NCBI GenBank assembly: GCA_001899635.1
Contig: MKVQ01000005.1
Span: 496,001-560,000, forward strand
From: Myxococcales bacterium 68-20
GTDB lineage: Bacteria > Myxococcota_A > Polyangia > Polyangiales > Polyangiaceae
DNA length: 64,000 nucleotides
Direction: 5' to 3'
Program-made: the position numbers and the translations under genes
Notes under the pieces: generated by a model
Seen by the model: only the letters and a program-made list of their open reading frames with translations
The model's database searches: none
Told to the model about the DNA's origin: nothing
Shown: piece after piece, positions 1 through 64,000 of the stretch
How positions within the stretch are numbered: position 1 is the stretch's first letter
Layout: each line of letters starts with the position of its first letter

Positions 1-369
1 GCGCTCCTTCGCGAGCGGCGCATCGAGCGCGATCCCCGCGTAGATCTCCGCCTCGTAATCCGCGCGCGGCTTGCCCGTGCTCTCGACGACGGCGAGGGCC
101 CCGGATGGCCGCGCCGTCACCGAAACCACCGGAGGCGCCTTCGTCTTCGGCGTCACCGGCGGAGCGAGCTCGCGCTCCCTCTTCGGCGACCGCGACTTCG
201 AAGCGATCGGCGTCCTCGCGACGATGGCCGTGTCCTTCGACGCGCTCGGCGCGATCGCCGCTGCGGGCGCCTTCGGGTCGATCCGGAGCAGATCGCGGGC
301 CCCACCGGCCTGGGCCGTGGTCGTGAAGAGGAGCAGCGCGAGCCAACCCATCGCCGGTTTGATCCCCAT
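1..369 (-). CDS. Secreted protein of unknown function, C-terminus cut by window edge
   Basis: The minus-strand frame stays open from an ATG at 369 to the window edge, giving 123 codons with no stop. The product begins with a basic residue, a hydrophobic core (LALLLF) and an AQA-type cleavage site, so it is probably exported by Sec. After the signal comes a low-complexity Pro/Ala/Lys/Ser stretch of about 80 residues, then a more ordered end containing TGKPRADYEAEIYAGI that continues off the edge. An in-frame ATG five codons upstream (384) is an alternative start. No family was recognised. It lies 112 bp downstream of the histidine kinase on the same strand. Confidence 0.6.
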   Translation of the reverse strand, partial: MGIKPAMGWLALLLFTTTAQAGGARDLLRIDPKAPAAAIAPSASKDTAIVARTPIASKSRSPKRERELAPPVTPKTKAPPVVSVTARPSGALAVVESTGKPRADYEAEIYAGIALDAPLAKER

Positions 370-481
370 GGGCACACCATGCATCCTGGCGCAGGGCTGG
401 CCAAGAAAACGCCCGGCGGCCCGCCGGCGTACGTCCGCGAGGCCTCGGCATCGACGACCGCCGCTGTGAGCGCTCGCTCGC

Positions 482-2038
482 TCAGCGACCGATCGGGATC
501 GAGACGATCACCTTGGCGCCCTTCCCGCGCTCGCTCTCGATCGTCACGTCGCCGCCGTGCTGGTCGACGATCTTGCGGACGATCGAGAGGCCGAGGCCCG
601 TTCCGGCCTCCTTCGTCGTGAAGAACGGATCGAACACGTTCGGCAGCAGCTCCGAGGCGATCCCCGGTCCCGTGTCCTCGACGACCATGAGGACACGCTC
701 CTGCTCCGGCCGCACGCGCACCGTGAGCGTACCGCCCTGCTTCATCGCCTCGAGCGCATTGACGACGAGGTTGATCGTCACCTGCTTCAACTTCTCGCGA
801 TCCCCGATGGCGACACACCCGTCGTCGGGCAGGTCGCGCACGATCGTCACGCCGCGGCCCTTCGCGCTCTCCTCCTCGAGGTCGAGCACCTCGTCGGCGA
901 GCCGCGGCAAGTGCACCGGCTCCCGCGCGATGCCACGTGGACGCGCCAGCTCGAGGAACTCGGTGAGGAGGCGGTTGAGCCGTCCGATCTCGTCACCGAC
1001 GATCCGCGTGCGATCCTTCAACGCCCCCCGAGTCACCTCGTCGGCTTCGATCCGATCGAGGTTCCGCGTGAGGAGGTGGAGCTGCAGTACCGCCGCGTTG
1101 AGCGGGTTCCGGATCTCGTGCGCGAGGTTCATCGCGAGCTCGCCCATCGCCGACAGCGCCTCGGCATCCGCCGCGCGCTTCTCGAGCGCGCGCCGCTCGG
1201 TGACGTCGATGCCGATCAGGTAGACGAGGTCGCCCGACTCGCGGGACCGCGAGACGTGCCAGCGGATCCGCTTGGCCCGCGGCGAAGTGTGGATCGAGCC
1301 CACCTCGTCGAGCGGTCGGTCGAGCGCCGATGCGGAGCTGCGCGCGCTCCGCGTGTCCACGAATCCCGTCTCCACCTCGGCAGCCCGGATCTGCCCGCGC
1401 GTCGTCGCAAGCGCAGCGCGCACTGCGGCGTGGTCCTCCGCCGGGATCCACGCCTCGAGGAACGATCGGCCGAGGGCCTGGTCGCCCGTCGTGCCGGCGA
1501 GGCTCGCCGCCTTGCGGTTGATCAACGTGACCTCGTCGGCGCCGCCGAGCGCGACCACGAGCACGTCGGTGACATCGACGAGGTCGCGGTACCGACGTTC
1601 GAGCTCGTCGCGCTCCTGCCTGAGCTCCACCTTCGTGAGCGCCTGCTCGACGATCGAGATGAGCTCCTCCGGTCGGAAGGACTTCAGGACGAACGCGAAC
1701 GCCCCCGAGCGGAGGGCGCCGATCGCGGCGTCGACGCTCGCAAAACCCGTCACGAGAAGCACCTCGGAGAATGGTGCGACGGCCCGGAGCGGTCGGATGA
1801 GATCGATGCCGCTCACGTCGGGCAGCTTCACGTCGACGATCGCGACGTCGAAGCCCTTCTGCGCCATGACGAGGGCTGCGGCTCCGCTCTGCGCCGTCTC
1901 GATCGCGATGCCCGGGAAACCGGAGGCGATGACCGCCCGCATCGTATCGACGAGCTCGGTGTTGTCGTCGACGATGAGCACCCGCGAGCGCAGGGGCGCG
2001 CTCCGAGCGGTGGCGATGGGCGGTGAAGAAATCGGCAC
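482..2038 (-). CDS. Hybrid response regulator-PAS-sensor histidine kinase
   Basis: Soluble two-component hybrid with the receiver at the N-terminus. A REC domain covers about residues 18-135 (LIVDD acidic pair, phospho-acceptor Asp in VAIVDVKLPD). A PAS-like domain covers about 145-260. HisKA follows with the H box LAHEIRNPLNA, then a HATPase_c domain with N box (INLVVNALEA), G1 (VEDTGPGI) and G2 (GTGLGLSIV). No membrane segment is visible, so the input is probably cytoplasmic. The GTG at 2038 is preferred because AAGGA lies about 7 bases upstream; an ATG at 2116 in the same frame would add 26 unconserved residues. No output regulator is adjacent. The ligand and partner cannot be inferred. 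Confidence 0.88.
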   Translation of the reverse strand: MPISSPPIATARSAPLRSRVLIVDDNTELVDTMRAVIASGFPGIAIETAQSGAAALVMAQKGFDVAIVDVKLPDVSGIDLIRPLRAVAPFSEVLLVTGFASVDAAIGALRSGAFAFVLKSFRPEELISIVEQALTKVELRQERDELERRYRDLVDVTDVLVVALGGADEVTLINRKAASLAGTTGDQALGRSFLEAWIPAEDHAAVRAALATTRGQIRAAEVETGFVDTRSARSSASALDRPLDEVGSIHTSPRAKRIRWHVSRSRESGDLVYLIGIDVTERRALEKRAADAEALSAMGELAMNLAHEIRNPLNAAVLQLHLLTRNLDRIEADEVTRGALKDRTRIVGDEIGRLNRLLTEFLELARPRGIAREPVHLPRLADEVLDLEEESAKGRGVTIVRDLPDDGCVAIGDREKLKQVTINLVVNALEAMKQGGTLTVRVRPEQERVLMVVEDTGPGIASELLPNVFDPFFTTKEAGTGLGLSIVRKIVDQHGGDVTIESERGKGAKVIVSIPIGR

Positions 2039-2202
2039 GGGGAGGTCCTTAGGGTCCCGCGCCTTCGCGGGGAAGAGAAGCCCTGGCAGCACCGGGGAAG
2101 CAGGGCCGCGTGTCATCGCGGCCGGAAGCGGCCCGTCTTCGTCGTGCGAGGAGCGAGGAGCCCCCGCTCACGCGGGACGGCGAGCGGACGAGGTCGAGGG
2201 GC

Positions 2203-3645
2203 TCATCCGCCGAGCAGGCGCTTCAGCGTCTCGTTGACGAGCTGCGGGTTCGCGCTGCCCTTCGTCGCCTTCATCACCTGACCGACGAAGAAGCCGAACA
2301 CGCCGGTCTTGCCGGCCCGGTACTGCTCGGCCTGCTTCGCATTGTCCGCGATGACCTTCGCGCACGCCGCCTCGATCGCGGCGGGGTCCGACACCTGCGA
2401 CATCCCGAGCTCGGCCACGAGCGCCGCCGGCGACGCGCTCGTCCCCTTCGCCTTCGCGTAGAGCTCCTTCGCCTGCTTCCCGCTGATCTTGCCCTGCGAG
2501 GCGAGCTTCAGGATCTCGACGATCTGAACGGGCGTGACGGGGAAGTCCGCCTCGACGCCGCGGGTGGTGACGTCGCGGAGGACCTCGCTCTGGATGAAGT
2601 TCGCGACCGTCACCGCTTCGAGATTCAGCGTCGCCGCCTCCTCGAAAAACGACGCGACGCGCGGGTGCTGGGTGAGGACCTGCGCGGCGTACGGAGACAG
2701 TCCGAGCTCGGAGACGAACCTCTCTCGCTTCGCACGTGGCGTCTCCGCGAGGGATGCACGCAGCGTCGCGACGAAGGCCTCGTCGAGGCGAAGCGGCGGG
2801 AGGTCCGGCTCCGGGAAGTAGCGGTAGTCCTGCGCCGTCTCCTTGCTCCGGAGCGAGAACGTCGAGCTCGTCTTCTCGTCCCAGCCGCGCGTCTCCTGGA
2901 CGATGCGACCGCCCGATTCGAGGACGTCCTGCTGGCGCGCGATCTCGCCGGCGAGCGCTTTCTCGACGAAGCGGAACGAGTTGATGTTCTTCAGCTCGAC
3001 CCGCGTCCCGAGCTTGTCCGATCCCGCAGGGCGGATGGAGACGTTGGCATCGCAGCGGAAGGAGCCTTCCTCGAGGTTGCCGTCGTTGACCCCGAGGAAG
3101 ACGAGCACGTCGCGGAGCGCACGGAGGTAGCCCGCGGCCTCGGCAGGCGTGCGGAGATCGGGCTCGCCGACGATCTCGACGAGCGGCGTCCCGGCCCGGT
3201 TGAGGTCGACGACCGATCCTCCACCGAGCTCGTGGAGGTTCTTCCCCGCGTCCTCCTCCATGTGGATCCGCGTGAGGCGGGCGCGCTTGGTGACGGCGTC
3301 GTCGCCCTCGCCGACCTCGAACTCGACGAATCCGCCCTGGGAGAAGGGCTCGTCGTACTGGCTGACCTGGTAGCCCTTCGGCAGGTCCGGATAGAAATAG
3401 TTCTTCCGCGCGAAGCGGCTGGTCTCCTGGATCGTGCACCCGAGAGCCAGCGCCGTCCGGACCGCCATCCGGACCGCTTCGGCGTTGAGCACCGGCAGCG
3501 CGCCGGGCAAGCCGAGGCACGTCGGGCAGACGTGCGTGTTCGGCGGCGCCCCGAAGGACGTCGCACACGCGCAGAAGAGCTTGGTGCGAGTGAGGAGCTG
3601 CGCATGCACCTCGAGCCCGATGACGGCCTCCCACGATCCGCTCAT
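2203..3645 (-). CDS. gatB: Aspartyl/glutamyl-tRNA(Asn/Gln) amidotransferase subunit B
   Basis: GatB is the tRNA-binding and kinase subunit of GatCAB, which converts Glu-tRNA(Gln) and Asp-tRNA(Asn) to the amidated forms. The 480-residue protein opens with the family hallmark EAVIGLEVHAQL, has the zinc-site cysteines in CACATSFGAPPN and HVCPTCLG, and carries YFYPDLPKGYQVSQ and GTPLVEIV in the catalytic cradle. A YqeY-like tail domain fills about the last 150 residues. The length is normal for the family. gatA and gatC are not adjacent, so the operon is split. The gene is divergent from the FtsB-like gene across 110 bp. Confidence 0.97.
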   Translation of the reverse strand: MSGSWEAVIGLEVHAQLLTRTKLFCACATSFGAPPNTHVCPTCLGLPGALPVLNAEAVRMAVRTALALGCTIQETSRFARKNYFYPDLPKGYQVSQYDEPFSQGGFVEFEVGEGDDAVTKRARLTRIHMEEDAGKNLHELGGGSVVDLNRAGTPLVEIVGEPDLRTPAEAAGYLRALRDVLVFLGVNDGNLEEGSFRCDANVSIRPAGSDKLGTRVELKNINSFRFVEKALAGEIARQQDVLESGGRIVQETRGWDEKTSSTFSLRSKETAQDYRYFPEPDLPPLRLDEAFVATLRASLAETPRAKRERFVSELGLSPYAAQVLTQHPRVASFFEEAATLNLEAVTVANFIQSEVLRDVTTRGVEADFPVTPVQIVEILKLASQGKISGKQAKELYAKAKGTSASPAALVAELGMSQVSDPAAIEAACAKVIADNAKQAEQYRAGKTGVFGFFVGQVMKATKGSANPQLVNETLKRLLGG

Positions 3646-3755
3646 GACGCAGCGTAGCCTAGCAAGCGGAGCCGCGCGTTTCTCCGGTTACTTTTCCATC
3701 CGCTCCAGGCCGTTCTAGCCTGACCGTCCCTCGTACTGTCCGGTTCGCCTCTCCG

Positions 3756-4046
3756 ATGCCCTCTGACGCCTGGCTCCGCGGTCTGCCGCTCGCTGTCCTC
3801 ACCGTATCGCTCATTGCGGTCCCGGTGTTGGTCCTGGAGCCGCAGGGCATGCCGCGCATGCGAGCGCTCGAGAAGGAGCTCAAGGGTGTCGAGGCCGAGA
3901 ACGCAGAGCTCCGCCGCGACGTCGCGCGTCTCCGGACGGAGGTGAAAGACCTCCGGGAGAACCCTGCCGCAGTCGAGCGGATCGCACGGGAGCAGCTCGG
4001 CCTCGTGCGCAAGAGCGAGGTCGTCTTCCAGTTCGAGAGGAAGTGA
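3756..4046 (+). CDS. FtsB/DivIC-type septum formation protein
   Basis: This small bitopic protein (96 aa) has a short cytoplasmic N-terminus, one membrane span at about residues 11-27, and then a coiled coil with heptad Leu/Glu/Arg (ELKGVEAENAELRRDVARL). It ends in the family motif NPAAVERIAREQLGLV before a short tail. In other bacteria FtsB bridges FtsL and FtsQ in the divisome. Size, topology and the AREQLG(L/M) motif all fit. It stands alone between divergent gatB and the MshEN gene. Transcription probably starts in the 110 bp gatB spacer. Confidence 0.85.
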   Translation: MPSDAWLRGLPLAVLTVSLIAVPVLVLEPQGMPRMRALEKELKGVEAENAELRRDVARLRTEVKDLRENPAAVERIAREQLGLVRKSEVVFQFERK

Positions 4047-4169
4047 CCCACCGTGCCGGCCCTCGACGAACACGCCATCGAGCGTACGCAGACGGACTCA
4101 ACCGCTCGGAGCCGGCGAAGGCCCGCGTGCCCCGTGATCGGCGACCGCGAAGCCGTGCTAGTTCAACGC

Positions 4170-4214
4170 GGGCCGAAGGCCCACCACTGCGGGAGGTTGG
4201 GGCGCGAGCCCCAA
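4170..4214 (+). repeat. Pair of short GC hairpins upstream of the MshEN gene
   Basis: There are two small inverted repeats. GGGCC-GAA-GGCCC is at 4170-4182, and TTGGGGC-GCGA-GCCCCAA (7 bp stem, GNRA loop) is at 4197-4214. The second ends 17 bases before the GTG start of the next gene. Neither has a T-tract, so they are unlikely to be classical terminators. Similar GGGGC/GCCCC hairpins occur at 8560-8576 and 58679-58695, which suggests a dispersed palindromic element. Confidence 0.45.
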
Positions 4215-4231
4215 GTTGATACGTTGGGGTC

Positions 4232-5821
4232 GTGGCAGCGGACGAGCTGACGAAGGCGCTTCTCCTCGAGGAGGTCGCCGCGCCGCGGGCGATCGCCGAA
4301 GCACTCTTCGCTTCGGTGAACGGCGGTGTGCCGCTGCTCCAGGCGCTCGTCGATACCGGGGCCGCGAGCCCCGATGTCCTCTCGCGCTACCTCGGTCGGA
4401 CGGAGGCGCCCTTCCTCCGCCAGGTGATCCCGGTGCCCGAGCTCGTCGATCGGCTACCGCTCGGCCTCTGCAAGCGGCTGCTCGCGATCCCGGTGCGGCG
4501 GGACGCGCTCACTGGGACGGTCGACGTCGCCGTCGCCGATCCGGCCGATCCCCATCCGGCAAACGAGATCGCCTTTCATCTCCGCGCGCCGGTCCGCGTG
4601 GTTCGCGCACCGGTAACGGCGATCGAGGAGGCCCTCCGGCGCCTCACGATTTCCGCACGCGAGCACACGGGGTCGGTCCCCCCGCCGGCCGACCGCTTCC
4701 GCGAGGCGGCGCGCGCCGCCGCGCGCACGGAGGAGCGAGAGCGACCGTTCGCTGGTCGCTCGAACAGCATGCCCGCCGCCGCCGGTGCTTCGCATCGACG
4801 GCCCGGCACGCTGCCGCCGCCGGTGCCCGAGCTCTCGCAGGCGGTCCCGACGGCGCGAGACCATGCTCCGCGCCGCGGAGGCCTCGTCCTCGACACGGAC
4901 TCGTCGCCACCGCCGCCTCTTCCGCAGCCTCCCCGCGTGCGGACTCCACCGTGGGGCACGCCGATCCACGCGATCGGAGAACGGCAGCACCAGCGGCAAC
5001 GGCAGTCTCCAGATCTCGGTACCGAACCGCCGAGGAGCGGCTACGGCTCGGAGATCCCGATCCCGCTCACGCGCAAGACGATGCATCCGTCGATGATGAG
5101 CGGCGGAACGCACCGGCCATCGGCGCTCGTGGACCCGACGGCCGGGCGCCTCGGCGAGGGTTACGCCTTCGACACGACCGGCCTTCGCGACGTCGTGGAG
5201 AGATCGGCCTCGCCACGGATCGAGAGCCCCACGAGCTACGGCGGGGCGAGCGCCTCGTTGCCGCCGGCCGGGCTGCCGATCGGCTCCTTCATCCCAGGAC
5301 CGCCGCCGCTCCCAGGTGGCAGCGGGTTCGCCGCGTACGCCCCGCAGGTCCCCTTCCCCGAGATGGGCGGCATCCTCGCGGCGCTCCGTAACGCGGGCGC
5401 GCGCGACGAGATCCTCGAGCTCGTGCTCACGGGCGCGCGCATGGTCGCCCTGAAGGTCGCGCTGTTCGTCGTGAAGAAGGGTGGCTACCTCGGGTGGCAG
5501 AGCACACCGGAGTTCGCGGACCGGTCGGCGCTCCAGTCGGTGCTGATCCCGCTCGAGGCGAACAGCATCTTCGATCGCGCCATACGCGAGGACCTCTACC
5601 TCGGCCCCATCCGCTACGACGAAATCCACGCCCCCCTCCTCCGCGTGATGAGAAACCCGAGCCGCGACGTCGCCGCCGTTCCCATCCGCGTGAGCGGCAA
5701 GACGGCCGTCGTCATCGTGGCCGACGAGCTCGGCGACACGATGATCGGCACGCGCCGTCTCGAGGAGCTCGCGCGTGCCGCAGGCGAGGCCTTCGCCCGC
5801 ATCGTCCGCACGCGTCGCTGA
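4232..5821 (+). CDS. MshEN (GspE N-terminal) domain protein with disordered middle and GAF-like C-terminus
   Basis: About residues 1-130 match the MshEN/GspEII N-terminal fold seen in type II secretion and type IV pilus ATPases (LLQALVDTGAASPDVLSRYLGR, then DPADPHPANEIAFHL). In related proteins this fold binds nucleotides or c-di-GMP. Here it is not followed by a secretion ATPase. About 230 Pro/Arg/Ser-rich, probably disordered residues come next, then a 150-residue C-terminal domain with a GAF-like pattern (MVALKVALFVVKKGGYLGW, VAAVPIRVSGKTAVVIVADE). GTG is the start, because no ATG precedes the conserved N-terminus. It is probably a signalling adaptor; the partner is unknown. Confidence 0.7.
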   Translation: MAADELTKALLLEEVAAPRAIAEALFASVNGGVPLLQALVDTGAASPDVLSRYLGRTEAPFLRQVIPVPELVDRLPLGLCKRLLAIPVRRDALTGTVDVAVADPADPHPANEIAFHLRAPVRVVRAPVTAIEEALRRLTISAREHTGSVPPPADRFREAARAAARTEERERPFAGRSNSMPAAAGASHRRPGTLPPPVPELSQAVPTARDHAPRRGGLVLDTDSSPPPPLPQPPRVRTPPWGTPIHAIGERQHQRQRQSPDLGTEPPRSGYGSEIPIPLTRKTMHPSMMSGGTHRPSALVDPTAGRLGEGYAFDTTGLRDVVERSASPRIESPTSYGGASASLPPAGLPIGSFIPGPPPLPGGSGFAAYAPQVPFPEMGGILAALRNAGARDEILELVLTGARMVALKVALFVVKKGGYLGWQSTPEFADRSALQSVLIPLEANSIFDRAIREDLYLGPIRYDEIHAPLLRVMRNPSRDVAAVPIRVSGKTAVVIVADELGDTMIGTRRLEELARAAGEAFARIVRTRR

Positions 5822-5848
5822 CGAGCACGTAGGCGCGGACCACGCCGT

Positions 5849-6433
5849 TCAGCGGTGGCTGGCCGGAGCCTGCGCGTCGCGACCGCTTTGAGCCGGCCGA
5901 ACGCTGGTCGGCGCCTCGCCCTCGGGCCGCGCCCGCTCCTCCGGCGTCAGCTCTTGTCGCACGCCCGAGTGTTTCAGCTCGGCGGACGCTGGCTCGCCGG
6001 AGTGCACGGTCAGCACCGGGACATGCGCGGTGCGGACCACCTTCTCGGCGACGCTGCCTAGCAGCGCGCGGGAAAGGCCCTTGCGTCCGTGCGTACCGAG
6101 CGCGATGAGACCGGCGCCGACCTCGTCCGCCGTGTCGTTGACCATGCGGTACGGATCGCCCTGCTTGACCATGCCGCGGATGGTGACCCCGCAGCCCTCG
6201 CGGCTCTTGATCTGACGATCGAGGCCGATCTGAGCTCCCTCGAGGATGCGTGCCGTCAGCTCGGCGGTCGCGATCATCGCGCCGTCGGGGAACCCGACGA
6301 CGGGGATCTCGAACGCGTGCATGACGACGATCTCGGAGCCGAACGCCTTCGCGAATTCGATCGCCGTATCCAGGGCGGCCTCGGAAGGCTCGCCAAAATC
6401 GGTGGGGACAAGGATGGTCTTCGGATAGGTCAT
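5849..6433 (-). CDS. Universal stress protein (UspA family)
   Basis: This 194-residue protein starts with the Usp signature KTILVPTDFGEPSEAAL. It carries the nucleotide-binding GTHGRKGLSRALLGSVAEKVV and ends the fold with VPVLTVH (about residue 146). About 45 Arg/Pro/Glu-rich residues follow as an extra, probably disordered tail. The G-2x-G-9x-G(S/T) pattern (GTHGRKG...LGSV) is complete, so it is probably of the ATP-binding type. The ATG at 6433 was chosen because it immediately precedes the conserved first strand; an earlier start would add 56 unconserved residues. It converges with the MshEN gene. Confidence 0.92.
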   Translation of the reverse strand: MTYPKTILVPTDFGEPSEAALDTAIEFAKAFGSEIVVMHAFEIPVVGFPDGAMIATAELTARILEGAQIGLDRQIKSREGCGVTIRGMVKQGDPYRMVNDTADEVGAGLIALGTHGRKGLSRALLGSVAEKVVRTAHVPVLTVHSGEPASAELKHSGVRQELTPEERARPEGEAPTSVRPAQSGRDAQAPASHR

Positions 6434-6622
6434 GTCGCGCTCGTTGGCCTCCTCGTTGCCCCATCCAGCAATCGACACGCCAGCGCTGCAACTCGATGCG
6501 GGCCGCGAGGCCCTTTGGCCCGCGCCAGGCCGAGGCCGGCCGGGGCCAGCGCGAGAGCGGCGCAGATCGGCGGAAACGCGCGGCTCGGGAGCGTGGCACA
6601 CGCGCTGCTGAGGCAGAACGTC

Positions 6623-6967
6623 ATGGTCACAAACGCGCTCTCATCCGTCGATCGGAGGCAGGTGCTCCGCTTCGCGGCCTCCTTCCTCTGGGCCGATCTC
6701 GAGGTTGCCGACTCCGAGCGGCGGTTCCTCACCCAACTCGCCGACGAGCTCGAGATGGACGATGCCGAGAAGGAGGTAGCGGGGCTGCTCGCCTCTCCGC
6801 CCGTCCCCGAAGACGTCGATCCGACCAGCGTCCCGGCCGCCGTCGCCGACGTCGTCCGTCAAGCAGCGCTCCGCGCCATCGCGGCCGACGGCCGCGTCGG
6901 CAGCGAGGAGATGAGCATGTTCGAGCTCCTCGACGATCTGTTGCCGAGGAGCTCGCCTCACGCGTGA
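6623..6967 (+). CDS. TerB-like small alpha-helical protein
   Basis: This 114-residue, predicted all-helical protein has the tandem pattern of TerB/tellurite-resistance-like domains: RQVLRFAASFLWADLEVADSE with FLTQLADEL, then QAALRAIAADGRVGSEEMSMFELLDDLL. Each half has the acidic turn (VADSE, AADGRVGSEE) that binds a metal in TerB/DjlA relatives. No signal or membrane segment is seen. The start is the ATG that immediately precedes the domain. It lies between the divergent usp gene and the convergent glgP. Its function is unknown. Confidence 0.65.
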   Translation: MVTNALSSVDRRQVLRFAASFLWADLEVADSERRFLTQLADELEMDDAEKEVAGLLASPPVPEDVDPTSVPAAVADVVRQAALRAIAADGRVGSEEMSMFELLDDLLPRSSPHA

Positions 6968-6976
6968 GCGCGGAGG

Positions 6977-9586
6977 TCAGAGGCGGTTCTTGGGGCGGAG
7001 CTCGACCTTCACGGGCTTGGCGCCCCAGATCTCGTTCGCGTACTCGCGGATCGTACGGTCGCTCGAGAAGGGACCGACCTTGGCGATGTTGCGCGTCGCC
7101 ATCGCGTGCCAAGTCGCCTTGTCGAGGAACGCGTCGCTGACGCGCTTCTGACAATCGACGTACGCGTCGAAGTCGGCGAAGAGCATGTAGGTGTCGTGAT
7201 CGAGGAGCGAGTCCGTCAGGGGCCGGAACAAGGTCGGATCCTCGGAGCTGAAGAACCCGGTGGCGATGAGGTCGATGACCTCCTTCAGGCGCGCGTTCTT
7301 CTCGTAGATCGCCCGCGGGCGGTAACCCGTCCGCTGGAGGTCGTGGACCTCCTCGGTCGTGAGGCCGAAGAGGAAGAAGTTGTCCGCGCCGACGGCGTCG
7401 CGGATCTCGATGTTCGCGCCGTCGAGCGTCCCGATCGTGAGCGCGCCGTTCATCGAGAGCTTCATGTTCCCGGTGCCGGAGGCCTCTTTGCCGGCCGTCG
7501 AGATCTGCTCCGAGAGATCGGCCGCCGGGATGATCCGCTCCGCGAGCGAGACGCGGTAGTTCGGGAGGAACGCCACCTTCAGGCGCCCGCCGAGATCGAT
7601 GTCACCGTTCACCACATCGGCGATCGCGTTGATCAGCTTGATGATGAGCTTCGCGATGCGATAGCCGGGCGCCGCCTTGGCGCCGAAGAGGACCGTGCGC
7701 GGCGTCGCGAGCGCGTCCGGATTGCGCTTCGCGTCGAGGTAGAGCCGGATCACGTGGAGCGCGTTCAGCAGCTGCCGCTTGTACTCGTGGAGGCGCTTGA
7801 TCTGGACGTCGTAGAGCGAGTCCGGATCGAACCGCAGGCGGTAGTGCTGGAGGCAGTACTGCGCGAAATCGGCCTTGTTCGCCCGCTTCACCGCGGCCAC
7901 CTTCTCGACGAACGACGCATCGCCGGCGAGGGGCGACAGCTTGTCGAGCTCGTCGAGGTTGGTGAGCCAGCCCGGGCCGATCGCCTCGGTGATGAGCGCC
8001 GAGAGGCGCGGGTTGCACTGATGGAGCCAGCGGCGCGGAGTGACGCCGTTCGTCTTGTTCGAGAACTTCGCCGGGGTCATCTCGGCGAAGTCACGGAGCA
8101 CATCGCGCTTGAGGAGATCGCTGTGGAGCGCGGCGACGCCGTTCACGGCATGCGAGCCCGCGACGGCGAGGTGCGCCATGCAGACCTTCTTCTCCGTGCC
8201 CTCCTCGATGATCGACATCCGGCGGACACGGGCGTCGTCGCCGGGGAAGCGCGCCATCACCGAGCGCACGAAGCGGCGATTGAGCTCGTAGATGATCCCG
8301 AGGTGACGCGGGAGGAGCCGCTCGAACATCGCGACCGGCCACTTCTCGAGCGCCTCGGCGAGGAGCGTGTGATTCGTGTAGCCGAGCGTCGCGACGGTGA
8401 TCTCCCAGGCGCGCTCCCACGGGATCCGCTCGATGTCGACGAGCACGCGCATCAGCTCGGCGACCGCGATCGCGGGATGGGTGTCGTTCAGCTGGATCGC
8501 GTTCTTCTCCGCGAACGCTTCAAACGAGACCGGAGGCCGAAGGTCACCATCCGGGGTGGTCGGGGCGGAGCCCCGAGGTTTGTGGGTCTTCTTGTAGCGG
8601 CGAACGATGTCGGCGATCGCGCAGGCGACGAAGAAGTACTCCTGCTTGAGCCGGAGATCGCGCCCCGCCTGGTTATGATCGTTCGGATACAGGACCTTCG
8701 AGATGACCTCGCTCGCGTTCTTGTCCTCGACGGCACGGACGTAGTCGCCATCGTTGAAGACCTTGAGGTCGAACTCGTTGTCGGCCCGCGCCTGCCAGAG
8801 GCGCAGCGTATTGACGGTGTCGTTGCGGAAGCCCGCGATCGGCGTGTCGAACGGAACGCCGAGCACGTGCTGCGCGGGGACCCACCGCGCGACGTGCTCG
8901 CCCTTCGCATCCAATCCTTCCTCGACCCGCCCGCCGAAACCGACCTTGACCGTGTACTCCGGCCGCATGAACTCCCACGGGTTGCCGAACTTCAGCCACT
9001 CGTCGGGGTGCTCGACCTGCCAGCCGCTCTTCAGCTCCTGCTCGAAGATTCCGAACTCGTAGCGGATGCCGTAGCCGTAGCCGGCGTATCCGAGCGTCGC
9101 CATCGAGTCGAGGAAGCACGCTGCCAGCCGGCCGAGACCGCCGTTGCCGAGGCCAGGCTCCGGCTCCGACTCGAGGAGGTCCGACAGCTCGAGGCCGGCG
9201 CCGGCGAGCAAGGACTTCGCCTTGTCGTACAGGTTCAGCGCGTGGAGATTGTTCGACAGCGCGCGCCCGAGCAGGAACTCCGCGGACAGGTAGTAGATCC
9301 GCTTCGCGTCGACGCGCGAGTACGTCTCCTGCGTCTGCGCCCATCGATACGTGAGTCGATCGCGAACCGTGAGGGCCAACGCGAAGAACCGATCGAGCTC
9401 CGTCACGTTGCCGTTCTTGCCGAGCGAATACGACAGGTGATCGAGGAACGCACGCCGCAGAGTGGCGTCGTCCATCCCCGTGCGATCGTCCTCGACGACG
9501 GCACGGGGCGAGGGGTCCACGGCGAGCGTGGTCATCGGGGCTTCGGCTCCGGGCCGGTTCGAGCTGAGGGTCATTGGGGACGCCAA
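6977..9586 (-). CDS. glgP: Glycogen/starch phosphorylase
   Basis: GT35 alpha-glucan phosphorylase releases glucose-1-phosphate from glycogen in the cytoplasm. The 869-residue product has the family landmarks YYLSAEFLLGR and LGNGGLGRLAACFLDS near the N-terminus, AIQLNDTHPAIAVAELMR in the middle, and the pyridoxal-phosphate lysine site GTGNMKLSMNGA in the C-terminal half. The start is uncertain between ATG 9586 and in-frame ATGs at residues 5 and 18. Before AIQLNDTHP it has an extra Pro/Gly-rich insert (KPRGSAPTTPDGDL). The DNA of that insert contains a GC palindrome, so a small repeat may have entered the reading frame. Confidence 0.97.
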   Translation of the reverse strand: MASPMTLSSNRPGAEAPMTTLAVDPSPRAVVEDDRTGMDDATLRRAFLDHLSYSLGKNGNVTELDRFFALALTVRDRLTYRWAQTQETYSRVDAKRIYYLSAEFLLGRALSNNLHALNLYDKAKSLLAGAGLELSDLLESEPEPGLGNGGLGRLAACFLDSMATLGYAGYGYGIRYEFGIFEQELKSGWQVEHPDEWLKFGNPWEFMRPEYTVKVGFGGRVEEGLDAKGEHVARWVPAQHVLGVPFDTPIAGFRNDTVNTLRLWQARADNEFDLKVFNDGDYVRAVEDKNASEVISKVLYPNDHNQAGRDLRLKQEYFFVACAIADIVRRYKKTHKPRGSAPTTPDGDLRPPVSFEAFAEKNAIQLNDTHPAIAVAELMRVLVDIERIPWERAWEITVATLGYTNHTLLAEALEKWPVAMFERLLPRHLGIIYELNRRFVRSVMARFPGDDARVRRMSIIEEGTEKKVCMAHLAVAGSHAVNGVAALHSDLLKRDVLRDFAEMTPAKFSNKTNGVTPRRWLHQCNPRLSALITEAIGPGWLTNLDELDKLSPLAGDASFVEKVAAVKRANKADFAQYCLQHYRLRFDPDSLYDVQIKRLHEYKRQLLNALHVIRLYLDAKRNPDALATPRTVLFGAKAAPGYRIAKLIIKLINAIADVVNGDIDLGGRLKVAFLPNYRVSLAERIIPAADLSEQISTAGKEASGTGNMKLSMNGALTIGTLDGANIEIRDAVGADNFFLFGLTTEEVHDLQRTGYRPRAIYEKNARLKEVIDLIATGFFSSEDPTLFRPLTDSLLDHDTYMLFADFDAYVDCQKRVSDAFLDKATWHAMATRNIAKVGPFSSDRTIREYANEIWGAKPVKVELRPKNRL
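8560..8576. repeat. GC palindrome inside glgP
   Basis: TCGGGGC-GGA-GCCCCGA forms a 7 bp stem with a 3-base loop inside the glgP reading frame. It encodes part of a Pro/Gly-rich insert that canonical phosphorylases lack at this point. It resembles the TTGGGGC-GCGA-GCCCCAA element at 4197-4214. Confidence 0.5.
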
Positions 9587-9848
9587 GCGTCACGGATCCG
9601 CGCCTCTGTTTCAACCCCTGCCGTGACGGTTCGTCATGCCGAGGGCTCCCTGACCCGCGACGCTCGCGTCCGCGGAAGGCCGACCCTGCGTCGAGCCGAG
9701 CCGCGATCCGATCGGCAGCAAAGCCCTCGTCGCGAACGGACCTCGTCCATCAGACCGTCTGCGTCCGTCACCGAGCGCGTCCGGATCGACGCAGATCTTC
9801 TCGCCGAGCCCGAGCACACACGGCGGGCCCGGCGCTCCGCCGTAACGC

Positions 9849-10841
9849 CTACTTCCGCGGCTCGGCGGCGGGCGAGGACGGGAACACGAGGACGAACGAG
9901 CGCTCGCCGACGACGTAGAGGGTGGCCTTGTCCTGCGGCGCACCGCTCGCGCGATCGGCCTCGAACGAGGCGTACCAGGGCAGCTTCTCCCAGACCGGCG
10001 TCTTCTTCACGAACTCGGGGACGATGAGATCGAGCTCGATGTAGCGCCCGCCCGTGAGCCGATCGAGCTCGGGACCGAAGCTGTAGTCCTTCGTCGCCTC
10101 GGGTGGCGACAGATCGTTGTGGAGCGCGCCTCCGTAGGCGATGACGGTCTTCGTCTGCGAGGCTGCATCCGACTTGTTGCGCTCGTGGAGCTGGGTGACC
10201 TTCGCCTGGGTGAGACGCTTGACGAGGCCGAGCATCGCGCCGATCGCGTCCGCACCGGCGTCGGCGAGCATCGCGAAGTCGTCACACGTCGGCCGGAGCA
10301 ACCACGGCGTCATGCCGGAGGCCTTCGCCTTGGTGCCGAGCGTGACGTACTCGTTCTGGTTCGTCTCGGCTTGCGCCTCGGTGACGGGCTTCTGCGCGGT
10401 CGCGACTTGCTTCACCTCCTTCATGCACTTCGGATCCGGCGCCCAGAGCTCGACGACCACGTCGGTGGCGCTCGGCGCGACGATCGGGAGGAAGGCCTCG
10501 GTGAACCGCTTCGTCGACGAGGCGACGTTCTCGGTCCCGCGCTGCGCGTGCGCCTCACCGATGCCGAGGACGAGCGGGTCCTTCGCGAGCACCCAGCGGA
10601 ACGCGTCCTCCGCCGTCGCGAAGCGATAACACGTCGGGCCGCTCTCGGAGGTGCAGGTGGCGGCGCCGGGCGGAGGCGCGCCCGGTGCCGGACGAACCGC
10701 GGCGGACGACGAGGACGCTGCGGAGGCCGGCGGCAGATCCACCTTGCCCGCGGCCTGAGGATCACCGCTCGGGGGCGTGCGCGAGCAGCCGAGCCCGAGA
10801 CAAGACGCGAAGACGAAGGCGACGAGGAACGAGGAGCGCAC
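9849..10841 (-). CDS. Lipoprotein with GEAH motif (ChaN/EreA-like fold suspected)
   Basis: This 330-residue secreted protein has a hydrophobic signal ending LGLGC, so it is probably a lipoprotein with a somewhat unusual lipobox. A Pro/Ala/Ser linker follows to about residue 65, then a domain with VLGIGEAHAQRGTENVASS, VVVELWAP and VIAYGGALHND. The GEAH...VVVE...YGG(A)LHN order resembles ChaN, TraB/Tiki and erythromycin-esterase-like families, which use a Gly-Glu-x-His motif near the active or metal site. Which of these it belongs to cannot be decided by eye. It lies 130 bp after the prs-family gene on the same strand and 262 bp before glgP; no gene was found in that spacer. Confidence 0.6.
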   Translation of the reverse strand: MRSSFLVAFVFASCLGLGCSRTPPSGDPQAAGKVDLPPASAASSSSAAVRPAPGAPPPGAATCTSESGPTCYRFATAEDAFRWVLAKDPLVLGIGEAHAQRGTENVASSTKRFTEAFLPIVAPSATDVVVELWAPDPKCMKEVKQVATAQKPVTEAQAETNQNEYVTLGTKAKASGMTPWLLRPTCDDFAMLADAGADAIGAMLGLVKRLTQAKVTQLHERNKSDAASQTKTVIAYGGALHNDLSPPEATKDYSFGPELDRLTGGRYIELDLIVPEFVKKTPVWEKLPWYASFEADRASGAPQDKATLYVVGERSFVLVFPSSPAAEPRK

Positions 10842-10972
10842 CCCGCCAATCTAGAGCACTGTGCACGGTCCGAACACTCGTGCTCGTGCTCGAGCTAACG
10901 TTAGCGTTCGCGGGTTCGAGGAGCCAGCCGCTGCAGGCGAGAACGCAGCGAAGGCCGAACGCTCCGAAGCCC

Positions 10973-11887
10973 TCACTCGGCGGCGGCGAGGCACTCGACG
11001 AGGCGAGGCGCGATCGACACGATGTCCTCCTTCGGCAGCTTCTGGCAGCCGGGATGCGAGTCGGTGCCCATGATCGTCGTGAAGACGCCGCTCGCGCGGA
11101 TCTTGTCGAGCGCGTCGTTCGGGAGGACGAGGTGGCTGGCGATGGCGTGCACCTTCGTCGCCCCGGCGGCGAGATAGGCCCTCCCGGCCTGGATGAGCGA
11201 GGAGCCGGTGCGGATCATGTCGTCGTAAACGACGACCTCCCTGCCCTTCACGTCGGCGTTGATGCCGGTGACGGAGGTGCCGGCGTCGCTGCGGCTCTTG
11301 TAGACGAACGCGGGCTCGACGTGGAGGTCGCGAGCGAGGCTCTGCACCCACTTCGCGCGGCCGGCATCGCACGCGCCGAGCACGAACGGCGTGCCCTTCA
11401 TCTTCTCGGCGATCTTCGCCGTGATGATCGGCGCGCCGTACACGTGGCGGGAGAGGACGCGGTCGTCGAGATAGAACTCGATGCCGTCGGTGTGGAGGTC
11501 GAAGAGGTAGACGTGCGTGCCGCCCTCCGGCGCCGGGATTGCGGAGAGGAGGCGCGCCCGCGTCTTCGCGACGACGACCTCGCCCGGCTTCACCGCACGC
11601 TCCATCGTCGAGTAGCCGAAGTACGGCATCACGATCGAGAGCGAGCGCGCGCCGCCGCGCGCGATCCCGCACGCGAGGTCGAAGACGTCTAGCCAGTCGC
11701 TGTCCGCCGGCGTCCCTCCGAGGAGCACGACGTCGCGACCATAGAGGTCGGGTAGGATCCGGAGGTAGCGCTCGCCGTCGGGGAAGTTCTTCCGCTCGAT
11801 CTCGCCGTGCTCGAAGTCGCCGGCAGCGAGGAACGACGGCTCGAGATAGGCGTACGAGGGGATCGTGAACAGGAGGCGGCGATGCAT
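10973..11887 (-). CDS. Ribose-phosphate pyrophosphokinase family protein
   Basis: PRPP synthetase-type protein (304 aa) that would make PRPP from ribose-5-phosphate and ATP. Visible landmarks are the N-terminal NFPDGERYLRI, VMPYFGYSTMER (ATP-binding loop), LFDLHTDGIEFY and the PRPP loop VVVYDDMIRTGSSL. The N-terminal third is divergent from classic Prs, so it may be a paralogue rather than the main housekeeping enzyme. It is divergent from the mutase gene across 125 bp. A 12 bp perfect palindrome (GCTAACGTTAGC, 10894-10905) lies downstream. Confidence 0.85.
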   Translation of the reverse strand: MHRRLLFTIPSYAYLEPSFLAAGDFEHGEIERKNFPDGERYLRILPDLYGRDVVLLGGTPADSDWLDVFDLACGIARGGARSLSIVMPYFGYSTMERAVKPGEVVVAKTRARLLSAIPAPEGGTHVYLFDLHTDGIEFYLDDRVLSRHVYGAPIITAKIAEKMKGTPFVLGACDAGRAKWVQSLARDLHVEPAFVYKSRSDAGTSVTGINADVKGREVVVYDDMIRTGSSLIQAGRAYLAAGATKVHAIASHLVLPNDALDKIRASGVFTTIMGTDSHPGCQKLPKEDIVSIAPRLVECLAAAE

Positions 11888-12012
11888 CGCCCTCGCTCTT
11901 ATCAGGTTTCCCGGGCGCCTGAGCGGCCCAGCGATGTGCTTCAGGCCCCCCCGCCGACCGTCCGTGCCGCAGGCACGTTTCAGCGGCGATCTCGTGCTAA
12001 AGCGTCGTCATC

Positions 12013-13668
12013 ATGACGTACGCCGAGCTCCGCCGCGCCTGGGAGAAGGAAAAGCTTGCGCCCCTCGAGGCAAAGGACAAGCCCCGCCAGCGCGTTGCCA
12101 ACCTCGCCGGACACGCGGACGTCGCGCCGCTCTACGGACCGGAAGACGTCGCGGACCTCGATCCCGTTCGAGACCTCGGCGTCCCCGGCGCGCCGCCGTT
12201 CACGCGCGGCGTCCAGCCGAACATGTACCGCGGCCGTCTCTGGACGATGCGCCAGTACGCCGGCTTCGGCACCGCGGCGGAGTCGAACGAGCGCTACCAC
12301 TACCTCTTGAAGCAGGGCCAGACGGGCCTCTCGGTCGCGTTCGATCTCCCGACGCAGATGGGCCGCGACTCGGACGATCCCCAGAGCCAGGGCGAGGTCG
12401 GCCGCGTCGGCGTCGCGATCGACACGATCGAGGACATGCGCACGCTGCTCCGCGGCCTGCCGCTCGACAAGATCTCGACGTCGATGACGATCAACGCGAC
12501 GGCGTCGACACTCCTCTGCCTCTACATCGCGGTGGCCGAGGAGCAGGGCGTCCCGCGCGAGAAGCTCCGCGGCACGATCCAGAACGACATCCTCAAGGAG
12601 TACATGGCGCGCGGCACGTACATCTATCCGCCGCGCCCGTCCCTCCGGCTCATCACCGACATCTTCGGGTTCTGCGGGAAGGACGTCCCGCGCTGGAACA
12701 CGATCTCGATCAGCGGCTACCACATTCGCGAGGCCGGCTGCGATGCCGCCCAGGAGATCGCCTTCACCCTCGCCGACGGCATGGCGTACGTGAAGGCCGC
12801 GAGGGACGCCGGGCTCGACGTCGACGCCTTCGGCGCGCAGCTCTCGTTCTTCTTCAACGTCCACAACAACCTCATCGAAGAGGTGGCGAAGTTCCGCGCC
12901 GCGCGCCGCATGTGGAGCGCAATCATGAAGGAGCGCTTCGGCGCCAAGACCGATCGCGCGCGCGCGCTCCGCTTCCACTGCCAGACCGCAGGGATGACGC
13001 TCACCGCGCAGCAGCCGCTCAACAACGTCGCCCGTGTGACGCTCCAGGCGCTCGCCGCTGTCCTCGGCGGCTGCCAGTCGCTCCACACGAACAGCTACGA
13101 CGAGGCCCTCGGGCTCCCGACGAGCGAGTCCGCGACCATCGCGCTCCGGACCCAGCAGATCGTCGCCCACGAGTCCGGCGTCGCCGACTTCGTCGACGCG
13201 CTCGGCGGGGCCTACGCGATCGAGGCGCTGACGGACCGGCTCGAGGCGGAGGCGAACAAGTACATCGCCCGCATCGACGAGCTCGGCGGCATGGTCGCGG
13301 CGATCGAGCAGGGCTACCCGCAGCGCGAGATCCAGAACAGCGCGTACAGTTATCAGCTCGAGATCGAGAAGAAGCAGCGCACGATCGTAGGGCTGAACGA
13401 CTTCGTCCAGGACGCGCCGCCGGTCCCCGTCATGAAGATCGACCCGCAGATCGAGCGCGCCCAGGTCGACCGCCTCCGCGCCGTCCGCGCGAAGCGCGAC
13501 GAGCAGGCGTACGCCGAGGCGCTCCGCAAGGTCGAGGCGGCAGCGAAGGGCACGGACAACCTCCTCCCGTTCATCCTCGACGCGGTGAAGGCCTCGGCCA
13601 CGGTCGGCGAGATCGCCGGTGTCCTCCGCCGCACGTGGGGCGAGCACGTCGAGACGCTCGTCCTCTGA
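12013..13668 (+). CDS. Methylmalonyl-CoA mutase-type large (catalytic) subunit without B12 domain
   Basis: Adenosylcobalamin-dependent acyl-CoA mutase catalytic chain, 551 aa. It shows [56 protein letters not shown] and the TIM-barrel end [20 protein letters not shown]. The Tyr in NMY and the Arg in PSLRLI match residues that contact the methylmalonyl carboxylate in known mutases, so methylmalonyl-CoA is the likely substrate, though isobutyryl-CoA-type chains are close relatives. The C-terminal cobalamin-binding domain (DxHxxG) is absent; a separate small subunit must lie outside this window. truC begins 5 bases after the stop, implying co-transcription. Confidence 0.9.
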
Positions 13669-13673
13669 CCGCC

Positions 13674-14426
13674 GTGCCCGTGCCCGCCCCCGAAGGAGCG
13701 CCGTCCGCGTCTGCGGCCCCGTGCACGAACACGGAGCCGCGGCCGATCACGCTGCTCTACGTCGACGATGACGTCGTCGTGGCCGACAAGCCGTCGGGCC
13801 TGCTCGTCCATCGCGGCTGGGACAACGACGACGACGTCGCGATGTTCCGCGTCCGCGACGCGCTCGGCGCGTACGTCTACCCGATCCATCGCCTCGATCG
13901 CGGCACGAGCGGCGCCCTCCTCTTCGCCCGAACCCAAGAGGCCGCCGCCGCGCTCCACGCCTCCTTCGAGGCGCGCCAGGTCGACAAGCAATACCTCGCG
14001 CTCGTCCGCGGTCACGCTCCCGAGAGCGGCGTGATCGATCACCCGGTCCCGAAGTCGGAGGACGGCCCGCGGGTCCCTGCGCTCACGCGCTTCGAGCTCG
14101 TCGCGCGCTCACCCGTCGATCGCTGCTCGCTCGTCCTCGCGCGGCCGGAGACCGGACGCCTCCATCAGATCCGGCGCCATCTCCGTCACATCAACCATCC
14201 GCTCGTCGGCGATGTCGCCCACGGCTCCGGTGTCATCAACCGCCACTACCGAGCGACGTACGCGCTCCATCGCCTCGCCCTCCACGCATACCGCCTCGCC
14301 TTCGATCACCCGGTGACCGGCGCGCGCGTCGCGATCGAGGCACCGGTCCCCGACGATCTCGGCGCCGCGCTCGACCAGCTCGGGCTCCCGCGGACAGCTC
14401 CGCAGACGGATGCGAGCGCCTCATGA
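13674..14426 (+). CDS. truC: tRNA pseudouridine(65) synthase-like, RluA family
   Basis: RluA-family pseudouridine synthase of about 250 aa. It has the catalytic HRLDRGTSGALLFAR motif (Asp nucleophile), the N-terminal VVADKPSGLLVHRGWD typical of TruC, and GRLHQIRRHLRHINHPLVGD near the C-terminal half. The HR-x-W and RRHL(R/A)H patterns favour TruC (tRNA U65) over the rRNA-modifying RluA/RluC/RluD. There is no S4 domain. The GTG start at 13674 is inferred from position after the mutase stop; a second GTG two codons later is possible. The stop overlaps the ATG of the next gene (ATGA), so the two are translationally coupled. Confidence 0.85.
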   Translation: MPVPAPEGAPSASAAPCTNTEPRPITLLYVDDDVVVADKPSGLLVHRGWDNDDDVAMFRVRDALGAYVYPIHRLDRGTSGALLFARTQEAAAALHASFEARQVDKQYLALVRGHAPESGVIDHPVPKSEDGPRVPALTRFELVARSPVDRCSLVLARPETGRLHQIRRHLRHINHPLVGDVAHGSGVINRHYRATYALHRLALHAYRLAFDHPVTGARVAIEAPVPDDLGAALDQLGLPRTAPQTDASAS

Positions 14427-15103
14427 GCCGTCGCGACAACCGCGCGAACCGCTGCGGGCTCTGCCTGATGCACATCGGGCTCTGCGTCTGTCCGCTCGTC
14501 CCGCGGATCGAGACGCGGACGCGCCTCGTCCTCGTCATCCATCACACCGAGATCCGCAAGCCGACGAACACCGGGCACCTCGGCGCGGCGTGCCTCGTGA
14601 ACAGCGAGGTCCACGTCCGTGGTCGCGAGGGAATGCCGAGCGCCCCGATCGAGTGGGGAGATCGAACGCCGCTGCTCCTCTTCCCTCACGAAGGTGAAGC
14701 GGAGCCGCTCGAGCCGGTCGACGGCCCCGTCACGCTCATCGTGCCCGACGGCAACTGGCGGCAAGCCTCGAAGGTCCGCGCTCGTGTGCCGGGCCTGAAA
14801 GACGTTCGCTGCGTCACTCTCCCGCCGGGACCGCCGTCGATCTACCGGCTGCGCTCCGAGGCCCATTCGCACGGCCTCGCGACCATGGAAGCCATCGCCC
14901 GAGCGATGGGCATCCTCGAGGGCCCGTCCGTGCAGGAGGCGCTCGAGCACGTCTTCCGTGCGATGGTCGAGCGTACGCTCTGGTCACGCGGCGCGCTCGC
15001 GGCCGAAGACGTGACCGGCGGCATCCCGGAAGGTGCCACGCGCCACGATCCCCGAAGCGGCCTCCGCGAGCGAATCGCGTCGTCACAGACACGCGCGGGC
15101 TGA
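14423..15103 (+). CDS. DTW-domain tRNA-uridine aminocarboxypropyltransferase-like protein
   Basis: DTW-domain enzymes transfer the 3-amino-3-carboxypropyl group of SAM to tRNA uridine (acp3U). The N-terminus has the zinc-like cysteine cluster CGLCLMHIGLCVCP, followed by HHTEIRKPTNTGHL and the signature segment VTLIVPDGNWRQASK. DGNW replaces the canonical D(G)TW. The tail has LPPGPPSIYRLRSE and GLATMEAIARAMG, as in the family. It overlaps truC by 4 bp, pairing two tRNA-modification enzymes in one unit behind an acyl-CoA mutase. Confidence 0.85.
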   Translation: MSRRDNRANRCGLCLMHIGLCVCPLVPRIETRTRLVLVIHHTEIRKPTNTGHLGAACLVNSEVHVRGREGMPSAPIEWGDRTPLLLFPHEGEAEPLEPVDGPVTLIVPDGNWRQASKVRARVPGLKDVRCVTLPPGPPSIYRLRSEAHSHGLATMEAIARAMGILEGPSVQEALEHVFRAMVERTLWSRGALAAEDVTGGIPEGATRHDPRSGLRERIASSQTRAG

Positions 15104-15213
15104 GCGAACACCGCGCACCATCGCGCGCGGAGTCCGATCGGACGCTCACGGCCGAGCATGCGCTCACGGCTGGCCTGGCGAGCGGGCAGGACCGTCACTA
15201 CATTAGGCGGTCC

Positions 15214-16689
15214 GTGGCTGACGCCCCCCGCATCATGGAGCCTGCTGCTGCTGCAGACGTGCTCCGCCGTACGCTGACCGACCCCAAGCGACCGATCACG
15301 GTTGCGGACGCGTCCGTCGCGAGCGGGCTCGCCGCGCGAGACGCCGAAGCTGGGCTCACCTGGCTGACGAGCGAGTACCGCGGCCATCTCCGCGTGACCG
15401 AGGACGGCGACCTCGTCCATCTGTTCCCGCACGGGTTCACCAAGCCGTGGGAGACGCAGGAGACGCTGGCCAGGGTCCTCTCGCGCTTCGGGGCCGCGCT
15501 CGTCGGCGCAGGCCGCTTCATCGTGCGCGCCTGGCTGCTCATCGTGATGGTGTCGTATGCGCTTCTGTTCGCCGCGCTCCTCATCGGTATGACGCTCGCC
15601 CGACAAGGCTCGAGCGACCGTGACGACGGTCCCGGCGTCAGCATCCTCGGCGCGCTCTTCCGCATGATCGCCGAGGCGGTTTTCTGGACGTTCCACCCCT
15701 TCTCGCCGCTCTACATCGAGCGGCGCTGGACCGACGCCGAAGTGCATCGGCGCGCGCGCGAGCGCCCGGAAGAGAAGGTCGCGTTCTACGAGAAGGTCAA
15801 CCGCTTCGTCTTCGGCCCTACAGTGCCGAAGGAAGATCCGCACGCCGCACGCGCCGCCATCCTGCGTGAGATCCGGGCCCAGCGCGGGCGCATCGGGCTC
15901 GCCGACGTCATGCGCGTCACCGGGCTCCCCCGCGACCAGGCCGACCCGCTCATGGCGCGCCTGATGCTCGACCACGACGGCACCGTCGACGTGAGCGAGG
16001 GCGGCGGCATCGTCTACACGTTCGAGGCGCTCCGCCGGACGGCGGACGAAGAGCCGCGCGTCCATGGCGACGCGAAGAGCGCGCGCCCACCGGCAGCGTG
16101 GGATCGCCTTCCGAAGCTTCCGCCGCTCACGGGAAACCCCGCCGGCTCCAACGTCCTCGTCGCGCTCCTCAACGGCTTCAACCTGCTCGCGAGCGCATGG
16201 GCGATCCAGAATCACCTCACGCTCTCGAACCTCGCGCTCCTGTTCGATCCCGAGCGGCCGCGGGTCCTTCCCGACGACGGATTGCCGCTCGTCCTCGGCG
16301 CGATCCCGTTCGTCTTCTCGATCGTGCTGTTCGCGCTGCCGATCCTTCGTGCGCTTTTTCGGTCGCGCCAGCAGAAGCACATCGACGAAGAACACGCGCG
16401 GCTCGCGGTTCTGCGCGAGGTCGTGACGCGCTCGTCGAGAAAGGAGCCGATCGCCGACGAGACGCTGCGCGCGGCGGTCCGCGTGGCGACGGGCGAAGAG
16501 CCGACGTCGAAAGACATCACCCGGCGCGTCGTCGAGCTCGGCGGCGACGTCGACGTCGGTCCCCAAGGCGAGGTCCGCTATCGCTTCGCCGAGCTCGAGG
16601 CCGAGGCCGAGGCGCTCGAGGAGGAGCGCGAGCGCGCCAGCGAGCGCGAAGCACGGCTTGGCAAGGTCGTGTTTGCGAGCGATCAGTGA
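15214..16689 (+). CDS. Membrane protein with three winged-helix-like repeats and two hydrophobic pairs
   Basis: Unrecognised 491-residue protein. Three segments share a short helix-turn-helix/wing pattern: about residues 10-75 (PITVADASVASGLAARDAEAGLTWL ending LVHLFP, shown here as separate blocks ITVADASVASGL and DAEAGLTWL), 208-275 (IGLADVMRVTGLPRDQA ... IVYTF) and 395-470 (a degenerate copy ending VRYRFAELE). Between repeats 1 and 2 lies a hydrophobic span (AWLLIVMVSYALLFAALLI) plus a weaker one; between 2 and 3 lie two more (VLVALLNGFNLLASAW and VLGAIPFVFSIVLFALPIL). The end is a Glu/Arg coiled coil. The GTG start fits the first repeat. Possibly a membrane-bound sensor or scaffold; no function can be claimed. 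Confidence 0.6.
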   Translation: MADAPRIMEPAAAADVLRRTLTDPKRPITVADASVASGLAARDAEAGLTWLTSEYRGHLRVTEDGDLVHLFPHGFTKPWETQETLARVLSRFGAALVGAGRFIVRAWLLIVMVSYALLFAALLIGMTLARQGSSDRDDGPGVSILGALFRMIAEAVFWTFHPFSPLYIERRWTDAEVHRRARERPEEKVAFYEKVNRFVFGPTVPKEDPHAARAAILREIRAQRGRIGLADVMRVTGLPRDQADPLMARLMLDHDGTVDVSEGGGIVYTFEALRRTADEEPRVHGDAKSARPPAAWDRLPKLPPLTGNPAGSNVLVALLNGFNLLASAWAIQNHLTLSNLALLFDPERPRVLPDDGLPLVLGAIPFVFSIVLFALPILRALFRSRQQKHIDEEHARLAVLREVVTRSSRKEPIADETLRAAVRVATGEEPTSKDITRRVVELGGDVDVGPQGEVRYRFAELEAEAEALEEERERASEREARLGKVVFASDQ

Positions 16690-16693
16690 TCGG

Positions 16694-17242
16694 ATGGTGA
16701 GGACGGCTCCGCGTACACCCCTGCCCGTGCACGGCGTGGTCGTGCTCGCCTGCTGGATGCTCCACGGAGGCAACCACGTCCTCCGCGGCACGGCGCACGA
16801 CCTGCTCTGGGCCTGCAACGTCGCCGTCCCGATGCTCGCGGTCGGCTGCTTCCGCGGGGCGCGTCTCCCCTGCGCGATCGCCCTGCTCTGGCTCTCGTTC
16901 GGAACGCCGATCTGGCTCCTCGACCTCGCCACCGGCGCCGGTCTCATCTCGACGTCGATCTTCGTTCACGTGGTCGCGCCGCTGGTCGGGATCGCCGCGA
17001 TGCGGCGCTTCGGATGGCCGCCGCGCGCTTGGGTGTCCGCAACCATGGCCAGCGCCGGCCTTCTCCTGCTCACGCGCATCGTCGGTTCCCCCGGCCCGAA
17101 CGTGAACCTGGCCTTCCGGATCCACGACGGCTGGGAGCGCTACTTCGCCTCGCACCTGCTCTTCCTCGGCCTGCTCCTCGGCGCGAGCGCGCTCGCCTTC
17201 ATGGCCGTCGACGGCATCGCACGACGACACCTCGGGCGGTGA
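16694..17242 (+). CDS. Six-span membrane protein of unknown function
   Basis: This 182-residue, strongly hydrophobic protein has six likely membrane spans: VVVLACWMLHGG, LLWACNVAVPMLAV, IALLWLSFGTPIW, VHVVAPLVGIAAM, MASAGLLLLTRIV and LLFLGLLLGASALAFMAV. Conserved-looking polar features are HGGNHVLRGTAHDLLW at the first span and NLAFRIHDGWERYF before the last. The ATG at 16694 follows the preceding stop by 4 bases, so the two membrane genes are probably co-transcribed. No family was recognised. Confidence 0.6.
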   Translation: MVRTAPRTPLPVHGVVVLACWMLHGGNHVLRGTAHDLLWACNVAVPMLAVGCFRGARLPCAIALLWLSFGTPIWLLDLATGAGLISTSIFVHVVAPLVGIAAMRRFGWPPRAWVSATMASAGLLLLTRIVGSPGPNVNLAFRIHDGWERYFASHLLFLGLLLGASALAFMAVDGIARRHLGR

Positions 17243-17331
17243 AGGAGCCGCCGTCACGGCGTTCAGCCACGACGGGAGAATGTGGGTATGCGGTGGGTAT
17301 GCGGGGCCGCGGGGCGAGTCTGTCCTCTTCG

Positions 17332-18666
17332 ATGGCCGCCTCGGTGGTACCTTCACGGACGGTGCTGCCTCCGAAGAACGCTCGTGGCCGTCCGGTCACC
17401 AAGCTGTGTCTCGCTCTCGAGGTCTTCCGCCGGACGCCGGACGGACGCACGCGCGACGCGAAGGCTTTCCTCGACCACTTCTTCCCGCAGGACGAGAGAG
17501 GCCCGATCGATCGGCTCTTCGTTCACATGCCGAAGGAGATCCGCGCAGACCTGCTCTCCAACTGGGGCATTCGCGGGAAGAAGTCCGCGCTCCGGGACGA
17601 CGACGAGAAGGTTCGCACGACGATCGGTGACGCGCTCGACGCCGGCGACATCGATGCGACCGTGATCGAGGAGAGCGTCACTCCGGAGCTCCTCATCGAC
17701 TGGGTGCCCCTCGAGGACTGGTGGGCGTTCTGGCGCGGCGCAGGCCTGCCGGCGCCATCGGTGCGAAAGGCCCTCGCGCTCGGACGCGAGCTGTCGCTGT
17801 TCGACGAGCGGTGGCTCCTCGGCAACTTGAAGCTCGGCGCGAAGCGGCTCGAAGGCACCGACGTGATCTGCGCCGCCCTCCCGAAGGACCAGATCGTAGC
17901 GTGGCTCCACGCCGTGCACACGTGCGGGGACGCATCCCCCGCCGGTCTCGTCACGGCGCTCGGCTGGGACACGATCCTGACGAAGACGGCGCCGGAAGCG
18001 CTCGCCTTCGCGCTCGACGCCCTCGCTCGCGAGATCGGCCTCGTCGCGGATCGAGCTCCCGTCGAGCGTCGCTCCGACGCTCCGAGGGCGGTCTCTCAGC
18101 GCCCCACGGCACCACCGGCGCCAGCGATCGTCGAAGCTACGGCGGTCATCGCGATGCCGATCCTCGACGCCGCCAAAACGGCGAAGGTCGAGCCTTCCAA
18201 GCTCGAGGCGCCACGGGCGGATGTGGCTCGCGTCGAGACGCGGAAGGTCGAGACGCAGAAGGTCGACGCGTCGACGCTCGACGCGATCCGCGCTCCGGTC
18301 ACGCCGCGCGCGGAGGCCACGTCAGCGCCGATCGCGGAGCGGCAGGTCACGGGTCCACCGAACGCGTCGTTCGGCGCGCTGGCGGATCTTCCGCCGATGC
18401 GGCCTCCGGCTCGTACGCTCTCGGGTGTGGGCGTGCCGTCGTTCTTCGACGACATGACCGCGGACGTCGCGGCCCCGAGCGTCGACGTACCGTCGGAGGA
18501 TCCCGCGTGGGCTCCGCCGCGCGCGGAGCCGGGCGACATGGGCTGGGACATCGTCCACGGTGTGCAGCGCCCGATGCCGAACAACGTCCAGCCGAAGTAC
18601 AAATTCGACGTGGACGACGAGCCCACCCGCGAGGTCGACGTACAGGCCGAGCTCCGCCGCACCTGA
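17332..18666 (+). CDS. Cytoplasmic protein of unknown function with Ala/Pro/Val-rich C-terminal half
   Basis: A 444-residue protein without signal or membrane segments. Residues 1-230 look like an ordered, mostly helical domain (KLCLALEVFRRTPDGRTRDAKAFLDHFF ... given as KAFLDHFFPQDE, LLIDWVPLEDWWAFWRGA, LVTALGWDTILTKTAPEALAF). From about 245 on it is low-complexity (VETRKVETQKVD repeats) and ends with short motifs such as DMGWDIVHGVQRPMPNN that could be interaction sites. The ATG at 17332 is one of several in-frame candidates (another lies at 17299). No homologue could be named. The codon pattern is typical of the window, so it is a real gene. Confidence 0.6.
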   Translation: MAASVVPSRTVLPPKNARGRPVTKLCLALEVFRRTPDGRTRDAKAFLDHFFPQDERGPIDRLFVHMPKEIRADLLSNWGIRGKKSALRDDDEKVRTTIGDALDAGDIDATVIEESVTPELLIDWVPLEDWWAFWRGAGLPAPSVRKALALGRELSLFDERWLLGNLKLGAKRLEGTDVICAALPKDQIVAWLHAVHTCGDASPAGLVTALGWDTILTKTAPEALAFALDALAREIGLVADRAPVERRSDAPRAVSQRPTAPPAPAIVEATAVIAMPILDAAKTAKVEPSKLEAPRADVARVETRKVETQKVDASTLDAIRAPVTPRAEATSAPIAERQVTGPPNASFGALADLPPMRPPARTLSGVGVPSFFDDMTADVAAPSVDVPSEDPAWAPPRAEPGDMGWDIVHGVQRPMPNNVQPKYKFDVDDEPTREVDVQAELRRT

Positions 18667-18743
18667 TCCCGGCCTCGCGCGACGCGCCAGAGGCTCGCTC
18701 GAGAGGCCGACGCAGGCCTGCGGTCACCGCTCCGGGCGCCGGA

Positions 18744-20588
18744 TCACTCCCCGAAGCTCTGGGCACCCACCGACCAGCTCGCGGCCTCGCGCGCCGAGGT
18801 CGCGCTCGCACGGGAGCAGCTGTTGTCCGTCGCCAGCGCGCCCACGCCGTTCCAGCTCGCAGCGATGTCGCGTGCGGTCGGAGTCGTCGTGTTGGTGCAC
18901 GGCGCGACGCCACCACAGTCCGCAGGGAGCCAGAGCCCGAGGTTCTGGATGAGCGTCAGCGACGGGAGATACGCGCTGGTCTCGGTCGGCACCGCCGTCA
19001 TGTTCGAGAACGCCGCGGCCTCGACGTATGCGCCGGCTGGATCGCGCACCGCGATGACGAGGCTCGTGGTGGGCGGCAGGCTCGAGCTTGCCGCCGTCGA
19101 GGCGACGTCCCACGCGTTGTCGTAGAACCCGGCGTTCATCGCGACCGGGTGCTCGTCCTTCGCGCTCGTCTCGGATGGCGTCCCGGCGGCGGCGCCGAGA
19201 TGAAGCACGATCTTGTCGCCCGTCGCTGCGCAGATCGCGGTGAGCGTCGAGAGCAACGTCCCGTTGTTGCCCTCACGCGGATCGCGACGAACGGTGAAGC
19301 CGCGGAGCGATCCACCCTGCGTCGCGGTGAGCTCGACGAGACCCGGCCTCGGGTTCACCTCCGTGATCGCGAGCGTTGCTCCCTCGGGGGCGCAGAAGGG
19401 CGCGTTCTCCGTGCCGCGCGTCTGAGCGGCGACGAAGAAGTCGGCTCGGCTGTTCGTGTCGACGATCCCGTTGCGCTGGAGCGACGATCCGGCCAGGAGG
19501 TACCCCGGATAGCCGCCACATCCGCTCGGAGAGCTGCTACCGGATGCGTTGACGACCTCGAGCAGCGTCGGGCAGTCGTTCGCGCCGTCGACCGGGGCAG
19601 TCGAGAACGTCCACGCGCCGGCGGCGTGCGCGTTCGCAAAAGCGGTCATCGCCGCCGCCGAAGCGTCGGCCCCACGGCTCGAGTACGGCACTGCGTCCTG
19701 GTACGCAGCCCCGTCCATCACGGAGATGAGGCTGTTCGTCCCGAGCAGACCGGAGACGGAGGAGTAGACGTCGTAGGCCTCCGGCGACGCGAACTCCGCA
19801 GAGGAGGATGCCTTGTCGCGGGTCACGTCTTCTTGCGCAAAGCCGGTCGGTCCGGGCAGGCCGACGACGTGGACCACGATGCGGTCGCCGGCGGCGACAT
19901 CGAGCGCCGCGAGCTTGTGAAGCAGCGCGCTCGCCCCGGTGCTCGAGTGACGGATCTCGATGCCCTCCGCCGCCCCCGCCGTCGTCGCGACGAGCTCGAC
20001 GAAGTCGCCTCCCTCGCCCGCGGTGTTGACCGGCGCGATCTCGCTGATGAGGAACGTGGCGCGCACCTTCGTCGTCACGGCGACGCTCGACAGCTCGCCG
20101 AAATTCCCGGCCGCGTCGCGGGCGCGGATCGCGAAGTGATACTCGGTGTCGGGCGTGAGGCCTGTCACCGTGGCCGTCTGTTCCGAGCCGGGCGCGAGCG
20201 GTCCAGGCGCCGTGGCGCTCGTCGCGGCAGTGAACTCGGCAAGCGTCGAGATCGGCGTCCTCGCGTAGCGAAGCTCGTAGCCCGCGACCATGCCAGCGTC
20301 GTCCGCCGGCGCCGTCCACGTGAGATTCACGCTCGCGTGCGAGACCGCGCTCGCGGCGAGATCCGTCACGCGGTCGGGCGGCGTGGTATCGGGAGGCGAC
20401 ACGTCGCCCGCGTCGGGATGATCGCCCGCGTCGGGCTCGTCGTTGTCGTTGCCGCCGGCGTCGATGAACGGTGCGTCCGTCCCCGCATCACTGGGGCCGT
20501 CGAAGCCGTCGTCGGTGCACGCCCCGACGATGATCCCCAGCCCGAGGGCCGTCACGAGCCCGGTCCCGAACGCACGTGTTGCAACCAT
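18744..20588 (-). CDS. Lipoprotein with fibronectin type III and lamin-tail-like domains
   Basis: A 614-residue secreted lipoprotein. The signal ends VGAC, followed by an Asp/Ala/Gly-rich linker typical of myxobacterial surface lipoproteins. A fibronectin type III domain spans about residues 70-165 (VNLTWTAPADDAGMVAGYELRY; blocks VNLTWTAPA and GYELRYAR; TPDTEYHFAIRARDAAGN). Two lamin-tail-like domains follow: one beginning FLISEIAPVNTAGEGGDFVELV and a second beginning LAITEVNPRPGLVELTA. It is probably displayed on the outer membrane or cell surface. The second in-frame ATG (20588) was chosen as it directly precedes the signal peptide. Confidence 0.72.
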   Translation of the reverse strand: MVATRAFGTGLVTALGLGIIVGACTDDGFDGPSDAGTDAPFIDAGGNDNDEPDAGDHPDAGDVSPPDTTPPDRVTDLAASAVSHASVNLTWTAPADDAGMVAGYELRYARTPISTLAEFTAATSATAPGPLAPGSEQTATVTGLTPDTEYHFAIRARDAAGNFGELSSVAVTTKVRATFLISEIAPVNTAGEGGDFVELVATTAGAAEGIEIRHSSTGASALLHKLAALDVAAGDRIVVHVVGLPGPTGFAQEDVTRDKASSSAEFASPEAYDVYSSVSGLLGTNSLISVMDGAAYQDAVPYSSRGADASAAAMTAFANAHAAGAWTFSTAPVDGANDCPTLLEVVNASGSSSPSGCGGYPGYLLAGSSLQRNGIVDTNSRADFFVAAQTRGTENAPFCAPEGATLAITEVNPRPGLVELTATQGGSLRGFTVRRDPREGNNGTLLSTLTAICAATGDKIVLHLGAAAGTPSETSAKDEHPVAMNAGFYDNAWDVASTAASSSLPPTTSLVIAVRDPAGAYVEAAAFSNMTAVPTETSAYLPSLTLIQNLGLWLPADCGGVAPCTNTTTPTARDIAASWNGVGALATDNSCSRASATSAREAASWSVGAQSFGE

Positions 20589-20660
20589 GCATCGAGCGTA
20601 GCCCATGCTCCGCGGACGGCACGAAACGAGATGGCAACGGCGCGCTCTTTGCGGGCGCGA

Positions 20661-21035
20661 TCAGCCCGCGTCTCTGACCGGAGCCGGCCCGTACGCCGGC
20701 GCTGGGAGGGGCTCAGGGTCCGGCTCCGGCTCCGGCTCCGGCTGTCCGGAGCTCGACGAGCTCGCCGGGTCCCCCGACGAGCCCGAGGACGACGAGCCGG
20801 AACCACTCGTGTCGGATCCCCCCGACGACGAGGACAGATCGCCAGGCCCGCCGACGCATGCCGCGAGTGTGGTCGCGCCGACGAAGAGAACGGCAGCCCG
20901 CGACAGCGGACGAGCAAGCTCGGCAGCAGTGCTGCTGCCGGTCTCCGCTCCCGCCGCTCCGCAGAACGGGCAGACCGGATCGGTCACTCGAACGTGCCGT
21001 GCACACGCTCCACACAGACGAAGGCGCGTCGCCAT
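20661..21035 (-). CDS. Small zinc-ribbon/transmembrane/Ser-rich protein
   Basis: A 124-residue protein in three parts. The N-terminus is a zinc ribbon (CGACARHVRVTDPVCPFCG, two CxxC knuckles). A hydrophobic stretch at about residues 46-60 ends LAACVGG, resembling an internal lipobox. The tail is Ser/Gly-rich and then Pro-Glu repeats. Topology would place the zinc ribbon in the cytoplasm and the repeat tail outside. The DNA of the Pro-Glu part is a simple GGCTCC-type repeat (about 20711-20740). No function is known to me. It lies 72 bp upstream of the fibronectin/lamin-tail gene on the same strand. Confidence 0.6.
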   Translation of the reverse strand: MATRLRLCGACARHVRVTDPVCPFCGAAGAETGSSTAAELARPLSRAAVLFVGATTLAACVGGPGDLSSSSGGSDTSGSGSSSSGSSGDPASSSSSGQPEPEPEPDPEPLPAPAYGPAPVRDAG

Positions 21036-21224
21036 GTTCGACCTCCAGGTGAGAGCCTACCAGGACGATGGTTCACCGCTGGTGCCCCCATCGAGGCACG
21101 CCGTGGCCCCCGAGCGACGGTCCGTCGACGTCCGGGCACTCGGCGCCGCTTCTCGGCACGCGTCTCGTGATAACGTCGTTCGCCTCTGGGCCCGGATGCG
21201 GAGCCCGATAGAAGGAGGCTCTTC

Positions 21225-21662
21225 ATGCGACGCTCGACGATGCTGCTCACCTCAACTGGCCTGCTCGCGATCACCACCGCGTTCGCGTTCTCGGTCTCGG
21301 CGTGTGGCGGCAGCGATCAACAGCCGGCCACGGCGCCGTCGTCCGCCTACCCGCAGCAGCAGTATCCCCAGCAGCAGTACCCGCAGCAGCAGTACCCGCA
21401 GCAGCAGTATCCCCAGCAGCAGTACCCGCAGCAGCAGTACCCGCAGCAGCAGTACCCGCAGACCCAGCCGACGGCGGCTCCCACGGCGACGATGGCCACC
21501 CCCGGCCCGCTCGCGCTGCCCTGCCAGAACGACGGTGCCTGCGGCCTCCATCGCTGCAACACGCAGTTCCAGAAGTGCGCGTTCCCCTGCCAGAGCGAGG
21601 CCGACTGCGCGCAGGGCAACCAGTGCATGATGGGCGTCTGCGCGCCCAAGATGGGCCCCTGA
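21225..21662 (+). CDS. Lipoprotein with Tyr-Pro-Gln-Gln-Gln repeats and Cys-rich C-terminus
   Basis: A 145-residue lipoprotein whose signal ends SVSAC. Residues about 42-81 are eight YPQQQ repeats, then a Thr/Ala/Pro linker. The C-terminal 50 residues hold eight cysteines in a pattern like disulfide-rich surface modules (CQNDGACGLHRCNTQFQKC, CQSEADCAQGNQCMMGVC). An excellent ribosome site (GAAGGAGG) lies about 8 bases before the ATG. The gene is divergent from the zinc-ribbon gene. It is probably an exported structural or adhesive protein; this is inference from composition. Confidence 0.75.
   Translation: MRRSTMLLTSTGLLAITTAFAFSVSACGGSDQQPATAPSSAYPQQQYPQQQYPQQQYPQQQYPQQQYPQQQYPQQQYPQTQPTAAPTATMATPGPLALPCQNDGACGLHRCNTQFQKCAFPCQSEADCAQGNQCMMGVCAPKMGP
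21346..21465 (+). repeat. Tandem 15-bp coding repeat (YPQQQ units)
   Basis: Eight tandem copies of a 15-base unit (TACCCGCAGCAGCAG, with TATCCCCAG variants) encode YPQQQ. Because the unit is a multiple of three, copy-number change would keep the frame and only alter repeat length. Confidence 0.85.
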
Positions 21663-21924
21663 ACGGAGCGATCACCGATCGAGTCGACGGCGTGCTCACG
21701 TGCTCGTGTAGAGCGCGAGAGGCGCCGTCGCTTGCTGTGAGCTCCTGAAAATCGAGCGGCGAGCCTCGACCGACGTGGAGCGCCGGTGGCGCGCCGTCCG
21801 TAGCGCGCATCGCGCGACCTCGGCTCCGCCGAACCGCTGTCCGCCGCGTGGGCTTGCGCCCCGGCCGACGGCTGAGGCGTGAACCGTTTCGACAACCGCT
21901 CATGGTACGCTCCGTCGGCAAGCC

Positions 21925-22596
21925 ATGACGATCGCCTCTTCACGCCGGCTCGCCATCCTCGAGGCGGCGACGCGCCTCTTCGAGCACTACGGCCACGGAA
22001 AGACGACGATCGCCGATGTCGCCCGCGAGGCCCAGATCGGGGTGGGCACGGTCTACCTCGAGTTCGAATCGAAGGAGGCGATCGTCCAGGAGCTCTCTCG
22101 GTCGACCCACGTCGCGGTCCTCGAGGCCATGCGCGCCGCGACCGAGCACAGCGACGACCACGCCGCGCGGCTCGCTGCCGTCCTCCATGCGCGGACGAGC
22201 TCCTTCGTCGACCTCGGGAAGAAGGGCCAGCACGCGTGCGAGCTCGTCCACTGCAAGGCCGAGGGCGTCCGCAGCGCGCACAAGCGCTTCGGCGAGGAAG
22301 AGCGCAGGCTGCTCGCGACGCTCGTGAAGGAGGGCCAGGACGCCGGGGTGTTCGCCGCGGGCGCTCCCACGTCGATCGCGGCGCTCATCCAGCGCGCGTT
22401 CGCGAGCCTCTCGCCGCCGTGGATCTTCGGCTGCGACGAAGATCCGGTCCGCGCGTCGAACGATCTCTGCCAGCTCCTGCTCCACGGGCTCCTCGGGAGC
22501 TCACCCGCGGGCAACGCCGCGCGCGCGCAGAGCGCGGCGGCGAAGAGCCGACCGACCAGCGCACCGACGCGGAAGACGACACGGCGCTCACGCTGA
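21925..22596 (+). CDS. TetR-family transcriptional regulator
   Basis: A 223-residue regulator. The N-terminal helix-turn-helix is clear: RRLAILEAATRLFEHYG, KTTIADVAREAQIGVGTVYLEF with the TVYxxF end of TetR proteins, then SKEAIVQE. The ligand domain (about 70-195) is unremarkable. The C-terminal 30 residues are basic and Ser/Thr/Ala-rich. No divergent target gene is adjacent; the next plus-strand gene is lon after 451 bp, so its targets are unknown. Confidence 0.9.
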   Translation: MTIASSRRLAILEAATRLFEHYGHGKTTIADVAREAQIGVGTVYLEFESKEAIVQELSRSTHVAVLEAMRAATEHSDDHAARLAAVLHARTSSFVDLGKKGQHACELVHCKAEGVRSAHKRFGEEERRLLATLVKEGQDAGVFAAGAPTSIAALIQRAFASLSPPWIFGCDEDPVRASNDLCQLLLHGLLGSSPAGNAARAQSAAAKSRPTSAPTRKTTRRSR

Positions 22597-23047
22597 GGCC
22601 ACGACGCAGCGACGCATCAGCCGGCGGCGGTGCGCGCTCGCGCTGAACGACGACGCGGACGAAGCACGCTTCGCTGTCTTCACGCGTGCACGCCGAGCTC
22701 GATGTGACGACGCATCCGTCCGAAGCGGAGGCTGCGCTTCGCTCCGTGGACAATCGTCTCGCGCGTGACGAATTTCGACGCGCTCGGAATCCGGAACTCG
22801 CATCGGTTGCTATGTTCCCCTAACCGACGCGCCACTCGTCGTTCGATGCCGAGCTCACGGCCGGCGTTGCGTTCGTGTGCGGTCGCGCTCTTCGCTCGAG
22901 CGCCGACACGCACGGGTGTCGTGCGGCGTTGACGTAACCGTGAACGAACTTAGTTTTCATTCACTGCTCACATCGATGACGCCGGTATCGCCGCCGGCCA
23001 GACCGCGCGCATAGCTCACGTCCGAAGAAACCAGGAGACCAGTCCAG
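22597..23047. promoter_or_regulatory. 451-bp spacer before lon with candidate promoter
   Basis: No gene was found in this spacer. Near its end, TTGACG (22929-22934) and TAGTTT (22951-22956) are separated by 16 bases in a locally A/T-richer context, a reasonable sigma-70-type promoter for lon, about 90 bases upstream of its start. AGGAG lies about 10 bases before the lon ATG. A second A/T-richer patch (about 22800-22825) might hold another start site. Confidence 0.4.
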
Positions 23048-25453
23048 ATGCCCAACCTCCGCGACGGCGTACCGACCCCGCCCTCCCCCATCGCTGCCTT
23101 GCCGCTCCGCACCGGGGTGCTCTTTCCCGGGGCGACGCTCACGTTCGCCGTCGGGCGCGCCCGATCGGTCGCGCTCGTTCGTTCGCTGTATCCCGGTGAC
23201 GTCGTCGTCACCCTCACCCAGAAGGACCCGCGGCCGGTCGATCTCGATCGCGACGACGTCCACACCTTCGGCACGTACGCGCGGGTGAAGTCGGTCACGA
23301 GGAAGAGCGAACGCGAATACGAGCTGTCGCTCGAGGGCCTCGGACGCGCACGCTTCGACGGATTCGCGGCCGAAGACCCGTTCTACAAGGCCGAGGTCAC
23401 GCCGATCGCGGAGACCGGCGGCGACGCGCTCGAAGCGCAGGAGCTCGCCAGGGCCCTGGCGCGCGAGGTCGCCGAGCTCGCACGTGAATCCGGAGGCGCG
23501 CTCGCGCAGGTCGACCCGTTCGACGCCAGTGACCCCGGCACGCTCGCCGACCGCATCGCAGCGCTCCTCGATCTCCCCGCCGACCACGAGATCGAGCTCC
23601 TCGGCGAGCCGGACGCCGCGACGCGCATCCGCCTCCTCGTGAAGCGCATCGGCGAGGGCAAGGCGAAGGCCGAGATCCGCGCCAAGATCGAAGGCGAGGT
23701 CAAGAAGGAGCTGGGCAAGAACCAGCGCGAGGCCGTCCTTCGCGAGCACATGCGCGCGATCAAGCGTGAGCTCGGCGACGAAAGCGGCGACAACGACATC
23801 GAGGCGCTCAAGCAGCGACTCGACGCAGCCAACCTCCCTGAGGACGCGCGTAAGGTCGTCGACCGTGAGCTGCGCAGGCTCGAGAGCATGGGCCAGGGCG
23901 GCGCCGAGGTGCACGTGATCCGCAACTACCTCGAGCTGATCGCCGATCTCCCGTGGGACCGGCGCTCCGGCTCCGAGATCGACCTCGACAAGATCGCCGC
24001 GCAGCTCGAAGGCGACCACTACGGCCTCGAGGACATCAAGAAGCGCATCCTCGAGCACGTCGCCGTGCTGAAGCTCTCCGGCAACACGAAGGGCACGCTG
24101 CTTTGCTTCGTCGGACCGCCCGGCGTCGGCAAGACGTCGCTCGGTCAGTCGATCGCCGACGCCACCGGTCGGCCCTTCATCCGTGTCGCGCTCGGCGGCG
24201 TGCGCGACGAGGCCGAAATCCGCGGCCACCGGCGCACGTACGTCGGCGCCCTCCCCGGGCGTATCCTGCACGCGCTGCGCAAGGCGAAGGTGAAGAACCC
24301 GGTCGTCCTGCTCGACGAGATCGACAAGATGAGCTCGGGCTGGGGCGGCTCGCCCGAAGCGGCGCTGCTCGAGGTGCTCGATCCCGAGCAGAACAAGACG
24401 TTCGCCGACCACTACCTCGAGCTGCCGTTCGATCTCTCCGAGGTCATGTTCGTTTGCACGGCGAACACCCTCGAGACGCTCTCGGCACCGCTCCGCGACC
24501 GCCTCGAGATCGTCGAGCTCAGCGGCTACACCGCAGACGAGAAGGTCCGCATCGCTCGCCAGCACCTCGTCTCGAAGCGGACGAAGGAGCACGGCATCGC
24601 AGAGGACAAGCTCACGATCACGGACGACGCGCTCCAGACGATCGTACGTGACTACACCCGGGAAGCCGGCGTCAGGCAGCTCGATCGCGAGATCAAGAAG
24701 CTTTGCCGTGCCGCGGCCCTCGAGATCGCGCGTGGCAAGGACGACCGCGCGGTGACAATCGACCAGAGCGATGTCGCCACGCACCTCGGTCGGCCCAAGT
24801 TCGACGGCGAAGTGGCCGAGCGCACGTCGATCGCCGGCGTCGCGACCGGCCTCGCGTGGACGCCCTTCGGCGGCTCGATCCTCTTCATCGAGACGTCGCG
24901 GATGCCCGGCAGGGGCAACGTCGAGATCACCGGACAGCTCGGCGACGTCATGAAGGAGTCCGCTCGCGCGGCGCTCACCTACGTCCGCAGCAACGCCGAA
25001 CGCCTCGGCATCCCAGCCGAGCGGGCACAGAACCAGGACGTGCACATCCACGTGCCCGCCGGCGCGGTACCCAAGGACGGCCCGTCGGCGGGCGTCACCA
25101 TCTTCACCGCACTCGTCTCTCTCTTCACCGGCCGGCGCGTCCGTAGCGATACGGCGATGACGGGCGAGGCGACCCTCCGCGGACGGGTCCTCCCCGTCGG
25201 CGGAATCAAGGCGAAGGTGCTCGCGGCCCATCGCGCAGGTCTGAAGCGCGTGATCCTGCCGACAAAATGTGCCCGTGAGCTGGACGAGGTGCCGAAGGAG
25301 GTCCTCGGCGAGCTCGAGGTCGTGCTCGTCGACGACATGAGCCAGGTCATCGAGGCCGCGCTCGAGGCGGAAGTCGCGCTCGATCCCGACACGCTCCTCG
25401 GCACGAACGCCCCCGCGGCGAACCACGGCGCGGACGCTCAGACCGCCGCCTGA
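23048..25453 (+). CDS. lon: ATP-dependent Lon protease (LonD-like)
   Basis: Cytoplasmic AAA+ serine protease, 801 aa. The N-terminal substrate domain ([20 protein letters not shown]) runs to about residue 200, followed by a coiled helical segment. The ATPase has Walker [14 protein letters not shown], sensor region [19 protein letters not shown] and Walker [11 protein letters not shown]. The protease domain has the catalytic serine in [10 protein letters not shown] and the lysine in [12 protein letters not shown]. All catalytic residues are present and the length is normal. Myxobacteria usually carry two Lon paralogues (LonV and LonD); which one this is was not resolved. Confidence 0.97.
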
Positions 25454-25478
25454 CCGACGACGCTACTCCATCCACGAC

Positions 25479-25512
25479 CGCCGCCGCCTCGAACTCGCGC
25501 TCGGCGGCGGCG
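25479..25512. terminator. Hairpin between convergent lon and beta-lactamase-like gene
   Basis: CGCCGCCGCC and GGCGGCGGCG form a 10 bp GC stem around a 14-base loop between the two convergent stops, followed on the plus strand by TCGTCGTTT. The T-run is weak, so termination may be inefficient. Confidence 0.45.
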
Positions 25513-25551
25513 TCGTCGTTTCCATGGCGGTCGTCGCTTCTTACTTCACAA

Positions 25552-26829
25552 TCAGCGCAACTGGGTTGCGCTGGTGGTCGGGTCCTCGAAGACGGAGCGC
25601 GCGACGAGCTCACCGAGATCGGCGAGCGCCGGAAGGGCGACCTCGCGGTACTCGTAGAGGTCGTCGTTCATCCGTCCGTTGGCGTTCACATGGAGCGTCG
25701 CGGTCATGAAGAACGAGCGCCCGGTACGCGCGTCGACGACGTGGGCATTGTCGATGACGAAGCCGTACGCGCGTCCGCCCTTGCTCGCGACGGTCAAGCT
25801 GCTCCGAGGCACGACGCGCTCGATCCCCGCGAGGAGCGGCTTGTGCTCCGCGTCGGCGGACACCGAGAGGCCCCGAGCGCTGGGCAGCGCTGTGAGCGAC
25901 TCGATGAGGAGCGAGCGCTCCCGTTCGCCGAGACGAGGCACGGCCCCACCTCGAAGCTCCGGTCTCGTCACCGCGACGAGCAGGTCCTGGAGATCCTGGA
26001 GCGACACCCGGTTCTTCGCCTCGAACGACATCGGCTCTTCGACGAGACGCCCTGCTGCGAGGTGACTCTCCCCCACCCGCACGCCGCTCTCCTCGTTCTT
26101 CCCGAGGACGACACGGCCTTCGCGAGGAGCGATGACGACCGGGACGGGGCCGGCGAAGAGCTCGATCCTGGGCGTCGAGCGCGCATCGTCGCTCGACGGC
26201 ACGGCGAGCCGATGACGTATGCGCACGGACGACAGGCCGAGACGCCACATGCGCTGGTGGAGGCCGTCGAAACCGGCGAGGTCCAGGAGATCGTTGCTCG
26301 CGTCGTTGTCCGAGATGACGATCGCCGCCGACACGAGGTTGGCGATCGTCGCGACACCGCTGCGGCGCTTGCTCGCGCTCTCGCTCACGAAGCCCGCGCC
26401 CACCTCGAGCCCCGACGCCCGACTCTCGCGCAGCTCGGTGACCGCCTCGAGCGCCGCGACGGCCTCGACCAGCTTGATCGCGCTCGCCGGATAGAAGTAC
26501 TCGGCGTCGACACGGAATCCGTCGCGCCGCTGCCAGCCCGCGTTCCCTTCCGCCGGGACGCTCACGAGCACCTGCATCCGGTACGCCGCCGCGCGCTCGA
26601 CCAGAGGAGCGAGGCGCGGATGCTGCCGGAGCTGCGCTTCGAGGTCCTGGCTCCGCGGCGACGGCGGCGTGACGGCGACGGCAACGGCAGACTCGCTCCG
26701 CGGCGACGGCGACGGCGACGGCGACGTGACACCGGCGATGGCGATGGCAGACTGCGCCGCCGGTCGAGCCTCTCCACCACACGCAGCGGCGAGGCACGTT
26801 AGAGCGAAGATCGCAGAGCGAAGCGACAC
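25552..26829 (-). CDS. Class A beta-lactamase-like serine hydrolase lipoprotein
   Basis: A 425-residue lipoprotein (signal ending LAAAC) with a repetitive Ser/Pro/Ala/Val linker and then a penicillin-recognising fold. The SxxK motif is in YPASAIKLVEA (Ser nucleophile about residue 117). The SDN motif is in VISDNDASNDLLDL. The third motif reads SKGGRAYG instead of the usual K(T/S)G, and no Glu166-type omega loop could be identified. It could be a lactamase, a peptidase or a non-catalytic relative. The linker DNA has short GGCGAC repeats (26680-26760). It converges with lon. Confidence 0.75.
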   Translation of the reverse strand: MSLRSAIFALTCLAAACGGEARPAAQSAIAIAGVTSPSPSPSPRSESAVAVAVTPPSPRSQDLEAQLRQHPRLAPLVERAAAYRMQVLVSVPAEGNAGWQRRDGFRVDAEYFYPASAIKLVEAVAALEAVTELRESRASGLEVGAGFVSESASKRRSGVATIANLVSAAIVISDNDASNDLLDLAGFDGLHQRMWRLGLSSVRIRHRLAVPSSDDARSTPRIELFAGPVPVVIAPREGRVVLGKNEESGVRVGESHLAAGRLVEEPMSFEAKNRVSLQDLQDLLVAVTRPELRGGAVPRLGERERSLLIESLTALPSARGLSVSADAEHKPLLAGIERVVPRSSLTVASKGGRAYGFVIDNAHVVDARTGRSFFMTATLHVNANGRMNDDLYEYREVALPALADLGELVARSVFEDPTTSATQLR

Positions 26830-26922
26830 GGCTTCATCTTGCCGCTACGGCCCGCGCGGGTCCATGAGGCAATGCCGGGAAGCCCACTGGAGCTCGCCGT
26901 TCCCCGTTCGACTTCCCTGTTC

Positions 26923-28770
26923 TCAGGGCCCGAAGGCCTGATCGAACGCGAAGTAAAAGCCGAAGGGATCGACCGGGAGCGGGCTCCCCGTCTCCGGGAA
27001 CGGCCCACGCTTGAGCGGGAACGCGACGTCGATGCGGAAGACGTTGCGATTCACCTGGGGGAAGAGCGCGCGGAGGCCGAATCCCACCGACTGCTTGGCT
27101 CGCAGCATGTCGAAGCCGTACGCCGCATCGCCCGCATCGAAGAACGCCACGCCCGCGAGCTGCGCCTTCAGGATCTCGACCGAGCGCGAGCGGTACTCGA
27201 TGTTGAAGAAGATGGTGTCCTTGCCGACGAAGAACGCGGTCGGATATCCGCGGAGCCGGTCCTCGCCGCCGATGAACGTGCGGGAGTTCAGGTAGTTCTT
27301 GTATCGATTGGTGAACGACGTGTTCATCACGATGCGGCCCCATCCGAAGATGCGGGGGGTGACCGCGCCGAACGCGCCGCTGACGGACCCATCGGTGATG
27401 ACTCCGTCCTGGATCTCGGCGAACGTGCTGATGCTCCCGCCCGCGAGGCCCTCACCGAGCGCGACGGCGTAGCCTCCCTTCGCGCTGACGCCGATCAGAT
27501 CGCGCGAAGAGCCGAGCGCGCGGATGACGGGGTAGATCGACGCGGACACGTCGTGGCCTAGCCGGAAGTCCTCCTGGAGCGAGAGCGTGGTGATGTCGAG
27601 CGTGCGGAGGAAGTCCGTCCTGAAGGTGCGCCACCCGAGCGCCGGATACACGCGTGACTCGCTCGTCGGCAGCGCGCGGCGGCGGAAGTCCGCGACCGCG
27701 ACCGGGTCGAACCTGGAGAGGTCGAACGTCTCGTAGTCGGCGGTCGAGGCGTTGAACGTGAGGGAGAAGTTGTTCTTCAGCCCCCATCCGAACGAGCGTG
27801 TGACTCCCGCGGAGGCCGAGAACGAACGGCTCTTGTACTCGAACGGAATGCGGTCGCGCTCGGCCGTGCGCCGTGAGTCGAAGAGGAAGACCTGAGCGTT
27901 CGAGTAGCGGCGCGCAACGCCGACCGTGTAGCCGACGTCCGCGTCCCACGCCCAGTCGGTGCGCGTCGAGTAAAGGGGCTGACCGATGCTCGCGCCGAGG
28001 CTCGATCCCTCGGGCTCGAACCGGCGGCGATTGACGAAGACCGAGGCGCTCGCGGAAGCGCCGATCCACGAATAGCCGAAGCGCGGGACCTTGTAGCCGA
28101 CGCCCAGCGTGAATGTCTCCGGCTGCATCTGGAAGCGCGTCTGAGCGGTGTGATGCAAACCGAGGAAGTTCGTCTCCTGGGGGACGATGATCAGGTTCTC
28201 GAGCCCGCCCGGTGTGACGGCGATGTCGAACGAGAGTCGAAGGCTCCAGATGTCCTTGGTGATGACGAGGAGGTCGACGATCCCCGGCTCCTTTGCCTTC
28301 ACCGGCACGATGACGATCAGTGAAACCTGGAGCGGCATCCGCCCGCGCATGTTCCGCGCCGTCTCGTCGATGAGGACCTGGACGTACCGATCGCCTTCCC
28401 GGAGAAGGAGCTCGCGCCGGATGATGTAGTCCTTCGACAGGACGTGCAGCCAGTTGAGCGACGACTTGGGTACGTACTCGCCGATCGGCGACAGGATCGG
28501 GACCTTCTTCAGGAGCTCCGGGCCCGGATCGCGCGGCTCCAGAACCTCGAGCCGCACCGTGTCGATCCTGCCGATCGTCTTGCCCTCGGGGGCGCGGTCG
28601 ATCTCGAGGCCCCGCTCGCGGAGCGCCGCGTCAATCGCCTCCCTCTCGTACGGCGAATACTCGGTGGCCTGCGAGGTCGGCTTCTGCGCTCCCGCAGGGA
28701 GCGGTGCGAGCACGCCGGCCGCAAGAGCAAGAATGGAAACGACGAAGGGGCCCCTTCGCACCAGGGCCAT
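26923..28770 (-). CDS. Omp85/BamA-like outer-membrane beta-barrel protein
   Basis: A secreted 615-residue protein with a signal ending PAGAQ. The N-terminal part holds POTRA-like elements (IGRIDTVRLEVLEP, YVQVLIDETARNMRGRMPLQVSL). The C-terminal 400 residues alternate amphipathic strands and include the surface-antigen hallmark GGEDRLRGYP, as in D15/Omp85 barrels. The last strand ends FYFAFDQAFGP, so the terminal aromatic expected of Bam-recognised barrels is shifted. It could insert or export other proteins or act as a receptor. The in-frame ATG at 28770 gives a compact signal; one at 28812 would add 14 residues. Confidence 0.72.
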   Translation of the reverse strand: MALVRRGPFVVSILALAAGVLAPLPAGAQKPTSQATEYSPYEREAIDAALRERGLEIDRAPEGKTIGRIDTVRLEVLEPRDPGPELLKKVPILSPIGEYVPKSSLNWLHVLSKDYIIRRELLLREGDRYVQVLIDETARNMRGRMPLQVSLIVIVPVKAKEPGIVDLLVITKDIWSLRLSFDIAVTPGGLENLIIVPQETNFLGLHHTAQTRFQMQPETFTLGVGYKVPRFGYSWIGASASASVFVNRRRFEPEGSSLGASIGQPLYSTRTDWAWDADVGYTVGVARRYSNAQVFLFDSRRTAERDRIPFEYKSRSFSASAGVTRSFGWGLKNNFSLTFNASTADYETFDLSRFDPVAVADFRRRALPTSESRVYPALGWRTFRTDFLRTLDITTLSLQEDFRLGHDVSASIYPVIRALGSSRDLIGVSAKGGYAVALGEGLAGGSISTFAEIQDGVITDGSVSGAFGAVTPRIFGWGRIVMNTSFTNRYKNYLNSRTFIGGEDRLRGYPTAFFVGKDTIFFNIEYRSRSVEILKAQLAGVAFFDAGDAAYGFDMLRAKQSVGFGLRALFPQVNRNVFRIDVAFPLKRGPFPETGSPLPVDPFGFYFAFDQAFGP

Positions 28771-28871
28771 CCTAGCCCGATTGGGTTCCGCGGGACGCCG
28801 GTCTTTCTCCATCTGTCGCGAGACTCTACGGAGATTGCCCGTGCCCCGGCGTCCCCGTAGCGTCGGCCTTG

Positions 28872-29345
<474 letters not shown>

Positions 29346-29366
29346 CGCGCGTTCTCGCGGCGCAGC

Positions 29367-30167
29367 TCAGCGCCCGGCAGTGATCGTGGCGATCACCCCG
29401 AAGTGGTCGCTCGGGAAGACGCCGTCGAAGGGTTCGTCGAAGCACACGCGCGCCTCGGTCGGCTCGCCGCGCTGGGCGTCGTCCGGGCCGCGGACGAAGA
29501 CGTAGTCGATCCGACGCTCCGGCTCGCGGATCGGCTCCGCAAACGGGTTCTTCTTCGAGAACGTGGTGCCAGCCGATCCGTCACCCGCGACGTGGAAGGC
29601 GTCCGCGAAGTAGACGTACGGCCCGCCGAGACCGGTGAGGCCCCGCATGTACCGCATCTCGTCCGACTCCGGCTCGGCGTTGAAGTCGCCCACCACGACC
29701 GGCGGAAACGCCCCGTCGATCGGCGCGAGGCGCATGACCGCGTCCGTGATCGTCTTCACCTGGAGGCACCGGATGTGACCGTGCGAGAACTTCCAGTTCA
29801 GGTGCGTGCAGAAGAACGGGAGCCTGCCGAACGGCGCGTCGATCTCGGCGTACAGGAGCGACCGGTCTTCGTCCGAGCCGCCGTGGGGCAACGGGATCAC
29901 CTCGGAGCGGAGGATGCGCCAGCGCGAGAGGATGGCGTTGCCGGTCGGGAAGCCATGGTTCTCCGATGCGCGCCCCCACGCGATCTCGTATCCGAGCCCG
30001 GTGCTCACGAGCTCCGCTTGATCGAAGCCCGGAAAGCGAAGGACCTCTTGGAGGCCGACGACATCCGGAGCGAGCGTGCGGAGCCCCTCGCGGATCGCGC
30101 CGAGGCGCTCCTCCCAAGGGCCGAACCGGCTCCAGATGTTGAGCGTCGCAGCGCGGAACGTTCGCAT
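29367..30167 (-). CDS. Endonuclease/exonuclease/phosphatase-family protein
   Basis: A 266-residue member of the Mg-dependent EEP fold (DNase I, exonuclease III and inositol-polyphosphate phosphatases). Motifs in order: ATLNIWSR (metal Asn), VVGLQEVLRF (catalytic Glu), CTHLNWK (His), VVVGDFNAEPES (Asp/Asn), RIDYVFVRG and the final catalytic pair PSDHFGVIATI. All canonical residues are present. No signal peptide is seen with this ATG, so it would be cytoplasmic, acting on a nucleic acid or phosphoester. It lies 133 bp after the CotH gene on the same strand and may be the last gene of that unit. Confidence 0.85.
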   Translation of the reverse strand: MRTFRAATLNIWSRFGPWEERLGAIREGLRTLAPDVVGLQEVLRFPGFDQAELVSTGLGYEIAWGRASENHGFPTGNAILSRWRILRSEVIPLPHGGSDEDRSLLYAEIDAPFGRLPFFCTHLNWKFSHGHIRCLQVKTITDAVMRLAPIDGAFPPVVVGDFNAEPESDEMRYMRGLTGLGGPYVYFADAFHVAGDGSAGTTFSKKNPFAEPIREPERRIDYVFVRGPDDAQRGEPTEARVCFDEPFDGVFPSDHFGVIATITAGR

Positions 30168-30300
30168 GGCGTGCTCGTTATAGCCGGTCTCCGCCGCCTC
30201 GGGACCGGCTTCGATGCACGCACGCAAGAGGACGCTCTCGTGAAGAGCATCGGGAGCGCGGGCGCACGCCAGCGCTTTCTGAGAGCGCTCTCCGCCTCCG

Positions 30301-31605
30301 TCAGAGACCGAGCTGCGCGCGGATGACGCTCGGGCGCGCGGCGAGCCAGGCATACAGCTTGGCGGTCGTCTCTTCGTAGAGCGCAAGAGAGCCGGCCCCC
30401 TTCGGGTCCGACCGCACGAGCGGGTCGATCTGGTCGTGCCACTTCGTCGCGAGGTTCACGAGATCGAGCGTTTCATAGGTGCTCAGCACGGACTGCACCT
30501 CGATCTTGTATTCGTTCCAGCACGCGCTCTTCGTACAGCGCGCGAGTGCCGTGTCGCTCCGTGGGTTGGCGGCGTCCGGCACGCCGTCGCTGTCGGAGAA
30601 GGACAGGTCCGTCGACCACGGGACGAGCGAGAACTTCCCATCGACGTCGCCGGCCATGAAATAGTTGTGGGACTCCCAGAAGCCGTACGCGTAGCCGTCA
30701 TGGTGACCGGTGACCGCTTCCGTGGCGCTGTGTCGGAGCCATTGCCGGACGTGAAGCCGCGGCGCGAAATCGGCGAGCAGCGTCTCGTCCTTCGACGCGG
30801 CCACCGCCGCACTGAGCAGGTCGATGTCCGGCATCGTGCCCGCGGGGGCGCCGGGCGCGCCGATGTCGATCTCGTAGCCCGTGTCTCCAGGCATCCAGGA
30901 GCTCCCCCAGACCACCTCGTAGAGCGTCCGCACCCGGTTTCCGAAGACGCGTGCGAGGAAGTTCTCGTCCGGCGTCTCGACGTTCGCGTAGATGCCGTAG
31001 TCCTCGCCGTTGATCGACAGATGCGCGGTGTTCGCCTTCTGCGCGGGAAGGCCCATCGCGCGAAAGACATGATAGGCGAGACGTTCGGAGAGGCGCGTCG
31101 GGTCGCTCACCATGTTGTTGAGCGTGAGCTCCTCCAGCCCGTTGAGCTTCTGCCCCTTGACCCACTTGTTGAACTTCACCTTCAGCGATGCCTTGTCGGG
31201 CAGCACGCGGTACGTCGTCCCTCCCTTCCGCCTCACGCCGACGTCCGCGAAGGTGACCGCGCCGAACTTGAACCGCCCGTGCACCCACGTCTTCTTGTCC
31301 TGGAGCGGGTCCGAGAGGAGCGCGATCGCCGCGGGTTCGAGCTCCAACTCGAAGCTCGGGACCTTGTCCGGATCGTAGACCTCGTCGCGGGGCGCTGCCG
31401 CGTCCGACGGAGGCGAGCCGTCTTTCTCACCCTGGGAGGACGCTGCCTCGACGACCGGAGGCGGCGCCGCGACCACGTCTTCCCCGCCCCTCGCGGGCGC
31501 GCGGACGGCCGGTGCGGGCGCGTCCGAAGAGCATGCCGCAAGGATGCACCAGCATCCGAGCATGGTCGCCACGAAACGCAGGGACGAAGCGGAACGAGTC
31601 GTCAT
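30301..31605 (-). CDS. CotH-family atypical protein kinase, lipoprotein
   Basis: A 434-residue lipoprotein (signal ends ILAAC) with an 80-residue Pro/Ala/Asp linker. The CotH fold begins at about residue 85 (FELELEPAAIALLSDP) and includes VGVRRKGGTTYRVLPDKASLKVKF, shown here as RRKGGTTYRV and KASLKVKF, plus LTLNNMVSDPTRLSERLAYHVF and HNYFMAGDVDGKFSLVPWSTDLSF. CotH proteins are secreted kinases that phosphorylate coat or surface proteins; the basic loop and the Asp of STDLSF correspond to expected active-site positions. GGAGG lies 7 bases before the ATG. It is 41 bp after the TolC-like gene in the same direction. Confidence 0.85.
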   Translation of the reverse strand: MTTRSASSLRFVATMLGCWCILAACSSDAPAPAVRAPARGGEDVVAAPPPVVEAASSQGEKDGSPPSDAAAPRDEVYDPDKVPSFELELEPAAIALLSDPLQDKKTWVHGRFKFGAVTFADVGVRRKGGTTYRVLPDKASLKVKFNKWVKGQKLNGLEELTLNNMVSDPTRLSERLAYHVFRAMGLPAQKANTAHLSINGEDYGIYANVETPDENFLARVFGNRVRTLYEVVWGSSWMPGDTGYEIDIGAPGAPAGTMPDIDLLSAAVAASKDETLLADFAPRLHVRQWLRHSATEAVTGHHDGYAYGFWESHNYFMAGDVDGKFSLVPWSTDLSFSDSDGVPDAANPRSDTALARCTKSACWNEYKIEVQSVLSTYETLDLVNLATKWHDQIDPLVRSDPKGAGSLALYEETTAKLYAWLAARPSVIRAQLGL

Positions 31606-31646
31606 CGGGATGCCTCCGTCATCAAGTCGATCACCTTCGCTACACA

Positions 31647-33083
31647 TCAACGCTGGACCGGCTGTTGGCCTCCGCGACGCCCCCCGTCGCTCGCCGAGGA
31701 CACGGACGCGACGAGCGGTCCCCCGACCGCCCGTCGGAGAGCATCGACCGCCATCCGGTACTGGCGCACGAGCCGGAAGAGCTCGATCTCGATGTGGCGG
31801 CGCCGTTCTTCGATCGTCAGCGCGCGCAGCGTACCGATGCCGCCGCTCTCGAGTGCACGGTCGGTCGCAGTGCTTGCTTGCTCGAGCGCCGGAAGCGCGA
31901 TCTTGCGGTACTCGGTGACGAGCGCGGCGGCGGCATTGGCTTCGCGGAGGCGAGCGCGCACGTCGCGAACGATCCGCTCGACCTCGGCCTCGAGCTGCTT
32001 CTTCGCGGCGCCCTTCGACGCCTCGGCCTGGCGAATCCCTCCGCCGTTCGCGCTGAAGATGGGCAGCTCGACGCCCGCGCCGACGGTCCACAGCGGGACG
32101 TTGGTGTTCGAGCGCTCGAACTCGTAGCCGACCTCGACGAATCGAAACCATGGCCAGCGCTGGGCCTGCTCGCGATGCAGCCGAGCGCTCGCCCCATCGA
32201 TGCGCGCAGCAGCGTCCGCCACGCGCGAGCTCCGCTCCAAAGCCATCTCCATCAGCGCCTGCTCCGAGGGGAGCGGTGCGGGGGGCCAGGCGGACGGATT
32301 CCCTTCGAGCTCGAGCCTTGCTCCGGGCGGGCGCCCGATGCGGTCGAGCAACGCCTCCACGAGAAGCGCGCGACGCGACCGTCGCTCGGCGACGTGCGCG
32401 GCGGCATCGACCACGTGGAGATCCGCCAGGCTGACGTCGACCGCCGTCGTCGTGGCGGTCTCGAGCTGCTCGCGGGTCTGGGCGGCGATCTTCCGTCGAG
32501 CCTCCGCCATCCGCTCGGCGGCCGCGATCTCGACGTCGAGCAGCACGATGTCATCGAAGTACCAACGGACCTCTGCCTCGATCGCCAGCTCTTCGGCGCG
32601 CACCTCCGCGCGGGCCGAGCGGCCGGCCGCGCGGGCCTCCGCCTCCCGCGCCGCGACCTCGCCCGGGCGCTCGGGCGTGAAGCGCACCCGCGGGGTCGCT
32701 CCCGGATCCTCTCCTCTGTCGATCGCGCGCGCGAGCCTCACGTTCGTCACGCGGATGTTCGGGTTGCTCCGCTGGCCCGCCGCCTCGACCGCAGCATCCG
32801 CGGCGGCGACCCGACGCGACAGCTCTGCGAGCCGGGCGCTGTTCCTCTTCGCCAGCTCGATGGCGCCGTCGACCGTCAGCGGTCTGTCCGATACGTCGGC
32901 CGTGGCGCGGCGGGCTTCCGGTGCCGCAGCCAACCGATTCCCCTCGAGCGACTCGCCCGCGCGAGCGCCGCGCCGATAGATCGCCAGCGCCTCGTCGACA
33001 CCGCGCGTCTCCGGCGGCGACCAGCACGCCGACGTGACGAGAAGCGACGTCGCGAAGACGACGCTCCTCGTCAGCGCGACCAT
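31647..33083 (-). CDS. TolC-like outer-membrane efflux protein
   Basis: A 478-residue protein with a lipoprotein-type signal (TSAC). It has two copies of the outer-membrane efflux repeat, rich in long Ala/Glu/Arg helices (LTVDGAIELAKRNSARLAELSRRV in the first; LPSEQALMEMALERSSRVADAAARI in the second). A beta-strand pair GYEFERSNTNVPLWTVGAGVELPIF (blocks GYEFERSNTN and AGVELPIF) matches the barrel segment. It would form the outer-membrane channel for the adaptor encoded immediately upstream; its start overlaps that gene's stop by 13 bases. No inner-membrane pump gene is in the cluster. Confidence 0.85.
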   Translation of the reverse strand: MVALTRSVVFATSLLVTSACWSPPETRGVDEALAIYRRGARAGESLEGNRLAAAPEARRATADVSDRPLTVDGAIELAKRNSARLAELSRRVAAADAAVEAAGQRSNPNIRVTNVRLARAIDRGEDPGATPRVRFTPERPGEVAAREAEARAAGRSARAEVRAEELAIEAEVRWYFDDIVLLDVEIAAAERMAEARRKIAAQTREQLETATTTAVDVSLADLHVVDAAAHVAERRSRRALLVEALLDRIGRPPGARLELEGNPSAWPPAPLPSEQALMEMALERSSRVADAAARIDGASARLHREQAQRWPWFRFVEVGYEFERSNTNVPLWTVGAGVELPIFSANGGGIRQAEASKGAAKKQLEAEVERIVRDVRARLREANAAAALVTEYRKIALPALEQASTATDRALESGGIGTLRALTIEERRRHIEIELFRLVRQYRMAVDALRRAVGGPLVASVSSASDGGRRGGQQPVQR

Positions 33084-35134
33084 GGCATCTCGAGGAACGA
33101 AGGCGTCGCGTTCCCGGCGTCGAAGACCACCATCAAATTGCCGCTCATGAGCGACGGGCTGAGCCCTTCGGGCTTCCGCCCCGGGAAGCGCCGCACGAGC
33201 TTGACGTCCAGCTCTCCTCCGCGCGCATCGTCGACGCGCCAGAGCGCTCCCGCTGCGCCATCCGCGGTCGACGGTGTGGAGGCGATGACGAGCGTACCGC
33301 CCATGAACAGGAGCTCCGAGATCCCTCCGGGGACCGCTTTGCCGTCGATCTCGACGTCGACACGAGCGTGCCCCCACGTCGCGATCCCCGCCCGCTCCAG
33401 CTTCCTCGCGCCGCCGACCGTGTCATCGAACAGCGCCTCCGGAGAGGCGACCTTCCAAATCCGCGCGCGCCCTCGCGCGTCGAGCGGTGCCTTCAGGCCG
33501 AAGTAGAGCGCGCCGCCATGAAACGCCATCCCTTCGACGTCGAGGTCCCGCGTGCCCCGCGCCAGGCCGAGGGCCGCGGCGCGCTCGGGCGCAACGTCCA
33601 GCGCCTCGGCGAGATGCACCTCCCCGTCGACGACGAAGCCGCTTCCTGCCGGTCGAAGACGCAAGAGCGCCGATCGAGCGGGCTTGCGTCGACCCTTCGC
33701 GTTGTAGCTCTGGGACGAGAGCACGTAGAGCTCGCCACCATCGCCCGCCGCGATCGACTCGAGGTCGTCGATCGCCGTCACGCCTTTGATCACGATCGGC
33801 GCCGGACCGACCCCACCCGCGGCGTCCATCGAGAAGAGCCACGGTCGTCCTTCGTCCGGGCCATCCTTCGTCCCGGTATCGTCGCTCACAATCAGGTATC
33901 GATTCTCACTCCGTCGAGCGAGGACGCCCGACGGCTCGAAGCGCGTACGTTGCGCGAGGGGCGCCGGGACCGTCATCGGCACCGGCTCGAGCTGCGGAGC
34001 GCCGACGGCTGCCTCCGCGCCGCCGGACCTCTTCGCGACAGGAACCTTGCTGTCGCCCGACGGGAGAGGAGGCGCCGCTCTTCCGTCGAAGGCCACGTCG
34101 AACGCCTCGCCGGCGATGACCTCGAGCGGCGTGTCGACCGAGAGCGTGACCTCGCGCCCCCACATGGGCTGCTTCGGCGTGCCCCAGCAACGCGCCGGGA
34201 GCTCCGATACGATGGGGCCGAGCGTCGCCACGCGCCCCGCGAGGGGTGCGCTCCGCTGGCCACGGACCCACAAGCGCGCAGCGTCACCCGCGCGAATGCC
34301 CAGCGCGCGCCGCTCCGGCACGCAGACGACGACGCGATTGGTCGCGCTCACGAGCTTCACGATCGGCTCGCCCGCCGCCACGGTCTCCCCCGGCTGCTTA
34401 TCGAGCGAGACGACCTTGCCCTTGGCCGTCGCGCGGAGGAGGAGGCTCGAACGCCGCTTCTCCAGCAGCTCGATGCGACGCTGCACGACGAGAAGCTCCG
34501 CATCGAGCTTCGCGAGCGTGGGAGACGCCTTGTCGTCGACTTCGCTCCTCCGGCGCGCGGCGTCGCCGAGCTGCTTCGTGAGCACGCGCAGCGTCCGAGG
34601 CTTCTCGCTCGCCAGCGACGCGAGCTGGGCGCGACGCAGGCTCATCGGCGTGAGCTCGGCGGCCACGGCATGATGCTCGGCAACGAGCTTCGTCACCCGC
34701 TCGATCTCCGCATCGAGCGCGCGCGACTCGGCCGTCAGCCGCATGAGGTCTTCCCGCTCCCGCGCCGTCTCGCGCTCGAGCGTCTCGTGGTCGACGTCGA
34801 GACGACGGCTGAGCGCAGATCGCTCGGCCCGGACGTCGGCTTCGACACGGGTCCTCTCCGCCTGAGCGACGGCGATCTCACCGTCCACCGTGGAAGTGTC
34901 GAGGTCTGCGATGAGCTGGCCCGCCTGCACCTCGTTCCCGACCTCGACATGGAGCGAGGTGACACGTGACGTCTCCAGCGCGGCGATCGTCTCGGGAGCG
35001 CCCTCGGCGAAGCCGGTCAACCCTCCGAGCGCGTCATCCCCGCGCACGGCGGAGGCCAAGGCAAAGGTGCCCACGAGCGTGACGGTCGGAACTACGACGG
35101 ACAGCCTGGCCTTGAGTCGCTTGACGAAGAGCAT
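33071..35134 (-). CDS. HlyD-type adaptor fused to DUF3616-like beta-propeller
   Basis: A 687-residue fusion. Residues 1-30 form a signal or membrane anchor. About 35-340 are a membrane-fusion adaptor: a first lipoyl half (LHVEVGNEVQAGQLIADLD), a long coiled-coil hairpin, a second lipoyl half (GKVVSLDKQPGETVAAGEPIV) and a beta domain. After a short linker, about 385-687 resemble a DUF3616/phytase-like propeller: IDDLESIAAGDGGELYVLSS, KPARSALLRLR, LDVEGMAFHGGALYFGLKAP and GRKPEGLSPS. Such a fusion is unusual and would put a propeller in the periplasm beside the export channel. The start is 11 bp after the DUF4956 gene. Confidence 0.82.
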   Translation of the reverse strand: MLFVKRLKARLSVVVPTVTLVGTFALASAVRGDDALGGLTGFAEGAPETIAALETSRVTSLHVEVGNEVQAGQLIADLDTSTVDGEIAVAQAERTRVEADVRAERSALSRRLDVDHETLERETAREREDLMRLTAESRALDAEIERVTKLVAEHHAVAAELTPMSLRRAQLASLASEKPRTLRVLTKQLGDAARRRSEVDDKASPTLAKLDAELLVVQRRIELLEKRRSSLLLRATAKGKVVSLDKQPGETVAAGEPIVKLVSATNRVVVCVPERRALGIRAGDAARLWVRGQRSAPLAGRVATLGPIVSELPARCWGTPKQPMWGREVTLSVDTPLEVIAGEAFDVAFDGRAAPPLPSGDSKVPVAKRSGGAEAAVGAPQLEPVPMTVPAPLAQRTRFEPSGVLARRSENRYLIVSDDTGTKDGPDEGRPWLFSMDAAGGVGPAPIVIKGVTAIDDLESIAAGDGGELYVLSSQSYNAKGRRKPARSALLRLRPAGSGFVVDGEVHLAEALDVAPERAAALGLARGTRDLDVEGMAFHGGALYFGLKAPLDARGRARIWKVASPEALFDDTVGGARKLERAGIATWGHARVDVEIDGKAVPGGISELLFMGGTLVIASTPSTADGAAGALWRVDDARGGELDVKLVRRFPGRKPEGLSPSLMSGNLMVVFDAGNATPSFLEMPWSR

Positions 35135-35145
35135 GGTTGGTCCGC

Positions 35146-35832
35146 TCACAGGTCGAGGGTCGGCTCCTGGAGAAGCAGGGTGACGTTCTGCACGCCGGGG
35201 ATGCGCTGGAGGCTTTCGACCACCGTCGAGCGCTCTTCCGGCGACCGGGCGGCGATCTGGTAAGCGTGTTCCATCGCGCTGCCCTGCGCGGTCTCGCGCA
35301 AGGTGACGAGGGAGAACGTGCGGCAATGCGTGGAGAGCACACCCGCGATGGCCTCCTGCGTCGAGGTGGACTGCACGGCCACGAAGCGGAGAAGCCCGTC
35401 GGGCTGACGGCGAGCGCCGTAGCCCGTGTGGTGGAGCAGGACGCCACCAACCGCGAACGTCGCCGTGCCGACGATGGCCGTCACATAGGCAAGGGTCCCG
35501 CAGGCAAAGCCGACGCCCAGCGCGGCGAACACAAAGATGATGTCGCGCGGGTCGCGCATGCTCGTCCGGAAGCGCACGGCGGAGAGGCCCGCCGCGACGC
35601 CGATGCCGGCCGCGATGCTCCCGCTCACGGCGAGCATCAGCATGCACGACACGACGCTCCCCATCGCCATGGCATGCACCGTTGCGCGCGAGTAGGAGAG
35701 CCCGCGGAACGTCATCATGTAGACCGCAGCGACCACCTGGCCGAGCCCGAACGCGAGCAGCATCGCGAAGACGACCTTGCGCCAGACGAGTGGGTCCGCT
35801 GCGGAGGAGAGCTCGGCGAGCTCCTGCATCAC
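35146..35832 (-). CDS. DUF4956 multi-span membrane protein
   Basis: A 228-residue inner-membrane protein with four or five spans (VFAMLLAFGLGQVVAAVYM, MAMGSVVSCMLMLAVSG, ASGLAAVRF-type turn, IFVFAALGVGFACGTLAYV, AIVGTATFAVGGVLL). It carries the DUF4956 hallmark SAVRFRTSMRDPRDIIF between spans and a soluble C-terminal ferredoxin-like regulatory tail (STVVESLQRIPGVQNVTLLL). DUF4956 genes are known to neighbour VTC polyphosphate polymerases. Its ATG overlaps the VTC stop by 4 bases, so the two are translationally coupled; probably a polymer-transport or anchor partner, by inference. Confidence 0.85.
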   Translation of the reverse strand: MMQELAELSSAADPLVWRKVVFAMLLAFGLGQVVAAVYMMTFRGLSYSRATVHAMAMGSVVSCMLMLAVSGSIAAGIGVAAGLSAVRFRTSMRDPRDIIFVFAALGVGFACGTLAYVTAIVGTATFAVGGVLLHHTGYGARRQPDGLLRFVAVQSTSTQEAIAGVLSTHCRTFSLVTLRETAQGSAMEHAYQIAARSPEERSTVVESLQRIPGVQNVTLLLQEPTLDL

Positions 35833-36671
35833 ACCGACCCCGGCGGAAGCGCGGTCGCGGTGCGGTCGGCGCTCGGGAGGGTGAGCTCGTTACGAAGCCC
35901 GTAGCAGTACTTCGAGAACGACCAGCGTACGAGCTCGAGGCTCCGCACCATGGCGTGCATCCACACCGGAGGCCTCCGCTCGAACTTCAGCTCGAGGACC
36001 GTGACCGGCTCCGAGGTCTGCGTCTGCACCACGTGATCGATGGAACGCCAGTGCCGGTCATCGGTCTCGAGGTCGAGCGTCGTCCTCGACTGGACGCGGA
36101 TCTTCCTATCGAACGTGAGCCGCGCATAGGAGTCGACCTCGCTCACGTATGCCTCGCGCTCGTACTCGACGATGAGGACTGGCTCCAGATGATGCGCGAG
36201 CACCTTCGATGCAAACGCACGGACACCGGTTCGGCTCCGCTCCGGCAATGCCTCGAGGATGCCGCCGTCACCATCGATCGCCTCACGCCAGCGATCCCCC
36301 GGCACCGGCGCACGGGACTTCACGATCACATCGAGAACGCGCTGCTTCACCTCGAGGAAGTACGGGCTTGTGGCGCCCGGGTACATGCGCACACGAGCCT
36401 TGAAGCGACGCCCCTGCTCGCGATCGTTCGCCATGTACAGATCGAGCGCCGGCGTGTCGAAATAGAGAGACCGAATCGCGTATGCGCCATCCTCTCGCGC
36501 ATAGCCATCGAGCCGCGAAGTCGAACGCGCGAAGCTCCGGATCTCGGGCACCACCCGCTCCGGGATCAAGAACTTGTGCTCGTAGCGCTCGATGACATCC
36601 ATCGTCTTGTCTACGAACTCGAGCAACACCCGCGCCCGTGTTTCCAGTTCGTCACCGAAGCGGTCCGACAT
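35829..36671 (-). CDS. VTC-domain polyphosphate polymerase
   Basis: A 280-residue VTC-domain protein of the triphosphate-tunnel fold; in yeast Vtc4 this domain makes polyphosphate from ATP. Expected tunnel residues are visible: ERYEHKFLIPE, RSLYFDTPALDLY, GRRFKARVRMY, PYFLEVKQRVLD with KSRAPV, VEYEREAYV, ARLTFDRKIRV and VLELKFERRPPVW. No signal or membrane span is present, so it acts in the cytoplasm, presumably at the membrane with its DUF4956 partner. ATG 36671 is preferred; a GTG a few codons upstream is possible. It is 77 bp after the SdiA-regulated-like lipoprotein gene. Confidence 0.87.
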   Translation of the reverse strand: MSDRFGDELETRARVLLEFVDKTMDVIERYEHKFLIPERVVPEIRSFARSTSRLDGYAREDGAYAIRSLYFDTPALDLYMANDREQGRRFKARVRMYPGATSPYFLEVKQRVLDVIVKSRAPVPGDRWREAIDGDGGILEALPERSRTGVRAFASKVLAHHLEPVLIVEYEREAYVSEVDSYARLTFDRKIRVQSRTTLDLETDDRHWRSIDHVVQTQTSEPVTVLELKFERRPPVWMHAMVRSLELVRWSFSKYCYGLRNELTLPSADRTATALPPGSV

Positions 36672-36748
36672 CGTGACCGAAGCGATCGCCGCCCCCTCGA
36701 TTCGCAACGCGGGGCGCCGTAACGCACGGCGCGACTCACGGGAGCGGC

Positions 36749-37651
36749 TCACGGAAGCGCGAATACGTGGACCGCCTCGCCTTTGCCGCACCCGCTGTCG
36801 CCCTTCGAACGATCGGACGCCATGCCCAGCGTCGTTCGATCGATGAACGTCACCCCCTCGAGGGAGCAGTACTTCGTGCCGTCTCCGGCCTTCGGAAACC
36901 CGTAGACGATGCCCGGGCCGGTGATCGCGAGCGGCCGCGTGGTCAACGTGCCGAGCCACAGCGCCGCGCTCTCCTGCGAAAGGACCGCAATCCGGTAGGC
37001 CCCATCCGATTCGGGAATCACGGCGACGTCGGAGAAGTCGTCGAAGGCCGCAAGCGCCGGGAGGGAGAGCGTCGCCTCGGTCACCCAGGAGCCACCTTCG
37101 TGACGCAGAGCTTTGAGGACACCGAGGTCCGGGCCGCCCCCACGGTTGCCACACGCCTTCTCCTCACACAGCACGAGGAGCCGCTCGAGGTCATCGAGCC
37201 ACACGATGCCTTCGAGGCCCTTGTCACCGGTGAACGCGACGTCACTGGGTTCCGTCGCGACGAGCGCGCCCTCATCGTCGAGCGAGACGATCACGCCGCG
37301 AGCGCCGGCTCCCATCTCCTTCACGACGTAGGTCCGAGGCACAGGGCGTGTCGCGATCGTGATCCCTTCGTATTGCGAGTCGGACTTCGCCCCTGGACCG
37401 AGCGTGCCGGAGGAGAGCGCGAGATCGACGTCTGCGACGCGAGTGCTGTTGTCGAAGACGAGACGGAGGCTTCCGTTCCGGAGCGCGATACCGCTCGCCT
37501 CGTAGCGCCCTTCGGAAGGGAGAACTTGCGAGAGGCTCTTTTCGCGAAGGAGCGTCAGTGTGCCGGACGTCGTGTTCTCGCGCTCCGTGTTTGCGTCACT
37601 GCAGGAAGCGACGAGCACCAAGGCGGTGAACCAGAAGATTCGCGTGTGCAT
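36749..37651 (-). CDS. SdiA-regulated/phytase-like propeller lipoprotein
   Basis: A 300-residue lipoprotein; signal ends VASC. The repeating blades SGIALRNGSLRLVFDN, YEGITIATRPVPRTYVVKE, KGLEGIVWLDDLERLLVLCEE, DDFSDVAVIPES and YCSLEGVTFIDRTTLGMASD match the SdiA-regulated/esterase-like propeller group, related to the C-terminal half of the HlyD fusion three genes downstream. It heads the minus-strand block with VTC and CotH. Possible roles are sensing or hydrolysing a phosphorylated compound; no catalytic residue can be assigned. The 59 bp upstream of the ATG must hold a promoter for it and for the divergent lamin-tail gene. Confidence 0.72.
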   Translation of the reverse strand: MHTRIFWFTALVLVASCSDANTERENTTSGTLTLLREKSLSQVLPSEGRYEASGIALRNGSLRLVFDNSTRVADVDLALSSGTLGPGAKSDSQYEGITIATRPVPRTYVVKEMGAGARGVIVSLDDEGALVATEPSDVAFTGDKGLEGIVWLDDLERLLVLCEEKACGNRGGGPDLGVLKALRHEGGSWVTEATLSLPALAAFDDFSDVAVIPESDGAYRIAVLSQESAALWLGTLTTRPLAITGPGIVYGFPKAGDGTKYCSLEGVTFIDRTTLGMASDRSKGDSGCGKGEAVHVFALP

Positions 37652-37710
37652 TCCGGATGAGGCCCGACGACCTATGGCATCGAACGCGATCGATACCCAG
37701 GTTGCGGAGC

Positions 37711-38376
37711 ATGCGTACGCTAACCATCGTCTCGCTTCTGTGCGCCTGGGCCTGTGCGTGTGGAGGCTCGGACTCCTCTCCATCCGCCGGGTCGAAGAAC
37801 CAACAGCCGGCCGACACGAACGTCGAAGGGGAAAAGCCCGGGACGGAGCGGCGCGACGCGGCGAGCAGTGCCGGAGCGAGCGCCGCAGCGCTCGACGTCG
37901 TCTTCAACGAGGTCGCATCGGTCGGCGCCTCGGAGTGGATCGAGCTCGCGAACAAGGGCAAGGTGGCCGTCGACCTCGGCGACTACTACGTCGCCGACTC
38001 CGACAAGACGACGCAGGAGCCGAAGAAGCGCGACGCCATGAGGTTCCCGGCGGGAACATCGGTCGGCCCGGGCGGTCGGCTCTTGATCCTGACATCGAAG
38101 AAGACCGGCACCGTCGGCCCGCACCCGAAGGCGGACTGTCTACCCGACGGCCCCGACACCTGCTTCTTCGCCTCCTTCGGCTTGAGCGCCACGACGGGCG
38201 AGCCGGTTCATCTCCTCGCCCCGGACGGCTCGGTCGTCACGTCGACCGCGCTCCCGAAGAAGCTGAGCGCCGACGCGGGCGGATCGACGGCCGAGACCTC
38301 GTGTCGGCTCCCCGATCTCACGGGGGACTTCGCGGTGTGCGCGCCGACGCCGGGCCAACCTAACCGCGCGCCATGA
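37711..38376 (+). CDS. Lamin-tail-domain lipoprotein
   Basis: A 221-residue lipoprotein (signal ends ACAC) with a 45-residue linker and a lamin-tail domain beginning LDVVFNEVASVGASEWIELANKG, shown as VVFNEVASVG and EWIELANKG, followed by VDLGDYYVADSD and FPAGTSVGPGGRLLIL. Lamin-tail domains often accompany CotH kinases in secreted proteins, and this gene sits divergently at the head of a CotH/VTC block with only 59 bp between starts. It may be a surface partner or substrate of that system; this is inference. Confidence 0.78.
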   Translation: MRTLTIVSLLCAWACACGGSDSSPSAGSKNQQPADTNVEGEKPGTERRDAASSAGASAAALDVVFNEVASVGASEWIELANKGKVAVDLGDYYVADSDKTTQEPKKRDAMRFPAGTSVGPGGRLLILTSKKTGTVGPHPKADCLPDGPDTCFFASFGLSATTGEPVHLLAPDGSVVTSTALPKKLSADAGGSTAETSCRLPDLTGDFAVCAPTPGQPNRAP

Positions 38377-38422
38377 TCGTGCGCGGATCCATGCGGACCG
38401 CCGCGCAGCACGAAAAGGAGAA

Positions 38423-38461
38423 GGCCGGCGACCGCTCGTGGTGTCGAGCGGAGCGCCGGCC
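38423..38461. terminator. Convergent-gene hairpin between lamin-tail gene and hppA
   Basis: GGCCGGCG-A-CCGCTC pairs with GAGCGG-AG-CGCCGGCC around an 8-base loop, in the spacer between the two convergent stops. It is followed on the plus strand by CTCTT and on the minus strand by TTCTCCTTTT, so it could act in both directions. Confidence 0.6.
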
Positions 38462-38481
38462 CTCTTCGGGTCATCGACCGC

Positions 38482-41079
38482 TCAGGCTCGGGCCTTCGCG
38501 GGCTTCTTCTCGCCGTGCACCGCTTCGCCGCCGCCTGCGTTGATGCGCATGCCGTAGAAGGAGCGGTAGACGAACACGAGGGAGAGGCCGAAGAAGACGG
38601 CCGCGAGGACCGTCGGCAACGAGCCGCCGCCGTACTTCATCTGCTCCGCGAGCTCGACGGCGAGGAGGCCGAAGAGCGTCGTGAACTTGATGACGGGGTT
38701 GAGCGCGACGCTCGACGTGTCCTTGAACGGATCGCCGACGGTGTCGCCGACGACGGTGGCGTCGTGCAGCGGGGTCCCCTTCGCCTTCAGCTCGACCTCG
38801 ACGATCTTCTTCGCGTTGTCCCAGGCGCCGCCGGCGTTGGCCATGAAGAGCGCCTGGAAGAGACCGAAGAGCGCGATGCCGATGAGGTAGCCGATGAAGA
38901 AGTACGAGTCGTAGAACGCGAAGGCGAGCGTGCTGAAGAAGATCGTGAGGAAGATGTTGAACATCCCCTTCTGCGCGTAGACGGTGCAGATCTCGACGAC
39001 CTTCTTCGAGTCCTCGATCGACGCCTTCTCGACGCCCTCGAGCTTGATGTTCGCCTTGATGAACTCGACCGCGCGGTACGCGCCGGTGGTGACGGCCTGA
39101 GTCGACGCGCCCGTGAACCAGTAGATCACGGAGCCGCCGGCGATGAGGCCGAGGAGGAACGGCGGATAGAGCAGCGAGATCTTGTCCGTGTTCTGGCTGA
39201 AGCCGGCGGTCAGAGCGACGATGATCGCGAAGATCATCGTCGTCGCGCCGACGACGGCAGTGCCGATGAGGACGGGCTTTGCAGTGGCCTTGAACGTGTT
39301 GCCGGCGCCGTCATTCTCCTCGAGGAAGTGCTTCGCCTTCTCGAAGGCGGGCTCGAAGCCGAACTCCTTCTTCACGATCGACTTGATGTCCGGGATGCCC
39401 TCGATGACGGAGAGCTCGTAGACGCTCTGCGCGTTGTCGGTGACGGGCCCGTACGAGTCGACGGCGATCGTAACCGGGCCCATGCCGAGGAAGCCGAAGG
39501 CGACGAGACCGAACGCGAAGACCGCGGACGGGTCGAACGTGCCGATCATCATGACCTGCCCGACGCCCTCCATGGCCACCATGTACGCCGTGCCCATGAG
39601 ACCGATGAGCACGATCCCCATCCAATACGCGCTGAAGTTTCCGGCCGTGAGACCGGAGAGGATGTTGAGCGAGGGGCCACCCTCCTTCGAGGAGATGACG
39701 ACCTCCTTCACGTGCCCCGACTCGACCGAGGTGAAGACCTTGATGAGCTCGGGGATGATCGCGCCGGCTGCGGTGCCGCACGTGATGATGATGGACAGCT
39801 TCCACCAGAGGGACTGGTCAGTGATTCCCACCATCTGGCCCGCCTGGCGAGCCGCGGCGAGCTCCTCGGCCGTCATGCCGGGAATGAGCTCCTTCGACAC
39901 GATGAACGTGAGGATGACCGAGACGATCGACGTGATGATGACGAGCTGCGTGAGCGGCTGCTCGAAGTTCATCTTGTCGGCGTTGCCGAACTTGGCACGC
40001 GCGAGCGCGTCGTTGATGAAGTACGAGACGACGCTCGCGAGCACCATGACGATGCGCATGACGAAGATCCAGACGAGGAGCTGGACCTGCACCGTCGGGT
40101 TCTTGACCGCTAGGAGGATGAACGAGATCAGCGCGACGCCGGTGACGCCGTAGGTCTCGAAGCCGTCGGCCGACGGACCGACCGAGTCGCCGGCATTGTC
40201 GCCGGTGCAGTCGGCGATCACGCCGGGGTTACGCGCGTCGTCTTCCTTGATCTTGAAGACGATCTTCATCAGGTCCGAGCCGATGTCGGCGATCTTCGTG
40301 AAGATACCGCCGGCGATGCGGAGCGCAGAGGCGCCGAGCGATTCGCCGATGGCAAAGCCGATGAAGCACGGGCCCGCGTAGTCACCGGGGATGAAGAGGA
40401 GGATGGCGAGCATCAGCATGAGCTCGACCGAGATGAGCAGCATGCCGATGCTCATGCCCGCCTTGAGCGGGATGGCGTAGCAGGGGAACGGCTTGCCCTT
40501 CAGCGCGGCGAACGCGGTGCGCGAGTTGGCGAACGTGTTCACGCGGATGCCGAACCACGCCACCGCGCAGGAGCCGGCGATGCCGATGAGGCTGAAGGCG
40601 AGGATGATGGCGACGTTCAGCGCCTTGCCTTCGGCGAAGTAGTGCTGCGCGACGCCGAAGTAGTAGACGATGATCGCCCCGATGAACGCCTCGAGGATCA
40701 AGATGAACTTGACCTGAGTGACGAGGTACGTCTTGCACGTCTCGTAGATCAGCTCGCTGATCTCGAGCATCGATTTGTGGACCGGCAGGTTCTTGAGCTG
40801 GGTGTAGATCATGAACCCGAACACCATCCCGAGCGCGGCGACGACGAGGCCGACGTGCAGAAGGGACGCGCCGGACATGGTGCCCAGGAACTTCGCGATC
40901 GCAGGATCGGCGAGATTCGGGACGACGAGGTTGGCCTCGCCGCCGTGATGCGGTGCCGTGCCGCTCGCCTGCGCCGCATCGGTCGCGTGCTGGGCAAGAG
41001 CCGTGATTGGATAAATGAGAGTGAACAGCAATGCGCTGACTCGCAGCAGCCAGCGGCTTCTGTGCATTCGCGACATCAT
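38482..41079 (-). CDS. hppA: Membrane-bound ion-translocating pyrophosphatase (divergent type)
   Basis: Multi-span proton- or sodium-pumping pyrophosphatase, 865 aa, longer than the usual 650-750. It has an N-terminal signal-like span and a His/Ala-rich loop. The PPi-binding region reads VIADCTGDNAGDSVGPSADGFETYG in two adjoining blocks (IADCTGDNAGDSVGPSADG, FETYG) and the second is DTVGDPFKDTSSVALNP, with the metal-binding Asp residues kept. The CTGDNAGDSVGPS form differs from the common DNVGDNVGDCAG and fits a divergent subgroup reported to contain Na+-regulated proton pumps. Ala in TQAVTTG suggests the K+-dependent lineage, tentatively. ATGATG gives two possible starts. Confidence 0.93.
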   Translation of the reverse strand: MMSRMHRSRWLLRVSALLFTLIYPITALAQHATDAAQASGTAPHHGGEANLVVPNLADPAIAKFLGTMSGASLLHVGLVVAALGMVFGFMIYTQLKNLPVHKSMLEISELIYETCKTYLVTQVKFILILEAFIGAIIVYYFGVAQHYFAEGKALNVAIILAFSLIGIAGSCAVAWFGIRVNTFANSRTAFAALKGKPFPCYAIPLKAGMSIGMLLISVELMLMLAILLFIPGDYAGPCFIGFAIGESLGASALRIAGGIFTKIADIGSDLMKIVFKIKEDDARNPGVIADCTGDNAGDSVGPSADGFETYGVTGVALISFILLAVKNPTVQVQLLVWIFVMRIVMVLASVVSYFINDALARAKFGNADKMNFEQPLTQLVIITSIVSVILTFIVSKELIPGMTAEELAAARQAGQMVGITDQSLWWKLSIIITCGTAAGAIIPELIKVFTSVESGHVKEVVISSKEGGPSLNILSGLTAGNFSAYWMGIVLIGLMGTAYMVAMEGVGQVMMIGTFDPSAVFAFGLVAFGFLGMGPVTIAVDSYGPVTDNAQSVYELSVIEGIPDIKSIVKKEFGFEPAFEKAKHFLEENDGAGNTFKATAKPVLIGTAVVGATTMIFAIIVALTAGFSQNTDKISLLYPPFLLGLIAGGSVIYWFTGASTQAVTTGAYRAVEFIKANIKLEGVEKASIEDSKKVVEICTVYAQKGMFNIFLTIFFSTLAFAFYDSYFFIGYLIGIALFGLFQALFMANAGGAWDNAKKIVEVELKAKGTPLHDATVVGDTVGDPFKDTSSVALNPVIKFTTLFGLLAVELAEQMKYGGGSLPTVLAAVFFGLSLVFVYRSFYGMRINAGGGEAVHGEKKPAKARA

Positions 41080-41652
41080 GGACCGAGTCCTCTCCGAGTT
41101 TGGTGAGCTCGATTCAGGACTTTGCGATCTCCGTCCCTATCGAGCCCAGCGACTCGAGGGGTTGGCCGCCCCCCGCCCCCTCCCCGTTGTCAGCGGGGTT
41201 TTTGCGCAGTGGCGCTTCAGCTCGCCTCGCCCCCTAGCGCCGCCTTCATCGGAAAACGGCGATACGAGGTGACTTCCTCATACCATGGTCGGGCTTATGT
41301 CGGAAACGCTACGGCTCGAGGCGATTCGAGGCTCGCGCGGCGGATATCCACACCAGGCCCGAAGCGCAGTCATCGAATTGATATTTCGATAATTTCTAGA
41401 GCCCACTCCGGGCACGCGAGCGTGCCGCACCGCCGAATGGGCGCGCCGATCCGAACACCTGCAATCGTCTGCATGCTCGCACGCCGATTCCAGATTCGAA
41501 CGACCGAACGGCCGGCGACGGCGCGCCAGTCGAGGACGCAACGACGGCGCGAGGCGGAGCGATCAACGTCGGCGTCGGACGTCGCGGTCACTCCGCTCGG
41601 ACGGACCACCCGGAGCCGATACACGAGGCGATCGGCTCCTTCGTGGCGAAGG
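41080..41652. other. 573-bp gene-free spacer upstream of hppA
   Basis: No supported gene lies here. The stretch holds the hppA leader (AGAGGA near its ATG), a small hairpin with T-run at 41182-41203, and an A/T-rich island at 41370-41400 with the inverted repeat ATCGAA-N7-TTCGAT (41372-41390) that could be an operator or promoter. I looked for a fluoride-riboswitch pattern in the hppA leader and did not find it. Confidence 0.5.
41182..41203 (+). terminator. Small hairpin with T-run in the hppA upstream region
   Basis: CCCCG-TTGTCAG-CGGGG followed by TTTTT reads as an intrinsic terminator on the plus strand, although no plus-strand gene precedes it (only hppA antisense). It may end an antisense or divergent transcript. 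Confidence 0.4.
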
Positions 41653-42870
41653 TCACTGGCACTCGGGGTTGGTGACGAGGTCCTCGTCCGGACCGATCCG
41701 GTTCCACACGCCGAGGATACGTGTCGTCAGCTCGAGGCTCTCGCCCTTCGCATAGGTCGCGGTCCACGGCGACGGATTCATCTGGATGGGCGCGTGGCGA
41801 ACGCCGTTGATCGTCACCTTCCCGTCCGCGCCCTTCGTCAGCCCGAGGTAGAGGACGAGCGCGGAGCGCTTCGCGAGGCCATTCTGACCGCTGACGAAGT
41901 TGCCGAGCGAGTAGATGACGAAGCCCTCACGGCCGTCGGTCGTCTTGTACTTCTCCCACGGCTGCACGACGTGCGGGTGACCGCCGAGCACCGCGGTGGC
42001 GCCGGCGTCGAGCATGTCGCGCGCGAGCTTCTTCTCCGGCGCCGACGGCGTGTGCGCGTATTCGACGCCCCAGTGCGGCGTCACGATGACCGCGTCGACA
42101 CCAGGCTGGTTGCGGAGCGCGCTGATCGCCGAGAGCATCGTCGCTCGGTCCTCGTAGCAGGAGAGGACCTGGTTCTTCGGGTCGGGGATCCCGTTCGTCG
42201 AGAACGTGCAGGCGAGCCAGGCGATCTTGACCCCGTTGGCCTCGGTCATCGTGTGCCAGGGCGCCTCCATGTTCGCCGTCGAGCGAGTGCCCGTGAACGG
42301 CATCCCTGCGCTGACGAGGTTCTCGATCGTGCGATCGGCCCCTCGACCGCGGCGGTCGAGCGCGTGGTTGTTCGCCGTCGAGAGCACGTCGAAGCCTGCG
42401 CTCTTGAGCCCGCCGATGAGCGACGGGTGGTAGTTGAACTGCGGGTAGCTCGAGTAGACCTTCCCGTCGAACACGAGGCCGGGATCGCGGGCAGTGCCCG
42501 AGACCGTGTGGCCGTCGGCGCACGGTCCCTCGAGGTTCGCGTAGCTGAGATCGGTGCGAGCGAAGAGCAGCTGGACGTTCTTCCAGAGACTCGAGAACCC
42601 CTCGGGCGATGCGTAAGCCTGCTTCTGAAGCGGACCGTGGAGGAGCACGTCTCCGACCGCGGCGATCGTCACCTTCGTCCCGGCCCGGCACGCGTCGTCG
42701 AAACGAAGGGGGCCCGTCGCGGCGGGAGCGCTGAGCGGGTCTTCGGTCTGCCCGGGCTCCTCTTCCTCCATCTCCTCGCCCTCGTCGGCGACCGTCGGAC
42801 CCGTGGAGCACCCGGCGGCGATCGTGATCAGGAGGGAGAGACCGGCCAGGAAGCTCGCACGAAGGGACAT
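41653..42870 (-). CDS. CapA-family (poly-gamma-glutamate synthesis-type) lipoprotein
   Basis: A 405-residue lipoprotein (signal ends AAGC) with a Glu-rich linker. The CapA/PgsA metallophosphatase-like domain shows VTIAAVGDVLLHGPL, YANLEGPCA, FDVLSTANNHALDRR, VIVTPHWGVEY, VLGGHPHVVQPWE and VIYSLGNFVSGQ, so all metal-type Asp/Asn/His positions of the family are present. CapA proteins act outside the membrane in polyglutamate or cell-surface polymer metabolism; no pgsB/pgsC partner is nearby. It is divergent from a second CapA-like gene across 210 bp. Confidence 0.87.
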   Translation of the reverse strand: MSLRASFLAGLSLLITIAAGCSTGPTVADEGEEMEEEEPGQTEDPLSAPAATGPLRFDDACRAGTKVTIAAVGDVLLHGPLQKQAYASPEGFSSLWKNVQLLFARTDLSYANLEGPCADGHTVSGTARDPGLVFDGKVYSSYPQFNYHPSLIGGLKSAGFDVLSTANNHALDRRGRGADRTIENLVSAGMPFTGTRSTANMEAPWHTMTEANGVKIAWLACTFSTNGIPDPKNQVLSCYEDRATMLSAISALRNQPGVDAVIVTPHWGVEYAHTPSAPEKKLARDMLDAGATAVLGGHPHVVQPWEKYKTTDGREGFVIYSLGNFVSGQNGLAKRSALVLYLGLTKGADGKVTINGVRHAPIQMNPSPWTATYAKGESLELTTRILGVWNRIGPDEDLVTNPECQ

Positions 42871-43080
42871 GGCGCTCGCGCACGCACACGATGTGCCGAA
42901 ACCTGCACCACGAACGCCCTCCGATTTGCTTCGGGATTTTCGACCGGCGGGTGCAGTGCGAGTGGATCATTGCTGGATCGTCGGACCACGCCCGTCGGCG
43001 GCTGCCGGGTGCGCGGCCCCGAAAAACACGGACGATCACGAGAACCGCTCGCTGGTGTAGGACTTGCACTCACCGTAATC

Positions 43081-44274
43081 GTGCGCACGCTTGCTGCCCT
43101 CGCCCTCCTCCCGTTCGTCTTCGTCGCCGCGTGCTCGTCGAGCGCCGAGCCGGACGAGGACGACGTCATCGCCGACGGCGAGCCGGCGGAGGCCGAGAGC
43201 GCGATCGTCCCGATCACGCAGCCCGACGAGACGGCATCTCCGTCCTCGCTCGCGCCGGCTCCGCTGAAGTACACCGAGTCGCGCCTCCTCGACGTGCGCG
43301 GTGTCGGCGACTCCGGCTGGAGCAAGACCCACGAGGCCACGCCCATCCCGGCCGCATTCGGCGCGGCGCTCGATCGGTTCGACGCGACCGGACAGGTCTA
43401 CCGAGGCGATCTCTCCTTCATCAACTGGGAGACCGTGATCGGCAACGGCTGCACCCAGTTCGGCAGCGCCTATTCGCCCGGCCGCTCGTACGCGTTCGTC
43501 TCGCGCGCCGCCAATCTCACTCAGGCCCACGAGCGCGGCTTCAACCTCGTCGGCCTCTCCAACAACCACACGCGCGACTGCCACGCATCGGCCGACACGC
43601 CCGCGCGCGGCGAGAACGCGAGCCCCGCGATGACGGCGAAGGCGCTCGAGGGCCTCGGCGATCTCGACTGGATCACCGCCGGCGTCGCCGCGACCAACGA
43701 GAACGACGTCGCACAGGCGAAGGTGAGGACGTTCACGATCAAGGGACGCCAGGTCCGCGTCGCCTTCGGCAGCCTCTACATGGGCCGGCCGAGCTGCCCG
43801 CGCGCGACGTGCGCCGGCGACTCGCGCGCCCTCTTCGAGAGCCTGCGCGACGCTCCGGCGGACCTCCGCATCCTCGCGGTCCACAGCATGGCGGCGGCCG
43901 ATCAAGACCAGCTCGTGAGGAAGAGCATCGAGTTCGTCGAGCGCTACCGCGGCGACGTCGTCTTCGGACACGGACCGCACGTCTGGAAGCCCGTGCGTGT
44001 CGTCCGCAAGGAGACCGGCGGCAAGGGCGTGATCTTCGAGAGCCTCGGCAACTTCCTCCACCCCTCGCTCGCCGCGCAGAGCAAGAACTACATCGGCCGT
44101 GCGCTGTTCGACCCGCAGACGCTCGCGCTGCGCCAGGTCCAGGTGATCCCGGTCGCGAACGCCGGCAAGGACGCGCGCTTGTCCACCGCGGACGGGAAGA
44201 CCGTCGAGTCGAACCTCCGCTGGAGCCGGATGGAAGGCAGCGCCACCGCGGTCTACGCGAACGTCACGCCCTGA
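43081..44274 (+). CDS. Second, divergent CapA-like lipoprotein
   Basis: A 397-residue lipoprotein (signal ends VAAC, Asp/Glu-rich linker). It keeps the CapA skeleton in weaker form: RGDLSFINWETVIG, FNLVGLSNNHTRDC, VRVAFGSLYMG, RILAVHSMAAADQD, DVVFGHGPHVWKPV and IFESLGNFLHPS. The first metal-type motif (GDV) is replaced by VRGVGDSGW, and HPH by GPH, so activity may differ. A GTG start is used, since the hydrophobic signal follows immediately. It forms a divergent pair with the neighbouring CapA gene, suggesting ancient duplication or shared regulation. Confidence 0.8.
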   Translation: MRTLAALALLPFVFVAACSSSAEPDEDDVIADGEPAEAESAIVPITQPDETASPSSLAPAPLKYTESRLLDVRGVGDSGWSKTHEATPIPAAFGAALDRFDATGQVYRGDLSFINWETVIGNGCTQFGSAYSPGRSYAFVSRAANLTQAHERGFNLVGLSNNHTRDCHASADTPARGENASPAMTAKALEGLGDLDWITAGVAATNENDVAQAKVRTFTIKGRQVRVAFGSLYMGRPSCPRATCAGDSRALFESLRDAPADLRILAVHSMAAADQDQLVRKSIEFVERYRGDVVFGHGPHVWKPVRVVRKETGGKGVIFESLGNFLHPSLAAQSKNYIGRALFDPQTLALRQVQVIPVANAGKDARLSTADGKTVESNLRWSRMEGSATAVYANVTP

Positions 44275-44313
44275 TCCGGACGTCGCCGACGAGCGCTCCG
44301 TCGCGCCGTCGAC

Positions 44314-45126
44314 TCACCCGAAACGGATCGCCGAGATGCGCGCGCCCATCACGCCGTCGTCGGCGAAGACCTGCTTGCCTCGATCGGTCCCTGCAGCGCC
44401 CGCAGCGACCATCAACGGGAGCAGGTGCTCCTCGCGTGGATGGCTCGCGCGCGCCGACGGCGCTTCCGCCCAGCGCGCGAGCTCGGCGGCGCGTGTGTCG
44501 GGATCCTTCTCGATCGCTGAAGCGAGCCAGCGGTCGAACCGCTGCGAATCCGCCTGGCCGGAGCCGGTCATCAGCCCGCGCATGTTGTGATAGCTCATTC
44601 CGCTGCCGACGATGAGCACGCCTTCGTCGCGCAGCGGCTCGAGCGCGCGGCCGATCGCCACGTGCTCGGCGGGATCGAGGTTCTCCTGGAGGGAGAGCTG
44701 CACCGTCGGGATCCGCGCGTCCGGATAGGCGACCTTCATCGGGATGAAGACGCCGTGGTCGAAGCCGCGCTCGGTCTCGGTCGTCGACGCAATCCCCGCT
44801 GCCGCGAGGAGAGCGCCGACGCGCGCCGCAAGCTCCGGCGACCCCGGCGCGGCCCAGGTGAGCTCGTACGTGTGCTTCGGGAACCCGTAGTAGTCGAAGA
44901 GCAGCGGGGGCGCGGCGGACGCGAGCACCGCCGGCACCCTGGTCTCCCAGTGAGCGGAGACGACGAGGAGCGCCGACGGTGTCCTCGGGAGTGAAGCGTC
45001 GATGCCGCGCAGGAACGCGGCCATGGGCTCCCACGTGTCCCGCGGTCCCATCGTCCACTCCATGAAGAAACACGGCCCGCCGCCATGCGGGATGTACAGC
45101 GTCGGCATTCTGTCCTGCGTGCCCAT
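44314..45126 (-). CDS. DODA/LigB-type extradiol ring-opening dioxygenase
   Basis: A 270-residue cytoplasmic protein of the LigB superfamily (4,5-DOPA dioxygenase, YgiD-like). Metal ligands appear in YIPHGGGPCFFM, LVVSAHWETR and GFDHGVFIPMKVAYPDA, with the distal GSGMSYHNMRGL and REEHLLPLMVAAGA completing the family pattern. The family opens catechol-type rings with non-haem Fe or Zn. ATG 45126 is six residues before the conserved start; upstream in-frame ATGs would add unconserved residues. It converges with the second CapA gene. Confidence 0.9.
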   Translation of the reverse strand: MGTQDRMPTLYIPHGGGPCFFMEWTMGPRDTWEPMAAFLRGIDASLPRTPSALLVVSAHWETRVPAVLASAAPPLLFDYYGFPKHTYELTWAAPGSPELAARVGALLAAAGIASTTETERGFDHGVFIPMKVAYPDARIPTVQLSLQENLDPAEHVAIGRALEPLRDEGVLIVGSGMSYHNMRGLMTGSGQADSQRFDRWLASAIEKDPDTRAAELARWAEAPSARASHPREEHLLPLMVAAGAAGTDRGKQVFADDGVMGARISAIRFG

Positions 45127-45399
45127 GCATCGAAGTGTCGCGTCTGGAACGCGCCCGAACAAGAACGCCCCCTGCACCGCTCCGTTCCGCCACTCGAACA
45201 GTCACGCGCCTCGCTACAAAGCCGGCTTTCCACAGGCCTCGTCGCGCAGCGGGTGGTCACGAACCGAGATCCCGGTGAGTGGGCCGGCGTGGGTCGGTCG
45301 CCGCAGCCGTCCGGCCACGAAACGATCACGTGACAGAATTGTACCCACCGCACTCGCCATGCTCTCGGAAGTCCACCCCGAAAGCCGGCCCACGCCCCG

Positions 45400-45660
45400 A
45401 GCTTCGGCGCACGAACAAACAGACAATCAAACATTCATTTCAAACAACCAAGCACCCAACAATCCGTCAACTCAATCGCCATTGTTATCCACAATCGGCC
45501 TCCGACGCCACGACCAGCACCCGATTCGACCGCACAAAACAAGGGCTTCCGCGACTTCTCACGCTCGATTGCGCACTTCCGCTGTGGACAATACTGTGGA
45601 TAAAAAGTGTTTGAGCGACTCACTATTTGGTTGAACGAACGGACGGTACCCGGCATAACA
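45400..45660. other. Origin-like A/T-richer stretch with DnaA-box-like sites
   Basis: This stretch is visibly poorer in G+C than the rest of the window, with a long purine/pyrimidine-asymmetric run of A- and C-rich sequence (45410-45480). It contains TTATCCACA at 45485-45493 (perfect DnaA box), TGTGGACAA at 45583-45591 (one mismatch, inverted) and TGTGGATAA at 45595-45603 (perfect, inverted); the last two start 12 bases apart. A possible promoter (TTGAAC, 17 bases, CATAAC) is at 45631-45659. It may be a replication origin or another DnaA-binding locus. dnaA, dnaN, gyrB and parAB are not in the window. Confidence 0.5.
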
Positions 45661-45913
45661 CAGCTCATGAAGTTCGCGGCACATCGGGCCGCGGGCTCTC
45701 GGTCGTAGAAGCCGTCAGGGCGCTGCGACCGGCATCGGTGCGAGCGAGGCAATCTGTCCTCGTCGACGGTCGAGTCGGTCGAGCTCGGTGGCGCGCTTGG
45801 GTCGTCAGTCCCAGGCGTGAGCAATCCAACGAGTCAAAAAGGCGTCAGTACTCTCGAATCTGCCACGGAACCCGCGGGTGACCGCACCGTGGCCTTGCAA
45901 TGCCCAACCAAAG

Positions 45914-45942
45914 ACACTTTCCCCAGCCTGGGGACAAAGTGT
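45914..45942. repeat. Bulged 13-bp inverted repeat
   Basis: ACACTTT-CCCCAG pairs with CTGGGG-AC-AAAGTGT, a near-perfect hairpin with a 2-base bulge. It lies in the first part of the gene-free region. It could be an RNA hairpin or a dimeric protein site. Confidence 0.5.
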
Positions 45943-47975
45943 GGGCGGCGTGAGCGAGAGAGCCGGCGTGAAGGCCGGAGGGAGCGATCCCTTCGCGTGG
46001 CATTCCTTCGCGTGTCGTGGCGGTGAAAGGCATCCCGGCCTTCTGGAAGGCGTCGCTCTTCGCGGGGCAACGCCGGAACGAAGACCTCGGTCGGTCCGTC
46101 AGCGTGCAGCGGTTCCTCCGTTGCTCGAAACGCGCCGATGACAGCGGATGTCCGAAGGTCGCCGAGGAGGGGAACGACGTCGGCATGCGCCACAAAGCGT
46201 ATGCACCCGTCGCAGGCACGAGAGATCGTCGCATGCGCCGGTGATGCGTCCTTCGCTCGGTCCTTCGACCCGTGCACGTCGGTCCTCACGTCACGTGAGG
46301 CGTTCGCGGCGGCATCACGGTTGGGCAAACCCACGCAAGTGGGAGGAACCAGCACTGGGGCTGCATCGAACGGACGGAGCGCGGCTCGCCGCATTCCACC
46401 GCTTCCGCGAGGAAGCAGCGTGGCATGTCCAAGAAAAGGAAGGAGGTCGAGGCCTCCGTCCCTGCGAGGATTCGAGAGCTCGGGTTTGGTTGCCCGCACG
46501 TCGATGGTTTGTTGCAGAAGTCGGTAGGCGACGTCTGGTCTCGAATAGGCTCGGCAAACGCGCTCCAAAAAGAGCGGTCAGGGTCGAGTGAACAGGGACC
46601 TAGCTCGAGACGAACGCGGACGGGTGAAACCGCCAGCGGGCGTGTCGAGCGAAGGGACGATTCGCACGTCGGCCTCACCGCTAGTGACGGGAGAGGACCG
46701 GCGCAAGGCTCAGGGTGACGAGAGGTCGTCGTCCAGCGGTCTCCACATCGCCCAACGCGGTGAGGTGGTCGCGGGGCCGGGGCTGTAATGGCCACCGGAT
46801 CCTACGAAGAGTCCCTACCGGCGGAAGGCATCCCGGATCATCCCGAAGCGTCGGCTTTCACGAGACGACGTGGACGGTGATCTCGGCGTTCGCCGCATCC
46901 TCCGACCCGTACCACCCCTTCCAAAACGAAGGACGTACGGCCAGGTTGCAGCTCTTGCGAAGGCGAGAGAGGCGCGAGGGTGAACCAGGAGAGCGCGACA
47001 GGGGTGTCAGAGGCTCGGTCGCAGCAGCGCCGTGGGAAGAAAACGCCCACGCTCGTGACTCAAGCCGCGAGGCAGTAGAGCACGAGGACGACGCGTTGAC
47101 TGACGACCCGCCGAAGCGGTCTCGGACGTCGTGAAACGTCCGGTCCCCCGGAAAGCCGCACGGAGCCTTATTCTCCGTGGGGTGTCCCCGCCGCGAAAGT
47201 GGCGAGAGCAAGCCGGGAACACACGAGGTGCGGGTGCACGCAGTTCGATTGGGTGGCAGACGTCGGTTGAACGCATCGCGCGTCTTCTTCACCGGGAGGT
47301 CGCAAGGCCTGTCGGTGGAACAAAGAGGGCGCTAGCCGGGAGGAAGTCCGTAGCACCGCCTGACGCGGGGCGCGGATGGGTAGAAGGCGAACCGGTGCGC
47401 ATGAGTGAGGTCACAAGCAAGTTTCCTCATGAATGACCTGCGGGTTTCGGCTTGCAGGCTCTCGATACGACGGAAGGCGTTCTCGGGCTCTTGCCCGCCC
47501 TGCCCTCACCGGCAGGGCGACGCGAAGTCCTCTGGCTCACAGGTCAGCCTCCACACCCGTTCTCACCGATCGCAAGGTCGGACGACGGCTGAATGGAGAG
47601 CGCATCGGGCGGACACGGAATCCGACTCGGGCGTGCCTGCGGGTGACGAAGAGAACGTCAGAGGTCGACGTGACTCGGTGAAGGCTCCTCGAGGATCGAG
47701 AAGGTCCAAGGCGAGTCAGCATCCTCGGCGCTCGAAATGGCGCCGGTCTCAGAGGTGCGCCGCATCGCGTTCGGCTGAAGCTGACGACAGCGAATAGCTT
47801 CGTCGACCCTCCTCTCCCCTGACCACGCGAATGGCCGGGGCTGTAGTGAAGGCACCCAAGACTCGAATGCGACGATGGCGCAGGCGGGTGGAAAAGGCCC
47901 CCTGACGCGACGTCCAACGGGGCGGACGGAGATCCGCAACGGAGCGCTAAGCTGCTCCCCACGGAAAGTGAACCC

Positions 47976-48017
47976 CCGCGAGGGCGACCGGGCGACCGGT
48001 TCGCCCTCGCGGCTTTT
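47976..48017 (+). terminator. Strong intrinsic terminator ending the gene-free region
   Basis: CCGCGAGGGCGA and TCGCCCTCGCGG form a perfect 12 bp stem around a 13-base loop, followed by CTTTTTG. It is oriented for plus-strand transcription although no plus-strand protein gene precedes it for more than 3 kb. Confidence 0.8.
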
Positions 48018-48163
48018 TGTGCTCCTGCGGCAGCGTGGCGCGGGAGCGCGATCGCTCCACTCAGGATCTGCATGCTCGTCGTCACCTCGCGACCGCCGTC
48101 CACACGGCGACGCGGCGCATCTCCTCATTTCCTGATGCGCGATCGCACGTCATCCTTGGAATA

Positions 48164-48556
48164 GTGAAGCGCCCCAGCTCGAAAAGCCCACTCGTCCTCG
48201 TCGTCGACGACTACGAGGACACGCGACGGATCTACGCTGACTACCTCCGCTTCGCGGGGTTTCGCGTCGCAGCCGCAAACGACGGCGCCGAGGCGATCGC
48301 GAAGGCGCAGGAGCTCGTCCCCGACGTCGTCGTGATGGACCTCGGGATGCCGGGCGTCGACGGGTGGACAGCGACGCGCGAGCTGAAGAAGGACCCGCGG
48401 ACGAAGAACATCTACGTGATGGCCGTGACCGGGTTCGCCGGAGACGACCGGCGACTCGAAGCATGGCGCGCCGGCTGCGATGCGTTCCTCTCGAAGCCCG
48501 TCCTTCCCGCCGAGCTCGTCAGGCGGATCATGGGACGGCTTACGCGACCAGCCTGA
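48164..48556 (+). CDS. Single-domain response regulator
   Basis: A 130-residue stand-alone receiver (CheY-like). VLVVDDYEDTRRIYADYL gives the acidic pocket, VVVMDLGMPGVDG the phospho-acceptor Asp, VMAVTGFAG the switch Thr and FLSKPVLPAEL the conserved Lys. No output domain follows, so it probably relays a signal to another protein. The GTG start is used because upstream in-frame sequence runs into the terminator region. Its kinase is not adjacent. Confidence 0.9.
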   Translation: MKRPSSKSPLVLVVDDYEDTRRIYADYLRFAGFRVAAANDGAEAIAKAQELVPDVVVMDLGMPGVDGWTATRELKKDPRTKNIYVMAVTGFAGDDRRLEAWRAGCDAFLSKPVLPAELVRRIMGRLTRPA

Positions 48557-48626
48557 GCCGCACGATCCCGGCCGATGGAAATCTCGATGAAATGCGGCTA
48601 AGTTCTCTCCTTCGAGAACGTCGCCG

Positions 48627-49349
48627 ATGGTCGAGCGAAGCCGCCAGGACAGCACCCGCAACCTGCTCGAGGAGCTCGAGGACGGATGGGCGACGCCGTC
48701 GTCGTCCCGGATGCCGGTCGCCGAGGCGACGAAGACGGCCGCTCCCGCCACGCCGATCGCGGAAGAAGATGACGGGAGGCTCCCCGCCCCTTCGACCCCG
48801 GACGTCGACGCGCTCGACGAGGGTTGGCTCGACGATCTGTTCCCCGGCGAGGGCGGCGAGAACGACGACGAGGACGACGAGGACGACGACGAGCCCGAGC
48901 CGGCGCTGCCCGACGAGCGGCTCGATCCCGAGGCCTTCGCGCTCGCGAAGAAGGCGCGCGAAGAGCGCGCCGCGCTGAAGAAAGAGAAGAAGCGGGCGAA
49001 GGCCGAGACGAAGCGCGCGCGTCAGAAGGCGCGCGCTGCGGCGATCCGCCAGAAGCAGAAGTCGAAGAAGGCCCGCCCCGCGTCCGTGAAGCCGGAGCCC
49101 GCGCCGAAGAAGAAGCCCGCGCGGGCGAAGGCCAGCGAGTCGAACGACTCGAGCGTCGTCGACGACGCGCCCGACGTCATCGCCACCAAGCGTCCGGAGC
49201 GCGCGAAGACGTCGACCCCGGAGCGCGCAAAGACGTCGACCCCGGAGCGACGCGGCACGGCCTCGACGATGGCATCCGTGAAGCTCCTCGCGCTCGTCCT
49301 CGCGATCCTGCTGGCCCTCGCCGCGGCAGCCGCCGCGATCATGAAGTGA
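48627..49349 (+). CDS. Tail-anchored protein with acidic block and Lys/Arg-rich coiled segment
   Basis: A 240-residue low-complexity protein in clear blocks: Ser/Glu N-terminus, an acidic run at about 75-90 (ENDDEDDEDDDEPEP), a Lys/Arg/Ala helical segment at 105-160 (KKEKKRAKAETKRARQKARA), Pro/Lys linkers with a tandem TSTPERAK repeat, and a single C-terminal membrane span (LLALVLAILLALAAAAAAI) ending MK. The topology suggests a C-tail anchor with a basic cytoplasmic domain that could bind nucleic acid or acidic polymers. No family was recognised. Confidence 0.6.
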   Translation: MVERSRQDSTRNLLEELEDGWATPSSSRMPVAEATKTAAPATPIAEEDDGRLPAPSTPDVDALDEGWLDDLFPGEGGENDDEDDEDDDEPEPALPDERLDPEAFALAKKAREERAALKKEKKRAKAETKRARQKARAAAIRQKQKSKKARPASVKPEPAPKKKPARAKASESNDSSVVDDAPDVIATKRPERAKTSTPERAKTSTPERRGTASTMASVKLLALVLAILLALAAAAAAIMK

Positions 49350-49355
49350 CGTGAC

Positions 49356-50372
49356 GTGAAGCGACGAGGCGCCCTCGGCCTGACCATCGCCGCTTGTACG
49401 GTCGCTCTCACGATCCTCGGTTGCCGCTCACGCCCGACGAATCGCCACACGCGCAGCTCGCACGAGCTGATGCACCGGCCGTCGCGTGACCATGGGCGCG
49501 CCATCCGCGCGCTCTGCGCCGACCTGACGCCCGACGCGTGCACGACGGCGTGCCCTCCGACGCTGCCCGCGCGTGAACACGCCCAGTGCCTGATCGACTT
49601 TCGCTTCGCCGACGACAGCGAGGCCCTCGATCTCGCGCGTGCGCTCTACGCTCGGACCGGCGTGCTGCCGGGCGTCGACACCACGACGTCGCACGGCACC
49701 TACGGCGGGACGCCGATCGCCACGCAGCCCGCCCTTCCCGTCGGCGACGATCGCCAGCACCTCGCCTGGCTCATCGCGAGCTTCGAGCGATACGAGCAGG
49801 TCTTCGCGATCCTGGTGGCTCGAGCGCCACGGCCGATCGACTTCCGCCTGCGCCCCGACGCGTTCGGGTTCTTCCGCACCGGAACGCAGGCGTATCCATC
49901 GGCATGGGGCCAGGGCGGTGTCGTCGGATACAACCTCGACGGTCCCCTCCACACGAACGAGCGCGACGTCCTCGAGACGATCTTCCACGAGCTCTTCCAC
50001 CTGAACGACGAGCGACGTGGAGGCTGGTCCGCGAGCGCGCTCGGCGAGCTCTTCGAGGGCATCGTCCGGCGCTGCGGCCGCGACGACGGATGTTTCGGAG
50101 ACTTCGCCCCGCACGACACACGTGTGCCGAACGGCACCTATTATCCGTTCGACGAGGCGACCCGCGACGTCCGCGAATACGCCGCCGAGCTGGCGCTCCG
50201 GTACTTCCGCGAGCACGAAGCCATCCTCGATGGCACCCCGCTCGAACCGCCGTTCAAGTGCGGGAGCGAAGAGAACCGCGTCGCGTGGGAGCGCCTGGTC
50301 GAGGACTTCTTCGGCGGGCTCGATCTGTCGCGCGATTGCGCGGCCGGACCGTCGGCCCCGCGGGGCTCGTGA
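49356..50372 (+). CDS. HExxH zinc-metallopeptidase-like lipoprotein
   Basis: A 338-residue lipoprotein (signal ends TILGC). The zinc motif is IFHELFHLND (HExxH) at about residue 208; a conserved-looking REYAAELALRYF about 60 residues later could supply the third ligand, as in gluzincins. Cysteines at CADLTPDACTTACP and CGRDDGC suggest an oxidised extracellular fold. GTG is the start, 6 bases after the previous stop. The closest peptidase family was not identified. It ends in GGCCCCGCGGGGC, a GC palindrome overlapping the last codons, and converges with the next gene. Confidence 0.68.
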   Translation: MKRRGALGLTIAACTVALTILGCRSRPTNRHTRSSHELMHRPSRDHGRAIRALCADLTPDACTTACPPTLPAREHAQCLIDFRFADDSEALDLARALYARTGVLPGVDTTTSHGTYGGTPIATQPALPVGDDRQHLAWLIASFERYEQVFAILVARAPRPIDFRLRPDAFGFFRTGTQAYPSAWGQGGVVGYNLDGPLHTNERDVLETIFHELFHLNDERRGGWSASALGELFEGIVRRCGRDDGCFGDFAPHDTRVPNGTYYPFDEATRDVREYAAELALRYFREHEAILDGTPLEPPFKCGSEENRVAWERLVEDFFGGLDLSRDCAAGPSAPRGS

Positions 50373-50375
50373 CCT

Positions 50376-50891
50376 TCAGCGCCGCCTGAACCAGGGGCAC
50401 TTGTCGACGAGCGCCTTGTTCGGGATCTGCTTGCACTGGAAGCCGACCCGCGACCCGTTCACGCTCCGGTCGTCACACTCCCGGACCATCGCGTAGGGCG
50501 CCTCGTCGTTCGGATCAGGGGTGCGCGTGCAGTCGCCGACCTTCCGGATCGTCCACTTGTAGTTCCCCTCTTCGGAAGACTCGTGATCGATGCCGAGCTG
50601 GACCTTGTCGCCGACCTTGTACTTGCTCGCGCAGGCCGCGAAGTCGGCGCCGCCACGGACGACCTCGAGCTCCGCTCCAGGGCACTCCGAGTAGCTCACT
50701 TCGACGTCGAGCGTGAGCGGCTTGTTCGCGTCATCGCTGCGGACGGCGGACACACGCGTCACTTCGACAGTGGTCTCGTAGTGCTGCTGCTTCCGTCGAT
50801 TACACGCGCTCGCGCCGGTCACGATGACGATCGCCATCACGAGGCCCGCTGCTCGCGGCGACTGGTGCGAGATGCATGCACCGAGGCGCAT
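50376..50891 (-). CDS. Small secreted Cys-containing protein, probable lipoprotein
   Basis: A 171-residue protein with a hydrophobic N-terminus (LVMAIVIVTGASAC) that could be a lipoprotein signal, then a single beta-rich domain with five further cysteines (YSECPGAELEV, FAACASKYKVGDKVQLGI, VGDCTRTPD, VRECDDRSV, FQCKQIPN). The regular spacing suggests two disulfides. No family was recognised. It lies 3 bases from the convergent metallopeptidase stop. About 300 bp upstream to the sulfatase-like gene hold no visible gene. Confidence 0.6.
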   Translation of the reverse strand: MRLGACISHQSPRAAGLVMAIVIVTGASACNRRKQQHYETTVEVTRVSAVRSDDANKPLTLDVEVSYSECPGAELEVVRGGADFAACASKYKVGDKVQLGIDHESSEEGNYKWTIRKVGDCTRTPDPNDEAPYAMVRECDDRSVNGSRVGFQCKQIPNKALVDKCPWFRRR

Positions 50892-51187
50892 GTGTCATCG
50901 ATTAGCACGCTCCATCCGGGAGACGCCCGGAATTGTGACGAGGCGGAAGGCGCACTTCTGCGAGTGCGCGAGCAAATCGCTTTCGCTCCACACGTCGCTC
51001 GATGCAACGTCGTAAGTTGCATCACGCGCGAGGTCCGAGCTCGAGGAGAGAACGTCGGCGTTGTCCGGATCCTTCCGAGGCTGATGCATCGAACAGCACG
51101 GCTTCGAGCATCGTCGCTCGGAAGCTGAGCGCGATCGTCAGCGGATGAGGCTCGCGCGATCGTGCATGAGCAGCGCGCGCATGCGTT

Positions 51188-53158
51188 CTACTGGCTCGCG
51201 ACGATCGGCGACGCGACGAGCAGGTCCAGCAGGTTTGCCGTGTCGTGCGGCTCGGCCATCGCGAGATCGGTGTCGTCCGGATCGTCTCCATCGAGGTCGT
51301 GCAGAAGCGGCGGGCCTCCTGCACTCGGGAGGATCAGCTTTCTCCCGCCCGCAACGACGCCGTACATCGTCGGCTTCCCTTCGCTGCTCGCGTGGAGGAG
51401 CAGCGGTAGCCCTCGCTGCGCGTCCGGGTCGACGTAGAAACGCATGAGGTCGACGCCGTGATACCCGCTCACCGTCGTCGTCGGATCGACGAACCTCGAG
51501 ATCGTCGGCGCGACGTCGACGAGCGACGCCCGATGAGCAACCTCGCGCGGCTCGAGGCCGGGCACGCGAAGCGCGAGCGGGACACGGATGAGCGACTGCC
51601 AGAGGAACGTCGAGTGCGTCCAGAACCCTCGGTACCCGAGGGCCTCGCCATGGTCCGAGACCAGGAGCACCATCGTGCGATCGGTCAGTTTGAGCTCGTC
51701 GAGGCCGGCGAGCAGCGCCTGGAAGCTCCGATCGACGAGGCCGGCGACGGCGCGATAGCGCGCGTCGGGACGAGCGTTCTCGTCGATCTGCCCGACGTGC
51801 TCGTCCTTCATCTGCCGCCAGCCGTGGAGATCGAAGTTGTAGATCCAGGTGAAGAAGCGTCCCTCGCGGCGCGCGCGCATCCACGAGAGCGCCGCACGCG
51901 TCACCGCGTCTCCCGTCGGCGTATCGGCCCCGTAGCCCCATACCTCGACCTCGGGCGAGTGATCCGGAAGCGCCACCACCTCGTCGAAACGGAACTCGGG
52001 CACCTGGGCGGACAGGTAGTCGTGCGCCGAGGTCGAGATGAAGAGGGCGTTGTCCATGCCGCGCGTGCGAACGCGCTGGAGCACGCTCCCCTCGTGAGCG
52101 TCGGCCTGACCGTCGTAACGCCCCACCAGCAAGCTCGTGAGCGCGCGGAGCGTATCGGACGCCGTCGAGTACGCTTCCGGGAAGCGGATCGAGGCCTTCA
52201 TGAACTCGGAGGCCGCCGGCATCGCCGTCGGATCCGCCGCGGTGTCCGCGCGGAGCGTGTCGACGAAGTAGACGACGATGTTGCACTCCTGGCAGCTCTC
52301 GCGGAGTCGAGCGACCGACTCGCTCTGCTCGGACGTCTCGTGCTCGCCACGGCGCCAGCGCTCCACGTCGAGGCGGGCCACTGGGGCCTCCACGGATCCG
52401 ACGACTGGGAGCGCCTGCGCGTAGAGCGTGCCGACGGTCGACGGATCGCCCGTCAGATGGCGGAGCGCGGCGAAGTGCTCACGCCTTCGCTCGGTCGAGC
52501 TGAGGAGGATCGCCGACCAGACGAGCGCGCCTGCGCCGACCAGCAGCGCCGCTCGGCGAGGCGCGCGCGTGTGCATCGTCGCAAGTGCGAGCGCGCCACC
52601 GAAGAGGAAGAACGCCGAGATCTCCAACGCGAGGTGCCCACCGGCGTGACGGCCTCGAAGGACGGACGCATCGACCCAGAGCAGCCCGACGGCGGCGCCG
52701 ACGGAGCCCGCGACCTGGAGGAAGCGCATGCGCGATGCGCTCACGCGCTCGGCGATCCGGAGCCAGATGGCGGCCGCGGCGAACGCGCCGATGCAGCCTA
52801 CGACGGGGACGACGGCGGTTGCGCTCGCGAACCGACCGCCGAGGACGATCTTGCAGAGCGCCGCGGTGACCAGGACGGTGAAGACGGCGGCGAAGCACCA
52901 GTCCGAGCGGCGGAGCGGGCCCCATCGACGCACGGACGGCCCCGCCAACGCGGTGCTCGCCGCGGCCAGTCCCATCACGAGCGCGCCGATCGCCACGAAG
53001 AGCTTCGCGGAAGCGACGATGTGGCCCATCGGCCCGCCCGCGCCCCATCGCTCGCGTCCGATCAGGTCGACGAGCACGATCGCTCCGGCAGCCACAGCGC
53101 CGGCGGTCGCTCCGTGAAACAGCAGCCGAGCTGCTCTTGCTGCACCCGACGCTCGCAT
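51188..53158 (-). CDS. Membrane sulfatase/LTA-synthase-like hydrolase
   Basis: A 656-residue protein. The first 215 residues form five or six membrane spans (for example AGAVAAGAIVLVDLIG, VAIGALVMGLAAASTALAG, FAAVFTVLVTAALC). The C-terminal 370 residues are an alkaline-phosphatase/sulfatase-fold domain: VVYFVDTLRADT for metal binding, STASDTLRALTSLLVGRY where the family nucleophile lies (Thr rather than the Cys/Ser of true sulfatases), SDHGEALGYRGFWTH and HGVDLMRFY. This arrangement resembles phosphoglycerol or phosphoethanolamine transferases; substrate unknown. The start is the ATG just before the first span. Confidence 0.8.
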   Translation of the reverse strand: MRASGAARAARLLFHGATAGAVAAGAIVLVDLIGRERWGAGGPMGHIVASAKLFVAIGALVMGLAAASTALAGPSVRRWGPLRRSDWCFAAVFTVLVTAALCKIVLGGRFASATAVVPVVGCIGAFAAAAIWLRIAERVSASRMRFLQVAGSVGAAVGLLWVDASVLRGRHAGGHLALEISAFFLFGGALALATMHTRAPRRAALLVGAGALVWSAILLSSTERRREHFAALRHLTGDPSTVGTLYAQALPVVGSVEAPVARLDVERWRRGEHETSEQSESVARLRESCQECNIVVYFVDTLRADTAADPTAMPAASEFMKASIRFPEAYSTASDTLRALTSLLVGRYDGQADAHEGSVLQRVRTRGMDNALFISTSAHDYLSAQVPEFRFDEVVALPDHSPEVEVWGYGADTPTGDAVTRAALSWMRARREGRFFTWIYNFDLHGWRQMKDEHVGQIDENARPDARYRAVAGLVDRSFQALLAGLDELKLTDRTMVLLVSDHGEALGYRGFWTHSTFLWQSLIRVPLALRVPGLEPREVAHRASLVDVAPTISRFVDPTTTVSGYHGVDLMRFYVDPDAQRGLPLLLHASSEGKPTMYGVVAGGRKLILPSAGGPPLLHDLDGDDPDDTDLAMAEPHDTANLLDLLVASPIVASQ

Positions 53159-53464
53159 CGGCCGGAGTCGGTTATCCTGGATGGGCCGGAGCGACAAGGG
53201 AGCCGCTCTGCAGCAGAGCCGAACGGGCGTGGCCGGGGGTGCCGGCGCTCTGGAGAACGACCTCGGCCGCTCGGCCTTCTCACCGGAATTACAGAGGAAC
53301 CGGCGCTCCCCATCGCACCGCTCGGATGCGCGTGCGCATGACACGACGGTCGCGAGCGCGATCGCCGCCGTTCGAGCGCATCTCCTCGCGAACAGGGTGA
53401 CGACGTCGACGTGCACACCGGACAGGCCAGACGGCCGAGCTCGGCGCCCTGCCGGGCTCGCCCT

Positions 53465-53875
53465 CTACAGCCCTCGCCACGCACCGCGATACGAGCCCTC
53501 GCATTCGCTGTGCGCGCGCTCGGGCTCGTACGCTGCCGAGCCCGTCCCGTAGAACTTCCGGACCTCGCCGGTCGAGAGCGTGCACGACCCGACCACCGAC
53601 GTGTTCGGACACTCGGCATAGACGAACGTCCCGCCGAGCTTGGCGCAGCTCGAGGTGAGGAGGATCTCGTTCTGGACGAGGTAGGCGCCGGAGTACTCGG
53701 AGCACGTCCCTGTCGAGGGAGCACGATCGCAACTCCCGATCCGCTGCCGCGAAGCCGACGCGTCACGCGTCGCGCCCCCATTGTCGCCACCAGCATTGCC
53801 GCTCGACGCCGAGGATCGGTCGCACGCCATGAGCGCAACTGCCATCGAGGTGATGCAGAGAATCGCCCGCAACAT
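53465..53875 (-). CDS. Small lipoprotein of unknown function
   Basis: A 136-residue lipoprotein; the signal ends ALMAC. After a Ser/Gly/Asn linker a short domain carries six cysteines in a regular pattern (IGSCDRAPSTGTCSEYSGAY in two halves, SSCAKLGGTFVYAECP, GSCTLSTGEVRKFYGTG, SECEGSYRG). The FYGTGSAAYEPERAHSEC ending recurs in small myxobacterial secreted proteins as far as I remember, but no family name is offered. It lies 306 bp upstream of the sulfatase-like gene on the same strand; that spacer shows no gene. Confidence 0.6.
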   Translation of the reverse strand: MLRAILCITSMAVALMACDRSSASSGNAGGDNGGATRDASASRQRIGSCDRAPSTGTCSEYSGAYLVQNEILLTSSCAKLGGTFVYAECPNTSVVGSCTLSTGEVRKFYGTGSAAYEPERAHSECEGSYRGAWRGL

Positions 53876-54442
53876 GATCGCCCATCCTAGACCGGGCGAA
53901 CGAAGCGCGACCAGGTCTCGTCGGCAACAGGGGGCTCCGCGACGGATCGAGGGCCCGTGATCTCCCGACGAAACGCGCTTCGTGCTCGCGCGCGATCGCG
54001 AACGCGCCGCTCGCCACGAGCGCGACGGAGACTCGACCGGAGGTCGGCACGACAGCCGCAAGAGCGTGGGACGAACATCGAAGGCGGCGAGCCCGTCGTC
54101 TCACCGCTCCCCTCCTCGACGTTGGCTCGTCGCCTTCGATGCCTCGTCTCCGGCGGACGACATGCGAGCGCCTCGCGCTCCGGCGTTCGCCGCCCCCCGA
54201 GACCGTGTCGCCCGCGAGCCTGGCGACACGGTCTCGCCCTTTTGTGGCCCGCTCGTGTTGCGCAAAAGGCCCGCCTATGACGGCCGTGCCGCGGTGGATC
54301 TCCGGCTACCCAGCACCACGTGTGCAGACGCCGTCGAGAGCTGGCGACACGCGAAAGGCCCGTGGATTCATGGGCGCCTCGCACGAGAGCACTTTGCCCT
54401 ACACTGGCATCGCTCGTGCAGTGGACGCCCTTCTAGGCGAGG
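53876..54442. other. 567-bp gene-free spacer with isolated terminator
   Basis: No protein gene is supported. Between the minus-strand lipoprotein gene and the plus-strand metalloprotease there is one striking element, the long hairpin at 54199-54243 facing the plus strand. A small RNA on the plus strand ending there is possible. The remainder holds the promoters of the two divergent genes; none could be singled out. Confidence 0.45.
54199..54243 (+). terminator. Long perfect terminator hairpin without an upstream gene
   Basis: GAGACCGTGTCGCC and GGCGACACGGTCTC form a perfect 14 bp stem around a 9-base loop, followed by GCCCTTTTG. It is oriented for the plus strand, where no gene precedes it. 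Confidence 0.75.
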
Positions 54443-55414
54443 ATGTCGAGGATGATCCGTGCGCAGAAGCGACGAAGAGCAGCGCCGAGCCGCTCGATCG
54501 GCCGACTCGTTGCCGTGACCATCGCCACGCTCGGCGTGCTCGCGATCGCCACGGACGCCGCCGCCTTCTGTCGCTCGACGACGTGTCGCTCGACGAAGGA
54601 CAGGGAGTGCCCGACCGACGTCGACGGCTGCACGACCGAGGGCGCGCAGCTGTTCTGGCCGACGTCGTGTATCAGCTACGCGACGAACAAGCTCGGTACC
54701 GCCGATCTCGATCCCGCCGACTCGCGCGCGGTGATCAAGAAGACGTTCCAGGCCTGGAGCGACGTCCAGTGCGCCGACGGCTCGATCGCCGCGATGACCT
54801 TTCAGGAGCGCGAGCCGGTCTCGTGCAAGAAGAGCCAGTACAACAAGACCGGCCCGAACGTGAACGTGGTCCTCTTCCAGGACAGCAACTGGAAGTACCG
54901 CGGCATCGACGGCACGCTCGCGAAGACGAGCGTCACGTACAACGATCTGACGGGCGAGATCTACGACGCGGACATCGAGATCAACACCGCCAACAACGAG
55001 GTCACGATCACGGACGACCCGGCGAAGGTCGTCTACGACCTCCAGGCGATCCTGACCCACGAGGTCGGGCACTTCATCGGCATCGCGCACTCGCCCGACC
55101 CCGCCGCGGTCATGTTCGCCTCATACTCTCCCGGCTCGCTCACGCAGCGGGAGCTCCACCCCGACGACGTCGCCGCCATCTGCGCAGTCTACCCCGAGGG
55201 TGGCGGCAACAGGTGCAACACCGAGCCGCGCAACGGCTTCAGCGGCGTCTGCGACGACCCCGAGCCCTCCGGGCTCTGCTCGGTACAGCCGGCGAGCAGC
55301 GGCGCCTCCTACGGCGTGGCGGCGATCTTCGTCGGCTCGGGACTTCTGGCGGCACGCAAGCGTCGCCGTCACAATGCTTCGATGGTCAAGGCGACGGATG
55401 GAGGCCGGCGATGA
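54443..55414 (+). CDS. Matrixin-like zinc metalloprotease with MYXO-CTERM-like tail
   Basis: A 323-residue secreted protease. A basic N-terminus and hydrophobic signal end in DAAA. The catalytic domain has the metzincin motif HEVGHFIGIAHS (three His) preceded by a long propeptide-like/Cys segment (CRSTTCRSTKDREC, CKKSQY). The Met-turn is probably AAVMFASYS. The C-terminus is a short Cys motif (GLCSV), a membrane helix (YGVAAIFVGSGLLAA) and a basic RKRRRH end, matching the MYXO-CTERM sorting signal layout. ATG 54443 suits the signal. Its stop overlaps the next ATG (ATGA), making one operon with the two lipoproteins downstream. Confidence 0.85.
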   Translation: MSRMIRAQKRRRAAPSRSIGRLVAVTIATLGVLAIATDAAAFCRSTTCRSTKDRECPTDVDGCTTEGAQLFWPTSCISYATNKLGTADLDPADSRAVIKKTFQAWSDVQCADGSIAAMTFQEREPVSCKKSQYNKTGPNVNVVLFQDSNWKYRGIDGTLAKTSVTYNDLTGEIYDADIEINTANNEVTITDDPAKVVYDLQAILTHEVGHFIGIAHSPDPAAVMFASYSPGSLTQRELHPDDVAAICAVYPEGGGNRCNTEPRNGFSGVCDDPEPSGLCSVQPASSGASYGVAAIFVGSGLLAARKRRRHNASMVKATDGGRR

Positions 55415-56664
55415 GGCTCGGGAGTCTTTTGTTCTCGATGGCGGCGGTGGGCGGGATCGTGATCGCGACGCAGGGCTGCGCCATCCTCGAAGGCACCGAC
55501 TCCACGAACGAGGAGAGGCTCTGCGTGCCCGGCGCGTACGTCTTCTGCCGTTGCGCCGACCGCACCCCCGGCACGAAGCTCTGCAAGGAGGACGCGAAGT
55601 CCTTCGACGCCTGCACCACGAATGATCGCGGTGAGTGCGCAGGCGGCGAGATCGACGATCCGCGAACGAACGAGCCGATCCCGCCCGACCAGACTCCCGA
55701 TCCGGACGACAAGGACCCGCCCGGTACGGGGAACGCGCTCGACAGCTGCCCCGGAAAGTCCACCGCGGTCCAGCCGGGCGTCGACATCAAGCTCGAAGGC
55801 GACACGACGACCGCCACCGCCGATCGGAAGGGTCGGCAGGGTGCTTGCGCGGTCGGCGCCGGCGCAGGCGATCACATCTATCGCTTGATCCCGTCGGGCA
55901 GCGGCTCGCTCGACGTGAAGGTCCAAGGGTCGGATGGGCTCGATCCCGTCGCGTACGTCCGGACGACCTGCGAGGACGAGGCCTCCCAGGTGTCGTGTGG
56001 CCCGCAGTCGGCGAACAAGGTCGCGCAGTTCAAGCTGAACGTCACCACCGGCAAGGAGTACTACCTCGTCATCGACGGCGCGTCGGCGACGGCAGGCAAG
56101 TACGTCGCGAACCTCAAGCTCACGACCGGCTCCTTCTGCGGCGACGGCAAGGTCGATCCGAACGAGGCCTGCGACGACGGCAACAAGGTCGAAGACGACG
56201 GCTGCTCGAACGACTGCAAGAAGGTCAACGGCAACCCGACGAGCGGCGGCTCGTGCCCGGGCCACCCCGTCCACGTCTGGACGGGCCAGACGGCCACCGG
56301 CACCGGCTCGACCAACAGCTACGGCAACGCGTGGAACGCGCCGAGTCAGCTGTGCGACGTCAACGGAACGAACAACTTCCAGGACCACGTCTACGAGGTC
56401 ACTCCGCACGCCACCGGGAATCTGGTGGTCACCATCTCGGCACCGCCGGTGGGAACGCTCCCGAACCTGATGCTCGCGGCCCGACGCACGTGCACGACCG
56501 CCACCTCGGCGACGAACAACATGTGCGCGAACAACGGCAGCGCCGGCACCGGCGAGACGATGACGTTCTCCGTCACCAAGGACACCAAGGTCTACGTCGC
56601 GGTCGACGGCGGTGGCGCCACGAACAACAAGGGGGACTACTCGATCAGCTTCAAGCTGCAGTAG
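55411..56664 (+). CDS. DUF4215 Cys-rich repeat lipoprotein (first paralogue)
   Basis: A 417-residue lipoprotein (signal ends TQGC). It opens with a Cys cluster shared with its neighbour (GAYVFCRCADRTPGTKLCKED). An extracellular beta domain lies at about 110-240 (KVAQFKLNVTTGKEYYLVIDG), then the DUF4215 module CGDGKVDPNEACDDGN/DDGCSNDC, then a second beta domain ending GDYSISFKLQ. The two beta domains look like bacterial pre-peptidase C-terminal-type folds. GGAGG lies before the ATG. It is coupled to the protease gene by a 4 bp overlap and may be a surface partner or substrate of it. Confidence 0.78.
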   Translation: MRLGSLLFSMAAVGGIVIATQGCAILEGTDSTNEERLCVPGAYVFCRCADRTPGTKLCKEDAKSFDACTTNDRGECAGGEIDDPRTNEPIPPDQTPDPDDKDPPGTGNALDSCPGKSTAVQPGVDIKLEGDTTTATADRKGRQGACAVGAGAGDHIYRLIPSGSGSLDVKVQGSDGLDPVAYVRTTCEDEASQVSCGPQSANKVAQFKLNVTTGKEYYLVIDGASATAGKYVANLKLTTGSFCGDGKVDPNEACDDGNKVEDDGCSNDCKKVNGNPTSGGSCPGHPVHVWTGQTATGTGSTNSYGNAWNAPSQLCDVNGTNNFQDHVYEVTPHATGNLVVTISAPPVGTLPNLMLAARRTCTTATSATNNMCANNGSAGTGETMTFSVTKDTKVYVAVDGGGATNNKGDYSISFKLQ

Positions 56665-56683
56665 CCGTAGGAGAACGCGTCGC

Positions 56684-57544
56684 ATGATCCGGACCGAGCT
56701 CGCTCGTCACCTCGCCTCGCGTCTCACGCGGGCCGCCGCGCTCTCGCTCGGCGTCGTGTCGCTGCTCCTCGCCTGCACGACGAGCGGGAACACGGTGAAG
56801 GAAGACAAGCTCTGCAATCCGGGCAACTACGTCTTCTGCCGCTGCCGCGATCGGCAGGAGGGCGCGAAGCTCTGCAAAGAGGACGGCCACAGCTTCGGTC
56901 CGTGCGAGCCGTGCGAGTCGTACGACAACCCGGAGGGGCCGCTCGAGCCCGGCGATCCCGAAGAGCCGATCCCGACGCCAGACGCGGGCCCCGACGCCGA
57001 GCCGGAGCCGAACGCCACCTGCGGCGACGGCGTCGTCCAGCGCGGCGAGGACTGCGACGACGCGAACACGAACGAGACCGACGGCTGCGACTCGAAATGC
57101 AAGCTCGCGGGGACGACACCTTCCGCGACGAATGCGTGCCCCGGGCTCGACGTCCACGTCTGGGGCGGGGCCCACAAGCCAACGCTCGCGTCGACCACGT
57201 TCGGCTCGGGCAACCGGAGCGTCACTCCGAACTGCACGACGACGGCATTCCCGACCTCGGGCGCGGCCGCCGCCGACCGTGTCTTCCGCGTTTCCGCCCA
57301 CAAGACGGGCACGCTCAACGTCACGACCTCCGACGTGAACTACAGCATGTTCCTCTACGCGTCGGACGCATGCGCAGCCGGCGCGAACACGTATCTCACG
57401 TGCGTGAACGAGAACGGAGGCAACGGGCCCGAGTCGATGTCGCTCTCCGTCGAGGCAGGCAAGACCTACCACGTGTTCGTCGACGGCTACGGGATCGACG
57501 CGAACAAGGAAGGCAACTTCCGAATCACCTTCCAGATCCCGTAG
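56684..57544 (+). CDS. DUF4215 Cys-rich repeat lipoprotein (second paralogue)
   Basis: A 286-residue lipoprotein (signal ends LLLAC), a shortened paralogue of the preceding gene: it has the same N-terminal cluster (CNPGNYVFCRCRDRQEGAKLC), a Pro/Glu/Asp linker, a DUF4215 module (CGDGVVQRGEDCDD/DGCDSKC) and one beta domain ending NFRITFQIP. The first beta domain of the paralogue is missing. AGGAG precedes the ATG, and the gene follows after 19 bp, so the three genes form one unit. A GC hairpin (57544-57569) at the stop could end it. Confidence 0.78.
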   Translation: MIRTELARHLASRLTRAAALSLGVVSLLLACTTSGNTVKEDKLCNPGNYVFCRCRDRQEGAKLCKEDGHSFGPCEPCESYDNPEGPLEPGDPEEPIPTPDAGPDAEPEPNATCGDGVVQRGEDCDDANTNETDGCDSKCKLAGTTPSATNACPGLDVHVWGGAHKPTLASTTFGSGNRSVTPNCTTTAFPTSGAAAADRVFRVSAHKTGTLNVTTSDVNYSMFLYASDACAAGANTYLTCVNENGGNGPESMSLSVEAGKTYHVFVDGYGIDANKEGNFRITFQIP

Positions 57545-57569
57545 CGCGCCGATCGCGACGTCGGCGCGC
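57544..57569 (+). terminator. GC hairpin at the end of the protease/lipoprotein operon
   Basis: GCGCGCCGA and TCGGCGCGC form a 9 bp stem around 8 bases, beginning at the stop codon. There is no T-run, so it may only slow or stabilise the transcript end. Confidence 0.4.
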
Positions 57570-57663
57570 ACCGATCGGCAGGCGAGCGCGGGTCCGCGGA
57601 GCGTGCCCGATTACGCTCCGCTCCAAGCCACCGGCATTCGAGATGCGTTCGAGCAGCCCTCGA

Positions 57664-58527
57664 TCAGTCGGGCAGCCGCCCGCTACGATCGCGCTCCGTC
57701 TCTGCGAGCGCGCGGTACTCGTGCGGGCAGTGAGCAGAGAAGACACGTACCGTTCGCCCGTGCTGGCGATGGAGCTCGCGGATGCGCTCCGCGTTCGCGC
57801 GCCGCGCGGCGTCGTCGACGGCGATCGTCGCCTGGAACTTCCGCAGCATCGGCGGACAACACTCGGGATCGTCCTTCTCGAGGTGGAAGAAGTACCCGTC
57901 ACCGCAGTGCAGGAGCCAGTCCGGCCCGACGGGGTCGTCGGCACGAACCGCGATCGCGGAGTGGCCGCGCGTGTGTCCGGGGAGCGGGACGAGCAAGACG
58001 TCGTCCGCCACCACCTTGAGGCTCTCGAAGCCGAACCAGCTGTCGCCACCGTCGTCGTGGAGCTCCCACTTAGGGCCGTGCGCGAGCTGCACCTTCCGGT
58101 AGCGGTTGCGCTCGCTCAACGTCGACGGGTACATCGCCGCGGCATGCTCGCGCCGATGAACGTGGACCTTCGCGTCCGGAAAGTCGGCGATGCCGCCCGC
58201 GTGATCGACGTCGAGGTGCGTGACCACGATGTGCCGGACGTCGTCGCGCTTGAAGCCGAGCCGCTCGACCTGACGCACGGCCGTGTCTTCCTCGCGCAGG
58301 CGCGGCCGGCTGAGCGCGACGAAGCCCGGCCCGAGGCGCCGGACCGGCGCGCGGACGTCTTCGAGCCCCATCCCGGTGTCGACGAGAACGAGGCCTTCCC
58401 TCGCCGTCTCGACGAGCAGCGCATGCACGACCATCTCGCCCGCGTCGAGGATGGACCTGTGACCGCCCGAGATGAGCCGGCCGCCGACAGGGCACATCGT
58501 GCAAAGGTTCAGGTGATGGATCTTCAT
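57664..58527 (-). CDS. MBL-fold (lactonase-like) hydrolase
   Basis: A 287-residue metallo-beta-lactamase-fold protein resembling N-acyl-homoserine-lactonase relatives. Metal motifs are VVTHLDVDHAGG (HxDxDH; the middle His of classic HxHxDH is Asp), LPGHTRGHSAI (distal His), LLHCGDGYFF (bridging Asp) and the C-terminal FSAHCPHEY. An N-terminal CTMCPVGG segment is typical of this subgroup. Cytoplasmic; substrate unknown, and quorum-quenching activity cannot be claimed from sequence. It converges with the DUF4215 operon. Confidence 0.85.
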   Translation of the reverse strand: MKIHHLNLCTMCPVGGRLISGGHRSILDAGEMVVHALLVETAREGLVLVDTGMGLEDVRAPVRRLGPGFVALSRPRLREEDTAVRQVERLGFKRDDVRHIVVTHLDVDHAGGIADFPDAKVHVHRREHAAAMYPSTLSERNRYRKVQLAHGPKWELHDDGGDSWFGFESLKVVADDVLLVPLPGHTRGHSAIAVRADDPVGPDWLLHCGDGYFFHLEKDDPECCPPMLRKFQATIAVDDAARRANAERIRELHRQHGRTVRVFSAHCPHEYRALAETERDRSGRLPD

Positions 58528-58815
58528 CTCGTGACTGTGGGGGTGCCGGGCCCCCTGCCTGACCGAGCGATGTTTATCACACGGCACCGACTCCCAACGG
58601 TCGACTAGTAGAGCGCGCCGGAACTTCGTGCCGAGTTTCGCTCCGCTTCGGCGGGCCGCGCTGCACGAGGCTGGTTCTCAGGGGCGGCTCGCCCCTCTCG
58701 CTCGCGTCGTGAGCGATCCCCCCGACAATCCGCTCCCACGGATTGTCCTAGGAACGGCGCAGCTACCGCGATCCGCTCACAAACATCCGGCGCGCCGTAC
58801 TAGTATCGCCGCCCC
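58528..58815. promoter_or_regulatory. Spacer upstream of obgE with two inverted repeats
   Basis: This 288-bp spacer separates the divergent MBL and obgE genes. AGGGGCG-GCT-CGCCCCT (58679-58695) is a GC hairpin of the type seen at 4197 and 8560. GACAATCCG-CTCCCA-CGGATTGTC (58724-58747) is a 9 bp inverted repeat about 70 bases before the obgE start, well placed to be an operator or leader hairpin. Confidence 0.45.
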
Positions 58816-60441
58816 GTGAAGTTCGTTGATTCTTGCGAAGTGGATGTCGTCGCCGGAAAGGGCGGCAATGGCGCGATCGCGTTCAGGCGTGAGAAGTTCG
58901 TCCCGTTCGGAGGCCCCTCGGGCGGCGACGGTGGCCGCGGAGGAGACATCGTCTTCGTCGCCGATGAAGGGCTGTCGACGCTGATCGATCTCACGTACGG
59001 CCGCATCATCCGCGCGCCGAACGGCGAGCAGGGCCACGGCAAGGACATGTACGGCCGCGGCGGCGAGGACCGGGTCGTCCGCGTCCCCGTCGGCACGCAG
59101 ATCCGCGATCGCGAGACCGGCGAGCTGCTCTTCGACATCGCGACGCCGGACGCACGTATCGTCGTCGCGAAGGGCGGCAAGGGCGGCCGCGGGAACATCC
59201 ACTTCGCGACGCCCTACGACCGCGCCCCCCGGCGCGCCGAGCCGGGTGAAGAGGGCGAGGAGAAGAAGCTCCGCCTCGAGCTGAAGGTGATGGCCGACGT
59301 CGGCCTGCTGGGCTTCCCCAACGTCGGGAAGTCGACCTTCATCCGCGCGATCTCGCGAGCGCGCCCCAAGGTCGCCGACTACCCGTTCACGACGCTCACC
59401 CCTCATCTCGGGGTCGCGCGCATCGGCGACGAGGCTACGTTCGTCGTCGCGGACATCCCCGGCCTCATCCCCGGCGCGGCGGAGGGCGCCGGCCTCGGCC
59501 ATCGCTTCCTCAAGCACGTCGAGCGCACGCGCGCGTTGCTTCACCTCGTGACGCTGGACTTCGACGAGGAGCGCGATCCCGTGAAGGACTACGACGCGCT
59601 GATGACCGAGCTCGAGCGCTTCGATCCCGAGCTCGCGAAGCGGCCGCAGATCGTCGCGATGACGAAGGCCGACATCCCGGAGGTCCGCGAGGCCTACGAG
59701 GCCGTGCGCGCCCGCTTCGAGGAGCGCAACATCCCGCTCCATCTCGTCTCGTCCGCGACCGGTGAGGGCGTCCGCGAGCTGAGCATCGCACTCTACAAGC
59801 TCGTCACCGGACAGAGCGAGATCGAGGACTGGTCCCGCCCTGCCCCTCCGCGGGCACCGCCGAGCGTTCCCACGCCCGAGGCGCCCGTGCCCGAGGAGAC
59901 GGTCCCGGTAGAGGCCCCCGCGCCGGCCGAGGCCGCGAAGAAGAAGAAGGCTGCCGCGAAGAAGAAGGTCGCCACCGCGAAGAAGGTCGCGAAGAAGAAG
60001 GCCGCCACCGCGAAGAAGGTCGCGAAGAAGAAGGCTGCCGCGAAGAAGAAGGTCGCGAAGAAGAAGGCCGCGACCAAGAAGGCCGCTACCGCGAAGAAGG
60101 TCGCAAAGAAGAAGGCCGCTACCGCGAAGAAGGTCGCGAAGAAGAAGGTCGCGAAGAAGAAGGTCGCCATCGCGAAGAAGAAGGCCGCCACCGCGAAGAA
60201 GGCCGCCGGCGCCAAGAAGAGCGCCGCCACGAAGAAGAAGGCGCCTTCGACGAAGAAGGCCGCGGGCGCCAAGAAGAGCGCCGCCACGAAGAAGAAGGCG
60301 CCTTCGACGAAGAAGGCCGCCTCGGCGAAGAAGAAGGCGCCGACCCCGAAAAAGGCCGCAACCGGCAACAAGGCGCGGCCGAAGACGAGCGCACGGACCA
60401 AGCGCCCGGCCGCAAAGCCCGCCAAGAAGAAGCGACGGTAA
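58816..60441 (+). CDS. obgE: Obg/CgtA ribosome-associated GTPase with histone H1-like tail
   Basis: Essential GTPase of large-subunit assembly and stress signalling, 541 aa. The Gly-rich Obg domain (VDVVAGKGGNGAIAFRREKF, GGPSGGDGGRGG) spans residues 1-158. The G domain has G1 LLGFPNVGKSTF, G2 YPFTTLTPHLG, G3 VADIPGLIPGAAEG, G4 MTKADIP and G5 VSSATGEGV. After about residue 345 comes a Pro-rich linker and then roughly 165 residues of AAKKK/VAKKK/ATAKK repeats ending KPAKKKRR, like histone H1-type or AlgP-type tails. The usual Obg C-terminal domain is absent. A GTG start fits exactly. Confidence 0.95.
   Translation: MKFVDSCEVDVVAGKGGNGAIAFRREKFVPFGGPSGGDGGRGGDIVFVADEGLSTLIDLTYGRIIRAPNGEQGHGKDMYGRGGEDRVVRVPVGTQIRDRETGELLFDIATPDARIVVAKGGKGGRGNIHFATPYDRAPRRAEPGEEGEEKKLRLELKVMADVGLLGFPNVGKSTFIRAISRARPKVADYPFTTLTPHLGVARIGDEATFVVADIPGLIPGAAEGAGLGHRFLKHVERTRALLHLVTLDFDEERDPVKDYDALMTELERFDPELAKRPQIVAMTKADIPEVREAYEAVRARFEERNIPLHLVSSATGEGVRELSIALYKLVTGQSEIEDWSRPAPPRAPPSVPTPEAPVPEETVPVEAPAPAEAAKKKKAAAKKKVATAKKVAKKKAATAKKVAKKKAAAKKKVAKKKAATKKAATAKKVAKKKAATAKKVAKKKVAKKKVAIAKKKAATAKKAAGAKKSAATKKKAPSTKKAAGAKKSAATKKKAPSTKKAASAKKKAPTPKKAATGNKARPKTSARTKRPAAKPAKKKRR
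59935..60438 (+). repeat. Lys/Ala-rich coding repeat in the obgE tail
   Basis: Imperfect repeats of AAGAAG/GCCGCC units (often GCGAAGAAGAAGGC) encode a Lys/Ala/Val/Thr tail. A roughly 60-base block occurs twice at about 60200-60320. The region is prone to recombination-driven length change without frameshift. Confidence 0.75.
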
Positions 60442-60472
60442 TCATCCCGTGACCTGAAGGATCGCGCTCGCG

Positions 60473-61531
60473 ATGAGCGACAAGACCGAAGAGCCGACAC
60501 CAAAGCGCATCCGGAAGGCGCAAGAGGAGGGCAACAGCCCGCTCAGCACCTTCGCGAGCCAGTCGGTCGCCTTCGTCTGCGCCGTCGCGATCGCGCCTGC
60601 AGCGGTCCTCGCGCTCGCCACACAGGCAGGCGGCGACCTCCGCGCGGCGGTCGCCCGTGCGGGCGACGCGTCACCCGAGATCGCCTTCGATCCGATCGCC
60701 ATCGCGACGGCCGTGGTCGCGCTCTCCGCTCCGATCCTCGTCGCCGCTGGCGTCTCCGGCGCGGTCACGTCGGTCGTTCAGACCGGCGGCGTCATCGCGA
60801 CGAAGAAGCTGGCGCCCAACCTCGGCAAGCTGAACCCGATCGAGGGGATCAAGCAGCTCTTCTCGGCCCAACGCCTCGTCGCGGTGCTCCGAGCCGCGCT
60901 CTTCGCCGCGGCAGTGGTCTGGATCGTGAACGGCGCGCTTCGCTCGAGTGCAGCGGACCTCGCGCGAACCGCCGGCCGGCTCGATGCGGCGGTCACCCTT
61001 GCATCGACGATCGCGCTCGACGTCGCGAAGCGAGCCGCGGTCGTCGGTCTGTTCCTCGCGGTCCTCGACATCGTCATCACGCGCCGCTCATGGCGCAAGA
61101 AGCTGATGATGTCGAAGGACGAGGTCAAGCGAGAGCACAAGGAGAGCGAGGGCGACCCTCAGCTCAAGGCCGCTCGCGAGCGTGCGCACCACGAGATGCT
61201 CGCGTCCGCGACGGTCGGCAACGTGAAGAATGCGAGCGTCGTCATCGTGAACCCGACCCACATCGCCTGCGCGCTCCGCTACGACAGCCCCGACCACGGG
61301 GGGAGCGACGAGGCCCCCGTCCTGGTCGCGTCGGGCTACGGCGATCTCGCGAAGCGGATCGTCGAAGCCGCGCAGCAGTACGGCGTCCCGGTCCTCCGCG
61401 ACGTCCCGCTCGCGCGGGCGCTCGTCGAGCTCGAGATCGGTGACGAGATCCCGGAAGCGCTCTACGAGGCGGTCGCCGAGATCCTCCGTGAGGCCTGGGA
61501 GGAAGCGCCTCCGGAGGCCCGAGAGCCTTGA
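60473..61531 (+). CDS. FlhB/SctU-family type III export switch protein, isolated
   Basis: A 352-residue homologue of the flagellar/type III export protein FlhB/SctU. It starts with the family hallmark DKTEEPTPKRIRKAQEEGN, has four membrane spans between about residues 30 and 210, and carries the cytoplasmic domain with SKDEVKREHKESEGDPQ and the self-cleavage motif VNPTHIACALRY (cleavage after Asn). The normal length and intact NPTH suggest a functional gene. No other export-apparatus gene (flhA, fliPQR) is in the window, so it is an orphan here. It begins 31 bp after obgE and may be co-transcribed. Confidence 0.93.
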   Translation: MSDKTEEPTPKRIRKAQEEGNSPLSTFASQSVAFVCAVAIAPAAVLALATQAGGDLRAAVARAGDASPEIAFDPIAIATAVVALSAPILVAAGVSGAVTSVVQTGGVIATKKLAPNLGKLNPIEGIKQLFSAQRLVAVLRAALFAAAVVWIVNGALRSSAADLARTAGRLDAAVTLASTIALDVAKRAAVVGLFLAVLDIVITRRSWRKKLMMSKDEVKREHKESEGDPQLKAARERAHHEMLASATVGNVKNASVVIVNPTHIACALRYDSPDHGGSDEAPVLVASGYGDLAKRIVEAAQQYGVPVLRDVPLARALVELEIGDEIPEALYEAVAEILREAWEEAPPEAREP

Positions 61532-61571
61532 GCAGCGGGCGCACGCCCCTCAGGAGCGCTCTTCTGCAGAT

Positions 61572-64000
61572 CTAGGTCCCACCACGCAGCCGCTCGGCCT
61601 CGGCCTCGCGTGAAACGGACGTGTAGAGCTTGGCAAGGAACGCGAGGCACGCCTTCGCACCGCGCTCGTCGCCGGTCTGGCGCGCTCGAGCCAGGGCATC
61701 CATTCCTTCGAGGAGCGCCTCCTGCGGGCGGCCGGCGACACTGAGAGCCACGCCGAGAGCCAGCGACGTCTGACAGCGGCGGCGATGGTCTTGCGGACCG
61801 AGCTTGCTCCGCGAGCGTCGGAGGACGCGAAGGGCATCGCCGATGTCACCACGACCGAGCCGCGCCATCGCGCGCATGCGCTCGGTGAACGCCGGGCTCT
61901 CACCGGTGGCGCGGAGCCCGTCGACCCATCGCTCGAGCGCCACGCTGTCTGCCGCGAGCAGCGCCTCCTTCGCGAGCTCGCCGAAGCGGATCGCGATCTG
62001 ACTCCCCGGCGCACTCGGGGGCGGCGTCGATGCCGGACCGACGCCGGATTCGCGGACGAGCTGCGAAGGATCGACTTCACGTCCGCCTTCTCGGCTCGGC
62101 CCCAGCTTCGATGCGAGCGTCGACTCCGGAGGCTCGTGCGCGACCTCGTGGTCCATCATCGTCGGCGGCTCGCTGTCCGCCGGCTCGCCCCCCTCGATGA
62201 CGGAGGGCCGCTCGCTTGCGGGGCCGTCGGTCGCCAGCTCGAGCGTCGGACGAGGCGCCGCGGGGCCGGGGCCGTCCGGAGGAACGATCAGCGCGCGCTC
62301 GACCATCGAGTCCGGTTCGTCGGCGTCGGGCGGCTGGGGCGGAGCGACCGATGCCGTGCGCCGCGAGGGCGGCGCAGCGAGGACGGGCATCCGCGTGCCC
62401 CCAGTCCGTGGCGGGAGCGCCGGGATCGACGCATGCGCCGTGGACACGGAGAGCGCTTCGGGCGTCGTGGACGGTGCCATCGTCAGCGGCGGGGGCGCGA
62501 GGCTCGGGGCCCGCTCGAGGGCATTGGCGAGCAACTCGAGCGCCGCTTCCTCGCAGGACGGATCGGCACGACGAGCAAAGGCGATGAGCTGCGTGCAGCT
62601 CGCCTCGAGCCGCGCCTCCGCAGTCGCCCGAGCAGCATCGAGCAATGCTGCCGCTGCGCGGGCGCCCTCCCCCGCCTGCGCTGCGTGCCAGGCCCCCTCG
62701 ACCCGTCCGAACGCGCCCTCTTCTTCCTCGATCACGCGCGCGATCGCGATGTGGAGCTTCTTGCGAGCCCCGTCCACGAACGTGTCGGCGAGCGCCTTCT
62801 GATGGGTGCGGGACGGGAACGCGACGCTCCGCTCGCCTCCTCCCGATGGCGGCTCGCGTACGACGAGCCACCTCGATCGCACGAGCTGCGCGACTGTGCC
62901 CGTGACGTCCACCCGAAGCCCGGCGCGCTCGAGGACGCGTGAGAGGAAGCCGACCTTCGCCTCTCCGCCGATCACCGCAAGGAGCGAGAGGAGCGTGCGC
63001 GCCGGCATGCTCTCGACGCTGGCTCGCTCGCGGATCCACGCGGCAGCGGGCTCGACTTTTCCGCGCCCGGCCGCGCGCGAGCGTGCCGAGGCGATCGCCC
63101 CAGACCACATGATGTCTCCTCTCGCGATCGCGAGCGTCACGGCCTCGACGGTCGCGAGCGGGCTGCCACCTCCGAGACGAGCCCATCGCCTGCGAGCGAC
63201 CGCGTCGAGCGCGCCTCCAGTAACGCTCGCGGCGACGTCCTCGGCGCCCTCGCGCGGCAGGAGCGGGAGCTCGTGCTCCGCTGCCTTCGGGAGGAGCGCC
63301 AAGACGGACGGGAGGGCGCTCGTCGCGTCGAGGCGCGCGACGAGGCCGATCGACGTGCTCTGGCGCACGGCACGGACGCACGCTTCGAGGGTCGCGGGGT
63401 CGACCGCCTTCGCGTCGTCGATGACGAGCGCGCTCTTCGTCCCCGACTGCTTCGGCCAAAGGACCGCGGTGACGAGGCGCGCGGCCATGTCGAGGCTCGT
63501 CACATTCCCTGCGAGCAGCGCCTCGAGCGGCGCGCCGAGCTCGAGCAAGAGCGGGCTGAGCTCGCGGCCGAGCGAGCGACCGAGCGCTCGTCGGAGGGCG
63601 CCGAGCGGCTCGAAACCCGATCCCACCGGCGAGATCACGAGCGCCCGCGGCGCCCGCGCGGCGACCTCTCGAAGAACGCGCGTACCGCCTGCGCCGGGAT
63701 CCGCGCGTACGACGACGAGCGCGCCCGGCTGTGGCATCACTACCGGGAGGTGCGCGTGGAAGAACCGCGGCTCGACCATGCGGCCGACGTTGTTCGCCGC
63801 CGTCTTCCGCCAGGGCTGACGGCGATCGACCCGCGCTCCGCGAACACGAAGAGCGCCGTCGCGCGCGATCCGCACGCCCGAGGTCACGAGCTCGCCGGCG
63901 CGGAGCGCAGACACCGTATCCGCGCAGAGGATCTCGCCCGCACGCGCGAGGCGCGCGAGCGACGACGCCTCGACGATCGGCGGCCCCCACCACAAGAGGC
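61572..64000 (-). CDS. Large cyclase/ATPase/TPR-like regulator, N-terminus cut by window edge
   Basis: The minus-strand frame is open from the right edge to a stop at 61572 (809 codons); the start lies beyond the window. The first visible residues (ASSLARLARAGEILCADTVSALRAG) resemble the end of a class III nucleotidyl cyclase domain. An ATPase-like stretch follows (VVVRADPGAGGTRVLREVAA in place of a Walker A, ALVIDDAKAVDPATLEAC in place of Walker B), both degenerate. The middle is helical, then a Pro/Ser-rich linker, and the last 120 residues are TPR-like (GDIGDALRVLRRSRSKLG, QEALLEGMDALARARQTGD). This domain order is common in myxobacterial signalling proteins. Confidence 0.6.
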   Translation of the reverse strand, partial: LLWWGPPIVEASSLARLARAGEILCADTVSALRAGELVTSGVRIARDGALRVRGARVDRRQPWRKTAANNVGRMVEPRFFHAHLPVVMPQPGALVVVRADPGAGGTRVLREVAARAPRALVISPVGSGFEPLGALRRALGRSLGRELSPLLLELGAPLEALLAGNVTSLDMAARLVTAVLWPKQSGTKSALVIDDAKAVDPATLEACVRAVRQSTSIGLVARLDATSALPSVLALLPKAAEHELPLLPREGAEDVAASVTGGALDAVARRRWARLGGGSPLATVEAVTLAIARGDIMWSGAIASARSRAAGRGKVEPAAAWIRERASVESMPARTLLSLLAVIGGEAKVGFLSRVLERAGLRVDVTGTVAQLVRSRWLVVREPPSGGGERSVAFPSRTHQKALADTFVDGARKKLHIAIARVIEEEEGAFGRVEGAWHAAQAGEGARAAAALLDAARATAEARLEASCTQLIAFARRADPSCEEAALELLANALERAPSLAPPPLTMAPSTTPEALSVSTAHASIPALPPRTGGTRMPVLAAPPSRRTASVAPPQPPDADEPDSMVERALIVPPDGPGPAAPRPTLELATDGPASERPSVIEGGEPADSEPPTMMDHEVAHEPPESTLASKLGPSREGGREVDPSQLVRESGVGPASTPPPSAPGSQIAIRFGELAKEALLAADSVALERWVDGLRATGESPAFTERMRAMARLGRGDIGDALRVLRRSRSKLGPQDHRRRCQTSLALGVALSVAGRPQEALLEGMDALARARQTGDERGAKACLAFLAKLYTSVSREAEAERLRGGT

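Follow-up and report, generated by a model that had tools for sequence, protein, structure and literature searches.

A long structured non-coding RNA with DnaA-type boxes at its predicted promoter in Myxococcales bacterium 68-20 and related genomes

Results

Features of the locus

The stretch of DNA analysed here (the window; 64,000 nucleotides, C5:496001-560000) is part of an 11.89 Mb assembly of 52 contigs. The region of interest lies between genes for a LigB-type dioxygenase (44314-45177, minus strand) and a response regulator receiver protein (48017-48556, plus strand), and its main feature is a predicted long structured non-coding RNA on the plus strand (45669-48018), with a 5' end predicted to within a few bases and a 3' end at the T run 48014-48018. 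Immediately upstream is a promoter-like element (45631-45659, plus strand) composed of TTGAAC (45631-45636), 17 nt, and CATAAC (45654-45659), and upstream of this are two minus-strand DnaA boxes, TGTGGACAA (45583-45591) and TGTGGATAA (45595-45603), the upstream and downstream halves of a double box. A distal box, TTATCCACA (45485-45493, plus strand), has the opposite orientation and is located about 184 bp 5' of the RNA start; it borders an A/T-rich patch (45415-45490, no strand assigned) in which TCAAACA-like runs occur.

An earlier note on this DNA proposed the locus as a candidate replication origin or DnaA-binding locus. The three boxes that it listed (45485, 45583 and 45595) have exactly the sequences and coordinates given there, and the latter two are indeed 12 bp apart, start to start, in the same orientation, with a gap of 3 bp between them. 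All three fall within about 120 bp, a DnaA box cluster of the kind sought in an oriC. Five box sites with no more than one mismatch are present in the window, compared with a shuffle mean of 1.12, and five were reached in two of 100 shuffles. The patch is also A/T-richer, as claimed, with 46% GC at 45401-45500 compared with 70% at 44-45 kb and 62-65% at 45-48 kb. Its sequence is poorly conserved (0.30-0.53 at 45409-45498); the distal box, allowing one mismatch, is found at -180 to -184 in eight of nine same-genus loci and is missing in G003.

Perfect TTATCCACA sites number four in the whole assembly. Two are at this locus, 110 bp apart, and the others are on contig C4 (C4:413261; L001, L211), upstream of an ORF that we take to be scpA-like (chromosome segregation), and at an ORF start on contig C14. 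By our own count TTNTCCACA makes up 30 of 100 listed one-mismatch places in the genome (228 in total), and this type of site is thus also present elsewhere. Two other groupings were seen: five TTATCCGCA sites on an 18-bp grid at C1:375494-375592, apparently a short tandem repeat of near-DnaA boxes, and the near-perfect boxes TTTTCCACA, TTCTCCACA and TTTTCCACA within 90 bp at C4:174323-174412, a candidate DnaA-regulated site.

Extent and distribution of the RNA

Fifty homologous sites were fetched with their flanks, and two (L123 and L231) that have neither boxes, promoter nor terminator were dropped as false, such that the resulting number of 48 is partly a matter of choice. These 48 loci come from 25 genera in five families. 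The 5' element (GAAGTTCGCGG or AAAGTTCGCGG) is present in 18 of 21 stretches, and 16 copies can be traced from it to a hairpin with a GNRA loop, giving lengths of 1.67-2.92 kb. In the window this terminator hairpin (loop GCGA) and its T run are at 47976-48018 on the plus strand; the hairpin is found in all 16 full-length copies and is usually accompanied by the T run, which is weak in L061. A generic terminator scan did not list the hairpin at 47976-48012. Among 32 more distant loci the terminator pattern occurs at 1.88-2.22 kb in 12 and at 0.76 kb in L110, and was not found in 19; between +600 and +3000 it is present in 27 of the 48 loci versus one of 44 upstream flanks. A much shorter RNA is suggested for L107-L110, from three genus g20 genomes and G095, which retain the 5' element and boxes; L107-L109 have a common ORF that starts at +1.2 to +1.6 kb, and the RNA is therefore probably shorter in those loci.

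When 45380-45680 was used as a DNA query, 10 of 58 genomes matched, including the source genome; six same-genus matches span 45580-45680, and the other three are short. The full 2.47 kb query matched 20 of 108 family genomes, seven of them (again including the source) nearly end to end and the remainder as short pieces. A model of the 5' 69 nt (R1) matched 93 of 183 genomes of the order at E≤0.01, many of these matches being weak and probably due to chance. At E≤1e-4 it matched 53 of 317 genomes of the class, all within the order except G245, although the matches in G033 and G140, two of the 53, are judged to be false. Matches were followed mostly above about 30 bits, with L230 (25.8 bits), which has boxes, also included. 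Records with the 5' pattern comprise ten MAG contigs labelled Labilithrix sp., Polyangiaceae, Polyangia or Myxococcales. The RNA family occurs in many, but not all, genomes of the order.

Neighbouring genes are not shared widely. No protein group is common to more than 10 of the 48 loci, and the group found at 10 loci has scattered positions; the gene directly upstream is common to nine loci and a second gene to seven, which indicates local synteny in part of the tree.

Coding potential and searches of RNA families

The earlier note had described a gene-free region of 2.5 kb, of which 2.35 kb (45669-48018) is occupied by the predicted structured RNA gene. A Pfam search at E≤0.1 with seven ORFs from within the stretch gave no match, and the ORF lying over the boxes (45002-45634) has only a sub-threshold best match (E 0.012; 15.8 bits versus a cut-off of 27.1). 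Substitutions relative to two same-genus copies are spread evenly over the three codon positions (90/81/85 and 187/180/171) and indels relative to same-genus copies are mostly of 1 nt, which together argue against protein coding, and such a reading was rejected. In four of 16 copies (L050, L052, L055 and L061) the longest ORF is longer than any from 30 mononucleotide shuffles, and in L049 it ties with the largest of these. Among the copies, ORFs give weak, overlapping protein alignments on both strands, which DNA homology alone can explain.

No Rfam match was found at E≤1 in the window between 40 and 52 kb, and a search of 11 homologous loci gave none above the gathering score inside the RNA. 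A match to the Rfam group-II-D1D4-3 intron was observed at L061:1-84 (minus strand), at a contig edge just beyond the RNA terminator. A literature search of titles and abstracts, largely from papers outside subscription, yielded no description of this RNA.

Structure of the RNA

Three domains are predicted, all on the plus strand. Domain I (45711-46152) includes module A (46029-46152), and its helices 45711-16/46019-24 and 46029-35/46146-52 hold in held-out copies. Domain II (46491-47236) is closed by the helix 46491-99/47228-36 and contains module B (46827-47008), a copy of module A that has diverged. Domain III (47249-47859) has a closing helix at 47250-55/47853-58 and an inner helix at 47476-84/47651-59.

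RNAalifold, applied to the 16 copies, gives 65 helices of at least four pairs, 63 of which contain at least one compensated pair by our own count. Since this structure was drawn from the same alignment, a held-out test was run in which a fold derived from seven same-genus copies (660 pairs) was scored on nine copies from other genera. Of the held-out pairs 67.4% are canonical, compared with 38.6-44.1% when partners are slid, and where both bases have changed the values are 59.7% and 38.7-42.5%; 1473 of 4516 held-out cells are not canonical. At least 80% pairing together with at least three compensated pairs was observed in 15 of 104 helices, including 46491-99/47228-36, 46520-28/46814-22, 47250-55/47853-58 and 47476-84/47651-59, and 89 helices fell short of this. 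Both-side changes occur in 30 of 35 pairs of module A and 59 of 79 pairs of domain II, in structures derived from the same alignments as were used for counting; five measures for module A were each reached by none of 500 shuffles. A1 and A3 exclude L066, and A2 excludes L058.

Searched with a model of module A (46010-46158), the RNA also yields module B (46808-46956) at E=1.3e-5, and a second module copy is found at E≤0.0012 in 11 of 16 sources. The apical loops are UUCGCG in module A and UUCACG in module B, and there are conserved segments complementary to each, CGCGAA and CGUGAA respectively. As each loop has its own complementary segment, the difference between modules A and B is itself compensatory, and this hints at loop-loop tertiary contacts in the RNA. 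Hairpins with TTCACG and CGTGAA are found in 32 and 35 of the 48 loci, against six and 13 of 44 flanks. The corresponding numbers for TTCGCG and CGCGAA are 45 and 36 of 48 loci against 29 and 27 of 44 flanks; these motifs are also common in flanks and discriminate poorly, so that the UUCACG/CGUGAA pair is the better supported.

Boxes and the promoter-like element

DnaA-type boxes are located 73-142 bp upstream of the RNA start in 48 of the 50 fetched sites, which are not independent samples, nine of the 48 loci being from one genus. There are 71 TGTGGANAA boxes within 170 bp upstream of the 48 sites, at least one per site and all in a single orientation. Their flanks, 426,682 bp in total, contain no such box in either orientation. 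The box positions fall into groups at -73/-77, -85/-88, -97/-100, -106/-109, -130/-132 and -138/-142, with a period of about 11 bp (R=0.81), and many relatives have one strict box only. The earlier note had named a lack of box conservation in close relatives as a refuting condition; the boxes are conserved, and its designation of a DnaA-binding locus is well supported as a prediction, with position, orientation and phase kept.

The promoter-like element is similarly recurrent. Forty-six of 48 loci have TTG at -38 to -36, versus 101 of 4800 control 60-mers; 47 of 48 reach a promoter score of at least 6/12, versus 353 of 4800 controls, and a 17-nt spacer is best in 32 loci. A generic promoter scan with a threshold of 9/12 matches found none in 45200-48200. 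The boxes have a fixed place relative to a promoter-like element, as is looked for in a DnaA-controlled promoter, and from this geometry we infer that DnaA probably activates it. E. coli DnaA prefers pairs of boxes that are 2 or 3 bp apart (PMC11317965).

Position of the replication origin

A minus-to-plus switch in GC skew is the usual mark of an origin. Skew measured in 20-kb bins is negative on both sides of the RNA locus, in every one of the 26 C5 bins sampled (20 of them contiguous, spanning 200 kb to either side, and six others; one is at -0.0004), and third-position skew compared between strands on C5 agrees in 17 of the 19 bins with data. The skew analysis suggested in the earlier note places the minus-to-plus switch elsewhere, at dnaN on contig C20 (139.9 kb), where 7/7 bins before are negative and 4/4 after are positive, and speaks against an origin at the RNA locus. 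That neither dnaA nor dnaN is nearby was correctly noted: dnaA is on contig C48 and dnaN on C20. The dnaA region was itself considered as an origin and rejected, its skew being negative in 10 of 10 sampled bins with no switch. In four relatives with single-contig assemblies, 1.5-2.8 Mb separates the RNA locus from dnaN. In the complete relative G030, from which 40 stretches were sampled, skew is weak and mixed around the RNA copy and weighs neither way.

The intergenic DNA 5' of dnaN (G000, C20 at about 139.9 kb; L171:1867-2330, L168) is A/T-richer and is conserved in a second same-genus genome. It has weak boxes only, and TTNTNCACA was not found within 20 kb on either side of the skew switch, so the genome has its strongest boxes somewhere other than at the apparent origin. 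Boxes with at most one mismatch are present upstream of dnaN in three relatives of genus g20, and none was found there in G095. No parS site within four mismatches of TGTTTCACGTGAAACA or TGTTCCACGTGGAACA is present in the window, and clustering of parS gave no usable signal (33 forward matches with at most two mismatches versus 47 for a reversed control). An oriC beside dnaN, nearly 2 Mbp from dnaA, has been suggested for Sorangium cellulosum, whose genome is described as having no usual skew inversion (PMC8538405, the review through which the S. cellulosum paper of Gao and Zhang is cited here); the switch at dnaN on C20 agrees with that suggestion. The stretch upstream of dnaN on C20 is a better origin candidate than the RNA locus, and it is very unlikely that the RNA locus is the replication origin.

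Discussion

It is almost certain that this RNA is a structured and conserved element, and control of its promoter by DnaA in this group of soil bacteria is likely, judging from the arrangement of the boxes. Joining the two, we think it probable that the locus represents a new family of giant structured RNA with a promoter controlled, and probably activated, by DnaA. The plus strand at 45669-48018 would encode a single non-coding RNA, the size of an rRNA and highly structured, from a family outside Rfam, transcribed from the sigma70-like promoter at 45631-45659 and ending at the strong terminator. The boxes at 45583 and 45595, with centres about 82 and 70 bp 5' of the start, would act as a DnaA double box at which bound DnaA would most likely activate the promoter from upstream in class-I fashion, class-I activation being the notion behind this reading. 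RNA output would then follow how much DnaA is present or its ATP state, and so be tied to the replication cycle. Our guess is that the RNA may be a scaffold or an RNA-protein particle of duplicated modules that serves a replication or replication-stress programme. To the fuller proposal, in which a new class of rRNA-scale (1.7-2.9 kb) modular structured RNA from myxobacterial relatives with large genomes would be a direct output of DnaA via helically phased double boxes, would have duplicated domains with matched loop-loop contacts (UUCGCG/CGCGAA and UUCACG/CGUGAA), and would form a particle coupling chromosome replication to cell physiology, we give an even chance.

Other accounts of the boxes have to be weighed against DnaA control of the RNA promoter. 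They could be mainly a DnaA sink or reactivation site that tunes initiation elsewhere, similar to datA and DARS, known DnaA-regulating loci, with the RNA gene driven independently or merely modulating DnaA loading. The presence of the genome's best boxes at the RNA locus, with none such at the apparent origin, is compatible with this, as is the 1.5-2.8 Mb between locus and dnaN in the four single-contig relatives. The fixed distance, one orientation and ~11-bp phase to a promoter-like element in 48 loci are, however, requirements of a regulatory site rather than of a sink, and many relatives have a single strict box; we consider a sink unlikely.

It is also conceivable, if decidedly improbable, that the RNA is real and that the TGTGGATAA element is read by a different activator with a similar site and has no link to replication. 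With no TTNTNCACA within 20 kb of the skew switch, DnaA of this lineage may have another preference, which leaves some room for such an activator; but the motif is a DnaA box, with the double spacing of 2-3 bp reported for E. coli DnaA (PMC11317965), and boxes of the same type are upstream of dnaN in three g20 relatives, with a further perfect box upstream of what is, by our own reading, a scpA-like ORF. The notion that the locus is the chromosomal origin with an RNA gene beside it draws on the perfect boxes, the inverted distal box and the A/T-rich patch, and is compatible with the weak and mixed skew near the copy in G030. Against these are the single skew sign in 26 of 26 sampled C5 bins, the agreement of third-position skew between strands in 17 of 19 bins with data, the location of the minus-to-plus switch at dnaN on C20 and the poor conservation of the patch, and there is very little chance that this notion is right.

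Comparison with known systems shows partial likenesses to several. OLE, ROOL and GOLLD are large ornate bacterial RNAs (PMC12286853), and the RNA described here resembles them in its length, in being a single non-coding molecule with elaborate base pairing and no known function, and in having been found by covariation. Many GOLLD RNAs are of more than 800 nt according to the same source, and the present RNA is about two to three times longer; by Rfam it matches none of the three, and it differs in having DnaA boxes at its promoter. ROOL and GOLLD are encoded in prophages and phages (PMC12286853), whereas the 5' pattern of the present RNA has no exact match in IMG/VR, and a phage origin was set aside on this ground. 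The gene for CcnA of Caulobacter crescentus likewise encodes a non-coding RNA and is linked to DnaA boxes and the cell cycle, but CcnA is 182 nt long, located at the origin and presumably activated by CtrA (PMC8959179); the present RNA is more than 10 times longer and away from the skew switch. The box pair 3 bp apart is like those of DnaA-regulated double-box promoters of E. coli (PMC11317965), although here the gene is a giant non-coding RNA and the boxes shift in steps of about 11 bp among relatives. DnaA boxes adjoin an A/T-rich stretch as in a bacterial oriC, such as that proposed beside dnaN in S. cellulosum (PMC8538405), but there is no skew switch at the RNA locus and that of the genome is at dnaN.

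Contrary to a common assumption in origin prediction, the origin need not lie where a genome has its best DnaA boxes, and dnaN is supported as the origin site in a group in which origin calling is difficult (PMC8538405). The RNA is conserved over many genera and absent from Rfam, and if confirmed would be among the longest structured non-ribosomal bacterial RNAs of unknown function (compare the sizes in PMC12286853). The DnaA-type boxes at the promoter in 48 of 50 fetched sites would, if confirmed, connect the replication initiator directly with a giant RNA.
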